Positions 1-64,000 of a stretch of 64,000 nt of DNA are shown here, piece after piece. Below the pieces are notes generated by a model. The model searched no databases, was not told where the DNA came from, and saw only the letters and a program-made list of their open reading frames with translations. The first letter of the stretch is position 1, and every line of letters begins with the position of its first letter. This DNA is from Capsaspora owczarzaki ATCC 30864 (lineage: Eukaryota > Opisthokonta > Filasterea), in the NCBI RefSeq assembly GCF_000151315.2, contig NW_011887294.1:316266-380265 (forward strand), written 5' to 3'. Made by a program: the position numbers and the translations under genes.

Positions 1-454
1 GGCGCCACCGCCGACCAATCACACGCAGTCGCAATTTGGAAGCTTGGCTTTGGGATGGGATGGGGCAACTCGAAAACATACAAACAAAGCACAATCAAAA
101 CGAAACGAGGGAATAACCATGGCATGGGCAGCAAGTCGCGAAGCACTTGGAAGAAGAGAGGGGGACAATTGGATAGTGGCTGAACATTGGGCCTTGTCCA
201 TCCGCCCAAACCACGCTCAAAATGCCTATGCTATGCTCAAAATGCCTATGACATGCTTTGAAGCACTTGGAAGAGAGGGGACAACGAGAGAGAGAGAGAA
301 AGAGAGGGACAGTGGCTGAACAGTGGTACATCGCTCCAAATCTGCCCACCCTCCCACCTCGCCCAAACCACACTCTAGATTTCATACTGAACTCGATTTC
401 TGCTTTTTTTTGCTTTTGATTGAACAACTTTTTTTTTTTTTTTTTTTTTTTTAG
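1..454. other. Upstream/intronic stretch with a diverged direct repeat
   Basis: No coding exon could be supported here. Two diverged copies of a roughly 100-base block are visible, each with a GAAGCACTTGGAAG core (near 139 and 260) and ending near AGTGGCTGAACA. The stretch ends in about 24 T followed by AG at 453-454, which is the 3' splice site of the carboxypeptidase gene. It is therefore at least partly intron. The signal-peptide exon of that gene was not seen and probably lies before the window. Confidence 0.5.
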
Positions 455-1948
455 CCACAAGGTCTACCGCATCACTGCTCAGTCGGACGAGCAACTCCGC
501 ATGCTCAACTCGTTCGTCGAGATGTGGGACACTTATGTAAGACCCTCATGCACAAGAACATACACATCGTACAACCTCACTGATTTTTTTCTCTGTTTGT
601 TTTGTTGCCCAGGTCGACGTCTGGAGGGACATTCGCTCGGTCGAGCACCCCGTCGACATCCGCGTGCCAGAGTCGCTGCAAAAGCAGTTTGTCAGCTTCC
701 TCGACATGATTGAGGTCGAGCACACTGTCATTGTTGAGAATGTCGCCGAGCTCGTCCAGGAGCAGATGGACGACATTCGCGCCCGCGCCTCGTCGTTTGT
801 CCTCTCTGCCGACAACGTGCACGACGACGGCTGGTACTCAAACTACCAGACCTTTGAGAACATTACCGCCTGGCTCACCACCCTCCAGGCCAAGTACCCG
901 TCCCTTGTGACCATCAACATTGTCGGCACCACCTACGAGGGCCGCTCGCTGCCTGCCATCACCATCAGCTCCAACTCGACTTCCGGCAAGCCCAAGCCTG
1001 GCATCTGGATTGACGCCGGCATCCATGCGCGCGAGTGGATTACCACCGGCACTGCCGTGTACATGATTGGCAACCTTCTTGAGGGCTACGGCGTCAACGC
1101 CAACATTACCGCCATTGTCGACGCCTTCGACTGGACCATTCTGCCCGTGTTCAACGCTGACGGCTACACTTACACCTGGTCGAACGCTCTCGACGCCCGC
1201 ATGTGGCGCAAGACTCGCAGCAAGAACGCTGGCTCGCTCTGCGTTGGCACTGAGTGAGTTCTTTGTTTTGGTGTTTTGTCGTTGTTGCAGCCTGGAGGGG
1301 TTTGGGTTTGGGAGAAAAGGGGACTTGGGGATTGGAGGCGGGAAAACGAGTGGAGGCGGAAATTGGAGAATTTTTTTTTTGTTTGTTGTATTTCTTGCTC
1401 ACACTTGCCCCCTCCTTCCCACTTCCAGCCCCAACCGCAACTGGGACTTCCACTGGGGCGAAGCTGGCACTTCCACCAACCCTTGCTCGGACTCGTACCA
1501 GGGCAAGTCTGCCTTCTCTGAGATTGAGATCAAGTCTGTTGCCGATTACATCAAGACCAAGGGCACCTATGTCATCTACGTCGACCTGCACTCGTATGGC
1601 CAGCTTTGGATGAGCCCTTGGGGATACACAGACACCAAGCCCGCCGACTTTAACACTCAGGACGCTGGCTCGATCGCTGGCGTGAATGCCGTTGTTGCCG
1701 CCGCCACCACCCTCCCTGCTGCCGTCTTCACCCACGGCACGATCTGCTCCACCATCTACCCCGCCTCCGGCTCGTCTGCGGACTGGACTTATGGCGTTGC
1801 TGGCATTGTCTACTCGTACGGCATTGAGCTTCGCGACACTGGCACGTACGGCTTTGTTCTCCCTGCCTCCTACATTGTGCCCTCCGGCAACGAGATGCTT
1901 GCCGGCTTTATTGCGCTTGCCAAGTACGTGGCTACGCAGCTGAAATAA
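455..1948 (+). CDS. M14 family zinc carboxypeptidase (5' partial)
   Basis: Three exons are seen: 455-536, 613-1253 and 1429-1948. Introns are GT-AG and phases agree. The product is a secreted-type metallocarboxypeptidase of the carboxypeptidase A/B group, which removes C-terminal residues from peptides. The first part is a propeptide-like region. The catalytic domain follows with zinc ligands in DAGIHAREW (His and Glu) and DLHSYGQL (His), substrate-binding residues in PNRNWDFHW, and the catalytic Glu in IELRDTGTYGF. Exon 455-536 opens inside a codon right after a T-rich 3' splice site, so an upstream exon with the start and signal peptide is missing from the window. The 3' end is complete with TAA. 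The metal and catalytic residues are intact, so it is probably active. Specificity (A or B type) was not assigned. Confidence 0.93.
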
Positions 1949-2194
1949 GTGCTTCCATTTGTTGTGTGTAGCTATCTTTCGTTGTTGCTTTGCAAACATA
2001 TTAAAACAGTTTGTTGTTCTACTGTATGTCGTCGGGTCGATCGAGCACTGTTGGTGCAGCCCTCAGTTGTCACTCCCTGCATTGTACAATGCCGTTCGTT
2101 TTGGTGCATTTGCAGTCCCTTTTGTTCGTTCAGGTTGCTGGCTGAACGCTTCAAGGCGATTTGTGCTTGGGCCTTTTTCCTACCTTGCGCTTGA

Positions 2195-5100
2195 ATGCAA
2201 CACGCCATCATGTCGCCTTCAGCTGGAGGCCAACACCAGCCAGCAGCAGCAGCAGCAGTTGCAGGATCACCAGTCACCGTTGCTGCTGCCCAGTCCACCG
2301 CTGGCATGGGTGTTGGTTCACCAGCACTGATGACGGGCAACGGCGCGTTTGCGGCGGATCATCGGTTTCAGCAACCGCCGCCGCACCGCCTCGCTCAGCA
2401 ACCACATCAGCAACATCAGCAACATCAGCAACATCAGCAACAGCAGCCACAACAACAACAGCAACAGCAACGGCATCATCAACAGCAGCAGTTTGCACCA
2501 TCGCCAATGTACCGCCACTCACTGCCAGCTCAGTCCACTCTGCCGCCGACACGCCCTCCTCTGACTCTTCCCCCTCATCAGCAACATCAACAACATCAGC
2601 AGCATCAACAACATCAAAGTCACTCACGACCGCAGTTTCACACTCAACAATCCGCGCCTGTCATTCCACTACTACAACAGCCAGTCCCGCGAGCACCTCT
2701 CGCTCAACAACAACAACAGCAACAACAGCAGCAACAACAACAGCAACACAGCTCATCATCCGTTTCGGCTCCTGCAACGCCGGCACCTGCGTCGGACGTT
2801 GGCCTGAATCCCGAGATGGACGAGTACGAGATTCTCAATCTGCTTGGCCGTGGCGCGTATGGGAAAGTGTTCCGCGTCCGAAGACGTCGGGATGACTTTG
2901 TCTGTGTCATGAAGCAGGTGCCGCTCACGGGCTTGCCTCCAAGCGAGTGGCGCGCGACGCTCAACGAGGCGCGCGTGCTGAGCGAAATCAGGCAAGACGA
3001 ACGATTTTGACAGGTTTCTCAGACTTGTCGTGTTGAGGGTTTTTTTTTCTGTTCTTCTGTGGACAACGTTCACTCACTCTCATGACATCCACGCAACATG
3101 CATTCGCAGCGCAACGGGAAGGCATCCAAACATTATCACATACTACGACTCGTTCATGCACGACAACCAACTCAACATCGTCATGGAGTATGCCAACGGT
3201 GGCGATCTATCGTCAGTCATGCGGCCAAAGCCGAGCCCGTAAGCTTGTTGTGCAGGCAGTTGCAGTTTGTAGAGCGCTTGCCGAGTGGCAGCATCATGCT
3301 GACTTCCAGGCCTTTTTCGCATGTTTGACAAACAGACCTCTGGACGAGGACATCATCTGGACGTATCTGATTCAAATGTTGCAGGGGCTCGAGTTCCTGC
3401 ACGCTCGACGCGTCTTGCATCGCGATATCAAACCCCACAACATGTTTCTACACACCGACGACCCACTTGCTGGAGGCCTGCCATCCATCAAAATCGGCGA
3501 CCTCGGCTTTGGCACCATTCTCGGGAATGGCATGTGGGCCAACACTGGCGTCGGCACGCCGCTGTACTTTTCGCCCGAGCTGTGCGAAGGCAAGCCGTAC
3601 AATGAAGTGGCCGACGTCTGGTCACTGGGCTGTGTGGCCTATCAGATGGCTGTTCAAGTCCCGCCGTTCGTTGCTGGCAACCAGATCGCCCTTGCCAAGT
3701 AAAAGCCCCCCCCCTTGCGCCCCCGGTGGTTTGCATCTACCTCGATTTTTTCCTTGTCTTGCGCTGCAACTCACATCTTGGGTCTTGGTTTTGTAGGAAA
3801 ATCGTATCCGAGGATCCCCCGCCAATCTCGTCAAGTTTTTCCGTCGAATTCCGGCATATTGTCTGGAGAATGCTTGAAAAGAATCCAAACAATCGGCCCA
3901 ATGTTGCTCAGCTCCTGGCGTTTCCTGCAGTTCGAGTAAGATTACGTTGCATGCAGCACGAGGCTACCATCCGACAAATGCAGCAGCAGCTTGGCAATCT
4001 GCAACGTCAGCTGGAGCAGCAACCCCCGCCTCCCAGTGAAGCCCAGGAGATTCTGCGGGTGCGTTCCATTTCCAATACCGAAATGCGGCTACAGTCGCTG
4101 GAAAATGAAAACGCCGACCTTCGACGGCTGCACTCGGAAGCAGTTCGGCAGCGCGACGATGCAGTCCAGACAACCCAGTACGTTTTTTTTGTTGCTGTTG
4201 ATTATGATTGTCGTTGTTGCTGTTTGCGCCCCAACTGTTGATGGATGATTTTCTGATCTTTTGTTTGCCAATGCCCCCTCCTGTCTAGATCGCTGGCACT
4301 CACGAACAAGGATCTCGAACGCCAAGTCAGCCAGCAGCAGCAGCAGCAGCCCGCCCCAAGCGCCACCACCACCACTAGGCCGGTCTCCACTGCGTCGCTG
4401 GGTGACAGTCTGTTTCCACAAGCTTCCGATGGCTCCCTCAGCACACTTGCCACAACTCAGACGAGTAGCCGGAATTCTGACAAGATTGGGTCGAGTGGTG
4501 GCAGTCGCACCAGTATGCGGCTCGCCGTTGCGCCAGACGTGGACTACTCGAGCCGCTCGCTAGAGCTGACCAGTCATCATGATTATTACGTTGATGGAGA
4601 TGAGTATCGGGGAGATTCGGGACTCGGTGAGAGTACCACGTCTGCCGCGGCAGCGTTTCATGACCCAGAGTCCAATTTCGTGCAGCTTGTACCGTCGGAG
4701 ATTTCAGTGGCGGCATACCTACCTCCCGTCATTCCCGTCATTCCCGTCATCACTGCAGCGACTGCGGCAGCAGCATTGGCAGCGACAACGGCCGCCGCTC
4801 AAGTGCCTCCAGCCAAGCTCCCGTTCGAGTTTGATCAGCTCGGACTGGCGACCACGCCGCTCCCTTCCTTGTTTCCGCCGCTATCGACCCAGACGCCCGA
4901 GTTTCCGTGGTCGTTGTCGTCATCGCAACAGAATCCACCCGCCGTTGTGCAGCCGTCAACAACTTCAACTGGGTTTAGCACTCCAGCGCCCAATCACCAT
5001 CTTTCGCTGGACGGTGCGTCGCATCGTCACTCTCTTCAGCAGGCGGATTTTCGCGCTCAGGCTCAGCCCCAAATTGCAGCAGGACCTTTGACTGCACCCT

Positions 5101-5615
5101 TGCTACCGCCAAGCAGCTTTCAGACCACTGGGCCGGTTCAACTCACTCAGCCTGCTGCTGCTTCCCTCAACCAGCCACGCTCAAGCACTCCGGGAGGAGA
5201 TCGCTCACACCATCCGCCAGCGGGATTTGCTCGGCCGTCTCTTGTGCTGCCGGATGCGAGCGCGCATCACGTCGCCATGCAGCCTAGCTACGAACCTGCC
5301 AGACAGACGCAGTTGCAAGCCAGCGCTTCCAACACGTCCCTGACCCCATCCATCTCGCAGCTTTCTCTGGGCCATTCTGGAGACGTGTTTGCGCAGAATG
5401 GTGTTAGCGCATCACCATTTCCACAACAAGTCGTAGCTGCACAACAGCAAACAGGCACGCAGCGGCCGCACCCACTACCGGCTCAATCGGAACCTGCCCA
5501 ACCCGAAGAAGGAGCAGCTCGTATGCCCAGGTCTGTCTCGGACTACTTTGTCAACACTCCGAATCAGCTTGCCGGCGGTGTCAGCCCCTTCCACGCACGC
5601 GTCTTCAGCGAGTAA
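2195..5615 (+). CDS. NEK-like Ser/Thr protein kinase with polyQ N-terminus
   Basis: Five exons: 2195-2991, 3122-3238, 3336-3698, 3797-4177 and 4289-5615, giving about 994 aa. Residues 1-205 are rich in Gln, His and Ala. The kinase domain spans roughly 207-470, with glycine loop GRGAYGKV, the ATP lysine in VCVMKQV, catalytic HRDIKPHN near 334, DLG in place of DFG, and activation segment GTPLYFSPE. The GTPLYFSPE and DVWSLGC features, and the DLG that NEK6/7 also have, point to the NEK family (cell cycle, microtubules). A coiled coil follows the kinase, then a long Ser/Pro/Gln tail. Intron 1 appears to use a GC-AG pair. The start is the first Met of the long open frame. Confidence is high for a kinase and good for NEK-like, but no NEK subtype is claimed. 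Confidence 0.88.
2404..2751 (+). repeat. CAA/CAG/CAT trinucleotide-rich tract encoding polyQ/QH
   Basis: Three clusters of CAG, CAA and CAT codons (around 2404-2490, 2578-2622 and 2704-2751) encode Gln and Gln-His runs in the NEK-like kinase N-terminus. Mixed CAA and CAG codons suggest selection for the amino acid rather than a pure expanding microsatellite. Confidence 0.9.
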
Positions 5616-6327
5616 CTCTGTGTTCTGCGTGCGTACATGTGCGAGCGATGCGTAATTACCTTTGTACATCAGTGTATACCTCTTTTCTTTTCCCTTCTTC
5701 GTCATTGTTTTCTTAAAGTGTGCGTCAATCTACGCTTGAGCGAGCGAGTGGTTTGGTTTACACTGGCAGTATGCGCGTGCGTGGCGTTGCCGTCTTGTAC
5801 CACCTCTCGCTGCCAACAATGCTTCACACGTCACTCTCGCTATTGAGGCGTGGGAGGACGGGCATGTGGTACAAGTCTGCTCTCTCTGGATTGGATGACT
5901 CAAACCACACAGCCACAGGATTCAAATGCCAGGTTCAAAAAGAAAAACAAAAACAAAAAACCCGACAAAAAACTGTTTGGCAAGAGGTGCACTGCAACCG
6001 GTTTTGCAAGTTCTGGTGTCGCTTGTTTTGTCTTTTTAAAGTATTTTGGAGTTTTTGGTTATGGGAAAAACACTCAAAAATGTGGTAAAAACCTCTTACT
6101 GCCCGATTTTTGATTTTCATTGTTTTCGCTTTCGTTCGCTTTTGTTCGCTTTTGCCAGTCCAATTCGGTCAACAGCTCACACCTCTCTTTGTTGGGCTTC
6201 TGGTGAGCGTATTTGTGACTGACTGTGCACTGGTCTGAGAGGCCTCAGGGCAACTCACCTTGTCAAAACTCGTGCCGCAGACTCAGAAACCGGAAAAAAA
6301 CAAACAAACAGCCCAAAACATCAAAAA
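5616..6327. other. Intergenic region between two kinase genes
   Basis: This holds the 3' flank of the NEK-like gene and the 5' flank of the AGC kinase gene. An A-rich stretch lies near 5935-5970. Short imperfect repeats of the type TTCGCTTT/TTCGTTCGCTT occur near 6121-6155. No gene was recognised. Confidence 0.6.
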
Positions 6328-9300
6328 ATGGGAAACAACGCAAGTGCGCAAGTCGGAACCCATCTCTCAGCAACGAGTGCTCACTCGGAGCCGCTAAAGT
6401 CCCACGACCAAGATGCACACACCACCATGCGTCGGTCGCGCTCGTCTCCCAACGCGGGCAAAAAGCAGCAGCAGCGCCTCGGCGGATTATCAACGACGAA
6501 AAGCGAGAGCAGTTTCTTGTCGCGGCTATCCCGCACCCACAGCACCAAGAACTCGCATACTAACACCAGCACCAGCACCACCAGCAGCACCAGCAGCAGC
6601 CGTTCCAGTACCAAACGCAGTAAAGCACCAACCAGCCCAAACGAGCGCACTGCAGCTCCCACTTCACGCTTGTCCAAGAGTCGCTCAACCGTCAACGTCG
6701 TTGCCGCCAACGCCAATGAGCCCGCAACCTCCATAACCTCGGTAATCTCAACCACAACCTCAGCGCCAATTTTGTCGCCAGTTCACGCCCCACCTCCAAC
6801 GACCCAATCGTCCCGGCCAAACCGCTCCATCCTACTCGGTCTCAACTCGTCCCGACCCCCGCGCGCCACCACCGACGCTTCTGGCGCCACCCATCATGGC
6901 GTGCGCTTTGCATCCGACTGCAACAACACGGAAGACGTTGCGCACAGCAACAACACTGGCGACACCTGCAACAGCGGTGGTGTCGGCAAGATGCAAACCC
7001 CTCCTGTCAAAAGTAGGAAGCATAGCACAGCCTATCATTCTGCATCAGCAACAAGTCCCTCGTCCCCTCGCCGCCGTTCCTCTAAAACCCGCTCAGACCA
7101 GCAGCAGGAACAAGAGAAGGTGCATCAACCCCGTGGGACGAGTGACGGGCACTTGGCGGCCTTGCCCTCGACAGCGACGGCACATCCAACCGACGCAAAC
7201 CACATGAACGCCCCCGCACTTTCCACGCTGCTGCGCGTTCCAAATGGCGGGCATTTTGCGGCTTCTGAATCCTCAAGCAGCCTTGATGCAAACACAAACA
7301 GCAGTCGATCGGCGCCCCTGAGCGAGTCGTGGTCGCTGGCAACACAAGAGACAAGCTGTGCGCGAGATGCAAGCTGGTCCGGACCGATCGGAGGACGTTT
7401 GGAGGACCTTCCTACTGATTCGCAAATGGGTCCAAACTCGGATGGCGGATCTGGACACAGGCATTCTTCATTTTCTCTTTCGTCTTTTCTCGAGACCTTG
7501 ACATCGGCGGGCGCTACAGGCGGCAGCATTTTAACAACCATCGCCAGCGTCAGTAGCCAACAAGCCACAGACACCGACGACAGTGCTCAGCAGCATTTGC
7601 AAGCTACTAGTTCCAGTGACTCAGAGCACCCGCATTCGCCAACCAGCGACCGTAAGCCGCAGAGATCGATTTTGGTGCAAACGTCAGACCAAGCTGAATT
7701 TTCCACCTCGGCGCTCCTTCCTCCTCCTTCTTCATCATCATCATCTTCTTCTTCTTCTTCTTTGCTCCATCCCCCAGCTTCACTCGCTTCCTCGACCGCT
7801 TCCGTGTCAAACACTGCAGCTTCGAGCGTCTCTCTGGTCACCGCGGCAAGCGTTCTTTCCAGCGATCACGACATTTCTCAGCGACACCACGCATCCTCCG
7901 TGCAGCACTCCCTCACCACCTTGCCCGACCACTCTACTCCGGCCCATCCATCAAACATGACCTCCGTCGCTCAGATTGCGTACCACCACAGCCACCAGCA
8001 GGAGCACCACTCCCACCATCACACGCAGCAGCATTGGTGGACGTTTCGATTCGCCAAAAAAAGCCGTCCGGACACCACCTTGGACACCATCTCAGATACA
8101 CCCAAGCGCCTGTCCTCCACCAAAGCAGGCAGCCTGAAGGACGATGGCGGGGAGGCGGTCACTCCCAAGCACCAGCAGCAACGCCCGGCAAAGCTCTCGA
8201 TCGGCAACCGTGCTCTGCGCTTCTTGGGACGCCCAGTCACGCCCCCAACCACTCCCAAGCCGCATGGTCGTCGCAAGCGCCACGGCAATAACAACAACAG
8301 CAACAGCAAGTCGCTGCAAACTTCTCAAAACTTGCAGAGCAGCGTGTGTTCGGACGAGCTCACGCGCGGCAGCACCACCACCGACGAGTGGGAGCGCCTT
8401 TCGATGGACGACGAGGCCAGCGGCGTGCACATGTCGCGCATTTCTGCCGTGGACTACGCCCAGCACGACGGCATGTCCATCCACCACGACCACCGCGATT
8501 TGGACAAGAGCCAGACGGATGAGCACACCCAGCGGGGCCGGAAGAAGCGCTGGTGGCACACATTCACGCGATCAACCACGCGACATGGTTCATCGAGCAC
8601 CGACTCTGGCCACTCGAGCGAAACCTCGTCTCTTGCATCGATCGAAGGCAGTGGCAAGAACACGTGGAATTCTCGCAGCATGCGCCAGAAGAAGCCCGCT
8701 CGTCGCGGCGTCGTCTCCTTGTTCTACGAGCACGACATTGCCACCCCTTCCGCCTCGGGCAGCTCGAACATGCACACGAGTCACTCGGAAGGCTCGAGCC
8801 CCATGGAGGACGTTGCCCACGCGCTCCAAGTGCCTGCCCTGCTCGGCGAAGCAATGGGCAGCAATGCTACTGCTGCTACTGCTGCTGCTGCTGCCGCTGC
8901 TTTGCCTGTCGCCAACGCGAGGGCGATGATGGAGCTGCCGCTCGAAGTTGTGAGCCCAATGGAGACGAGCTTTGGCCCAGATTCGCCACCCCTTGTCGAG
9001 CAAAGTCAACCAGCAGGCAACGCAATCCGAAAGCCATCTCTGGAGCAGCGCAAGCAAGCCGTCATGAGCATTGCCGAAGTGGCCGAGCCGCTTGTTTTGA
9101 CGGTCAACGCCGCGACCGCAACTGTTGTTGAATCTCACGACCAGCCCGAGACTGCCGTCGGTTCCAAGCTTCCTGCTGCCTCCACCACGAGCATGCCAGG
9201 CTTGGACAGCATTTCGATCGTGGTCACCGAGCCTGCTACCTCGACCAAGCTCCGTGTGTCCGTTTCCGAGCCGTCTGGTGTTTCCTCCCCGCGCCCAGTC

Positions 9301-11016
9301 TACTCTGTTGCACGCCATGTCCTTGGGTTTGCCGTCGACCCCCGCTTCCCTGAGCTGTCCACGCCTGGCTCGACGCTGAGCGCTCGCGGCCGTCGTGTGG
9401 GTCGCTCAGCCAGCCCTGCCGTGCTTCGGAGCCTCACGCCCAACTGCGCCACCCCCGAGCAGCAAGCAGCTCAGTTTGGCAAGCTGTTCGTGGTGCCTTC
9501 TGCACCCATCGCCGAGGAAGCGGAAGAGCTTGACGACGAGGTCGTCGATAGTCATGTTCTTGTGGCTGACACGGTTGTCACGCACGCGCAAGTCCAGCTC
9601 CAAAAGACGCCGCTCCCCGTGGGTTCCGAATCGCCACAGCAGCTGCCGGTCACCGCACCTCGCGTCGCAACCAGCAATGCCAACCTTTCGATGGCCGATT
9701 TCCAGGTCTTGGCGTTGGTGGGCACTGGATCGTTCGGCCAAGTGTCGGTCGTGCGCCATCGCGCCACCAAGGAGCCGTTCGCATTGAAGGTTATTCAAAA
9801 GCTCCCCATCGTCGAGCAGGGCCAGGACGAGCATGTCCTGGAAGAGCAGCGTTTGCTCTTGCGCACCGACACGCCGTTTGTGGTCACCCTGTTTGCCACC
9901 TTCCAAGACCGCAAGGCCCTCTACTTTGTGCTCGAGTACCTGAACGGCGGCGAGCTCTTTACGTATCTGCGCGAGGCCCTGCGCTTTACCAACACGACTG
10001 CCAAGTTCTACGCATCGGAGGTTGTTTGCGCGATTGACTACCTGCACTCTCAGGACATTGCCTACCGTGATCTGAAGCCGGAAAACATTCTGCTCGACTC
10101 GTCTGGTCACATCAAGCTCATCGATTTTGGCTTTGCGAGGACGATGAGGGCGACCGATCGTACTTGGTCGTTGTGCGGCACCCCAGAGTACCTGGCCCCC
10201 GAGATTATCCTGAACAAGGGCCACGGGCGTGAGGTGGACTGCTGGTCCATTGGCGTGCTCTTGTACGAAATGCTGTTGGGCTACCCACCGTTCCATGGCT
10301 CGAACAATGTTGAAATGTACGAGAACATCATCACGGGCAAGTACAGCTTCCCCGACTGTGTGCCAATCTACTCGCAGGCGCGCTTGCTCGTGTCCCAGCT
10401 CCTGGTCTCGTCGATCTCGCGCCGATTGACCATTTCCGAAATTAAAAACCACAGCTGGTTTGAAGGCGTCGACTGGGAGGTGGTCAAGCAGCGCACTCGC
10501 ACCCCGCCCTTCATCCCGCCGGTCGAAAGTTCCGAAGATACATCCATGTTCTGCCCCTGTGACGATGCCCAGGAAGAGATGCAATGGGAGCTTTGGCGCA
10601 GGGAGACTGCTTCCCTCGGCGCCGCCGTCGAGGACAAGACAGAGACCGAATGCTCCGACCTGTCCGAAGGAAGCACCGATGACTGCTTGAGCGAGCTGAT
10701 TGAGCAAGCGGCCAGTGACGTGTACGACCCGCTTGCCCAGGCCCGACACGACCATCTTCGCTCGCTGCAGTCGCAGGCCTCGATGCCAGGCCTCGAAGCT
10801 GTTACGCGACTCCCGGACAAGCCGGGATTTGACCTTTCGCTCGGCAGCGACACTGACGAGCAGATGTGTCGTGAGCATGCCACACGAACAGTGCAAGACT
10901 TGCAGCAAGCCAGTCGACGCCAGCGTCGCAAGGAGCGCCAAGAGCGACGCGAGCAGCTGTTTGCGCAGTTTGACAGCGTCAATCCCCGATTTGCCAAGCA
11001 ACTGCAGCTGCTGTAA
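6328..11016 (+). CDS. PKA-like AGC protein kinase with very long N-terminal extension
   Basis: A single open frame of 1562 aa without introns. It starts MGNNAS, a consensus N-myristoylation signal like that of the PKA catalytic subunit, so membrane attachment is likely. Residues 2-1120 are low-complexity Ser/Thr/His/Pro-rich sequence. The kinase domain spans about 1124-1390: glycine loop GTGSFGQV (1132-1139), Lys1154 in FALKVIQK, YRDLKPEN (Tyr1246, Asp1248), DFGFA at 1266 and CGTPEYLAPE. YRD instead of HRD is typical of PKA. The C-tail departs from PKA: no clear FxxF hydrophobic motif was seen after the domain, and about 150 further residues end in a basic helical stretch. It may belong to the PKA/PRKX group or be a derived AGC kinase. 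Catalytic residues look intact. Confidence 0.9.
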   Translation: MGNNASAQVGTHLSATSAHSEPLKSHDQDAHTTMRRSRSSPNAGKKQQQRLGGLSTTKSESSFLSRLSRTHSTKNSHTNTSTSTTSSTSSSRSSTKRSKAPTSPNERTAAPTSRLSKSRSTVNVVAANANEPATSITSVISTTTSAPILSPVHAPPPTTQSSRPNRSILLGLNSSRPPRATTDASGATHHGVRFASDCNNTEDVAHSNNTGDTCNSGGVGKMQTPPVKSRKHSTAYHSASATSPSSPRRRSSKTRSDQQQEQEKVHQPRGTSDGHLAALPSTATAHPTDANHMNAPALSTLLRVPNGGHFAASESSSSLDANTNSSRSAPLSESWSLATQETSCARDASWSGPIGGRLEDLPTDSQMGPNSDGGSGHRHSSFSLSSFLETLTSAGATGGSILTTIASVSSQQATDTDDSAQQHLQATSSSDSEHPHSPTSDRKPQRSILVQTSDQAEFSTSALLPPPSSSSSSSSSSSLLHPPASLASSTASVSNTAASSVSLVTAASVLSSDHDISQRHHASSVQHSLTTLPDHSTPAHPSNMTSVAQIAYHHSHQQEHHSHHHTQQHWWTFRFAKKSRPDTTLDTISDTPKRLSSTKAGSLKDDGGEAVTPKHQQQRPAKLSIGNRALRFLGRPVTPPTTPKPHGRRKRHGNNNNSNSKSLQTSQNLQSSVCSDELTRGSTTTDEWERLSMDDEASGVHMSRISAVDYAQHDGMSIHHDHRDLDKSQTDEHTQRGRKKRWWHTFTRSTTRHGSSSTDSGHSSETSSLASIEGSGKNTWNSRSMRQKKPARRGVVSLFYEHDIATPSASGSSNMHTSHSEGSSPMEDVAHALQVPALLGEAMGSNATAATAAAAAAALPVANARAMMELPLEVVSPMETSFGPDSPPLVEQSQPAGNAIRKPSLEQRKQAVMSIAEVAEPLVLTVNAATATVVESHDQPETAVGSKLPAASTTSMPGLDSISIVVTEPATSTKLRVSVSEPSGVSSPRPVYSVARHVLGFAVDPRFPELSTPGSTLSARGRRVGRSASPAVLRSLTPNCATPEQQAAQFGKLFVVPSAPIAEEAEELDDEVVDSHVLVADTVVTHAQVQLQKTPLPVGSESPQQLPVTAPRVATSNANLSMADFQVLALVGTGSFGQVSVVRHRATKEPFALKVIQKLPIVEQGQDEHVLEEQRLLLRTDTPFVVTLFATFQDRKALYFVLEYLNGGELFTYLREALRFTNTTAKFYASEVVCAIDYLHSQDIAYRDLKPENILLDSSGHIKLIDFGFARTMRATDRTWSLCGTPEYLAPEIILNKGHGREVDCWSIGVLLYEMLLGYPPFHGSNNVEMYENIITGKYSFPDCVPIYSQARLLVSQLLVSSISRRLTISEIKNHSWFEGVDWEVVKQRTRTPPFIPPVESSEDTSMFCPCDDAQEEMQWELWRRETASLGAAVEDKTETECSDLSEGSTDDCLSELIEQAASDVYDPLAQARHDHLRSLQSQASMPGLEAVTRLPDKPGFDLSLGSDTDEQMCREHATRTVQDLQQASRRQRRKERQERREQLFAQFDSVNPRFAKQLQLL

Positions 11017-11470
11017 AGTTTCGCTTTGAAAGCATTGGCGGTCAGCCCAGTGATGTACTTGTATTGTAGTCTAGATTTGTTTTCGTTTGCGTTGTTCCGC
11101 TTTTCGTTGCTTTTTTTGGTTGATGTTTGCTTGTTTGCGTGTTTGTTTGTTTGTTTGTTTGTTGGTTTGTGTTGCGCGTTGTTGCTGTTCAACCATTTAT
11201 CGTCCTGTCTCCTCGGACAGCATGTTGTAGAGGAAGATTGCTTCTCAGTGTACTGATTGTCTCTGAGCGAAATATAAGATTTTGTGGATTTGTCCAAATC
11301 GAAGCAATAGGATGGGGTGTAATGAAGAAGAAAAGATGTGTTCATCGACACCATCAACAGAGGAGAAAAACGACGTCATCTAACAGCGAGAACAATCAGC
11401 ACGAGAAGAAAAGTGGAGAAGGAAATTGCATCAAACTTGTCAAAAAAAAAGAAAGTGGAAAAGTGGATTT
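11017..11470. other. Convergent intergenic region
   Basis: This lies between the 3' ends of the AGC kinase (+) and LAMTOR3 (-). It contains a TTTG/GTTT tandem array at about 11127-11170 and purine-rich sequence near 11320-11460. No coding sequence was supported. Confidence 0.6.
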
Positions 11471-12691
11471 TTAGAGATCAAGCTCAGCAGCTCGGCTACG
11501 GAAGTTGCTGGCAATCGGCTCAATCACCTTGGCCAGCTCGTCTTCGAGGCTGAGAAGGACACCTGTCATGCAAGCAAGCCGAGAGCGGGAAGGGGACAAG
11601 GTGAGAATTTTGAGAATTGAGAGCTCTCATTTTGGCCAGCACTTTCACTCACCAATGTTTGCCTCGCTCGAAGCAATGAAGGTGAGGATGATCGGCAGGT
11701 GGTTGAAGTGCACGGTCTGGTACGACTCGTACGAGCAAGCGACAACGGTGTTCTTTTGGAGTCCAATCTTGCTCGCCTGCAATCCAACAAAGAGCAATTC
11801 AGATATGAGCTCGGACTTGGCTGCTTTCATTGTCCATCCAGCCTGGGGGAGAAGTCAGTTTACCTGTTCAATGGCAGCAGTGAAGCTAGCGAGGTATCCG
11901 GCTTGCAGAGTTGCCTGGGGGTTGGCGGATGTGGTGGCTGCCGTCAAAAAACAGGATCAGCGCGCGAAAAGTGAGGCCTTCCGCTGCACCAACACACGCG
12001 CGGATTCAACAAAAAAAGCAAGAAGACGCCATTTGGAGCAATATGACTGGTTTGTGACTGCACATCGCAGTGGGACCAAGTCTACTGGTGCTTTGGCTGA
12101 GCGATGAGTGACTTTTGTTGGAGCTCACCTTTCACGACAATGACGCCGTCGCGGTCCGTGACGATGGCAGCGAGGAGACCAGGAACACTGTCCCCAAAGA
12201 CACACACAGAGCAAGACGCACAGCAGTGAGGCGGGGGGGGGTGAGTGCAGTGGTCAGCGGGCCCTCATGACTGGGAAGCTCAATGGTCGCTCTCTCTCTC
12301 TCGCTGCTCTGTCTCTCGCTGATGCGCTTCAGCAACACTCAATGCGACCGTCTTGAATAAGATCAAGCACGACTTCGAAGCGAACGAGCGGCCGCTGGAC
12401 TGGGATGGTCTGCCTGAGAGCTTTACCGAGTCAGAAGACGATCGAAAAACCCTTGAAGAGCCTGTAGCACATGGAAGGGAAATTAGTCAGAGAGGGGTAA
12501 GAAGTGAGGCTGCGTAAAAGCGAAACAAAAGAACGATACTAGGACATTCACTAAAAACACTCCGCCGTCCTACCCCCCTTTTCCCCCTTTTCCCCTTTTT
12601 CCCCTTTTCCCCTTTTCCCCGCTCTTTTCTCGCCTCCAACCATTGTAAAATCAGCAGACTATGCAGAAATAACAACAGATACCTCAGCCAT
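11471..12691 (-). CDS. LAMTOR3: LAMTOR3 (MP1), Ragulator/MEK scaffold subunit
   Basis: Six exons assembled on the minus strand: 12683-12691, 12427-12461, 12129-12187, 11864-11937, 11653-11776 and 11471-11562. They total 393 nt (130 aa plus stop), close to the usual 124 aa. All junctions are GT-AG and phases match. Recognisable segments are VPGLLAAIVTDRDGVIVVK, YESYQTVHFNHLPIILTF and IASSEANIGVLLSLEDELA, which follow the human roadblock-fold protein closely. The protein is part of Ragulator on late endosomes/lysosomes, where it anchors Rag GTPases for mTORC1 and scaffolds MEK1-ERK. The first coding exon is only 9 nt (Met-Ala-Glu). The gene is head to head with BOLA3. Confidence 0.9.
12573..12620 (-). 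repeat. GGGG/AAAA array (G-quadruplex-like) in LAMTOR3 intron 1
   Basis: On the minus (coding) strand six runs of four to six G are separated by four or five A. This satisfies the usual G-quadruplex pattern several times over. It lies in the first intron of LAMTOR3, about 70 bases from the start codon. Confidence 0.75.
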
Positions 12692-12832
12692 GGTTGCCAA
12701 AAAAACTTGGAAAAAATAACAACAAAAAAATGAAAACTGAGACCAAAATCCCAGATTAGGAAGCGAGCTCAGTTCCCGTGCAGCAAAACACAATCAGTGC
12801 AACAATCACGAGAACGACACATTACACAAACC
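12692..12832. promoter_or_regulatory. Likely bidirectional promoter of LAMTOR3 and BOLA3
   Basis: Only 141 bases separate the two start codons, which point away from each other. Both 5' UTRs and both core promoters must fit here unless further 5' exons exist. No TATA box or named factor site is asserted. Confidence 0.6.
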
Positions 12833-13451
12833 ATGCTCTCTCGCCTGTCAACTGTAAGCGCATCGTTGAGTGGTAGCAGGGAGGGGAGATTAAGGAACCA
12901 TAGAAGCATCGAAAAAAGCTCAAAGCGTCGAACCGACCTCGCTTTTTGTCACTCACCAAATGTATAAATGCATGCATGGATGGATGCATCTTACTGGTGT
13001 GTGTGTGTGTGTGCATCCGCAGAGCATTGCGCGCGCTGTGGCGTCCGCTGGCCAAGTCCGCACATGTATTACAGCTGGCGCTGCTGCTGCCGCTGCCGGC
13101 GCTGCCCCGCTGCACTCGTCGGCCGCGTCGCTGCACGGACACACACATGGCGGACAGCCGTGCGACGGAGACCACGGGGGCATGACGGAAGGCGAGGAGC
13201 GCATCTCGAACATTCTGCTGGACAAGCTCAAGCCGACCGCGCTGGGCGTCAATGACATTTCAGGCGGCTGCGGCTCAATGTACCAGATTGGCGTCGAGTC
13301 GCCAATGTTCGCGGGCCTCTCGCTTGTTCAGCAACACAGACTCGTCAACGAAATCCTCAAGGACGAGATCAAGGGCATGCACGGAATGCGCCTCCAGACG
13401 CGCACAACCCCTCCGAAGCCCGCCGCCGACGACAAGAGCAAGTCTGCATAA
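12833..13451 (+). CDS. BOLA3: BolA-like protein 3, mitochondrial
   Basis: Two exons, 12833-12853 and 13023-13451, encode 149 aa. The N-terminus (MLSRLST joined to SIARAVASAG) is basic, hydroxylated and Ala-rich, as expected for a mitochondrial presequence. The BolA domain occupies about residues 75-135 and contains DISGGCGSMYQI, VQQHRLVNEILKDEIK and MHGMRLQT, including the conserved Cys and His used with monothiol glutaredoxin to hold a 2Fe-2S cluster. BOLA3 delivers iron-sulphur clusters to mitochondrial client enzymes. A GT-repeat lies in the intron just before the second exon. Confidence 0.93.
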
Positions 13452-13534
13452 CCAGTAGCTCGAGGTGTTTTGCAAACAGGTCCAAGCACACGAGTGGATG
13501 CAGTGCCAAGCTCGAGGCATTTTGCAAGAGATTC

Positions 13535-13540
13535 AATAAA
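13535..13540 (+). terminator. AATAAA polyadenylation signal after BOLA3
   Basis: A canonical AATAAA hexamer lies 84 bases after the BOLA3 stop codon. Confidence 0.6.
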
Positions 13541-14076
13541 CGAATCACATTTGTCTTGACGCGACACGACGAACGAGACTCTTCTCACAGATGATTTGTC
13601 AACGAGGAAGAGTTCGCCAAGAGGAATTTGCTCCCCGTGTGGAAGACGTGGAGAGGCACGATCTGAGGGGGGGGGATGGAAGAAAGGATTGTGCCGCAAG
13701 TCATGGTTTGAAGAGACAGAACGACGTTAAACCAAGTGCGGCAACTGCATGCGGAAAAAGAAACGCAAGATTACTCGTTGTACAATGCGGAGAAAGCTCC
13801 AGTGAAAGCAGCACGCCGAGAGACCCACTTGCACTCAAACAGTTGAATGAGCTGTTGTGGTTGATTGACGTTTTCCCACACGCTTCGTCAACACGCCTTG
13901 TGAATGAATGTCGCATGAACGACTTGATTTTCGAGTTCAGATTTGTTTTAGTTGCTGGGTTTCTGAGACTTTTCCCCAAGGTAGTTTTCCTCGCTCATTC
14001 CTACTTTTCTGGGACGGTTGCTCCCCTTGCTGTATATCCGATTCCAAAGCAGCCAGCCCCAAAAAAAACCACGTTC
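13541..14076. other. Intergenic/5' UTR region
   Basis: This lies between BOLA3 and the GPR137-like gene. The frame of the downstream gene stays open back to 13591 but shows no recognisable protein sequence, so the Met at 14077 was preferred. A run of nine G sits near 13669-13677. Confidence 0.45.
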
Positions 14077-14841
14077 ATGCGACGCCAGCAGTGGCGGGGG
14101 TGGTGGTGGCGGTCGGCGGGACTACTACAGCTGCAGCTAGTCGTAGTAGCGGTGGCGATGGGCGTAGCAGCAGCAGTAGCAGTGGCTGAAGGGGACGCCA
14201 ACATCATGTCCAGCACCACTCTTCATCAGGAGCACTCCATGATCCATCATAATGCTGGTGATGATGATGATGATGATGATGATCCTACAAATGCCGACCC
14301 GTACGCGGACTGGGGCGTCGATCGGTGCCTCACGCTCGTGCTCGCGCTGCTGTACATGGCCTTGTTCCTGACGGTCATCTCGCAGCTCGCGCGGATTGTC
14401 TACTACCGACACCGGCTGGGATCGTTCCAGGTGGGCTTCCAGTCGCTGTGCCTCGTGTGGACGCTGCTCAGGAGCATCTGGTTTGCCAAGGCGCTCGCGA
14501 CGCGCTGGTCGAATCTCGTCGAGGAGCTCATCTACTGGCCCCCAGTCAACCTCGAGTTTGCCACGTTCTCGCTGCTCGGAGTGTTCTTTGTGCGCATCAT
14601 CCACCAGCAAGCGTGGCGGGACATCCATCGGCGGGTCATGGCCGCCTGGGTCGCCCTCAACCTCTTCCTGCTCTTCCTCAACGTACTCTGGATTGCCTAC
14701 ATTGGCGACGCGAGCACCGTGTCGGAAGACCTCGTCGAGGTCCGCGAAGCATTCGTGGCATCGACCTTCTTGATTCTCGCGGTTATCATTGGGTACTTTA
14801 GCTGGCGACTGATTGTCGTGCTGAATTCCTCGACCGCTCCT
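14077..14841 (+). CDS. GPR137/TOM1-like multi-pass membrane protein (3' part lost in assembly gap)
   Basis: One exon of 255 codons ends at a GT donor (GTACGT at 14842) 66 bases before the run of Ns. After a hydrophobic N-terminus and an acidic DDDDDDDD stretch from a GAT repeat, five transmembrane segments can be seen, beginning LTLVLALLYMALFL, FQSLCLVWTLLRSIWF, LEFATFSLLGVFF, VALNLFLLFLNVLW and FLILAVIIGYFSW. The CLVWTLLRSIWF motif and spacing resemble GPR137 (lysosomal Rag/mTORC1-linked) and plant TOM1/THH1 proteins. Two more helices are expected. They were not found after the gap. The start could also be Met at 14206. Confidence 0.6.
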
Positions 14842-14907
14842 GTACGTGCTTTGGCATTTTGGTTTTGGTTGTCCGTTGCTGTTGTGATTGCTGCCACAGC
14901 CATCAAG

Positions 14908-15111
14908 NNNNNNNNNNNNNNNNNNNNNNNNNNNNNNNNNNNNNNNNNNNNNNNNNNNNNNNNNNNNNNNNNNNNNNNNNNNNNNNNNNNNNNNNNNNNN
15001 NNNNNNNNNNNNNNNNNNNNNNNNNNNNNNNNNNNNNNNNNNNNNNNNNNNNNNNNNNNNNNNNNNNNNNNNNNNNNNNNNNNNNNNNNNNNNNNNNNNN
15101 NNNNNNNNNNN
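14908..15111. other. Assembly gap (run of N)
   Basis: 204 undetermined bases. They fall inside the first visible intron of the GPR137-like gene and cover or replace its 3' exons. Confidence 0.99.
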
Positions 15112-15217
15112 GGGTTTTGTTCGTTATGATTGTTGTATCTCCAAGAAATTACTTCCTGTTTTTTTTTTTTTGTTTTTTTTTTTTTGCCTTTATTTCTGCG
15201 CGCCGACCACACACAGC

Positions 15218-17000
15218 TTACAGCACAATGCTGGCCGAGTCAATGTTGGCGGGGAACCAGGGAATGAAGGCGCTCGTTCGGGCAGCATATGCCACAAACT
15301 CGGGCTTCTTGCGGATGAGCGAGCGCTCCAGCATAGGCACTCCGCTCAGAGACGTGAGCAGATAGGTCATCAGCAAGGGCGCCGGGATGGTTGTCCAGCC
15401 AAACCGCGCGTTGCAGGCAATCACATAGTAGCCCCAGAACATGAGCGCATTGCCAAAGTAATTGGGATGGCGGGTGAAGCGCCACAGACCGGTGGTCAGA
15501 AGCTTGCCTTCGTTGGCGGGATTGCGCTTGAACAGGGTGAGCTGCAGATCGCCAATCGCCTCAAAGAGGAAGCCCACCACCCACATGGTCGCTCCCACCA
15601 AATCCTTGTCGGTAAAGTACATTGGCGCCGAGCCGCGTTGCGCCGTCAGCAACGGGAAGCCCACCAAGAAGCAAAGCACAGACTGGAGCCAGAAGGTCTG
15701 GAAGAGCGAAACCCACCAGTACTTGGGGCCATGGCGACGACGGAAGGCTTGGTAGCGGAAGTCTGTGCGAGGCAAAGTCACAGTGAGAGTTGAATGAAAG
15801 CGAGCGAGTGCGACAGATCCAAACCAGAAGAAACGCCGTTCGTCGAACGATAAACCCCGGACACGAAAGCCAGATACACAACTGTTCAATCACGCATGGA
15901 ACTCACCTTCGCCTTGACCGTAGTTGCGGTAGAACAGATAGGCCGAGAGCCGAACTGCCCAGAGCGAAACGAGAAGCAAAATCAAATCTTTGCGACCAGC
16001 AAAGCCGGTGGCGGTAGCGCGGTGGTTGCGGAAGACTGCAGTAAGAATGAGAAAACCTGTGGGTGCCAAGCATAAGAAAACGGATTGGAAGGTAAAGCGT
16101 CAAATCGGGATGAGAGAGACTTGGAAACACGAACAACGCGAACATCACGGAAGAAGAACCGTGTCCCCCCGCCACCGACGTCACAAACTCACCGAGACTC
16201 CAGAAGGGATCAACAATCGAGACGTCGTTGATGCGGACCGAAACAAGCCAAAGAAGCGAAGACGCGCACAGCAGCGAGAGCAGTCCGCCAAGACGGGGCG
16301 AGTTCTCGAGCACTTGAGAAAAGGACGGGAGTGACTGGCGCAAAACAGCTGCCAGCAGCTTTGCACCATGGAACGCAGCATTGTGGACTGCTCGACGGAC
16401 GGAATTGACGACGTGTACGGGAACAAGGAGGCCTCGGATTGCAGCGCGAATGACGCTGAACAATTGGCTCGTGCCAGATCCCGTTCCAGCGGCGGCCACC
16501 GCATCCGCCGAGGCAGCAGGAGCAGTAGCACCGACTTGGCCATTCGGAGCAGCAGCAACCCGCGCGACGGCCTTGGCGGCTTGCTCGGTCGCCCAAGCGG
16601 CAAGATGGAAGGGTGAGAACGCAACCGCCGTAATCAGTCCACCGCTGGACGAGATTGGCGCCGCTGCATCGCCCACAGCAGCAGGTCCAGAAGCAGCAGC
16701 AGCAGCAGCAGGCGAGACGGATGTCGGTGTCGATGACGGCGGTGGAGGGGTCGTCGCGGGGACTTGGACTCCTCCGACGACGGCTGGTAGGGAATTGGCG
16801 AGCATGACTCTGGCAATGCCCGAGCAAGCGCCGACGAACGCAGCTGCAGCGATGGCAACGCCCAGGCGGGTCGACAAGAGCTGCTCGAGCAGTGCATCGA
16901 GCGGCGGGAGACTGCCGGAATCGCCGGGTGTGCTGGGTGGAGGTGACGCTGGCACAACCAGCACGGCGATCTGGCTCGCCAGTCCGCGAAGTGCGTCCAT
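15218..17000 (-). CDS. DUF1295 / steroid 5-alpha-reductase-like membrane enzyme
   Basis: Three exons on the minus strand: 16193-17000, 15907-16056 and 15218-15762, giving 500 aa. Exon phases agree. The C-terminal 260 residues carry the DUF1295 signature: NDVSIVDPFWSLG, the YRNYGQGEDFRY segment, RFTRHPNYFG and the final KPEFVAYAARTSAFIPWFP, with several hydrophobic helices. Members resemble the C-terminal domain of 3-oxo-5-alpha-steroid 4-dehydrogenases and ICMT-type methyltransferases. The precise reaction is unknown for most DUF1295 proteins. The first ~210 residues are an unusual Ala/Pro/Ser-rich extension with hydrophobic patches, possibly a targeting region. The gene is divergent from the LIM-kinase gene, 992 bases away. 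Confidence 0.87.
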
Positions 17001-17992
17001 CGTCGTCGTGAAAGGAGGAAGAATAACCAGGACTGACTCAGACCCAAACTCAAACTGAAACTGGATATTGAAGGTGAAGTTGAATTTGAATCGGGTGGTA
17101 GATTCTAGAGGGTTGCGACGATGGAGTGCACGAATTGGTAAATTTGAGGACGAGCAGATTGGGAGCTGCTCGACAACGATAAGTGCGCTTTCTGCGTGTA
17201 CACACTTTGTTCAAAAACGGAAGATGACTCAAACAGGTAGCAGAGTGGATTGAGTGCTTGGAATGGAAAGGGGCTGATCCCGCAATCTGAGTTTGAGCAG
17301 ATTTTGGTGTGTTTGCTTTACAATGTTACACTTTCCGCATCCATACACGCACTCGTATAGTACGAGCAACCACCATTTCGCGGGCTAAACAGCGGCTGTT
17401 TCGGTGAACTCCGTCGTGACATCAGTGAAGCGCAGAAAGGATGAACGCGCACCGAACAAAACCGCAGCACAAACGAGTTGGTTTTTGTTGCATTGTTACG
17501 TCGCTCTCTGAAGTTGCAGCCAAGTTCCCCCTTCCATCCAGCGAGCAGATCCAGCTTGCATGTGCAACAAACACCTCGCAGTATGCTCCCCCAGCTCATC
17601 CAACTCGCAACCAGCAGTCACCAAAAAAACATCAACAATTTGCCTCAAATTTTGCAACTGTCAAAAAATTTGCTCGAATTGTGCCTGAACTGCAAACCAG
17701 TCCAACGTTAGGGATTCTCGCTCCCCTTTGTCCTTTTTTGCTTTGTTCTGTCCCTGCACTGTGTGAATTCTTCCAATCCTCAGAACTCGAACAAGAACAG
17801 GATCTGAAACAAAGCACTCTTCCATATTTTTTCTACAATCTTGCTTTTTGTTTTGAGAAGCCAGAATTTTTTTTTTTTTTTTTTTTTTTCTGTTTCCGCT
17901 TCAGTTCTCTCATCTCTTGTGATCGACCCCCTTGTTCCACCAACCCGGTCCCCCACCCTCGACCCTTCGTCTTCGTCTTCGTGTCCAGAGCC
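17001..17992. other. Divergent intergenic region, T-rich near the downstream start
   Basis: This lies between the starts of the DUF1295 gene (-) and the TKL-LIM kinase gene (+). A run of about 22 T occurs near 17869-17889. The frame of the kinase is open upstream from 17441, but that stretch does not look like protein of any known family. It is probably 5' UTR or intron plus promoter. Confidence 0.5.
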
Positions 17993-20900
17993 ATGTCGCT
18001 GAGCAGCATCCAGCACCTGCTGATCGACTTTGGCGAGGTCAAGCTGGAAAAGTCCATCGGCAAGGGCTCTTTTGGCGTTGTCTGGCGAGGGCTCTACCGC
18101 GGCCAGGTCGTCGCCGCCAAGCAGATGGCCCCCGAGGAAGGCGCCAACTTTAACAACAAGGAGGCTGACAAGTACACGGAGCGCGAAATCCTCATGCTCG
18201 GGTACGCACTTCCTCTTGAATGACTGAATCCAAAGCTGGGTTCTTTTGCCATAGTGTATGGATTGAGGGTTGCGGTTGAGGTGTCTCCGCCGCCTTCGGA
18301 CGTTGGCTTTTTGGCCACACGAGTGCTGTGCGCTTCAGAGGACTGGTCCCAGTGGGGCTTTGGTTTCGCTGCAGCCGGGGGCGCCGTCCAAATCTCAAAA
18401 ATGGGAGTTTGTTGCAGCGAACCAAAAGCAAACTCTTTTATTTTTTTTTTTATTTTTTTATTTTTTTTTATTTTTTTATTTTTTTCTATTTTTCTATTTT
18501 TATTTGTTTTTGGTTTACCCGACAACCGGTGTCTCGTCATCATGCTGATGATTTGGTCGTTTCATCAGTCATTCAGTCAGCATCTGTAATGCTGCTATTA
18601 TTGTAGCGATGCGTCGCTCGGTGTGGTGAAGAGTGCGCTTTGGATTGGGCTCTGTTTCGTCCATCCAAATGCGGATGTTGCGAGTCAACCACACCGTTAG
18701 CTTCACAGCATGACTCTGTTCGGAAGAATCACACATTGTTCAAACACGAACGGCATCGAGAAGATTTAAAAAATCATGGACCAAGCGGATGGCGATTCAA
18801 TTCTCACCTCACAATTCGTTTCTACATTTTCGATCTGACAGGTCGGTCCAACACCCAAACGTCGTCAAGTTTATTGGTGCGGCATTTCACAACAAGACTT
18901 ATTACCTTCTGACCGAGTTTATCGACGGTGGCGATCTTCACGCCTTGATGGAGGACCACGACGTCCCATGGCCTCAGCGCTTGATTATTGCGATCGATGC
19001 CGCTATTCCGTTGGCACACTTGCACTCGCAAAGAATGATCCAGTACGTTCGTATCTTGCGAATGGGTGTCGTTGAAGCGAACATGGATGAGGAGGGATTT
19101 TGTTCCATTCCTTTGAGGATTGCTCACCCCGAAACCATCCCCCATCGTGTGCGTCACAGCCGAGATGTCAAAACTGAAAATTATCTGATGACGAGTAAAT
19201 GGCGAGCGAAAATGTGCGACTTTGGCTTTTCTCGGCATTTGGACTTGAGCAAGCAAATGACAATGTGTGGAACGGTAAGCGGGGACTTTTGTCGGTCGAC
19301 CTTGTCGCGTTGCTGGCTTCGCCTTGTCTTGGTTGGTAATTTTCTGTTTCCGGCCAATTGATCGCAAAGCACTCACAAACGTCTGTCTCGGCACGACCAC
19401 AATCAAACACACACACACAAACAAAAAAAAAAAAAAAACAGGATTGGACACTCGCCCCCGAAATCATGTTTTGCATCCCCTACGATGAAAAGGTGGATGT
19501 CTTTAGCTACGGAATGGTACTGTGCGAACTCATTAGCCGTGAGCACAGCTCTACGTTCGAGCGCGTCATTCCTGGGTTTGGTATTGCAAGCAGCGAGATT
19601 TACGACCGCGCAAATGGAGGCTGCCCTGAGCCGCTCATCCAGCTCACCGTCGACTGCGTCGAAGACGAGCCGTCAAAACGACCCTCCATGGAGGCTGTGG
19701 TGGAGCGCCTCAAACGCTTGTATTTTGATTTTGTGGGTTCGGAATACGAGCCTCTCACGTCCGAACCCGTGTCGGCACCTGCTGCTGCTGCTGCTGCCGC
19801 TACAGTGGAGGTGTGCACGCCGCCTCTGACTCCTCCGTCTTCGTCGTCGATTACGGTGATTGAGGTTCCAACAACGTTGGTGGCTGAGCCTGCAATCCCG
19901 CCCGCAGTCGAGCCCGCAGCTCCAGTCGCTCCCGTCGCTCTAAACGCTGCTGCTGCTGCTGCATCCGAACCGGCCTCCCCAGCCCGTCCGTCCAATGAGG
20001 TCACGCCTTCTGTTCCCCACTCTCCTCCATCGAGCGGGCCGGAGGCTCCAGATTCGCCGCGCGCTCCCATTCTGGTCAAGCCTGACGAATCCATCGCTTT
20101 GGACGACGCTTTGGACGAGGCCATCGGCGTGCTTGACGTCTCGATGATTGAACGGGAGCAAGCATCGCGCCGGCTGCCCGGAAGCGCCCGCGCATCGCCG
20201 GCTGGGTCGCGTCTGTTTGAGATTTCGCATCGCCGGACTGCCAGCCGAGAAAACTCGTTTGGCCTGTCCACCAGTCCCGTTCCTTCCAGTCCCCATCCCA
20301 ACGAGCTTGTTCCTCCAGAGCCTGGTTCTGCATTTGTTGCCTCGCACACGACGGTTGAACCCGAATTGGCACCCGCCGTTGAGCCAGCACAACTGCCCTC
20401 CCCGGCGGCGTCGCCAGTGTCTCCGGCTTCCGTCCCCGTCAAATCGCCCCCTTCCGCTCGTCACCCGTCTGCAATCGTGATGCCTGCGCGTGCGCCCGAT
20501 GCGGTTGTGGCTGCATCATCCTCAGCAGCTGCTGCCCCCGCTCCAACCGTGCCCGCTCCTGCGGCCACGAGGCCAGTCCATGTCGGTACACCGCAGCCCA
20601 ACTCTTCAATCCGGTCGCCATCCTTCCGCAGTCTGGCAACGGCAGTTGGCGACTCGGCTGCCGCATCATCTGTTCATCCGTCCAATCTAGCCGCTGCCGG
20701 CGACGCTGCGGAGGCTCCTGGCGTCTCTGTCACGGAATCGGGTGTCATCTTCCCTTCCGTCAAAGACCGTCGCAATTCATTCTACAGCGCAGCACAGAGC
20801 AGCTTTTCCTCGCCAACGCCACAAAAGCCTGCACCGACCACTCCTTCCAAGCGATTGTCCATGGTCTTCAATCCGCAGCAAGCCGCCACTTCGACTACGC

Positions 20901-23268
20901 CAGCAACGCAGCAGCCTGTCGAAGAGTTTACCCCGACGGCCGGTTCCGTGCGCCAAGCCGTGTCGTCCTGGCGTGCCTCCTCGACGAGCAACACCCCGTC
21001 CGCAGCATCTCCCACCGTCTCTGGCTCGCGCACCACCGCCTCGTGGCGTGCCAACTCTATCGCGTCCACTACGCCTTCCACGCCGACCGGAGGAGCAGCA
21101 GCAGCCCGTGCATCTTGGCGTGCATCCCCCTCCGTCAGCAATGCCTCTGCCATCTCCAAGCCTGCAGCGCCAGAGGCTCCGGTTGCCGAAGCGCCAGAGA
21201 GCCCCGTTGAGAGCGTTCGATCGCGTGCCGCCTCTTGGGTGAACTCGACCAACGTGCCGCGGGCTTCCCCATCGCGTCCGAATGGTCCGAATGGGTCTGC
21301 TGCTTTGCGTGCTGCCAACGCCATCAACGCGGCTGCTGCCGCCCCTTCTGCTCCTGCCGCTACTTCTACTTCTGCGCCGCAGGTTAGCTCTCCAAGCGCG
21401 TCAACCACACCCAAAACGTCAACTCCCGCTGCCACTCCTGCTGCCTCTGTGGCAACACCCGCCGCCTCGTCGCCAGCGACTTCAACATTCACTCCAATCA
21501 AGCGCAAGGACGAGCTGTACGACGCTGCCGAGCGCGACATTCTCTCCGCGCTGGACGATTTCGATCGTCTGATTCCGAACAAGTCGGCGCAGGTCACTGC
21601 TACCGTCGCAGCACCTGCAGCAGCGGCCGCTGCCGCTCCGTCCATCAAGGCCACAGCGGCTGCCAACCCTTCTCTGGGAAGGCAGTGGTCGGTGCAATCT
21701 GCCACGCAAGCGGCTGCCGCTGCTGCCAACACGCCAAATCGCCCCGCCGGTCTCATCACCTCGTCGTATGTCAGTCCGCATGCCCGCGCTGCAGGATCTC
21801 CACTGCCATCGTCGCCCAGCCCTGCCACATCGTCCACTCAATTGCACAAGCCAGTCCAGCCGGCGGCAGCAACATCAGTTCCTTCAACTCCGGTTGGCAC
21901 TCCCTCTGCTCCCGCCTTCCCGACCCCAAAGTCTCCGGCTGCAGCTCCTGCTGGAGACACTTCTGCGTCAGCGTCTACAGAGGCCGACGATGTCGTCCCA
22001 GAGCTGTCGGCCACCGCGATGGCCGCATTCACAGCTCTGGAGTCTCGGTCCGGGTCTTCCTTGAGTCGCACACCGAGCAGCTCGGGCACCGGTGTTTCTG
22101 TCAAGCAATCGCTTTCGCGCTCGTCCTCGAACATGGACAGTGCCGACAAGCCCTCCGCCCAGATTCGTGGCCAATGCGGTGGTTGCGGCAAGGACATCAC
22201 AATGGCCGAGCGCGCCCTTTCGGCAGCAGGCCGCAAGTGGCATCATGATCACTTTGTGTGCGCCCATTGCCAGAAGCCGCTGGGAAAGACGCCGTTCTTC
22301 GAGTTGAATGGCAAGGTCTACTGCAGCGAAGACTACGAGTCGCTCTTCTTGCCCAGATGCCACGTCTGTCAGAAGCCGCAGGCAGGCAACTATGTCTCTG
22401 CCCTCGGCAAAATCTGGTGCCCCGAGCACCTGACATGTGGTGTCTGCAAGCAAGTCCTCTCGTCCTTTGTCGAGCACAATGGCCAGCCGCTGTGCCAGAA
22501 GCACTATGAAGAGCGCAATCAACGGATTTGCAAGCTGTGCACTTTGCCGATTAGCTCGGGCGCGCTCACCACAGGGCAAGCGTACTACCATCGCCAGTGC
22601 CTAGTTTGCAAGGTATAGAGAAATGGCGATCTTTCCAGCAGGGAGAATGTGCAGAGCTTGCTTGTTTGCTGTTTTCGTCTTTTTTTTTTTTTTCTTGCTT
22701 TTTTTTTTTTTTTTTTTTTGCTTTTTGCTTTTTGGCTTTGGGTTCTGTCGCTTGAGTGTGGGCGTTTGATGGTTGCTAACCAGCCCCATGGACACCGTTT
22801 GTAGGTTTGCAGCACCGCTCTCGACTCGCAGCCTCATTTTGTCGTCGATGGCGCGATTCTGTGCCAAGAGCATTATGCCAAGCGCTCTGGCTCGCTTACA
22901 TGCCACGGTTGTCAAAAACCACTTGTCGACACGTATGTTGACGCGATGGAGAAGCGATGGCATCCGACCTGCCTTGTGTGCACGGTAAGAGACTTGCATT
23001 TTGGACGATGGAACGATGCAATGACCGCAGCTTGTCAATGACGTTTCTCACCTTCACTGTTGTTTTGCCTCTTCTGCGCGGCGCTTAGACCTGTCGCTTG
23101 CCTTTCGAGGGTGGCTACTATCCCCACGCCGGAATGCCGTACTGCAAGAAAGACTTTTTCCGTCTGAAGAATTTGCTGTGTGGCTCTTGCGACACGCCCA
23201 TCACGGACGTGTACGAGGAAGTGAACGGCAAGCGTCTGCATGTGACTTGCGCCGCCAAGTTGAAGTAG
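17993..23268 (+). CDS. TKL-type protein kinase fused to C-terminal LIM domains
   Basis: Six exons: 17993-18201, 18842-19042, 19160-19274, 19442-22612, 22805-22984 and 23089-23268; 1351 aa. The kinase domain is at about 16-275: GKGSFGVV (23-30), Lys43, HRDVKTEN (137-144), DFG (157-159) and WTLAPEI. HRDVKxxN rather than HRDLAAR indicates a Ser/Thr kinase of the TKL group. A linker of about 800 residues rich in Ala, Pro and Ser follows. From about 1087 come four complete LIM double zinc fingers and a fifth that has only its first finger (CGSC...HVTC, then AAKLK and stop). The LIM array resembles paxillin-type domains that bind adhesion and actin proteins. LIM kinases have the opposite order, so this is not a LIMK orthologue. 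Cytoskeletal or adhesion signalling is inferred. Confidence 0.9.
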
Positions 23269-23512
23269 TGTCATTGTTTCGACCATGTATCTGTGTACAT
23301 GGGGGAAACCTCTGTGTCCCTTCCTTTTGTCTATCGCTTGGTTCCGCCACACCATGTTACCATGTATGTTGTTGAAGTTGTCAGTGTGTGCAGCGTTACC
23401 TCGTCAAATCATCAGTTAGTCAAATCCGACCTTTCGTTCAGTCACTTTTGTTGTTTTCACTCGTTCGCTTGTTGGTTGTTGGACGAAAAACATCGACTTT
23501 GCTGAGTTCACC

Positions 23513-24499
23513 ATGGATCCAATAGACCATGAGATGGCTCTTGATACGCATCCACCAAACGCGGACGCAGATCTGAGCAATCTGAGCGAGCACGACTCGG
23601 ACGACGATGACTCACTCGACCTGGCCTCGCGCGATGCCACTCGACCCGCAGGACGATCCGACGAGCAGCGCCAAGCAGCACGTAACGCCAGACTCGCGCT
23701 GCACAGCCAGTACGCACAGGCGGACGCGCGGCCCAAGCGATTCGGCGAGCTGCAACAACCGGCTGGATCATCCGAGCCCAGCAGCGCCACACCGCACTCT
23801 GGTGTCGAGTTTCGCAAGGATGGCAATGGCGATAGCGCCATGTCTTTACAGAGTCGGCAGGGTGGTGGTGGTGGTGCTGGTGTTGGTGCTGGTGTTGGAC
23901 CAGGTGGTGTTTCACATGGTACAGCGCACCAACCGTCATCGTCATCACCATCGCCATCAACACACAGGCAACAGACAAATGCAATGGTATTACATCCACA
24001 GGACGAGTCGTCTCGGATGGAGGTGGACGACGTGGATGGCGAGATTTCGTCTTCCACTCACGAACGCCTCGACAACGACGACGACGACAATAACGATGAC
24101 GAGTATCGCGATGTGCTCGTTCGCGCCATGCGCGTCTTATTTACACGGGAGCGGCTGCATCGCGAAGTCGAGGAGGTCAGTGCTGGGATTCTAAGATCTC
24201 GAAAGCCGATTTTGACAAGTTGGCTGTTTACCGAATTTGTTGACTTGTTGATGTTTGCGTTTGGTTTATTGTTTTGTGGGCGGTTATTCTAGGCCGCATC
24301 TTCTCAACTCACAGAGCAACACGAGCAGCAAATACGAGCCAGGCAGCGACAGCAGGACGATGAAGACGCCTACTTTGATTCAGAGAGTCCATCCGAAAGT
24401 GTAACAACCGCATTTACGACCGATGAAATCGTGCCCCCTCCAATCGACGGTAGCAGCGAAGAGGTTGATTATGATGATGATTGTTTTGTCAATGGATAG
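23513..24499 (+). CDS. Acidic low-complexity protein of unknown function
   Basis: Two exons, 23513-24175 and 24293-24499, joined in phase 0; 289 aa. The sequence is rich in Asp, Glu, Ser and Gly, with a Gly-Ala-Val run and an acidic NDDDDNNDD stretch. The only ordered-looking part is a helix across the exon junction (EYRDVLVRAMRVLFTRERLHREVEE then QLTEQHEQQIRARQ-like sequence), likely a short coiled coil. No family was recognised. Its 3' end is 154 bases from the convergent giant coiled-coil gene. Confidence 0.65.
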
Positions 24500-24653
24500 T
24501 TCCACGAGTACAACTTTCAACGCCCGTGGTAAATGCGTTTTGCATGGTGGAAATCGTTCAGGGGAAATGTTCAACTTTTTTTGTTTCATGTACAACACAT
24601 CACACAACATCACACAAACGAGAGACATGGAAAGAAACATTTACAAAATCAAT

Positions 24654-27600
24654 TCAAGACATGAAGGGAAACGGGGTGGCAAAGGGCTGGCGTGCAGGCT
24701 GATTCAGCAACCAGGATGCTGGGTGGGTTTTCGCCGAAGGTGCGTTCATGCTGGAATAGGCGGTCTGCAGGTCGTGCATCTTGCGATTGGCAGCGTGTTG
24801 ATACTTGCTGCCGCCGTAGAACAGACGGCGTGCAGCCATGACAGCCAACACACCCTTGCGGAAACGACGGAGCGGAGTCAGCATTTGGCGATGGATGGCC
24901 GGCGGCATGACACTGCCGGTGCAGACAGCCGTGACTTGATCGACCTCGCGGTCGGCCTGGTCGATAATGTTGAGGCAAAGGCTTTCAATGTGAGCGAGGC
25001 GCGTGTTTTCAACGGCCAAATACCGCTTTTGGAAGGTGAGTTTTTGCACCTGAGAGCTCAGCTCTTGGCATTGGGCAGCCAGCATTTCCACAGTGCCGTT
25101 GCCTGCAGCAGCGGGGAGTTGCTGAGTCGCATTGTGCATTTGGTAGTGCGTCGCCCAGGGCACAAGCGGAGAGTTGGCAGTGCTGTTTCGTGCGGTCGTC
25201 AGGGCGGTGAGAACCGAATCACGCTGTTGCGCCCAAGACTGCCTGGCGCGGGACTCGCGGCGACGCTCGCTCTCGCGCTGATCGCGTTCGGAAGCCAGAG
25301 TAGTCTCCATCGAGTGTACAGTGGACTGCAGCTCTGCAATCTTGCTCTTGTACGTGTCGACGCGACCAGCGTACTTTTGTTGAACCTGGCCCAAGAAGAG
25401 GTGCAAGGCTTGCATCCAGTTGCTGTTGACAATGCTGCCGGCTTCTCCGTGCTGCAGCATCAGCGCAGGGAGGCCATTCGCTCGTGCGCCATTGCTTCCG
25501 ACAGATGCAACAATCCATGCATGAATTTCACCGACGGAAGGCTGCGCAACGGGTGCTGCCAGGGCAAACTGCTGCTGCATTTCGTGCGTACGCAACTGCT
25601 GCTGCAGCTCGTTGCATCGCACGTTGGCCGCCTCCAATTCGACCTGCAGCCGCTCAATCTTGTCCATGGCCGAGGTCAAGGCGGACTGCAACGTCGCTTG
25701 GGCGGCCAGAGCAGCCTGGCGATCCTCGGCGTGACGAGCCTCCATGCGACGACGCTCCTCAAGCATGTCGGCCCGCATGGTTGTCATTCGGCCTTCCGCG
25801 GCGCCAGTGGCCGTGTTGGCGGCATCAAGTCGCAGCTGGAGCAGCTGGAGTTGGTGGATGGCCGCTTGGTGCTCGCGCGCCGCCTCTCCGGCATCGTGCT
25901 GACTGGTGTCCAACAGCCGCTGAGCGCGCTCTGCACTCGCCGACAAGGTCGCATTGAGCGCTGCAAGACGATCACGCTCAGCCGAGACCAGCAACAACTC
26001 GCGATTGACGCGGGTCATTTCCGCTTGCGACACTGCTGCCGCTGCGGCTTGGGCAGAGCTTGCCGCGTGTGCGGCGTTGGTGGCCGCAGAGACAATGGCT
26101 GCCGTAGCATCGCTCGACATGGTTGCGGTTGTCGGAATGAACTGAGCAGCAGGAGCAGCAGCGTGCGACTGTTGGTGGGTCAGCATTTCGCGTGCAATCA
26201 CGCCGGTGACGGTCGTGGTGAATGAGGTAAAGCAGTCAGAAACCATTCGCACAATTTCTTGGGGCGATGCGCTTGCAGGGATGGGCAGGGCGACAGCTGG
26301 AGCCGAAACTGGTGGCTGGGTCGAGGCGACGCGCGCAGCATGCGCCTGCTCCGACATGGTCTGTTGAGCGGAGGCCGCGGCGGACGCAGCTTTGGCGGCA
26401 TCCGCGGCAGCAGCGGCGATGCTTGCTTGGCCAGCTGCAACGGCAGACGACACAACCTGGGCCATGTGGGTCTGCAGTTCTTGCTGCTGGTGGTAGTGCT
26501 GGTACTCTTGCACATGGCGGAGAACGGGACTCAGTTGCGAGGTCAGCTCCGAGCGGATGAGCTGGGAAATTGCCTCAATGGACGGACCAGGAGCAGGTGC
26601 TGGCATCACAACGGCGGGAGGAGGAGCAGCAACAGCAGCAGCAGCAGCAGCCGCAGGTGCAGGAGTGGGGCTCGAGGCAGCAAGGCGTGCTTGCACCGTG
26701 GAGGCAATTGTCAACTCGTTTTGCAAGCGCTGGTGATCGCGATAGAGTTTGTCCATCTCGGCACGCAGGGTACGCTCGGTCGAGACTTGCTCGTTGAGTT
26801 GCGTCTTGGCACTCTGCAGATCAAACGTGCAGGACTGCAGCTGAGCCTTGAGAAGAGACACGTCGCGTTCGTGCTGCGAGCTGGCACGCTCGTAAGACAG
26901 GCGCTCTTCGTTCTGAGTCTGCGTGGCGCGAGTGCTGTCACTAGCGACCTGCTTGAGCTGGACTTGCAATTCCATGCGCTGCTGACGCTCTTGCATCAGC
27001 TGAGCATCCAACTTCTGCTTGTCCTCATCCAGGGCTTCAAGACGGCTGGTCTGTTGGGCCACTCGCGCTTGCATCTGCTGGACTTCAGCAACAGCGACGC
27101 TCTTTGCCGACTCGAGGACGCCGAGGTTGGTCTGCAGGCTGGAGACCTGGCTCTGGAGATTGGCAATGGTGGACTGGAGCGCGTTGACTTGCCCGGCGCT
27201 CGTCTCACGTGCGTTTCCATTCTCGGCAGCTACTGCTGTGAGCTGGACGACTTGAGCCTGTGCCGCACTCAGCCACGCTTCAGTTTGCTTGAGCTTGCCG
27301 CTCAGCTCCTGGGCGTCGGCGAGCGCGCTCTTTCCAGACGCAGTCATCGCAACCGCACTGGTCTCGAGCGAAGCGACTTGAGCTTGCAAGGCAGCGACAG
27401 TTTGCTGCAAGTGTTGCACGAGCGCGTTCTTTTCACCAGCGTCCTTGTCAAGACGAGCACACTCTTGCTCGAGCTCGTCCTTGTACAGACGCTCCTCTTC
27501 CAAGAGATTGCCGTTGACAGTGGCTGTCTCGCGTTCTGCGTCAAGTTCACTGCTCACAAGAGCCAACTTGGCCTGAAGCGCGGCAAGCTGCTCAGCGCCC

Positions 27601-30600
27601 GACGCTTGATCAGAAGCCAACTGCTGCTGAACATTGTGCAGAGCCTGGTGCGCTTGATCGATGCGCTCTTGCAACTGGGCAGCGTCAGCGGTGCTGGAGG
27701 CAAGCAGCATGTCCAGGCGGCCTTGGGTTTCAGCCAACGCGGCGGTCGCAACGGCAAAGGCCTGCTCCTTTTCGTCCAGAGCAGCCAACAGCTCGGTTTT
27801 GTCGGCAGTCAGCTTGTCCTTCGTCGCCAAGGTGGTGGCCAATTCCAGGCGAACGTCCTCCAAGGTAGCGCGATCCACATTGTGTGCCTGCACAACCACC
27901 TCACGCTCGCGCGCAAAATCGGAAACGCGGCGGTTGAGCGACTCGAGTTCGCCCGACATCAAGTCCAGCTCACGATCCTTCAAGGTCTCAAAGCGCGCAT
28001 CCTTTTCGGCGAGTTGCAAAGTGAGCTGCTCGAGCATGGCCTGGGCTCGTCGGACCTCCTCAGCATGCCGTTCGGCATTCTGTTGCAACTTGGTCTCGAG
28101 GCCAGCCTTTTCAACGATCAACGCTTGCTGCGCTGCACCTTGTTCCTCAGAAGCAGCGTGAAGGGCTTGCAGGCTGGCCGTCGCTTGGTTGAGCTGCAGC
28201 TTGAACTGTTCCAGCTCGGCCGTCTTGCTGCTGAGACTTTGCTGCATGGCGTCCAAGTCGTCCGTCGAAATGCGGTGCTTCTCGGCCAGAGTGTGCGAGT
28301 CTTGGCGCGAAGACGACAAAGTGGCGCTCAGCTGGTCTCGAGTCGCAGTCAGCTCCGAAACGACTTGCTGGGTGGCCTCCAGCTGCTTGGCAAGTTCGGC
28401 AGCGGTGCGGTATTGCGCTTCCATCTGCGCTTGCATGGCCAGCATTTCTTGTTGAAGCTCCTCAACGTGTGCATTCGAGTCGGCAGTCATCTTGTTGAGT
28501 TGTTCAATTTGGAGCTTTTGCATGGCGTTGCGCTCAGAATGAGCCTCAGTCAGACTCTTGCCCAAAGCCTCGACTTGATTTGTCAGCGTCAGCGACTGAG
28601 TCACCTCCGAGTCGAGATGCGACGTGACCGCGGCAAGCTCGGCTGTCAGCTGCGCACACTTGCGCTCGGCGCTGTCGGCGCGAGCAATGGAGCTGTCGAC
28701 CGAAGCGCGAAGCTCAGACATGGCAGTGCCGAGTTGCGTTTCCAGCGCTTCAGACTTGGCTGCGGATTCTTCAAATTGGGCGCGGGACTCGCTGAAAGCG
28801 CGGCGTTGCTCCTCGAGCTGCTCGGCGGTCTGGGCGTACTTGAGCGTGGCCGTCTGCAATTCCTGAGAAATGTGGGCGACTTCTTGCTCTTGCTTTTGGC
28901 ACAGGGTTGCTTGTTCTTCCAGCAGGATTTGCTGAGCTTCAAGTGCACTCTCGGCGGATTGCAGCTTGACGCTTGCAGCGGCGCTTTCTTGCTTTGAATC
29001 GTGCACTTGCAGCGTGCGCTCGTCCAGCTGTCCTCGCAAAACCACAATCTGAGACTCGAGTTGCTCAATCTTGGCAGAAGCAGCGCTCAAGGACTGAAGG
29101 GCCTCTTGCAGCTTTTGCTGTTGCTCATCCAGCGTCATGGAGGTCAGCTGCTCGCGCTGAAGCTTGGCAGAGAGTTCGTCCAAAGCCTGTTGGCGGGAGA
29201 CGGCAAGCTCGCGAAGCTGCTCCACGGAGGAGGTCAACGCTTCCAGCAAGGAATCCTTCTCCTTCGCCTCGGTCAGGTTCAGCTCGAGTTGCTCGGCGTG
29301 CTTGGAAGCGTTCGAGACAAGCTCCTGGACTTGAACCGTCAGGTCCTGAACTCGCTCGCTGGCTTCCGCCAGCTCTCCGTCAAGCTCTTGAACACGTTCC
29401 TCGGCTGACTCGCACTTGCTCGTCAAGCTTTCCATCCGTTGGGACTCTTGGGCCAGCTGATCCGTGGCTTTGGCCAGCTCTTGATCCAGCTGGTCTGCCC
29501 GCTGCTCGGTCTCTTGGCAACGAAGAGTCAGAGATTGGACAGCCGCTGTGGCCTCATTCAAGGACGCTTCAAGCTGGCTAGCCCGTTCGCATTGCTGTGC
29601 GAGCTGCTGTGTGGTCGATTCATGCTTGGCTGACAGCTCGGCCTGGCGAGCAGCCATGCCGGACACTTCATCTTCCTTGGTCCGAAGCAAGGATTGGGCA
29701 TCCTTCAACTGCTCGGTCATCGCGGCCATCGCCCGCTCGAGTTCTTCTGCCCGAGCAGCTTGCTGCTGAACAACAGCTGATGATGCTTCGATTTGCTTGG
29801 CCATGTCGCTGGCGCGTTGACGAAGCGTCTCTCGTTCTGCTTGGGTCGCATCCAGCGCCTCCGATGCACGCTGCAGTGCCGCATGAGCATCGTCGCACGC
29901 CGCCTGAAGCTCCTGTTGCTTTTGCACTGAAGTCTCGCGGTCGCTGGAGAACTGGCGAACGGCATCCGACATGCGGCGTTGCATTTCTGTCAGCTCGCTG
30001 TTGGCCAAATCAAGCTCCCTCTCCTTCAAGCTCTCGTTGTGGGCATAGAGCTCTTGGTTGGCGCGAGCAAGACGATCCGTGCTCTGGGCGATCGATCGTG
30101 CAGTGGCGCATACTTGTTGGACTTCTGGGAGAACGAGAGCCTGAGCCGGGATGCTGACAATCTGTCGTGTAGTTCGACCCAAAAAAAAAAACACTCAACG
30201 AGTCAGTCACCCACAATACTGCAAAAAACAAAACCTCTTCATTACATGCAGAGCAAAACACTCACCGCTGAATCCATTCGCGAGGTATACTCTCCAACCA
30301 GCTCAGAGTCCTCTTGCATGAGGATTGAAACGTGGGCACCAGAGGCCTCGTGCGCGGTCAAGATGGGAAGGAGAACCTTGGCCGCCTGGAGCTCGACCTC
30401 GAGGTTGCGGACGGTCGCGGAAAGTTGGTTGGTTTGCAGCTGTTGTTCTTCCAATGTGAGCGCCTTGGCCTCGCGGAAGGCAGAGAACTCACTCTGGAGC
30501 TTTTGCACAGCTTCGCGGGCGAGGGAGGCTTGCTCATTCGCAGCGGCCAAGTCCATGACAAGCCCATCGCGAGCCAGCTGCAGATCAAGCAGCTCTCGAT

Positions 30601-33001
30601 TTGCTGCAAACGCGTCGTTGCTGATTTGCGACTTGGAGGCAGCCAGCTGGTCGATGGTGGCGGAAAGCGTGATATGGGTTGCCTTGAGGGACTGCAACTC
30701 GGCCGTGACCGCACTCAAGTTACCGCTGACAGCATCACGCTCGGTGGACAGCTGTTCAATAGTCCGAGCGGCTTCGTCCAGTCGGGCTTGGTGCGTGGCA
30801 ATTGAATCGGTGAGCTTTATCGCCTCAGCGGCGGATTCTTGCAGGGTCTGCTCGAGCTCGGCCACCTGTGTGATGTGCTGTGCCGCAAGCTGGTCCATAG
30901 CGTCAGCATGGCTAGCAGAAAGCTGGTCAACGGCGTCCTTGTGTTGCTGCTGTGCAAAAGCGATGGCACCGTTGGCATCCTGCAACTCTTGCTCACTTGC
31001 CTCGAGGGCTGCAGCTTGCGCGGCGTTTTCGGCTTGGACGCTGGCAAGCCGTGCGTTGAGGGCTGCAATCATGGAAACTTGCTCTTCAGTGGACGAATGG
31101 TGGGCCAGCATTTCAGAGCTCTGCTGCTCGGTCAGTGTCTGCACAGCTGCGTTGCTGGCGTCGAGTTGCTTCATGAGCGTGGCGATTTGCTCCTCCAGGT
31201 TGGATTGCGTCTGCTGGATGGCTGCAAGTTCGGTAGCGTGTGCTCCGGTAGCAACGCTCATCTGGGAATCGAAAGCTGCACGAGCTTCCTGCATTTCCTG
31301 TGCGTGCTTGGAAGCAAGGTTGCTGAGCGCTTCCTCGTGTGTCTTGGCCGCGGTTTCCGCCAACGTTGAGCTCGTGGCGAGCTCGGTTTCCAGCTCAACA
31401 ACGCGCGCCGCATGCTGCTCGGTCAGCGCAGTGATTGCAGCATTCAGCGCATCAAACTTGGTCTGAAGGTTGTCAAGAGTCGCCTTGCGCTCCTCGCTCT
31501 CTCGGGCAAATGCGTCGCGCTCAAGGAGGGTGGCGTCAATCAGCTCGTTCATTTCGTTAATGATCTGCTCGTGCTCGACAAGCTTGTCGCGAAGCATGGC
31601 GCATTCCTGCACGACAGACTGATGCGTCGCGGTCAATGTGGCGTGCTTTTGCTCGGTGTCGTCGCACTGCTGTTGCTGAGCCTGAATTTGCTCCTGAAGC
31701 TCCTTTTCGATGGCAACGTACTCGGTGCTGGTGCGTTCCAGCGCATTGGTCAGCTCAGCGACCTGCTCCTGCAGCTGAACACAGCGGGTTTCAGCAGCGC
31801 TGTTGTTGCGGTTGAGCTCGGACAGGCGGCGATCGTACTGCGACAGGGAGCTTTGATAAATGTCAAGTTCAGTGTCCTTGAAGAGCTCCAGCCGCTTGCG
31901 CGAAGCATCAGACTCTTGCAGTGCCAGATCACGCTCCTCAGCGAGCTGCTTGATGTCGCGCTCGTGCTGGTGGGTGAGGTCGGAATAACGACGATCAAAC
32001 TCGCCGAGCTGCTCGTTGGCAATGTCAAGTTCGCTTTGCTTGAGCATTTCGTCGTGCAGGCGCAATGCTGCGTTGTCTGTGCGAAGCTTCTTGTTGTCTT
32101 GTGCAATGTCCAATGCGGCCAAATACAGGTGCTGGCATTCGGCCTGAATTCCTTTGGGCAGCGAATCAAGCTGTCAAAGCATAACGTTCCAAAAAACAAT
32201 TGGTTTTGTGAGCAACGTGTCGTACAAAATGGCAGGCGCTTGTCAAGCAATTGAAAGAAAAAGAACAACAACAAGAAGAAAAACAATAACTCACCAAAGT
32301 TTTCAGCTTTTCAAACCCAGAGTCAGAGGGTCAGAGGGTGCGCCAAGTCCTGACATGTTGCTCGTGTTCAAATCGGAGCCAAACGACCAGCGACGGGCTT
32401 CGGCCAGCTGACGCTGCAAATCTTCGTTTGCACGAGTGAAGCGGGCGAGCGAGGTCGAGTTGGTGCGGCCGGCACGCGAGCCAGTGCTCATAATCGAGCT
32501 GTCCAACACTGGGCTGACGGGTCCCGGGCTCGGGAGCGCGGCCAGCGCGATCGGAGTGAGCTCCTTGTTGCTTGTGCTGCGTTGGGAACGAGGCCTGCGC
32601 GTTGTAATGTGCTGCGAGGCGCGAGCCACCGGCGACAGCGCTTCTCCAGCCACGTCCCAAGCGGACACTGCGGTGCCCAACGGCGAGACGGGCGCTTGAC
32701 GGAGGGTCGCAGCGGAGGCGATCAACGGGGAAGACGCTGAGGAAGCCACTGGGGTCGCCTTGCTTGAAGCAGCAGCAGCAGAGGCAGGAGGAGCAGCCGA
32801 GACAGCGACGACGTTGGGCGACTCGCTGACAGCCAGCGGGCGTCGCGGCACTGCGGGTGACACAGACGCGGCATTGCGCTGGGAGGTTGACTTGGCGACT
32901 GGGATAGGCGTCTGCTGGGCGGCAGGGGTCACGAACAGCTGCTTCAAACGGTTTCGATCGTCTGAAACCAGATCGTGGTAGTTTTCTTGGTTTTTGCTCA
33001 T
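24654..33001 (-). CDS. Giant coiled-coil protein with PACT-like C-terminus (frame disrupted by 8-bp duplication)
   Basis: Three exons on the minus strand: 32295-33001, 30266-32170 and 24654-30161; about 2,700 aa. The first ~215 residues are Ser/Ala/Pro-rich. Nearly all the rest is heptad-repeat coiled coil, broken by an Ala-rich segment. The last 128 residues (24657-25040) contain LTFQKRYLAV, a helix, then LTPLRRFRKGVLAVMAARR. This matches the pattern of the PACT domain that targets pericentrin, AKAP9 and yeast Pcp1/Spc110 to microtubule-organising centres. A four-copy ELD motif is spread along the rod. Exon 1 has an 8-bp tandem duplication that shifts the frame. Without it exon 1 is 233 codons and joins exon 2 smoothly (SDSGFEKLKTL then LDSLPKG). 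A centrosome or spindle-pole scaffold role is inferred. Confidence 0.75.
24819..25040 (-). other. PACT-like domain region
   Basis: About 75 residues near the C-terminus of the giant coiled-coil protein. QKRYL followed some 45 residues later by RRFRKGVLAVMAARR resembles the pericentrin/AKAP9 centrosome-targeting (PACT) pattern of a KYL element and an RFR-x-AV-x-A-x-R element. Recognised by eye. Confidence 0.55.
32323..32338 (-). repeat. 8-bp tandem duplication inside coding exon
   Basis: TCAGAGGG occurs twice in a row on the plus strand (32323-32330 and 32331-32338). The reading frame before it (MSGLGAPSDP) runs into a stop soon after. The frame that splices correctly to exon 2 resumes immediately after it. 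One copy restores a continuous frame. Confidence 0.85.
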
Positions 33002-33554
33002 GCTTGTGTGTGTGTGAGTTTCCTTGTGGATGCGGGCTGGCAAGTCGGATGGTGACTGGATGACTAGAACGAAAGCGGAAGAGTCTATCGAGGAGATGAG
33101 GAGATGAGAGGAGTTGGCGACGAGGCAAACAAAGAAACAAAGCGATGAAAAGTGAACAGTTTTGTCGAAATATTTGAAATTGGCGCCAAAATTGCAAACT
33201 GCCGAGAAATCGCGCTGCACAACCGATTCCGAGCGCCGTACCTGCCCGAAGGTGGTGAAAAGGTCTTGTGTCAAGGAGTGATCAGAGAGGGAAGCAAGGC
33301 ACGGTCTGGAAGGAACTGTGCAATGTCCTTTTTGAAAAGAAAAAAATGGGAAAAGTCAAAGAAACAAAAATCAAAGAATGAAACAAATCCAAATTGGGAT
33401 TTTCGGTTTGAAAAGTGCATTTTGGCGCCAAAAACCAGCAGAGACAAATCGTGTGTGTGTGTGCGTGCTATGGATTGATGTGTATCCAAGTATGTTGTAT
33501 ATTTCCAAGTTGAAGAACGAAATAACGCAAAAACCCAAAACGAGCCGAGGTTGC

Positions 33555-35476
33555 TCAGCCAAGTCGCTTGCTGAGATTTCGGAAACCAATGCCAATGCAC
33601 GTCAATGTGAGTGATTGGGACTCTGGCTCTGCCTTGATCTTGAAAGTAACACCAAGGAAATCTCGCATATGCCTCAGGAATTGGATGCTACATTGGTGTA
33701 ACGGTGTGATGTGAGCTATTGATCGAAAAGAGGTCAGCATCGAAAGTCGTAGCATCTCTTTCTTTCTTGCCACTTTGTTGTCCAAACACCAAGCATAACC
33801 GAGAAAGAGTGGCCACAAAAATCACGATAAACCTACGCGTGAAATCTCTTCGAACAGGAGTTTGGCAGTTCTGAGTCCCAAATCTTCCGGAAGCATTCCT
33901 GCTTCGGCGGCGCATTCTGCGGAGGTCAGCACGCCGGTTGTCGATTCAGCCACAAGAGACAGTGCAAAGCCAGGCGAGCTGATGCGATTCAAAAGCGAAG
34001 AGGTAGCGTCAGTACAAGAGCAAAAGCACAAGTATAAGGCCAACAACCCAACCAAAAGCAATGCTTTACCGGCCAGATTCAGCACCCTTGTAATGATCGG
34101 TGTAAATATAAACATCAGGGATGAACGTATTAAGCAGAGATCGAGCAGCGTCGACAATACGATTGGCCGTTTGTGGCGAGACGCGTGTCGAGTAACTGGG
34201 ATGACGGGAATGGCGCCGATACGCAATCGCAAAGCAAGCAAGAAAAAAAGCACGCCCCAGGGTGCATGACAAGAACCAGGGAAGCGGGGGAGGGGTGGGA
34301 AGGAACAAAAAAACCGTGAGCCAGTGTTGCAACACCACGGCTCATGCACAGCAACAGATGGTGACGTACGCAATGCCACGAATACGCTTGATTTTGCCAG
34401 CCTCGAGTAATTGGACTGGCTTCAGCTGCTTGACAACGGGGCAAGAGAAGAAGACTTGGCCGCCACCGAGCGGAGGAGCGCCTCGCCTGGCAATCTGCCA
34501 AGCCATCAAGATCCAGCAAATGGATGCAACATTTTTGAGCATTACCGAGCTAGCACGTGACACCAACTTATTTCCAACACCGACTCCAATAGCACTCGGA
34601 ATGAAAACGCAAGCGTTGAGAGCTTACACGCAGTTCGGCACCGTCTTCCAGACCGAACAGTTTCAATGTGGGCAGCGTGACTGTGCGTAGAACATCGACT
34701 GATGGATCTTGTGCCGAGTTTGTGATGCCTGTCAGCGTCAGTGACAGCGGTGCCTTGCCGAACGGGGCCATCGAGATGACTGGCTCGAGGTAGTAGCCGA
34801 CAGCGCGCTCGGTGCCGCAATCGTGCTCAACCTGCCCACCTGCAAAGAATCCTGGCTTGAACAGCACAGCAGTACCCGTGTAGTTGATGTCCGTCTGCGA
34901 TCCGTTTGTCAGCTTGTCGATCAGCTTGAGGAAGTTTGCCTCGTATTCTGTTCAGTTGCAGCAGAGGCTTTTGTGAGTCCTCCTCTGCCCTCGGTCGCGG
35001 TCTTTCAGCATGATACAGCTGCTCAGTGTTCAGAATGCAATGGGACGGGGCTTGTATCGATGGTACGGTTTGGACTCTTCTCCATGTGTGCTTTCAATCC
35101 TTTCTCTTCCACACGTGGACTTTGATCCACTGCCCAAGCCTCACTCTCACTCTCGCGCGCTCCATTCGAGCATGCCACCCGTTAACCCTACGAGTGCTTG
35201 AAGCAATGTCCTCCGTCGACATCCAAAGTCACGCAAAGTGGACCATCCCCAGTCCGGATCCCAGCGCCGCCCCCAGCTCAGCGGGAACGAGACGGTCCTT
35301 CTCCTTCAGTCAATGCCGATGCACTGTCCTTGTCGCACCGCGCTTTTACCTGAGAGCCCAGGGCTGTCCTCGGTGGAGCGAATGTTGTCAATGCGCACTG
35401 GCCGGCCACTCAGCACGGACAGAACAATCCGCTGGCGAAAGTACGCGGCGCCGCTGTAGCGAAGTGGTTCAGCCAT
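33555..35476 (-). CDS. RCL1: RNA 3'-terminal phosphate cyclase-like protein (RCL1)
   Basis: Six exons on the minus strand: 35350-35476, 34628-34947, 34370-34494, 34070-34195, 33833-33978 and 33555-33715. The protein follows RCL1 closely: YSGAAYFRQRIVLSVLSGRPV, GQVEHDCGTERAVGYYLEP, DPSVDVLRT, GAPPLGGGQVFFSCPV, GKIKRIRGIAYS, SPQTANRIVDAARSLL, SPGFALSLVAESTTGV, MLPEDLG and finally IQFLRHMRDFLGV and CIGIGFRNLSK. RCL1 is a nucleolar U3 snoRNP-associated factor for 18S pre-rRNA cleavage and lacks cyclase activity. The last intron is uncertain: the phase-compatible donor (GTTTAT) is weak, and the family block around CVDSTNQ-SLALL between exons 5 and 6 was not found. The gene is divergent from the coiled-coil gene at 35812. 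Confidence 0.88.
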
Positions 35477-35811
35477 CCAAAGCCAAAGACAATGGAACAA
35501 GAATCGAGACTGTTCACTGATTCGGATTGGGATTGGCGACAAAATGGGTCATCATGGAAGGCACTGATGAACGAGACACTCAAGCGAGCTCGCGATCGAG
35601 GTCGGTTTTGGGACTCGGACTTGGACTTGGACTTGGACTTGAACTGAGCGATGGAGGACAGTCTTACTCTTGGGTTCAGCAGGTCTTCCAATATCCCTGT
35701 GGGGTCTTACTTGACTTCTGGGAAGCTTCCTATAAATTACAGAACTACTACCCTAACAACAACACTCCTCCGAGCTGAAGCTGCGCGGGAGTGGGCAGGT
35801 GTGTTGCAGCC
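35477..35811. promoter_or_regulatory. Divergent intergenic region with GGACTT hexamer array
   Basis: 335 bases between the starts of RCL1 (-) and the coiled-coil gene (+). A tandem array of the GGACTT/GGACTC type lies near 35610-35640. The region should contain both promoters. No factor site is asserted. Confidence 0.5.
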
Positions 35812-38800
35812 ATGGACGTTGTGCCGCCCGCGGTGACAGACCCGACGACATCGGATGCACCACCACCACCACCGCCGCCGCCGCCGCTGCTGGTGGTGGA
35901 CAACACTGCCGTCGGCAACACGACTGTCACTCACCACCACCGTCCAGCAAGTGTGCAGGATGGCGCCGGGATGGACGACCGAGCGCGTGCGGGGTCTGAG
36001 TGGCGACCCGACTCGGCTGCTCCACCGACGCCACACGAGGTCGAGCCGACGACGACCGCGATGATGAGCTGCGATGCGTGCGTCGCGACCCAAAAGCGCT
36101 TGGACGCAGTGCGTGCATCGAACAACAAGCTCAAGTCGAGGGTCGTCGAGACAAGCCAGCTGCTGGGACTGTACTCGCGCAACCAGCAGGAACTCAAGCA
36201 ATCCCAATCGCAGACCATCTTACTGCGAGACCACCTCGCGCTGACGACGTTCCAGCTTGCACAGTCGCAAGAAGAGGTCATTGGATTGCAGATCCAGCTC
36301 GAGCGGGTGATTCAGGTGAGCGTCATGAAGCTACGTACACGATTGCCCAAAAGTGACTTTTGCATCCTCACCCTGTCTGAACATACAATGCTTTTACATG
36401 CGTACTTCTTGACCTGTTCGACACAGTCCAACTTGCCTTTGAAACAGACCATTGCGGCAAAGGACGCCGAAATTGCACAGCTCAAGCACGACGTTGAGGT
36501 TCGCAACAACAAGTTGGTCGCGTCGCGATTCCACCTCGACCAGCTGAAGCGCGACATTTTGGAGATTGAGGCGTTTCGCAGCGACCGTGACAAGCACGAG
36601 GAGGTGGCCAAGAACATGCGCCAGCAATTGTCCCAGCGTGCGCGGCAAATACGGTCCTTGCAGCAGGATTTGGAGCTGCGGACGCAAGACTACCGGCTCC
36701 TTCGCGAGGCGGCCGAGAGTTTCAACCCAGACACGATGGTGCGCTTCAATGTACCACAAGCTCAAGCTGACTGGGATGACTTGGAGATGGATTTGGGCAG
36801 TACTAGCCATAGTAGTGGTCGGCACTTCCAGCGAGCCGCATCGCCCCCTGTCGTCTGGGTGCAGGACAGCATGGCTCGACGGCTGGTGCAGCAAGTGACA
36901 GAAGGCCGGCCGCCACCCCTCGATCTCGTGCGTCGCGAAAAGCAGCAGGCCCTTGATGCGCAGCGGGTGCATTTCGAAGCAGCTCTGCATTCAGCCGCAG
37001 ACACGGGCCTTCCCGAACCCGTTCGCCGACCTCGGAAACCGCGCATGCCAAGTCTGCTTCCACGAAAGCCGCGGAAAAAGTCGCCAAGAGCTACATCTAC
37101 ACCCAGCGCTTCTCGAAAGGTGTCCAAGCCTGCCACGCCCAGCTCTTCCAAGGGCACAACAGCTGACATTGAAGCGGAGGACGCTGCAGACACAGGCAGT
37201 CAGTCTGATCACACGGATAGTGGTGGCGACGACGATGAGACGAGCGATGAAGAGTTTGATTTGCTGGACAGCGATTTTGCTCGCCCGTCGGATGATGCCG
37301 ACGCATCCGAGTTTGTCACGGTAGAGGACGATCCAAGCCGTGTGCGAATCGCTTCGCCCTTATTCTCCTTGGCCAGCATTTCGTTCGAAGAGCCTTCCGT
37401 GACTGCCGCAAGTCCGTCCACCGCCTCCACTAGCGTGGGTGGACGCGGAGCAAGGTCGCGCGTGTCATCCAGCAACGGCAGGAGTGGTCGGGCGAAGGAT
37501 TCACGCCATTCCGCTGCGACGGCGGAGGCTTTGAATTCAGCGCGACCTCCGCGATCTCGGCCACGTGCCGCAGCTGCCGCAGCAGCTCGTCGGGGAGCTG
37601 AAGAAGCGACTCCTGTGGCGGCTGCGGCTTCAATCAGCGACGATGATGCAGCGGACGCCGTGCTGCCTCGCTTTGAGTTTGCGTCTGCTCCAGCCGCGCC
37701 TTCTGCAACGACCAGCCATGCGGTGAGCACTCGCAGACCTGTGATTTCCGAACGGCGCACTCGTTTATCCAGTGGCTCGTCAGTGTCCTCGATCGAAGCA
37801 GCTGTCCTCCCCACTCTCAGCTCTCCGAAGCGATCTGGCGCCACCCGACCTCTACGAGTTGATTCACAGCGTAGCTCGCGGGTTCGTTCCGAATCCTCAT
37901 CGTCATCATCGTCGTCATCGTCCTCCGCCTCCTCCTCCTCCTCCTCCAGTTCCCAGTCTTCCTCCTCGTCTGACTCGTCGTCCGCTTCGGCATCGTCCGC
38001 CTCGGAGTCCGAGCTGCCCCAAGTTCTATCTGCTGCACCTGAGGTGCCCGCAAGTACGAGCACGCAATCAGCCCGACGAGCGCGAGCAGAAAAAGTACGA
38101 GCACGCCGCCACGTCGTGCTGTCCGAGGATGAAGACGAAAGCGACGTTACCGTGCCTGCCCGTAGTCGAAGCAGCGCTAATGCTAATGCCAGTGCTCGTA
38201 ATAGTGGGAGTCGTGCCACGAGCGGTGGCAGCAATAGCAGCACCAACAGCGAGGCCGAAAGCGACGCCTCCTCGCCCTCGAATGTCTTCCGCTCTGTCGG
38301 ACGACAGCTTCGTTCCGCGGGGGCAGCACTCAATGTGCGCATTGATTCTACCTTGTCTGACGAGGAGGCTGACATTGACGCTGCAAGATCGCGGCAAGCG
38401 TTGCTCGGACATGCTTCTCCACAAGGCCAGCATGAGCAACGTTCTTCTGCTGGGCTCCGAGGGTCTGTGCGGTTGCGCCTGAATAGCGAAAGCTCTGATG
38501 AAGGCACCGGAGCTGCGTCAGAATTCGACGAGCTTGCTAGCGGCGATAGTGCGAGTGAGGACTCGAGCAGCGATGCCTCGTCACCTGAACGTGCGTCGCG
38601 TTCTGCTTTGATGGACCAATCCGATCCAGTGTATCAACGAGCCGTCGCACTCGCTGCGCAGCTACAAGCAGAGCGGGCTGGCACTTCATCGTCATCTTCT
38701 CGCGCGCAAGCATCCACCAGAACGCGATCACGCGAAACTCGACCGGCGGCGGCGGCGGCGGCGGCGGCGGTGGCTCCGCCACAGCGACCAAAGATTGTTA

Positions 38801-41545
38801 GTAGCGAGTTCATTGATTCAAGTGACGACAGTTCGAACGAGTACAATGGCCCATCAACGAGCAGCTCGTCCCGCCAGTCGCGGGCCGTGTCAAGTTCCGC
38901 CGCTCTGCCCAAAACCACCACAAGCCGGACGTCCGCCGCCGCAACCTCCTCGTCGTCGACGCCGCGAGCCAAGCCGACGGGCCGCAGCAAAGCAGCAGCA
39001 ACGGCCAGCTCATCCAGCGAGCCCGCGGCCTCGAGTGCGTGGTACGACGAATTTGGGCATCAGATGCGTGCCCTTTCACCCTCCGTTTCTCCCTTAGGGT
39101 TTGACCGAATGTCGCCAACGCCGGCTCAAGAGGAGGTTGCTCAACCGACGTCGAGACGGCGCGCGGGGCAGACTACTGCTCAACAAAACGCCGCCAATCT
39201 CACGGTCGACGAAACGGTCGCGTGGACGCAGGACTTTCATTCTCAGCTTCGCGCACTGTCCCCTCCTGTTTCGCCTCTTGGTGTGGACATGATGCAATCG
39301 CCCGTGTCTCCCGTCCGTTCGCGCCGCAGCAGAGCAGCAGCAGTCCTTTCCGACGACAGCGAGGCAGAGGAATTGGCGCCAAGCTCTCCTATAGCCAAGC
39401 ACCCCAAGCGAGTCCGGTTGGATGCCAGCAAGATTGGTAAGCATACGCGAACTGCTCGAGTCTTTCCGTGTTGTTTTGTCGACCTTGGACCTGAATGATG
39501 TTTGTATTTGTTTTTTGTTTGTTTTTTGTTTGTTTTTTTTTGGCAGGCGCTCGAGACAAGTCAACGCCAGCTGGTGCCTGTACGAGCTCGCTGCGAACGA
39601 ATTCTGTGACGAGTTGCTTCTCTCTGCGTGGCTTTGGTGCTGACCAAAAGTACTTGTTGTTTGTTTGTGGTAATCACCTTGACTAGACATGATCCGGACC
39701 TTTTCACTCGTGCTTTCAGGCTCTGCCCCCATGTCTGAGCTGCTCCAGGCGTGGCAGTCAGCCCAATCCTTTTCCGACTCGTCGCTGTTCATGAACGGCT
39801 TGCAATCCCTCTGTGCGCATTGCACGACATACTGGGGCTCGCAGCTGCTGCGTGAGGCCGAAGGCGAGGCTCTGTCCTTGCTCAAAGATCAGTTGCTTTA
39901 TGCGATCGTTCAAACGTTCGAAGTTCAGGTACGAAAGTGCCCCATTTGTCGTCTTGGCGCTGTCAAATGAGTGTTGCGGTCCAGCATGCTGACAATCGTT
40001 GGGTATCCTTGTTGTTTCCGAAATCAGGGTTGGGATGTGTTGAAGCCCTTGATGAACCTCCACATTCGCATCATTAACGAACAGCATTCGGCGCCCATGA
40101 TGGAACTCGTGCTTGTCTGGTAAGTACGATGAAAGATTTTCACCGTGGTCGTGCCTCGACTCATTCTTTGGTATTTTGGCGTGATTTTTGCCGTCACAGC
40201 CGACTGTTTACCGGGCTGTGTCGAGCAATTGGTCATCTGCGACGAGCACGCGTGCTCTTCTACGACCTCCTGTCCAAGGATTCCAGCTTCCGTATTTCGT
40301 TGGTTCACGCTGTCGCGACCGTCTGGCCGTCTGTCGTTCTCTGTGAAAGCTACAACGGGTTGGATCGGCCGCTTGTGACGGACATGGATGCAATCATGGC
40401 AGCCTTCGAAGTTGCACTGAAAATGCGAGCCAGCCAAAGCATTGGGCTGCAGACCGGCGATGACTCGCAGGTACGTCCAAACTTCTCGAATCGCAAAGTT
40501 GCCAACTGTGATCGTTACTGATTGTTATTTTCGGCGACCGTTTGTGCTTTCCTCGTTAGATCGCCCGAGCTCAGTTCAAGGAAATTTGCGAGCTGGCACA
40601 CTGGGATGCCACCCTCCCAGCTGCCGCCGACGAACTCGCCGTCATGGATGCGCTTGTCAGCCCAATCATCACTGCCATGACCGAGTTGCTACTTTCGGGC
40701 ACCGTTGCCATTGAGCCTGAAGGTGAGTCGTATGCAACATTTGCGATTCGACACTCGAAAAACAGCCGCGCCTCTGCTTGTTTGTTGTTCGACACTTTGA
40801 GCCACTGAGCTTGGCGCTCGCTCACTGCAATTCACCTTGCATCTCTAGGTCATGCGTTGCTGGACGACGCGACTTTCACCATTGTCAAGGCTCTTGCCTT
40901 GTTGGCACACACCCACCTCCGTGTGCTCGACTTGGTGCTGCAGGGTCACATTTGGCCGGCGTTCCAAGAATGGTTGCGTGGTCACCTCAACCCCGATCCA
41001 GAGTCGGAGAACGCCGTGCCCGAGCACAGCAGAACACCCGCACGCAAGCTGTCGGACGCGTCTGTCGTGGGCCTGGTGACGTTGCTCGGGTTGATGCACA
41101 AGATTTCCATTCAAAGCAACCCGGTTGCCAGCACTGGCGATTTCATCCGGCAGAAACTCGTGGGCTTTTTGCGCGCGCCCGGTACGACATTGACTTTGGG
41201 TGGAAGGCGGTTGTTGGTTGTGCATTTGTTCTGCGTGTACTCACATTCCCTTTCGCCGCCCTTCCAGATCCGGTTGTCACTGTGCAGATGAAAGCCGCAG
41301 CTGCCGAGACGTTGGAAGATTGCCTCCCACTTCTATGGTCTGCCGTTTCCACCGATCCATTCATGCTTGTTCCAAATCAAGGCGAAGCGATCGACCCCGT
41401 GCGCGACCATCCCGCCATCACCATTGTGAGTGCCATCGGCGAGTGGTATGCGACACTGTCCAAGCGTGCGCTGCAGCGACTCCCCGTGCGTTTGGCCCAG
41501 CGGATGCGTCTCTGCGCCGTGTCTGCCAAGCCATCCCGTTCTTAG
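35812..41545 (+). CDS. Large coiled-coil/disordered protein, possibly ICE1-like
   Basis: Nine exons: 35812-36315, 36448-39436 (acceptor possibly 36427), 39547-39669, 39720-39928, 40028-40119, 40200-40470, 40560-40722, 40849-41181 and 41268-41545; about 1653 aa. All phases agree. After a polyproline N-terminus comes SCDACVATQKRLD and a coiled coil (about 85-290), which resembles the N-terminus of ICE1, the scaffold of the little elongation complex that drives snRNA transcription. A long Ser/Asp/Glu-rich part follows, containing a twice-repeated 24-residue motif (RALSPxVSPLG core). The last ~490 residues are ordered and helical (SELLQAWQSAQSF, RLFTGLCRAIGHL, EDCLPLLWSAV). The ICE1 link is a hypothesis from the N-terminal pattern and layout. 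Two adjacent genes is the alternative, but the exons join in phase. Confidence 0.65.
39039..39293 (+). repeat. Internal protein repeat, two copies
   Basis: Copies at 39039-39110 and 39222-39293 encode W-x-x-(E/D)-F-x-x-Q-(M/L)-RALSP-(S/P)-VSPLG-(F/V)-D-x-M. The match is at protein level over 24 residues, within an otherwise disordered region. It looks like a duplicated short binding or phosphorylation motif. Confidence 0.8.
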
Positions 41546-41720
41546 TTTCTTTTTGCTCGTTTTCTCAGTACTCCTCTCTCCTTCGTTTTCTTATTTTCTC
41601 TTGTTATTAAACGCTCTTTGTACATTTATGAATTCCACTCCCTCCAAAAACCCACCAGTCATTCCAGTCTTCTAGTCTGAGCGATCAAAGAAGATCAACA
41701 GCACAAAACTCACACAAGAA

Positions 41721-42611
41721 ATGGCAGACTTGATTGTTGGACCTGGCGACGAGCACGACCTGCCTCGCTCGGTGCTGCAGCGCCTCGTGAAGGAAGCTGT
41801 GAGTCTCTTTGTATTATCAACGTACTTGCGCAAGCTTCTGAGCCAGCGAGACAGCAGCAAGCAGCAAAAACGAGCCAAGCAGACGCTGTTGCATTCGAGA
41901 GCCTCACTGCGTCTTGTATCGTATTCGCTTGCCCCTTCCCCCCCCCCTCTCTGAGCAGATCGCTGATGGGTTGAGTATCAACAAGGACGCAAAGACCGCA
42001 GTGACCAAGTCGGCCACCGTGTTCATCCTCTACCTGACTGCTGCGTAAAGAGTTTTGCATAGGTTTTTTTGGCGCCAACTCTGTGAGCTCACATTGCAGT
42101 GGATCGCCACTCTATCCTGCCGTCCTTGATGCATTGCATCCAGAGCCAACGAGATTGCACAGAAGGCAAACAGGAAGACAATCAATGCAAACGATGTGAT
42201 GGCTGCGCTCGAGTCAGTCGACCTCGCCCATCTCCAAGAGCCGCTGCAACAGGAGCTTGAAGGTTTGTGGCTGTGGCTGTTTTTGGTCATGTTGATGCTG
42301 CTTCGGACTTGTGTTGGCTGTTGGCTGGGAGTTGTGATTTGATGCTCGGTGTGGAGGTTTTGCGGCTCACCGCCGTCTCCCTACCCTTCTTCTCCCTTTG
42401 TTGGTGCGTGTCCTCTTTAGCATTCAAACTTGCCGTCAAGGACAAAAAGAGCCAATCTGCGGGCAGCAATGGACGGAGTACGAGTGCCGCTGCTGGTAGT
42501 GACGAGGCTGCCGACGATGCGGATTTGGTCGACGCATTCGATGCGCCAGTTCCCCCGGCAGAAGCAGAAGAAGACGCACCAGTTGAAGAACCCACTGCTA
42601 TGGAACAATAA
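41721..42611 (+). CDS. POLE3: DNA polymerase epsilon subunit 3 / CHRAC histone-fold protein
   Basis: Four exons: 41721-41798, 41959-42044, 42144-42262 and 42421-42611; 157 aa. The histone fold is at about residues 10-100: DLPRSVLQRLVKEA, IADGLSINKDAKTAVTKSATVFILYLT, ANEIAQKANRKTINANDVMAALE. This matches POLE3/CHRAC17/Dpb4 in sequence and length. The acidic C-tail (AEEDAPVEEP) is also typical. The protein pairs with a POLE4-type partner in DNA polymerase epsilon and with CHRAC1 in the ISWI remodeller. The final exon ends in TAA, which overlaps an AATAAA signal. Confidence 0.94.
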
Positions 42612-42612
42612 A
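42607..42612 (+). terminator. AATAAA polyadenylation signal overlapping the POLE3 stop codon
   Basis: AATAAA at 42607-42612 includes the TAA stop at 42609-42611. If used, the 3' UTR would be only a few tens of bases long. Confidence 0.55.
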
Positions 42613-43029
42613 CACATGTGCATCAGGTCAGCCCCTGTGTCTCTGTAGGAGTGATTTCTGAACGATGACTGCATTTCGTCTCTCTTCAATGCCAATAGCG
42701 TTGTTTCGAGTCGCAATTCAACAACAAGAGCACCTCATGGATGGAGCAAGATGTGCGAGATGCAAAGAGAAGCTTGGGGCGAGAAGAACGTGTATTTTTC
42801 ATTGACAAACATTTCAGGCCCGATCGGCATTCAAAGATGAAACAAGCTCCAGGGCCTTCACTCTCGCGTCGTGTTTGCTAACGGCTCCAGAAGGAGAAGA
42901 GAGAGAGAGAGAGAAAGAGAGAAAAAAAAGAGAAAGAGAAAAGAGGGAATGGCGTGCGTTGAAATACACGCGAAACCCTCAGAAAAACCAAATGCAATGC
43001 AAAACAGAAATCACAGAGCACACAGTCTC
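42613..43029. other. Convergent intergenic region with purine tract
   Basis: This lies between POLE3 (+) and CK2 beta (-). A GA-rich tract of about 55 bases lies at 42893-42947. No gene was recognised. Confidence 0.6.
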
Positions 43030-43767
43030 TTATGTCCCTCGACTTGGATTTGCAGCGGCAGAGTTAGAAATGGCAGTCCCGTGTTGCGCAGAGTTGGCTT
43101 GCTGGGCAGCATGTTGTGCTTGAGCAAGACCGGCATTGGCAATGATGGGAGGGAGCGGCGACGCGGTGGACGACACTCGGACGTCGTACGCTGTTGGGTG
43201 AATTTTGAAGCCATAGATGGTCGGAATGTACTTTGGCGGGTTGCGTTGCGGGCGCAATTCGGGATGAACGGTGAAGAGCATGTGCGGGAAAGTGCGGCCA
43301 AAGTACGAGCCATCGAGCTGCTGGTGCCGCGCCGACCGTGGCTGGTAGACTTCTTCGCAGCGAGGGCAGAAGAGTTTGACAGTGGATTCGGAGGGCACAT
43401 CGGTGAGACCGACGGGCAGGACGGCTTGGTCTTCGCAGTAGATTCGCGGGCAGACGCCAAAGTCGCCGTTTCGATACTTTTCTAGCATCTGGATGATGCC
43501 GCGATTTGTGAGAATGTAACGTGCATGAATCAGGCCGTAGAGCATCTCTGCAGAAGAGTCGATCGCCGACTGCTGGTCCTCGAGCAACTCCTCCTCCATC
43601 TCGAGATCCAGAATCATGTCAATGGCCTGTCGGTAAAGCGGGACCATCTCTGCGAGACCCGTGAGGTTGAACTTGTCTTGAATCCACTCCTCGTCGACCT
43701 CGCAAAAGAACTCATTCCCTCGCAGGTTGCAAAACCAAGTAATCCACGAAATTTCGTCGGAGCTCAT
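43030..43767 (-). CDS. CSNK2B: Casein kinase 2 regulatory subunit beta
   Basis: 245 aa from the Met at 43767, which aligns with the usual MSSSEEVSW start (here [13 protein letters not shown]). It keeps [39 protein letters not shown], the four-cysteine zinc site (CPRIYC and FCPRC) needed for dimerisation, and [12 protein letters not shown] and [10 protein letters not shown]. It forms the CK2 holoenzyme dimer and directs substrate choice. The frame is open upstream to a 3' splice-like TTTTTTAG near 43908 without an ATG, and the upstream 45 codons are Ser/Thr-rich. A spliced N-terminal extension from an unseen exon is possible. Confidence 0.92.
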
Positions 43768-45131
43768 GTCAGAGTCTGTCTCGGAGCCGCCCGAGGAACT
43801 GCTGCCAGTGGAAGATGACTGGGACGACGACGTCGTGCTGGTGGTATATGGGGTGGATAAATTGAGCGGACCGGGTCGTACGGCCCACGCAATCAACTCC
43901 ACGCGCTAAAAAAACGACAACACAAAGGCAAAACGAAAGACGGGCGAAACGGCGCGCGCAAAACAAACCCCGGACAGATGGAATGACGCAGCGAGAACGA
44001 GTTTTATCCCAACAGCGCACACGAACGATGCCGACTTGTTTGTTTGGATGGAAGACTGGCTTTGCGAGGCTTCGACGAGATGGGAAGTTGATGGATAATG
44101 GGGCCAACGAAAGGAACGACAAACTGTCTGTGCAAAAAAGGGGCAAGTTCCACGCGGAATCAGTGACTAGGATTGGCAAACGACTAGCAAGGTTTACGTC
44201 CCACAGAGCGTCGCCACGATGACAAGGGGGAGCACGAAAGGTCACAATGGAGGAGAGGACGCTCAAGGCTCAAGGCTCAGGGCTTTGACGCCAAGGCCGT
44301 CGCCCTCCATCGCCAGTGCCATACTCTTAGCAGTCAGCACACACGTCCATTAGCAACACGCCCCTACCCCCTTCGAGTCCCCCAGCAGCCCCCCAATGCA
44401 AGGTCGCTGGTCCTCAACAATGGCGCGATCTCGACTTTTTCCTTCTTTTCGTTTCCTTTTTGCCTTCTCCTTCCTTCTAACGGGGTCGCTTCTGTATCTG
44501 CCGTCGCTGCGGTGCTCATAGGCTTGTCTGCATGTCTGCCAGGTTTAGCCTGCATGATGTAGCCTTGGGACAAACGACGAGCGCGATGATGCAAAAAAAA
44601 AAAAAAAAAAAAAAAAAAAGTGCGTGGACGACCAGTCCGAACAAAGCCCAGTCCGAGCTCAGGCGGAAGGTCATTGCGGTGGGAGCGTCAATGAAGGTGT
44701 GATGCTTGTACTGCAATCGCAGCATTGGTGAATGGGGAGGGGACAGCAGCAGCAGCACGTAGAAGCCCAACGAAAACTGCAGCCAATGCGACAAGCTGAT
44801 GGAACTGGCGCGTTTTGGACGACTCACTCGTTGTTTTTTCGCGGACTGACTGCGCTCTCATCACGATTCATATTCAGCTCGATTCGATGTTATAGCAATC
44901 GTCCTAAACTAATAAATTGCTGAAATGGTTTGGACTTGTATGGATTGAATTTTCCAATGCAAAGTGCAAAAAGCACAGTTTTTCTTTTTCTCTGCTTTTC
45001 GCGGTTTTTTTTTTTCTAATCTTTGCTGGAGGTAGCATTTTACGAAAAAAAGTCTCGCTCGCCCAACTGCACAACCACCAAACCACTCATCACAAGCCAA
45101 GGAACAAGACAAAGAACAATCCGAATCGATA
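43768..45131. other. Long divergent intergenic region with A27 run
   Basis: 1.36 kb between the starts of CK2 beta (-) and aspartokinase (+). It contains CAAGGCTCAAGGCTCAGGGC-type short repeats near 44260-44285 and a homopolymer of 27 A at 44593-44619. No ORF with protein-like sequence, tRNA or snRNA was recognised. Part of it may be an upstream exon and intron of CK2 beta. Confidence 0.5.
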
Positions 45132-47405
45132 ATGGCGGATGTCCCAGCGAGTGCACCGGCCGAGATTGTCGTGCTCAAGTTTGGCGGCACGAGCGTCGGC
45201 AGCGGGCAGCGGATGCTCGACGTATGCGAGATTGTGCGGGCGGCATTCAAGCCTGCTGCGGCCGCTGCTGCTGCGCTTCTTGGAGAAGGAGACCCGACCT
45301 CGGCCCAGGGTGATGGGCAGGATGCTCCGAGCGGCTCCGTGGTGCGTGGCGAGCGACCCATTGTGGTCTTGTCTGCCATGTCCTCGTATGTCAAGCTCGA
45401 GGGCACCACGTCCCGGCTGATGGAGGCCGCGACCTGCGCTGTTCAAGGCGATCTGCGTCGTACGTGGTTTTCCCTCCAACAAAAGCTGCGGCGAAGAGTA
45501 TTTTGTGGTGTCGAAGTGATCACGATTTCGTTTTCTGACCAATCCTCCGTTGTTTTGTGGTCTGAAACCGACAGAATGCATCAAGGTGCTGAACAAGGTC
45601 AAGTCGACCCACTTGGTAGCGATTCACGAGGCCCTTGGCGAGTCGTCAATGGCGCAGACGATGCAGGAGGTGGTGAATGAAGAGCTCGACCAGGTCAGTT
45701 GTTGTAGCATTCGAGCGAGCCGTGCGTCGTGTTACTGCTGTGATCTGACCTCACCGCCACCGCTCATGCTCGCATTCTTGTTCTCGAAACAGCTCAAGTC
45801 CTTCCTCGAAGCTATCAGCGTCATCCATGAGATATCACCAAGATCCCACGACGTCATTATTAGCCTCGGAGAGCGCCTGTCTGCCAAGCTCTTTGCGGCG
45901 GTGCTCAAGGAAAAGACCCAGTTGAACGCTGTCTTTGTCTCGCTCGAGCAGATTCTTGATCCCAAGGTGGATGCGACCGGCCAAGGCTCCTCTGTGATTG
46001 GTGTTCAGGCCGCAGCCTCGGGACATTTGCGAGACCAGTCGTTTTACGACTTGATCAAAACGCGCATGGCTGCCGTCATTCAAAGCCACCTACAAGCGCC
46101 TGATGTTGGTACGCTCGAGCTCATTCGCGTGTTTTGAAGGAGCACTGATGGGAAGGTTCTTTTTGCTCACAAGCCGTTCACCATCCGAAAAATGCTTGAC
46201 AGTCCCCGTGGTTGGAGGCTTCTTTGGGTTTGTTCCAGGCGGTATTGTTGAAACAATCGGTCGCGGCTACACTGATTTCACTGCCGCACTTATTGCAGCG
46301 GGAGTGCAAGCAAAAGAGCTTCAAATATGGAAGGTAGGAGAGGAGAGATGCGGGGCTTGTTTTTTGCTACTTGTTTTTTTCTTGAATCTTTGCGAAGGCC
46401 TTCGTGCTCAGCGCTAACTCGTTGACTTGCTGTACGCGCAGGAGGTGGACGGCATCTTTTCCGCAGACCCTTCCAAAGTCAAGACTGCCAAGGTGCTTCC
46501 TCGCATCTCGCCCGGAGAAGCAGCCGAACTGACCTTCTATGGCTCAGAGGTCATCCATCCCTTCACAATGGAGCAGGTGGTGCGCGGTGGCATCCCGATT
46601 CGCATCAAAAACACCTTCCGGCCGCACCTTCCTGGCACTGTGATTGATCCCAATGCGTTCGAGCCCATCTCGAAGCGCGGAGCGGTTGCTGTCACGGTCA
46701 AGGACAATGTGACTGTCGTCACCCTGCGGTCCAACCGAAAACTGGGCTCGATCGGCTTTCTTGCGTCTGTTTTTAGTATTATGGCCAAGTATGGTCTTGA
46801 GATTGATCTCGTTTCCACCTCTGAGGTACCTTTTTTTTTTTCCTTTTTTTTTTTTTTTTTTTTTTTTGCTCCGATCTGACTTCTCATCACCCTTCCTGCC
46901 AGGTTGACGTCTCCATGACAATCGCCAAGTCCCGAAATCTGGATCTGGCAAAGCGCGAGCTCGAAGCAATCGGCACCGTGTCTGTGCACAGCGAGCTCGC
47001 CATCTTGAGCCTGGTTGGTTCTCACATGAAGTCGACCATTGGTATTTCTGGCACCATGTTCACCACGCTAGCCAAGAATGGTACGGTGCAGACACGCACA
47101 CACACACACAAAGCAAAGTCGCGACTGGAACACGCAAACTCACTCTCTTTCCGCTGCTATTGTCTGTTGGGTTAGCCATCAATATTGAAATGATTTCTCA
47201 AGGTGCCTCGGAAATCAACATTTCCTGCGTCATCAACCGCTCACAAGCGCAACTGGCCATGCGCTGCGTCCATGACGAGCTTGTTATCGCCGCCAACGAT
47301 GCCTGGGCTCCGTGCTCCAGCTCCACGTCAGACACCCCGTCTCCGTCCCCATCGCGCTCGCCACCCCCGGTCGAGGCCATCACGAAAGACGGCCAAGCGG
47401 CTTAG
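45132..47405 (+). CDS. Aspartokinase (aspartate kinase) with C-terminal ACT domains
   Basis: Seven exons: 45132-45459, 45575-45693, 45793-46108, 46203-46333, 46442-46825, 46903-47080 and 47176-47405; 561 aa. All phases agree. It phosphorylates aspartate as the first step towards threonine, methionine and, in some lineages, lysine. The kinase part has KFGGTSVGSG at residues 16-25, VVLSAMSS, SLGERLSAKL and GRGYTDFTAA; an EVDGIFSADP segment and FYGSEVIHPFTM follow. Two ACT regulatory domains begin near AVTVKDNVTVVTLRSN and HSELAILSLVG, as in monofunctional yeast-type Hom3. An Ala-rich insert near residue 40 and a Pro/Ser tail are extra. Animals lack this enzyme, so its presence fits a prototrophic protist. 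The introns argue against recent bacterial transfer. Confidence 0.94.
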
Positions 47406-47506
47406 AATGTACCTTATGTTTTGCGTCAAAGCGATTCGAGCGGATTGATTGAACCCTGTCCTTGTATTTGTGAATTGCAGTGTGTGTGTGTGTGTCTACT
47501 CGAGTG

Positions 47507-47512
47507 AATAAA
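47507..47512 (+). terminator. AATAAA polyadenylation signal after aspartokinase
   Basis: AATAAA lies about 100 bases after the aspartokinase stop, following a GT repeat. It is only 31 bases from the stop codon of the convergent XAB2/SYF1 gene, so the two 3' UTRs probably overlap. Confidence 0.6.
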
Positions 47513-47542
47513 CACTGCTTCAACATTCTTTTAAAAACCAGT

Positions 47543-50500
47543 CTAGGAACTGTCATTCATGGCGCTCGAAGCTTGTTTTGCAATGCCGCCAAACACGGCC
47601 GCAGGAATGCTCTTCTCGGTGATTTTGACTCCTGAGTGAAGAACACGAGATGATGAGACACGCGAGTGAGTCAAGACAATTGGCGACAACCCCCAAAAGC
47701 AAACAAAACTCCATAAAGGCATACCGGAAGGACGAGCGTCACTCGTTTGGTCGCTGCCGTCATCTTCATCATCTTCGTCTTCATCGTCGTCGACGTCCAA
47801 GTTGATTTCGGCGGGGTTGAAGGGCACGCTGTCGCCCATTTTGTCAAAGGCAGCGGGAGCTGCGCGAACAAATTGCAGCGACTTGCCGCCAGCCGCACCA
47901 GCTGCTGCGGCGTCCGCGGTGACTTGGGCTTCCAATGCAGCCATTTTGTCGGTGGGAATGGTTGAAGCAAGAGTCGGGGGAGGTGCCTGCTTGGCTGCAA
48001 CCATGTGCGCAGAAATGTAGCTGACCTGCGAGTTGAAGTGCGCTTGGACACTGCGCTTGACGCGAAGCATTTCGCGGAAGGTGTCCTCGTTTCCGTGACG
48101 AACTTCAAACTCTTGCCATGTTGACCAGTATTGCGGGTCCACCTGGAGCCGGGTTGCGAAACCAAAACCAAAACCAAAAAAAAAAAAGCGACATCAACAT
48201 GAGTTTCATCAAGCGAGCGCATCGAACAGCTCTGATGATGGGCAAGGCTTGCTCTACTTACACGAGGATCGGCCAGTTGCGAGGCATGTTGATAAATGGC
48301 TCGGGCTCGGTCGATTTCTCCAAGCTTGCGCTCCATCTCGGCGTAATTGACACACATCTGCTTGCATTCTCGGTCGTTGAGCACCTCGATGGCCTTGTCG
48401 AAGATGGGACGAGTGTGCGTGACACCGAAAATTTCGGAAGCGCGTTTGATGTAAATGCTAAACATCTGTTGCGGGCGAAAAAGCAAAGGAATGAAGAAGT
48501 TAGCTGCGGCGTTGGCAAAATCCCCCCAGACACACTTGATTTTACGATTCAGGCGAGTAAACACACCTCATAACGCTCCTTGAGCTCGACATTTTGAGTG
48601 GCACGATCGTAGACGGCCATGGCATGGCGCGCGAGACCGTGATCTTCTTCCAGCTTGGCGTAGAGCAAGTACAGGGTTTTGGCATACTTGGCAGGACAGC
48701 CTTCAAGGCATTGCTCGAACAGATCACGAGCGCGCTCCAACTTGTTGCCACCCTAGATGAAGGCGCACCGAGCAACATCAGCGTCACCGATACCAAGCAA
48801 GCAAGCAAGCAAACTGCTGTCGCGACGAGAGAGGAGTAACTTACATAGCGGCGAACAAACTTGGTCAGATACGTGTTCCAAATGTCAAACACGACAGGCC
48901 ACTTGAACAAGCCCACGCCCTTTTCATACACCTAGCGATTGAAAGTGGAAAGCCAGTCCCGAGTGAGGGCACAGGCAACACTACAACAACGAAATGACGA
49001 ACGGCCGGCAGCAACTTACGCGGAATGCGTCTTCGTAAAACTTGTTCTCCTCCAGGAATAGCCCGTAGTTGATGATAATCTGAGGAGTGGCAATGCGAAG
49101 CTCGAGAATTCGTTCGTACACGGCTTTTGTCGACTGGAAAGTTCCAATGCTCTCTTCCAAATCGACATAAAAGGTCCAGAGCTTGACCGACTTGTGGAGA
49201 CGGCGTTGCACACTCTCAGCCTACGCGTGTTCAAAAGGTGCAAACAAAAAATTAAAACAATCAAGATGTCAGACGCTGCCATCAAAGAAAAATGCGACAA
49301 ATTGTCACACACGCATGGAAACGCACCGGATCGAAAAAGTCCACGCTCTTGCCAGCTCGGGCCGGCGCACTGGTAGCCTGCTGCATGAGGCTCAAGGCAC
49401 GTTGAGGAGCCCTGAGAAGGTGAAATGGAACAATCAGGATCACGTGAGACAGAATGCTCAAAAACATGGTCAAAACACAAAACGCAAAATGCAAGATCGA
49501 GCACGTACTTTTGACGCAGCTCCATCTCTGCATACTGGCACCACAGGTGGGACAGTTCGTCCACAGTCTTGAAGGGCGCTCGGGAGCCCTTTTCAAATGT
49601 GGCACGCGCGTCCTTCAAGCGGCTCTTGCTTTCATAGTACTTTGCAAACTCCACCCACACGTCAGCGAGTCGACCCACGGCTTTGGTGGCGTCAACGGTA
49701 CTGATGGCTTGGGTGAAAGACTCGACAATCTACGAGCCCGAAATACGCGAAGCGTCAAACCACCAAAGTGAGCACACCAAAAAAAAAAAAACAGCCAAAA
49801 CAAAAAATCTCATGCAAAAAATTCCGGCAGACACCCCACCTTGTCGTCTTGACCCTTGTACAACTCGGCGCGTTTCAACCACTCGTTCCACCTTGTCGTC
49901 TTGACCCTTGTACAACTCGGCGCGTTTCAACCACTCGTTCACGTTGTGCGGGTTTTGACGCAGCAGAACGCTGTTGAGCAGCAAGGGACGGCGGTCCATC
50001 AAAAACTCAAAGCGCGCCATGCGCAAGTCAATGTCCTGGTCCAGAGCTTCGTCGGGCGCATCATCCTCCGCGTCTGTTGCTGCTTTGATCTTGGCATTGA
50101 GCAACTGCTCCTCGAACTGGGCATAGGCATCAAACACTTGACTAAAGTCGCGAACCGTCGAGACGACAAGCATGGCCTCTTCGTAAATGTCGCGCGCCTT
50201 CTCAAGCAGACCAAGACCAATGTAGTACTCTGCCAGACACGTCCACAGCTTGCCGGTCATGTCCGTAAACCGGCTGAGGCCGCCACGAATAATCGCGTCA
50301 ACCTTGAGCGACACCACCTTGTCCGGATTTTGCGACATGAGCTCGCACAGCTCGACCCAGAGCTGATGCTGCGACTTGCCGTGCTGGCTGACAAAGTCTT
50401 CCTTGTTGACGCAGTCGTACGCAAGACGCTGGCATGCCTCGTCCAACCGATCAGCCTGGACGAGGTAGTTGATGTATTCTTCGGCGTCTTGCGGGTTGAT

Positions 50501-51138
50501 TTGCAGGTATCGACGATACACTTTGACGGCAGTGTCGGGGATTGGGTGCGAGCGAACAAATCTAGCAAGGTAGAAGAGCAAAACAGGAAATCAGCAAGAC
50601 GTTGAGCAAAACAGAAAAAAATCAGGGCTTCCGAAACCTCGTCAAACATTCGCATGCGAATGTCCCTCATCTTTGGAGACACGATGAATTTTTGAATGAA
50701 GCCTTACTTGAGGTACATTGGCCAGATACGGTCGTGCTGGGTCAGGGGCAGGGCGCGCAAAGCCCGATCAAACACATGGCGGGTGCGCGTAATCCTGCGC
50801 TGCTCGACCATGAACTGGCAGTACTCAATCCAGATCCTGGGCATCTTGTGCAGGAAGACGAGGCATCGCTCGTACGTGTTGTTGAGCGCCTCGATGGACG
50901 GGTCGGTGACGCACCTGCCCTTGACCTGTCGCCTGCGCTCCGTGAGGTACATGTACCACAGCTTGTACGATCCCGGCAGTGCCTTGACTGCACGCTCGTA
51001 GATCATGTTGCGTCCTGGTCGCTGCTTGCGATGGTTGAGGTAGCGCAGCCAGCCCTGCACGCTGTGCGGATTGCGAAGGATGTCCTCCTCGTAGATGACG
51101 TCCGAGTCCTCCTGTTTCGGGGGTGGGGTTTTGATCAT
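47543..51138 (-). CDS. XAB2: Pre-mRNA splicing factor SYF1/XAB2 (HAT repeats)
   Basis: Ten exons on the minus strand: 50708-51138, 49892-50561, 49509-49729, 49327-49411, 49020-49220, 48845-48931, 48567-48752, 48262-48465, 47725-48142 and 47543-47631. They total 863 aa, against about 855 in human XAB2. HAT (half-a-TPR) repeats run through the protein. Diagnostic stretches are [84 protein letters not shown] and [12 protein letters not shown]. It is a core subunit of the Prp19-associated (NTC) spliceosome complex and, in animals, links to transcription-coupled repair. A 52-bp tandem duplication covers the 3' end of exon 2 and its donor. Confidence 0.95.
49836..49939 (-). repeat. 52-bp perfect tandem duplication spanning a splice donor in XAB2/SYF1
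   Basis: Copies lie at 49836-49887 and 49888-49939 with a period of 52. On the coding strand each contains the exon end (GACGACAAG) followed by GTGG, so the donor is present twice. Using the first donor in coding order (exon ends at 49892) keeps the frame. Using the second adds 52 nt and shifts it. Confidence 0.9.
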
Positions 51139-51819
51139 GGTGGTTGTTTGTTTGTGTCCAAGTGAGTCTTCGTGGTCTGCTATGGTTGTACGACACGATG
51201 GGCAAGCGAGAAGGAGCTGTCGTTGGGTGATCGTTTTGTATGGACTTTCCATTGCCGTTGGATCGCTCTGGCTCGCCTCGCATCGTCATCCCGCAGTCAG
51301 CTGGGATTGTCGGCTAACTTTTCAATGCTCGTTCATGCTGCCCTGTCTTTTCTCGCTCGACGCTCGACGCTCTCAACGTTTCACCTCAATGCTTTTTGAT
51401 CCAGTGCCGATCTCTCGCTCTTCCCCGACACCCACCCCCTCCTCGCTCCTGAGTCGATGCGATGCGATGATATCACACAACGGGAGCACTGCAGTGTGAG
51501 TGTGGGGAAGCACTGTGTCCCCAGATTGGCCCCTTTTTTCGCTTTCCCCCAATCTCATCCCATGCAATCCAACACTTTTTTTTTTTTTTTTTTTGATTCC
51601 TTTACCAGCACAAACGCGAAATCGCGGTCGACCATCTTCCAAGAAACAACTAAACACAAAAAGAGACTGAGAAAAGCAAAAACAAGCTGTGAACTGTAGC
51701 AAGATGATGCTTGAGTTCTGAGAAGCGAGTGGACGTCTCAGATTGTTGCTTTTGTACTGTTTTTGGGTCTTGTCTACAGAATTTGCTTGTCGTGTTGCTC
51801 TCACTCTTCCTTTCCATCC
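51139..51819. other. Divergent intergenic region
   Basis: 681 bases between XAB2/SYF1 (-) and the cysteine-rich secreted protein (+). A run of about 18 T lies near 51576-51593. It should hold both promoters. No gene was recognised. Confidence 0.55.
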
Positions 51820-54431
51820 ATGCGTTCCTGTCGCTTTTTGATTCCCGTGCTTGTCGCGATTGTCGCCATCGCGGCGGGCGTGGTGACAGGTAAACAAAAA
51901 AATGTATTTCGCCATCGTGCACGAGACTTGGATTTGTTGGTGTGCAAACCCTTTCTGTGCAAAAGCCTCGTCCTCCACCGTAGTTATTACCCTCGCCCGC
52001 CCCCCCCCATCACAAGTTACGCTGGTGTGGATGTGCTGTAACGGAGGGGAAAAACCGATCGGCGCCAGCTGCGCGTGTGTGCGTTCACTGAACTGCTGCA
52101 CGTTGTTGCTGCACATCGCTCACTTCCTTAATTGGCCATTCGATTCGCTCTCCGTCACGCACTCTCGCGATATGCGCTTCCCCCTCTGCGTTCTCGATTC
52201 TCACAAACCAACTCCAACCTACCCCAACACGCATGTAACAAACTCATCACACGGCTGCCCTCTTCTTGCTCCTCTCAAAACCAACAGCTGCCAGACCACC
52301 AAAGCCTCGCCGCGAAGCTGCCTCCGCCACCTTGCAACTTTCAACCCTGCTTGCACAGCAAATGACATGCGACACGGTGCCGGCAGATGTCGAATTTTGC
52401 TCCGAGATGGCCGGAGCCTCCTTTGCCAACCCTCTTGGGGCGTTCGAGCAACTTCTCCAGTCGACCGTGCACCGGCGTTCGTCGCACTCAAGCTCGTCCT
52501 TGTTTGAACTGAACGCTGCCAACGAAATGAACGGGGTTCGTGCGCGCCGTGAGAGCGTGGCTGCGCGCATTTCGGATTGCTGCTCGAGCGTTTATGCCAG
52601 TAGCCGCCTGTGCAACTCGAGGTGCCACGCAGGGTTCGAAGCCCTATCCGCCCAACCCGCCTGTGCTTCCGAGTTCTCCTCACTGGCATCTTGCGTTGGC
52701 ACTGGTGCGGACAGTATGGCCGTCTCTGAGATTGGTGTGCGCCAAGTCAACCCAATCATCATCACGCCCGTCATCACGCAATGTTGCCAAACAAACTTTG
52801 GGAGCATTCCCGACTGCCTGCAGCTCTGTCTCACCGATCCCTCGTTGATCTCGACAAGTCCCAACCTTGCGTGTTTGGCTGCCCTGCCTGCGTTTGGTCT
52901 GTGCGTCACCAGCGGGATTTTGCCAACGAACGTTGTCTCGGCTGCGCCATCGCCCACATCTTTCGACAATGCCATCGACCAGTGCTGCACTCGATCCTTT
53001 GTGGGCTCGTGCTCTTCCTTGTGCTCGGCTATTGCCGCACCTTCCACGGTTCCGGGCGCGACAGGAACGTCAGACTTTACGTGTCTGCAGCAGCTGCCGT
53101 CCTTCTTCCTGTGCGTTCTCCAGTCGGGCTTCCTGTTCGGCAACTTTACCATCCCAACGGTGCTTCCCACAGCCCTTCCCACAGCTTTGCCGACCGACCT
53201 GCCCTCAATCCTTCCCACAAACGTGCCAGAGTTCCCCATTGGCAACTTTACAGACGTCAACGCGACCATCTGCTGCGAAGCCGCCTTTTCCGACCTGCCG
53301 GACTGCTACAACTACTGCACCCAGAACAATTACACGGACTTTGATTCATTCTCGCAGTGCCTTCCCCGCGCTGTGCCGCTGATTGTGTGCCTCATTCGCC
53401 AATTCAGAGACGCCTTCAATCCCTCTCAACCTCCGGCCACGAGTGGTCCCGCACCTACCGCTGTTCCGCCCACAGCAGCCCCGCCTAGCGCCGCGCCGTC
53501 CTCGGCAAACAGACGGAGCAACCGCAGAGCAGAAGCGGAGCCGGCCAGGCGTGCGCTCCAAGCCAGGCGACCTCCTCCTCGTCGGCGTGCATTGGCCGAT
53601 GATATGGCTACACCGAAGGCTTCCCAAGCGCTGCCCATCTCGTACGCGTACGTCCTCGACCGCAGTCTCAACTTGGCCTGGAACGGGATGAAGGAATCGC
53701 TGGAGGCCGCACAGCGAGCAGAGCACGGCCAATTTGAGGTTTGCATGCCCTGCCTCCAAACGCTCAAGCGATACATGTGCCATGCCGCCTTCCCGAGCTG
53801 TGAGTTTGGCGCATGTGCTGCCGCAGCATCCATCAACGCGCTCGGGCAACGCTGTCCCAAGGTTTTGCAAGGGGTAGCACAGCTTCTTGCCGCGCAGCAC
53901 AAAGGCGCGGATGCATCGTTCAGTCTGCTCGACTCGGTCTTCTTCACCATGGGGCTTCAGCAATGCTTGTCCGAGAAGCCTTTGTTTGACAGCGGCATGC
54001 TGGACATGTGCCAATCCGAGCTGATGGACAGCACGTACTGTCGCGACTCGGTGATGGCTTGCACCGGCATGGACAATGTGACCGCCTCCGAAAGCATCTG
54101 CTCGCAATTCCCGACCGGCGACGCCACTGGCCAAGCGGCTTCCGGGTGCAGCAGCATGCGTCGTGCCTGTATCCACACCCCACACTGGTTTTCGATGGTG
54201 GATCACGCTCCGCTGCGCGTTTCGTCGCCATCGCAGCACAAGGTGTGCCCAAACAAGCACATGTGTCTGTCGAAACAGTGGATGAACTCGCAAACTCTGC
54301 ACAGCACGCGTATCGGACTGGCAGGTCTCGTTGCGCGGCTGTCCTCCATCTTTACTCAGCAGCAAGATTTGATTCATCCCGTGGCCATCTCTGGGCTGGT
54401 CAACGCGACTCTTGCGTGGTCTCGTACCTGA
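51820..54431 (+). CDS. Secreted cysteine-rich repeat protein
   Basis: Two exons, 51820-51889 and 52288-54431; 737 aa. Exon 1 encodes a clear signal peptide (MRSCRFLIPVLVAIVAIAAG). Four diverged cysteine modules follow, each opening with a CC pair: ISDCCSSVYASSRLC, ITQCCQTNFGSIPDCLQLC, IDQCCTRSFVGSCSSLC and ATICCEAAFSDLPDCYNYC, each closed by a Leu-rich helix with Cys. The CC...C...C layout recalls small disulphide modules such as the nematode DB module, but the assignment is unsure. After a Pro/Ala linker and a basic RRR patch comes CMPCLQTLKRYMCHAAFPSC, similar in spacing to Frizzled/Mid1-type cysteine-rich domains. Several NFT/NYT glycosylation sites are present. The C-terminal ~90 residues look less protein-like and may hide an intron. 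Function is unknown; a cell-surface or matrix role is inferred. Confidence 0.75.
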
Positions 54432-54741
54432 GTTTCCAAAAGGATGGAGTTGTTGAGCTCCGTTTCCCTCCAATCCTTGTTCTCATTGTGTACAGAGAGT
54501 TGTGTCTTGTGTTGCTGCGATGTGAGACTTGTTTTTTTGGTTTTGCCTTGTTCGTTTGGATGTGCTTGTTTGTTTGTATTTCCAAACACAAATACACCGC
54601 AAGTGTTTTAATACTGTTCAGATGTGCAGCACCAGCCATGAACTACCACGCATGAAGCGAATCTGCAATGAATGAATGAATGAATGGAAAAATCCAGTCT
54701 CCAATTTCTCAATAGAACTCAATAGAACTCAGTCAAACATC

Positions 54742-55936
54742 ATGTTGACAGCAATCCGTGTGAACTCTCACTCGGCCACCCGCGCCATCACTGCTGCTGC
54801 TGCTGCTGCTACTGCTGCTACTACTACTACTTTATCTGCTGCTCCGATCTCAGCTGCCAGTCGTATGGCGCTGTCCACATCCGCAGCGTCGTGGCAGGAG
54901 CAGCCGCGCTATCCGCCGCCGCCGCCGCGCGCCCGTGACGCTGCGCCGTTCAGTCAGACCGTCCCAGGCGTGCAAGCGTCGTCTTCATCGTCGTCCTCGG
55001 CGAGTGGTGCTGGATTGGCCGCCGCCGCTGCTTCGACCGCCGACGCCTCGCCCAAGAGTGGAGATCTCGCTTCGTCGGGATCGGCGTCGTCCTCGTCCTC
55101 GTCCGGCAGCAAGCGTTCAGAGTCAAATCATGGCGATGACAAGAAGACCACCGGTCGAGTTCGTGCGACTGGCACGGCGACGTAAGCTAAGCAGTTTCAT
55201 TAAACGGGGGATTTTTGTGTGAATTCTCAGATTCTGAGATTTCCTGGGATTTTTTTCCTGGTCCCTTTCCATTCATTCGGTGCGCTCACTACCGTTTTGC
55301 TTGACATGTTGCGGTTTTTGTTATGTAGGGTGTTTGGCTTTTTGACGGGCTTTGTCGCCTCCGGAGTCTTTGCGTATTACTACTTGATGGAAGACGTCAA
55401 CAAGTCGGCGCGTTCGTTGCGACGCAAGATGGACGAGCTGCAGCGTTCGACCGAGAAGGTGGCCCTGTCGCTGCAAAAAATCCACACGCTCGAGCGCGAG
55501 CTGCAGAGCCTGAAGAATAGCGCTGCTCTTGCCGAGGATGTTCGCGCCCTCCGTAACGACTTTGAGTCTTCTTCGGTAAAGGGCTTTTGAAGCTCTGATG
55601 CGGGGGGGATTGTTGCTGGATTGCTGCTGGATTGTTGCTGGATTGCTTGCTGGATTGCTCGTCGATTTCTTTGTCCTCACCTCCCCGAATCGCCGTTTGT
55701 TCCGCCCTTCGTAGAACGCCCTTCAGGTCTCCATCACCACACAGAATGCCCAAAACTACGAGACACACAATGCAATTTTCAGATTGCTCGAGAAGCGCGG
55801 CATCCGACCAACCGTTTCGGCGCCACCACAAGAGCCATCCACTGGCGCTGATGAGCAGCAATCTCCCGCGTCGCCTCCCCCAGCACCCGTTGAAGAAGAC
55901 GCCCAAGCTGCAGCCTTCAACGACCGGACAGACTAG
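54742..55936 (+). CDS. Probable mitochondrial inner-membrane coiled-coil protein
   Basis: Three exons, 54742-55181, 55329-55575 and 55715-55936; 302 aa with matching phases. The start MLTAIRVNSHSATRAITAAAAAAT is a typical mitochondrial presequence, and this decided between it and the in-frame Met at 54676. A low-complexity Ser/Ala region follows. One transmembrane segment (GFLTGFVASGVFAYYYLM, about 150-167) leads into a coiled coil (SARSLRRKMDELQRSTEKVALSL). The C-tail is Pro/Glu-rich. The layout of one helix then a coiled coil resembles small fungal mitochondrial membrane proteins of unknown function. No family name is given. Confidence 0.7.
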
Positions 55937-56085
55937 GCTCTGCGCTCATGGTTTCTGTGTTGATCTCGTCCAATGCTTTGGTTGCCCAAAATACAACTGT
56001 GTTTTTGATTTGACAACTGTTGCTTTGCAGCGCGAGTTGACACCATTTTCTCAGTCTTGCATTTTTGCATCTGACCATGCTTTAA

Positions 56086-57563
56086 ATGAAGCTGAAGCTC
56101 AAGTCATCACGAAAGAGTCATTCGCAGACAGCTCAACTGGTCGACGAGCACAGCTCAGCGCCGGTCGCTGCCCAGCCAAGCGCCGACGAGCTCGCGCAAC
56201 TGGAGGCAGACTACGCAGCCCTGTGCCGCACATGCACTGTCGTTGCGCTGGGCAGTCCTGGCGGCGGTGCGAGCACGCTCGTCCGCCTGTTCCGGCTGCT
56301 GTGGAGTCCGCCGAGCGACGTTGCCGGACTCCAGTCTGCGTTCGCGCCCGTGATTCAGTGCAATACCATCGACAGCATGCTGGTCGTGCTCAAGACGATG
56401 GGTCAGCTGGGCGTGTCGTTCGTCGGCGACGAGGCGTCCAAAGCAGCCGCTGCCAAGCACCTGCAGGAAGAGTTTGTCAACCCGTACATGGCGCCGCCAA
56501 CCGTGGAGCAATGGCAAGCATGGGAACAAGCGGGTCTGAGACCCCTCTATGGGCTCCCTCCGTTGTCTCCGGAACAACGGGCCGACGTGTCGACTGCGAC
56601 GTCCAATCTGCTTTCGCTCATTCAAGACGCGGGTGTGCGTACCGCCGGTGGTAGCCTAGTGTCATCGCAAGTCTGGGCCATGAACGATCCGCCCGAGGTG
56701 TGTGAGCAATACCGGCGGCGCCAAGCCTGCTTGATTTGCTTTTGAAGGCGAACATTACTTTGTCTCACGTTCATGATGTTTGGTTTGCGCAGTACATGTT
56801 TCGACATGCTGCCCGCATTTGCGCAGCAGTCGACTATGCACCCACCATCCAGGACGTCATTCGTAGCCGGCAGTACTCTCGGTTGTTTGATGCAGCAGAG
56901 TTTGAAGCGCCAGACTCTTCAGCCAACGACAGTTCTGGCACGACGTCGCAGCAGCAGCAGCAGCGTCGTGTCATTGTTTTAGAGCCAGGCCAGCGTCACA
57001 GTCTTCTTGCAAAGCACACCTCTGACAAGTGGCTACGATGCTTTGTGGAGCGGCCTGCTGGGACGATGAAGGTGACCTTTTCCACTTCTGTCGTCGCCTA
57101 CACACAGCCAGCTGCGCAATCGGGCCGAACAGCAATGCACGACGCCATTGATCAAGTTCAAGCATTGTGCAAACGATTGTATGCGCCCCTGTTCACCGCA
57201 ACCCGAGCGGCCGAGAATGACGGGCTGCTGGAGTTTTCGCATGTGCCGCGAGCGCCGCCAACAGGCCCTCCAACACTCCACATCATCTTAACACGCATGG
57301 ATTTACTGCGACACCGGCTGTGTACAAAGTCCCTTGCCAGCGTCTTTCCAGACTTTCACCAGCCGCATCCAAGCAACTTTCCCCCATCGACGTCGGCAGA
57401 GGTCGACGCACTTGTTCAAGCCGCCAATGCCTTTCTCGCCAAATTGTTTGCCACTGCGGCCGTTTCTGCCGGCGCGCCTCCGCTGTTGGTGAAGGTGCAT
57501 CTGCAAGCGGCAATCTTGACTGCCGAGGTTGCTCAGCAGTTGACCAGCATTGCGCTCGAGTAA
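56086..57563 (+). CDS. Divergent heterotrimeric G-protein alpha-like protein (degenerate GTP site)
   Basis: Two exons, 56086-56697 and 56793-57563; 460 aa. The G-alpha order of motifs is visible but eroded. The P-loop position reads GSPGGGAST (56-64) where G-alpha has GAGESGKST, so the lysine is Ala62. APTIQDVIRSR (220-230) matches the PTEQDVLRAR switch I lead-in. LEPGQR (267-272) replaces DVGGQR and is followed by DKWLRCF, matching the KKWIHCF helix. HIILTRMDLL replaces LFLNKKDLF, so the NKxD base-reading motif is TRMD (371-374). A helical domain sits between P-loop and switch I as in G-alpha. No N-terminal Met-Gly for myristoylation is present. It is probably a pseudo-GTPase or a G-alpha that binds nucleotide differently. 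Confidence 0.82.
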
Positions 57564-57970
57564 CCCAGTGAAGTGTGATTGAGTTCAATCTATCCCACCC
57601 ACCCCCCAAACCTCTGCAGGCACAACCTATTTATTTGCACTTACACCAATACAGTGACGCTTTCGGCTTTGGGTCTTTTTTTTTCCGGTTGGAAATGACA
57701 GTACATTGAAAATTTCCCCTCTCTCAGTTGATTTCCGGAGCTTGTTGATAGTTGGGTTGATGTCAAGCATGCCATTCACTTCCAGAACACACCAATTGGT
57801 TTCAACTTTTGTTCAACTTCTGCAACTTTGAATCCACAGAGTAGATCTACAGCAGTAGGTCTCAGTTTTTGATTTTCAGTCTTTTTTTTTTTATTTTTTA
57901 TTTTTTTTTTTCCTTTCATTCTCCGTCTCCCCGCTCTCTGTCTCTCTCTCTCTGTCTCCCTTTGTCTCGG

Positions 57971-58001
<31 letters not shown>

Positions 58002-58015
58002 CTCTCGCTCTTCCG
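57564..58015. other. Intergenic region with T and TC tracts
   Basis: This lies between the G-alpha-like and DHHC genes. T-rich tracts lie near 57882-57912, and a (TC)n/(TCTG)n microsatellite fills about 57930-58008, directly before the DHHC start codon and so probably in its 5' UTR. Confidence 0.7.
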
Positions 58016-60835
58016 ATGTCCTCGCTTGTTAGTAACAACAGCAGTGGGAGTACGTCCAACCTGCTTGTTGGCAGTGGCAGCTCGCACGCCCTCGCCCCGC
58101 CGAACACGACGGCAGCAGCTCAACAACAGCAGCAGCAAGGCCAAGGCCAAGGTCAAGGTCAGGGTCAGGGTCAGCCACCACCTCAGCTGCAATCGCAGTC
58201 ACAATCACAGCAGCAGCAACAGCAGCAGCAGGAGCAGCTCTCCATCTTTGCCGCTGCGCAGCGCGGTCTGCTCGATCTCGTCATGTAAGCACACTCACTC
58301 ACTCACTCACTCACTCACTCAATCGATCGCCCCCTTTGTTGATCATTGTCGACTCTCATTCATCCCCTTGAGTTCACTCTCGGCTTGAACTCGGTCCCTT
58401 TGCGAAACACAAACCATCGTTTTGGACCCCAATGCAACGTCACTTCCACATCTACTCACCCAGAATCCAGAATGCGAAAAAAGTCACCCCTCATCACCTT
58501 GACGTTGACGCGGCGTGATTTAGCCACATAAAATGCAAAGAGGCGTGCTTGGATCCGTGCTTGCTCAAACTCATTCGATTGTTGTTTTGCTGTTTTCGTC
58601 TCAGTTCCTGGATCCAGTCCGGCGCGCACACGCCCAATTCTCGCGACAATGAGGACGTCACGGTGCTGCATTGGGCTGCCATCAACAACCACTTGCCTGT
58701 GGTTCGGTATCTCGTGGAGAACGGCGCCATCGTGGACGCCATTGGTGGCGATCTCAAGTCAACGCCAATGCAGTGGGCTGTCCGACAGGGCCATATCGCC
58801 ATTGTCGTCTACCTGGTCAAGTGTGGCGCAGATCCCTCGATCTGCGATATCGAGGGCTTCAACTCGCTCATTCTCGCCGCTCAGTTCGGCCGAAGTGGCG
58901 TTGCTGCCTACTTTATTGCACGAGGCATGCCAGCAGACACGACCGACCGTCAAGGCCGCACCCCATTGATGTGGTCGTCGTATCGCATTTTTACGCCAGA
59001 TCTGATACGTCTGTTGCTTACATTCCATGCCAACGTCAACGCTAAGGATTTGATGAACAACACTGGTAGGATAGGCCTGCCACCCTTTTCGTTGTTCTTT
59101 TGTTTGTTTGATTTTTGTTATTTTTGTTATTTTTGTCCACATATCTCACCTTTCTCATCCCCCTTTTTTTTTCGCTTGACAGCTCTGCACTGGGCGGCCT
59201 TGTCAGGAAATCGGACTGCTGTCGACTTGCTTGTCAATGCCGACGCTAACATTGACGCGCGGAACGCCAAGAACCAGACTGCCGAAGCGGTTGCTGCCGA
59301 AAAGGCCAATACTTGGGTCCAAAAGTTTCTTCACGGCAAGAGTTCGCGTCCCAAGACTGGTGTTTACGCCAAGTTGACAGAGATGGTAATGAACGAGAGA
59401 TTGCTACGTTGTTTTTTTGTTTGTTTGGGGGGGGGTTGCTTTTCGCATTCCTCCTCATTTTCGCTCGACCGTGTGACTTTGCTGCTCACCTTCCAGAACG
59501 TCCGCAAGCCCACGCTGCTGCTTACTCCATACATTTTCTTGCCGGTGTTCGTTTACATTATCTCGCACTTTACGTTCTATTGGGCCGTATTTTCGCTGGC
59601 TGCCCTTGTGCTGCTCACTTCAAACGTCATGAAAGCTGCGTGGATTAACGTGGGCGGCAATCCGGCGCCCGCTGGCTTGTTTACAGCATCCGTGGTCTGG
59701 GTTCACATCACGTTCTTTACCCACATTATGGCTGGAGAGCCGCGCTTTTGGCTCAAGGCAGTCTTCCTCGGCTTGTCTGCGTTCATGTACATCATGTTTT
59801 ACAAAACAATGCGGAACGATCCGGGCTACATCCGTACCTCTGATGATGTCAAGCGAAAGGTAGGATGTTGTTTGATTCGAATTGGTCGCGATGGCTGCGG
59901 GTGTTGCTCACGCGCTTTTATGTCTGTGACTCGGCCAGACCATCATCGAGTTGACTGAAACGAGCGAGGGTCTTGATTTCTCAAAGTTCTGCTCCACGTG
60001 CGTTCTGCGACGGCCCCTCCGCTCAAAGCACTGCACCGAATGCGGAGTCTGCGTCGCTCGCTTCGACCATCACTGTCCATTCGTGTACAACTGCGTGGGC
60101 AGCCTCAACCATCGAGAGTTTTTGTACTTTTGCACATCCTTTGTCATTTGTGACTTTATGTTTGTGTACATGAGCTTTTGCTGTACGTGACTGACGCGCG
60201 TTGAAGTTTTTTTTTTGCCTTGGATGAAGTCGTGCACTGATTTTCGAGTTCCGGCTGGGTTTTGTGTGTGTGCGTCTAGGGCTGATGGCATTCACCTCGC
60301 CAACCGAGGGCTTCTTTGGCACGCTTGGCGCCATGATTTCCGAGCAAACCTGGGTGTTCTTCTTTGCCGTGTGGGGCGCCTTCCACGGATGTTGGGTCGG
60401 TGGATTGACGGCTCAGCAGCTGCGAATGGTGCGTTCTTCAGTCTCACCCCCTTCATCTGCTTCCCATCGCACTCTGGTGCCCATTGCATTATTGATCAGT
60501 GTGATTTGATTTCGCTCTCGCTCACGTTAAACTCGCCTTTCGTCCAGGTCGCACTCGACATGACAACGAACGAAACCATGAACAAGTACAAGTACAGCTA
60601 CCTGGCGAACGGCCAACCGTTTTCGCGAGGCGCATTGAACAATTGCATTGACTTTTTCCGCTGGACGGTGTGTCTTCAGCGTGTCCGTCGTGTCAATTGG
60701 TTTTCCATCTTTGAGGTGGAGGATGTCCCCGGCGCCGCCAACGAGCTGAATGTCCTGGAGCGACGCAAGCATCAGAACGGCAACTCTCATGGCCACGCGC
60801 ATGGCTCCAACACTCACGGGCACTCTCATGCTTGA
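58016..60835 (+). CDS. Ankyrin-repeat DHHC palmitoyltransferase (ZDHHC17/13-like)
   Basis: Seven exons: 58016-58284, 58605-59065, 59183-59385, 59497-59859, 59939-60182, 60280-60428 and 60548-60835; 658 aa. It transfers palmitate to cysteines of membrane-associated proteins, probably at the Golgi. A Gln/Gly-rich N-terminus is followed by ankyrin repeats (about 85-310; [35 protein letters not shown]), then transmembrane helices. The cysteine-rich domain has [36 protein letters not shown] with catalytic DHHC at 475-478, then two more helices and the [12 protein letters not shown] (TTxE) motif. This is the HIP14/Akr1 architecture. The last residues form a His/Gly tail ([16 protein letters not shown]), not a known feature of the family. 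Confidence 0.94.
58291..58320 (+). repeat. (ACTC)n microsatellite in intron 1 of the DHHC gene
   Basis: About seven uninterrupted ACTC units start a few bases after the 5' splice site. Confidence 0.9.
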
Positions 60836-61607
60836 GATGAAGGGGTATAGGATCAGAGTCTGGCGTCTTGTTGTAGTTGTTGGTGGGGGATTTTTTTGTG
60901 GTTGTCGGCATTGCTGTTGTTGTTGTTGTTCCTTTTTCTAAATTGTATTCGATTCTCCGAGTTGCTGTCAACCGCAGCGATCCTGCCGGACACTGCTGTT
61001 TTTGGAAAAGAAGTGAAATCGAAATCGGCTCAGGAGGCTCCTCCAGCCCCACCGCTTTGGCAAGTTACTCCAATGGAGGTCAGCTACATCAAATTTATAG
61101 AGAACGGGGTTGAATGGTGTCAAGAGGACTGACGTGCGATCAAAACCGGACTTGGGGCAGTCAGTGTGGTTAGGCGTTCCTACGAAAATACTGACTTGGG
61201 GCGCTTTCCAGCCACCTCATTCAATGGGTTCTAATCAACTCAGCGTATCTCCTTCCCCTCCCCCCTTTATTCCCGCTCGCATCAAAATCAACTCCATTAT
61301 TTTATTATTATTTTATTATTTTTTTATTTTTTTTATTTATTTTTTTTTTTCGAGTGGCTGTATTTTTTTTTTTAATTTATTGTTGCTTTTACAATTATTT
61401 TCCATTGAGTTTCCATTCATTTTTTTTTTTTTTTAATTTCTTTTTTTTTTTTTTTTTTTTTTTTTTGAAAGCGCTTTCCTAACTCAACCACATACACCTC
61501 ACCCTCTTCCACTACAAAGGAACGCCCAGACAACAGCAGCGCGCTCCGTCTCTCACACCACAAAACAAAAAACAGGCTCACACGGGAATTCGAGGCGTGG
61601 GGTCCAC
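60836..61607. other. Intergenic region with T-homopolymer cluster
   Basis: This lies between the two ankyrin genes. T runs interrupted by single A dominate about 61297-61466, including about 26 T at 61441-61466. Short TGTTGTTGTTGTT repeats lie near 60910-60935. No gene was recognised. Confidence 0.6.
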
Positions 61608-61870
61608 ATGGGCGCGTACACGTCGCGGCCGGCCTCGTGCCTGCAGGACGTCTGGCGGGACGAGTGGGAGAAGACGCTGACTGTCGCACGGATGCGCCTC
61701 GAGCACGACGCCCGGTCGCTCGCTCACCCGCACCAGCAACAGCAACAGCAACAGAGCCAGCAACAACAGAGCAGTCAGCAGCTGAATCAGCAGCATCAGC
61801 ATGGTCTGGCTGCGTCCGCGTCGTCGCCGTCCTCATCGCTCGGCTCGACTTTGCTGTCAACGAACGGAGC

Positions 61871-61933
<63 letters not shown>

Positions 61934-63901
61934 GACGACGACTGCGACTGCCGCCTTGTCAATAGCATCATCGCCGTCGACATCTGGGTTGACGAGCAAT
62001 GGAAGCAGCGGCGCAACGGCATCCGCTGCTTCTGCTTCTGCTGCTGCTGCTTCTGCTGCTTCGAATGGAACTGCTACTGCAGCTACTGCTGCTACTGCTG
62101 CTGCTGCCCCTGCGCCTTCGCCGTCGAGCGCTGGCAGTGTTGGCACGCTACGCAGGACGCCAACCGCTGGCTCTGTCCTTCCATCTGCAATGGCAAGTCC
62201 AGGCGCAATGCAGACGTCGCCCTCTTCATCTGCGAATGCTGCTGCTGCTGCTGCTGCTCAAGTGGGCACGAACGGCGTCTCGCCATCATCCACACGACCG
62301 TCCAGCATCGGACTGCCTTCCTCCCTGTCCAAGCCGGACCTTGCTTCTCTCGCTGCAGGCAGCGGGTTGCATGGATCGGCGGCGCTCTCCTCGTCCTCGG
62401 GAAACCTGACCACAGTTGGCAACTCCACTCCCAATCCCAACCCTAGCGGTAACAGTAATAGCAACGGTAACGGAAACAGCACCTTGCACAATAATCATAG
62501 CAACAGCACGTCCGGTGTGATGAGCACGGCAAGCAAGTTTGGCGCGGTTGGCGGCGGCTTCAAGTCGTCTTCTTCTTCTGCTTCTTCGTCGTCGTCGTCG
62601 TCGTCGTCAAGCTCTGCCGCCTCTGCAATCCCATCGCAGCCGAATGGTCCTGTAGCAGGGTCGCCGGTCTCTACACCAACCCATCGACACTCGTTCGTGG
62701 GCAAGGATGCTCGAGATCGTGAGGGCGCTCCGTCCTTGTCCAGCTCCTCGTCCACCTCGTCTCTCGCCAGCATTGCTGGTGTGACCGGACCCGCTGCTGC
62801 GCCATCCGGGACGGGCGACTTTTCCGATATCATTGCTGCTTGCCTTGGATTGCCGCCAGGCTCAACGTGGGCCGATGCTGCCGCTTCTGCGGCAGCAGGA
62901 GGAAACGCGGTGATTAACATTGACGCGCTAGAATCCATCGCCAACGAAACCACGTGCAACACCCGCATCGTTGACACTGGATTGACGCCTCTCCACTTGC
63001 TATGTCGAGCCAGCTTTGCAGCTCTGCCACCGGCTGCGCAGCAGCCTTCCAGCTGGTCTGTCGTGCAGCCGCCTTCCGCCATCACAACCACCACAGCCCA
63101 AACAGCAAGTCCGGCGCATGCCACCCACTCACCCGTGCTCACAAAGAAGGCTGCCGTCGGTCCCACAGCAGCCTCCCAAGGTGCCGCTTCCGCAGGGTCA
63201 GGATTGACTTCGTCGAAATCGTTCGGAACCTTGTTCGCGCGCCGCCCTTCCGTGCTGTCGGTGCCGGTTCCGCTCAGCTCCGCGTCCAAGCAGGTTGAGG
63301 ACCTTCTCAGTCGTGGTGTCAAGTGCCTGCTGGCTCGTGGTGCTCGGGACACCGTTTTGAGCCGAAACGGCTTTGCCCCAATCCACCTCGTCTGCTACTC
63401 GGGTGACACTGTCCTCTTGAAGGCGTTTGTCGACGCCAAAGCCAACCTCGCCGTCAAGGGATTCCACGATCTGTCGCCGCTCCATGTCGCCTGCATTCTC
63501 GGTCACGCAGACGTCGTTCGGCTGCTTCTCGCCGCGAGCGTCAGCATCAACGTAGCGGACACCAACGGATTCACTCCGCTGCACTACGCATGCCACGGTG
63601 GCTTTGAGTCCATTGTGGAAATGCTCATCAACCGCACTGGCACCGACACCAACGCGCGCACCTCCAACGCAGACACCCCGTTGCATCTTGCCGCATACAT
63701 GAACCACCGCAAAATTGTGCATCTTCTCCTCGCCAATACCTTTGCGCCAGCCGATCCCAACACGCGAGACAAGGAGAGCCACACGCCACTGCACTACGCA
63801 TGTCGCCGTGGTTTCATTCCCACCATGGAGCTGCTGTTGGAGCCCATCTGGAAGACTGACATGCATGCGCTGAATAGCTACCGTGACACGCCTCTGCATT
63901 G
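61608..63901 (+). CDS. Ankyrin-repeat protein with Ala/Ser/Gln-rich N-terminus (3' partial)
   Basis: The first exon runs from Met at 61608 to a GT donor at 63902 (CAT TG followed by GTGTGTG). The next exon lies outside the window. At least 764 codons are present. It begins MGAYTSR, a possible N-myristoylation signal. Residues about 45-330 are Gln, Ala and Ser runs. Ankyrin repeats start near 460 (GLTPLHLLCRAS), pause for a Ser/Ala insert, then continue: GFAPIHLVCYSGDTVLLKAF, DLSPLHVACILGHADVVRLLL, GFTPLHYACHGGFESIVEML, ADTPLHLAAYMNHRKIVHLLL, SHTPLHYACRRGFIPTMELLL and DTPLHW. A scaffold role is likely. Without the rest, kinase, DHHC or other C-terminal domains cannot be excluded. It follows another ankyrin gene in the same direction. 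Confidence 0.85.
61873..61935 (+). repeat. (GCT)n trinucleotide tract encoding polyalanine
   Basis: About 20 consecutive GCT codons encode Ala in the ankyrin gene. The near-pure repeat gives long open frames on both strands in other frames (polyCys, polyLeu, polySer, polyGln), which are artefacts. Further short GCT clusters lie up to 62110 and at about 62240. Confidence 0.92.
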
Positions 63902-64000
63902 GTGTGTGAGGACGGTGTGAATGTTGAAAGGGGCTTTTTTTTTTTTTTTTTTTTTTTTTTGGAAGGGGAGGAGAGGTTCAGGAGGCCTAAGGCTTGTAGG

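Follow-up and report, generated by a model that had tools for sequence, protein, structure and literature searches.

LIM kinases (LIMK1 and LIMK2) carry two LIMs and a PDZ domain before a TKL kinase, and paxillin carries C-terminal LIMs after a long non-LIM region that contains LD motifs and no enzyme. TESK1 and TESK2 are TKL kinases related to LIMK with the kinase at the front and are not known to carry LIMs. Koch 2012 (PMC3305314) describes two Capsaspora LIM-kinases as 'atypical', Co_06515T0 and Co_08582T0, each combining a kinase with more than two LIMs and lacking a PDZ, and a kinase plus multi-LIM protein is thus not wholly unseen before. The gene described here, at 17993-23268 (+) of the window (the whole 64,000-nucleotide stretch of Capsaspora DNA analyzed), is very probably one of these two, because we found two genes of this kind, the second being a LIM-WNK gene (C6:436-443k). 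Domain order, kinase class, linker, and half LIM are absent from those parts of the Koch 2012 descriptions that were compared, and the tags CAOG_08582 and CAOG_06515 were not found in the literature searched. Comparisons covered the Capsaspora genome, PDB chains, and the literature.

The single gene comprises six exons encoding 1351 residues, ordered as TKL-type kinase, linker, four complete LIMs, and a terminal LIM finger (Table 1). Re-reading the sequence returned the start, stop, length, and introns 19275-19441 and 22613-22804 of the original prediction, together with three further introns (18202-18841, 19043-19159, and 22985-23088). An uninterrupted open frame (19340-22618, +) covers exon 4, placing the kinase C-lobe, linker, LIM1, and LIM2 on one open exon and hence kinase and LIMs in one gene, as had been proposed. 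The N-terminus is uncertain because the frame upstream of 17993 stays open as far as 17429 and contains another ATG at 17441; this open stretch, which includes a poly-F run read from a T tract, looks like 5′ UTR.

Table 1. Features of the kinase-LIM gene, in window coordinates
Feature	Position	Strand	Content
Exon 1	17993..18201	+	ATG, glycine loop GKGSFG, Lys43, alpha-C
Exon 2	18842..19042	+	Kinase as far as the split His codon of HRD; intron 18202-18841 is GT-AG
Exon 3	19160..19274	+	HRDVKTEN loop, DFG, activation-loop Thr171; preceded by intron 19043-19159
Exon 4	19442..22612	+	Kinase C-lobe from DWTLAPE, entire linker, LIM1, LIM2, LIM3 finger 1
Linker	19730..22162	+	aa 272-1082; Ala/Ser/Pro-rich, PxxP and SP/TP enriched
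Four spaced [AS]SW[RV][AN][SN] copies	20963..21247	+	Trp 685, 710, 734, 774
LIM1	22175..22333	+	aa 1087-1139
LIM2	22358..22504	+	aa 1148-1196
LIM3	22529..22873	+	aa 1205-1255; intron 22613-22804 between its fingers
Exon 5	22805..22984	+	180 nt; LIM3 finger 2, LIM4 finger 1
LIM4	22901..23154	+	aa 1265-1314; intron 22985-23088 at the same place as in LIM3
Exon 6	23089..23268	+	180 nt including stop; LIM4 finger 2, finger 1 of fifth LIM
Terminal half LIM	23179..23250	+	aa 1323-1346, finger 1 only; then AAKLK and stop

The N-terminal domain (aa 18-263) scored 149 bits for Pfam Pkinase and 140.4 bits for PK_Tyr_Ser-Thr. A complete catalytic set was present (GKGSFG 23-28, K43, HRD 137-139, N144, DFG 157-159, and TLAPE 178-182), and Pfam, PDB matches, tree, and residues all agree with the intact TKL-type kinase (Lys43, HRDVKTEN, DFG) first predicted. 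The HRD-x-K motif is a rule for Ser/Thr kinases, and by this motif the enzyme would act on Ser/Thr. Thr171 and Arg162 align with LIMK1 Thr508 and Arg483, respectively, and Thr171 may be the activation switch. LIMK1 was the best PDB match (130.8 bits), followed by LIMK2 (112.4) and the next chain (108.3). Within its own genome, the best match bar itself was the LIMK on C10 (141.5 bits; next 93.4), itself an ordinary LIMK (G000:C10, L049) that scored 285 bits against human LIMK1. An alphaF-alphaG insertion common with LIMK was considered and dropped, the DVFS-to-RPS-Arg spacing being 61, whereas three LIMKs have 63 and both DLK and MLK1 have 62.

In two trees lacking TESK, the kinase was sister to LIMK (93/90 and 91/92) and fell outside the group formed by human LIMK1/2 with the Capsaspora C10 LIMK (100/99 and 100/97); the tree giving 91/92 and 100/97 omitted nine rows out of 31 for being partial or long. 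Further trees started from 32 rows, the same 31 plus a provisional TESK1 sequence, and six of the 32 were left out. This provisional row grouped with LIMK at 100/100 rather than with the Capsaspora LIM-tailed kinase, which resembles TESK1/2 in its kinase-front TKL layout and differs in having LIMs. With the provisional TESK1 row included, constraining the kinase next to the C10 LIMK was disfavored (p-AU 0.0144), as was holding it with Capsaspora and human LIMKs exclusive of TESK1 (p-AU 0.0265). Once the provisional TESK1 row and the TNNI3K rows were present, the best tree no longer placed the kinase beside LIMK/TESK; neither a forced grouping with LIMK/TESK (p-AU 0.377) nor one with TNNI3K (p-AU 0.154) was rejected in these trees, which likewise contain the provisional TESK1 row.

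The Ala/Pro/Ser linker, foreseen at about 800 residues, spans 811 (20.8% Ala, 17.3% Ser, 14.3% Pro) and is probably disordered. It contained no in-frame stop, whereas 2000 base shuffles gave a mean of 17.7 (minimum 5). PxxP (31 vs mean 16.4) and SP/TP (44 vs mean 29.3) were enriched relative to shuffles, while RxxS/T (12 vs mean 9.6) was not notable and neither RSxSxP nor EVH1-like motifs exceeded chance there. Nor did LD motifs, with no strict and one relaxed match in the linker, one relaxed match being reached in 244 of 2000 shuffles. The four [AS]SW[RV][AN][SN] copies were equaled in 0 of 2000 shuffles, for a pattern picked after being seen.

All eight ligand positions occurred in each of the four C-terminal LIMs, which Pfam LIM detected in four stretches (165.3 bits). 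Their description as paxillin-like stands as the best match, with paxillin at 90.2 bits in PDB followed by PINCH at 77.3 bits, and with paxillin (92.4 bits), a RasGAP-cyclase (81.7), and a Rap-GAP (80.3) heading the matches in the same genome. Spacers between successive LIMs were 8, 8, 9, and 8 residues, compared with 8, 8, and 8 in the paxillin of Capsaspora (C11:951776-952474, L053). LIM trees used LIMs whole in one frame (37 strings), with some malformed or overlapping ones trimmed or left out. In the single-LIM tree, weak at 51 columns with 3 of 36 branches starred and bootstrap unsettled, LIM1 clustered with the first LIMs of paxillin, Rap-GAP, and cyclase (92/87), while LIM3 and LIM4 were without clear kin. 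Aligned with paxillin in register, the array scored 165 bits across 238 columns, compared with 123 across 178 and 120 across 199 when shifted, and the register is weak because these per-column scores are similar. LIM1-2 scored 104, 99.4, and 90.5 against paxillin LIM1-2, LIM2-3, and LIM3-4, and the LIM-pair tree gave a paxillin grouping of only 88/74 that also included pairs from C6:344k and C1:2412k. Like Capsaspora and human paxillin, the protein carries its LIMs at the C-terminus behind a long non-LIM region; unlike them, it has a kinase, an extra half LIM, and no LD motif above chance.

As anticipated, the fifth LIM stops after its first zinc finger (C-x2-C...H-x2-C). Alone, it scored 14 bits over positions 1-26 of Pfam LIM, below the 22.9 cut-off (LIM4, 58), and it has Lys at the fifth zinc-ligand position. 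It ends one residue beyond the point at which introns interrupt LIM3 and LIM4, and the last LIM may have been cut at an exon boundary. Between 23100 and 27000, no C-x2-C...C-x2-C/D/H pattern was found in the three plus-strand frames. Among 165 GT-AG splices that skip the stop, six gave the Cys pattern, each of them placing Asn or Lys at the fifth ligand, and the two scanned tails of these six had no LIM match. An extra exon completing the fifth LIM appears unlikely, none of the six formal splices restoring the fifth-ligand Cys.

We favor, with a probability of roughly 0.55, a TKL kinase joined through its linker to a paxillin-like LIM tail in a fusion separate from LIMK, with the LIMs presumably docking it at adhesions or at actin structures. 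There, the linker would let the kinase reach its substrates. Part of the 'reversed LIM-kinase' label holds, since the kinase comes first and the LIMs last in one frame; the kinase, however, lies outside the LIMK clade and is probably not a LIMK with swapped parts. A TKL kinase that gained a paxillin-type LIM tail appears the better reading than a LIMK turned round, because the trees put the kinase outside the LIMK clade and an ordinary LIMK exists in the same genome. The filasterean host fits the earlier suggestion of an origin on the unicellular stem of animals.

A special case of this docking, which we consider unlikely, is a force-sensing kinase, whereby tandem LIMs bind tensed actin and bring the kinase along. 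The four tandem LIMs with short spacers would suit it. At the finger 2 position presumed, from the FHL2 sequence, to be the tensed-actin one, LIM1 and LIM2 have Phe and LIM4 has Tyr. Strict Phe was nevertheless present in only two of the four LIMs, LIM3 having His with Phe adjoining, whereas Capsaspora paxillin has Phe in all four; the half LIM has no finger 2 to bear it, and Phe in finger 2 of every LIM was not observed. Phe common to tensed-actin LIMs is reported for FHL2 (F80, F141, F200, and F263) in PMC11310055 and for LIMD1 (F512 and F575) in PMC12863670, which cautions that Phe mutations may work via folding.

It is improbable that the protein is a genuine member of the LIMK family that has shifted its LIMs from before the kinase to behind it and still phosphorylates cofilin Ser3. 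LIMK is the top kinase match in both PDB and its own genome, the combination of TKL kinase and LIMs is shared with LIMK1, LIMK2, and the C10 LIMK, and the activation-loop Thr and the Arg483 counterpart are kept. Cofilin Ser3 is probably present in Capsaspora, because A-S-G-V-K-V follows a splice acceptor in the top cofilin match of the genome (by eye; ATG exon not located). Against this stand the kinase's position outside the LIMK clade, the constrained trees with the provisional TESK1 row, the spacing of 61 vs 63, and the order of domains, with LIMs (1087-1314) behind the kinase and no PDZ found in the 1351-residue protein (Pfam, E 0.001). In the weak single-LIM tree, the LIMs fall away from LIM2 of the C10 LIMK. 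LIMK1 Tyr514, Asp549, and Asp551 hold cofilin Lys112, according to PMC6835155. Tyr514 is replaced by Trp, Asp549 by Ser or a gap, and Asp551 by a gap or Thr (two alignments), whereas Tyr and both Asp are retained in the C10 LIMK. With both gripping Asp absent, cofilin cannot safely be taken as the substrate, and it appears possible but not favored.

Similarly doubtful is a PINCH-like array placing the kinase in an ILK-PINCH-type complex. PINCH was second in PDB, LIM2 grouped with human PINCH1 LIM5 (92/85) in the weak single-LIM tree, and the PINCH-like pair C6:344k shares the weak group of LIM1-2. However, paxillin outscores PINCH in PDB and in the genome itself, and LIM1 sits with paxillin-type LIM1s. 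The half LIM is also followed by just five residues, which leaves no room for the PINCH motif of twelve residues that PMC3305314 describes. Two adjacent genes, kinase and LIM each with its own transcript, are very improbable given the single unbroken frame across kinase C-lobe, linker, and LIM1-LIM2, and Koch 2012 (PMC3305314) likewise has kinase and LIM within single Capsaspora gene models, one of which is very probably this gene.

Tentatively, and as a possibility we hold below even odds, the paxillin-type LIM tail may be an interchangeable address label on at least three unrelated enzymes (TKL kinase, Rap-GAP, and RasGAP-cyclase). On this view, LIM-directed kinases would have originated at least two times, with LIMK as just one case, either alongside animal adhesion signaling or ahead of it. 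If so, unicellular organisms closely related to animals joined a kinase to an adhesion-type LIM array on more than one occasion, and the LIMK-cofilin design represents just one of several solutions. A normal LIMK and an opposite-order LIM-tailed kinase in one cell would allow direct comparison of targeting and substrate choice. The Rap-GAP (L052) and RasGAP-cyclase (L051) share the enzyme front, paxillin-like C-terminal LIMs (four and three Pfam stretches, respectively), and grouped LIM1s, and differ in having enzymes other than a kinase; L052 was read as unspliced Rap-GAP and LIM frames. L052 fits the PXN-like Co_06505T0 of Koch 2012 (PMC3305314). A phase-0 intron separates the two fingers at the same place in LIM3, LIM4, LIM3 of the RasGAP-cyclase, and a single LIM-WNK LIM, and the same intron was inferred for the Rap-GAP gene from its translation. 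Across the genome, with at least 26 LIM clusters and at least 136 kinase places, at least five same-strand kinase-LIM pairs occurred within 12 kb: this gene, LIMK, LIM-WNK, one on C9, and C5:1700159/1706139. In the C9 pair, another frame, presumably ribosomal P0-like, lies between kinase and LIM.

The originally predicted gene is real, with six exons (1351 codons and a stop) and five introns, all GT-AG. Pfam matches in the predicted protein comprised a kinase (aa 18-263) with a complete set of catalytic residues and four LIM stretches. The open frame spans 19340-22618, and exon 4 runs from the kinase C-lobe through the linker, LIM1 and LIM2 to the first finger of LIM3; kinase and LIMs are therefore in a common reading frame, as had been claimed. 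The linker contained 0 stops versus a mean of 17.7 and a minimum of 5 in 2000 shuffles. It also carries four copies of [AS]SW[RV][AN][SN], spaced 24-40 residues, a number reached in 0/2000 shuffles, although the pattern was seen before being tested and the count is thus descriptive. Upstream of the presumed start the frame is open over 17429-17992, with an ATG at 17441.

Features of the gene under study (window positions) and related genes of the Capsaspora genome (G000; C, contig)
Feature	Position	Strand	Content	Remark
Gene under study	17993-23268	plus	Kinase, linker, LIMs	
Exon 4	19442-22612		Kinase C-lobe, 811-residue linker, LIM1, LIM2, first finger of LIM3	
Exons 5 and 6			Each: second finger plus first finger of next LIM	180 nt each
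Four SWRA-like motifs	20963-21247		Linker	Contain 4/5 linker tryptophans
LIM-WNK gene	G000:C6:434000-443500		LIMs, then WNK-like kinase, WNK CCTL2/OSR1_C	Exons partly modelled
RasGAP-cyclase with LIMs	G000:C1:854500-862000	minus	RasGAP, two class III cyclase, three LIM stretches	One open frame
TNNI3K-like kinase	G000:C3:381059-381532			~800 bases beyond window end; 231 bits to human TNNI3K

Against the PDB, the kinase matched LIMK1 (130.8 bits) and LIMK2 (112.4) best, followed by matches of <=108.3. Besides itself, its best match in the Capsaspora genome was the ordinary LIMK on contig C10, at 141.5 bits (C10 LIMK scores 285 against human LIMK1), with the next at 93.4. The kinase was sister to LIMK in trees of 31 rows (93/90) and 22 rows (91/92), neither value starred. 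The original "reversed LIM-kinase" survives as a kinase-first LIM fusion but probably not as a LIMK, since the kinase was excluded from the LIMK clade at 100/99 (31 rows) and 100/97 (22 rows). In a tree with a provisional TESK1 kinase domain added, LIMK and TESK1 grouped at 100/100 and the kinase under study lay in an unresolved fork with that pair, TNNI3K, and IRAK-like kinases. With this provisional TESK1 also in the p-AU tests, neither placement as sister to LIMK plus TESK (0.377) nor joining to TNNI3K (0.154) was rejected; placements inside LIMK (0.0265) or adjoining C10 LIMK (0.0144) were disfavoured. The gene is best seen as a LIM-kinase fusion separate from LIMK. Published work describes nine Dictyostelium LISK kinases forming their own subfamily (PMC1420674) and two Phytophthora kinases close to LISK without LIMs (PMC3019232), hence LISK-like kinases without LIMs occur elsewhere.

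In the genome (27.46 Mb, 29 contigs), we found two LIM plus kinase genes besides LIMK: the gene under study and the LIM-WNK gene, the latter presumed to be a WNK from its CCTL2 match and WNK-type motifs. C10 LIMK comprises two LIM stretches, a kinase, and PDZ matches under the Pfam cut-off. The genome also encodes a protein that resembles paxillin and, judged by eye, has LD-like repeats; elsewhere, a frame for a Rap-GAP adjoins a paxillin-like LIM frame. Excerpts of Koch 2012 describe a comparable set for Capsaspora (LIMK, paxillin-like, Rap-GAP with LIM), and three LIM plus kinase proteins, one a true LIMK and two atypical, without PDZ and with >2 LIMs each (PMC3305314). As our two genes fit the description of that atypical pair, the protein is very probably in print, its existence noted in passing in 2012. 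Its domain layout was not found described in those excerpts, and the architecture, real and odd, is an apparently novel variant of LIM-kinase fusion.

The LIM array was proposed to be paxillin-like, and paxillin was its best match in the PDB (90.2 bits; PINCH, 77.3) and the genome (92.4; RasGAP-cyclase, 81.7; Rap-GAP, 80.3). However, support for membership of the paxillin class was mixed: the register was uncertain (in register, 165 bits/238 columns; shifted, 123/178 and 120/199), and a LIM1-LIM2 pair tree gave a paxillin grouping at 88/74 only, with two other arrays mixed in. In a single-LIM tree of 51 columns, with few forks resolved and bootstrap unsettled, LIM1 grouped with the LIM1s of paxillin, RasGAP-cyclase, and Rap-GAP at 92/87, and with that of the cyclase at 98/83. 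On these comparisons the array is best termed paxillin-like, without assigning it to the paxillin class.

As predicted, the fifth LIM is a first finger only, scoring 14 bits alone, under the LIM cut-off. Introns split LIM3 and LIM4 at an identical phase-0 place, one codon past the fifth ligand. This between-finger intron also occurs in LIM3 of RasGAP-cyclase, one LIM of the LIM-WNK gene, and apparently the Rap-GAP gene (an in-frame insert in its translation), and in 0/4 LIMs of the genome's paxillin; LIM1 of C10 LIMK is apparently split elsewhere (by eye). Because the last exon terminates one residue beyond this position, with Lys as fifth ligand, the half LIM looks like an array truncated at an exon boundary. 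Around the stop, 6/165 formal splices yield the Cys pattern, without the fifth ligand, and two scanned tails among these six gave no LIM match. In the array adjoining the Rap-GAP frame (stretch L052, ~2240-2420) an internal first finger apparently abuts another LIM, and half LIMs may thus exist in other genes of this genome.

Most likely, the LIM tail would localise the kinase to adhesion or actin structures, its reach would come from the linker, and phosphorylation of Thr171 would turn it on. An activation-loop switch is plausible from the counterparts of LIMK1 Thr508 and Arg483 (Thr171 and Arg162). Action on cofilin appears less plausible than this switch. Cofilin Lys112 is held by LIMK1 Tyr514, Asp549, and Asp551 (PMC6835155); counting from Thr508, C10 LIMK retains all three equivalents, and the kinase under study has Trp for Tyr514 and no Asp in either of two alignments. 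The array could possibly sense tension, but the Phe conserved in tensed-actin LIM proteins, as described in two papers (PMC11310055, PMC12863670), is strictly present in just 2/4 LIMs. The genome's best cofilin match probably carries Ser3 (judged by eye). A cofilin gene lies ~2 kb past the TNNI3K-like kinase, on the opposite strand.
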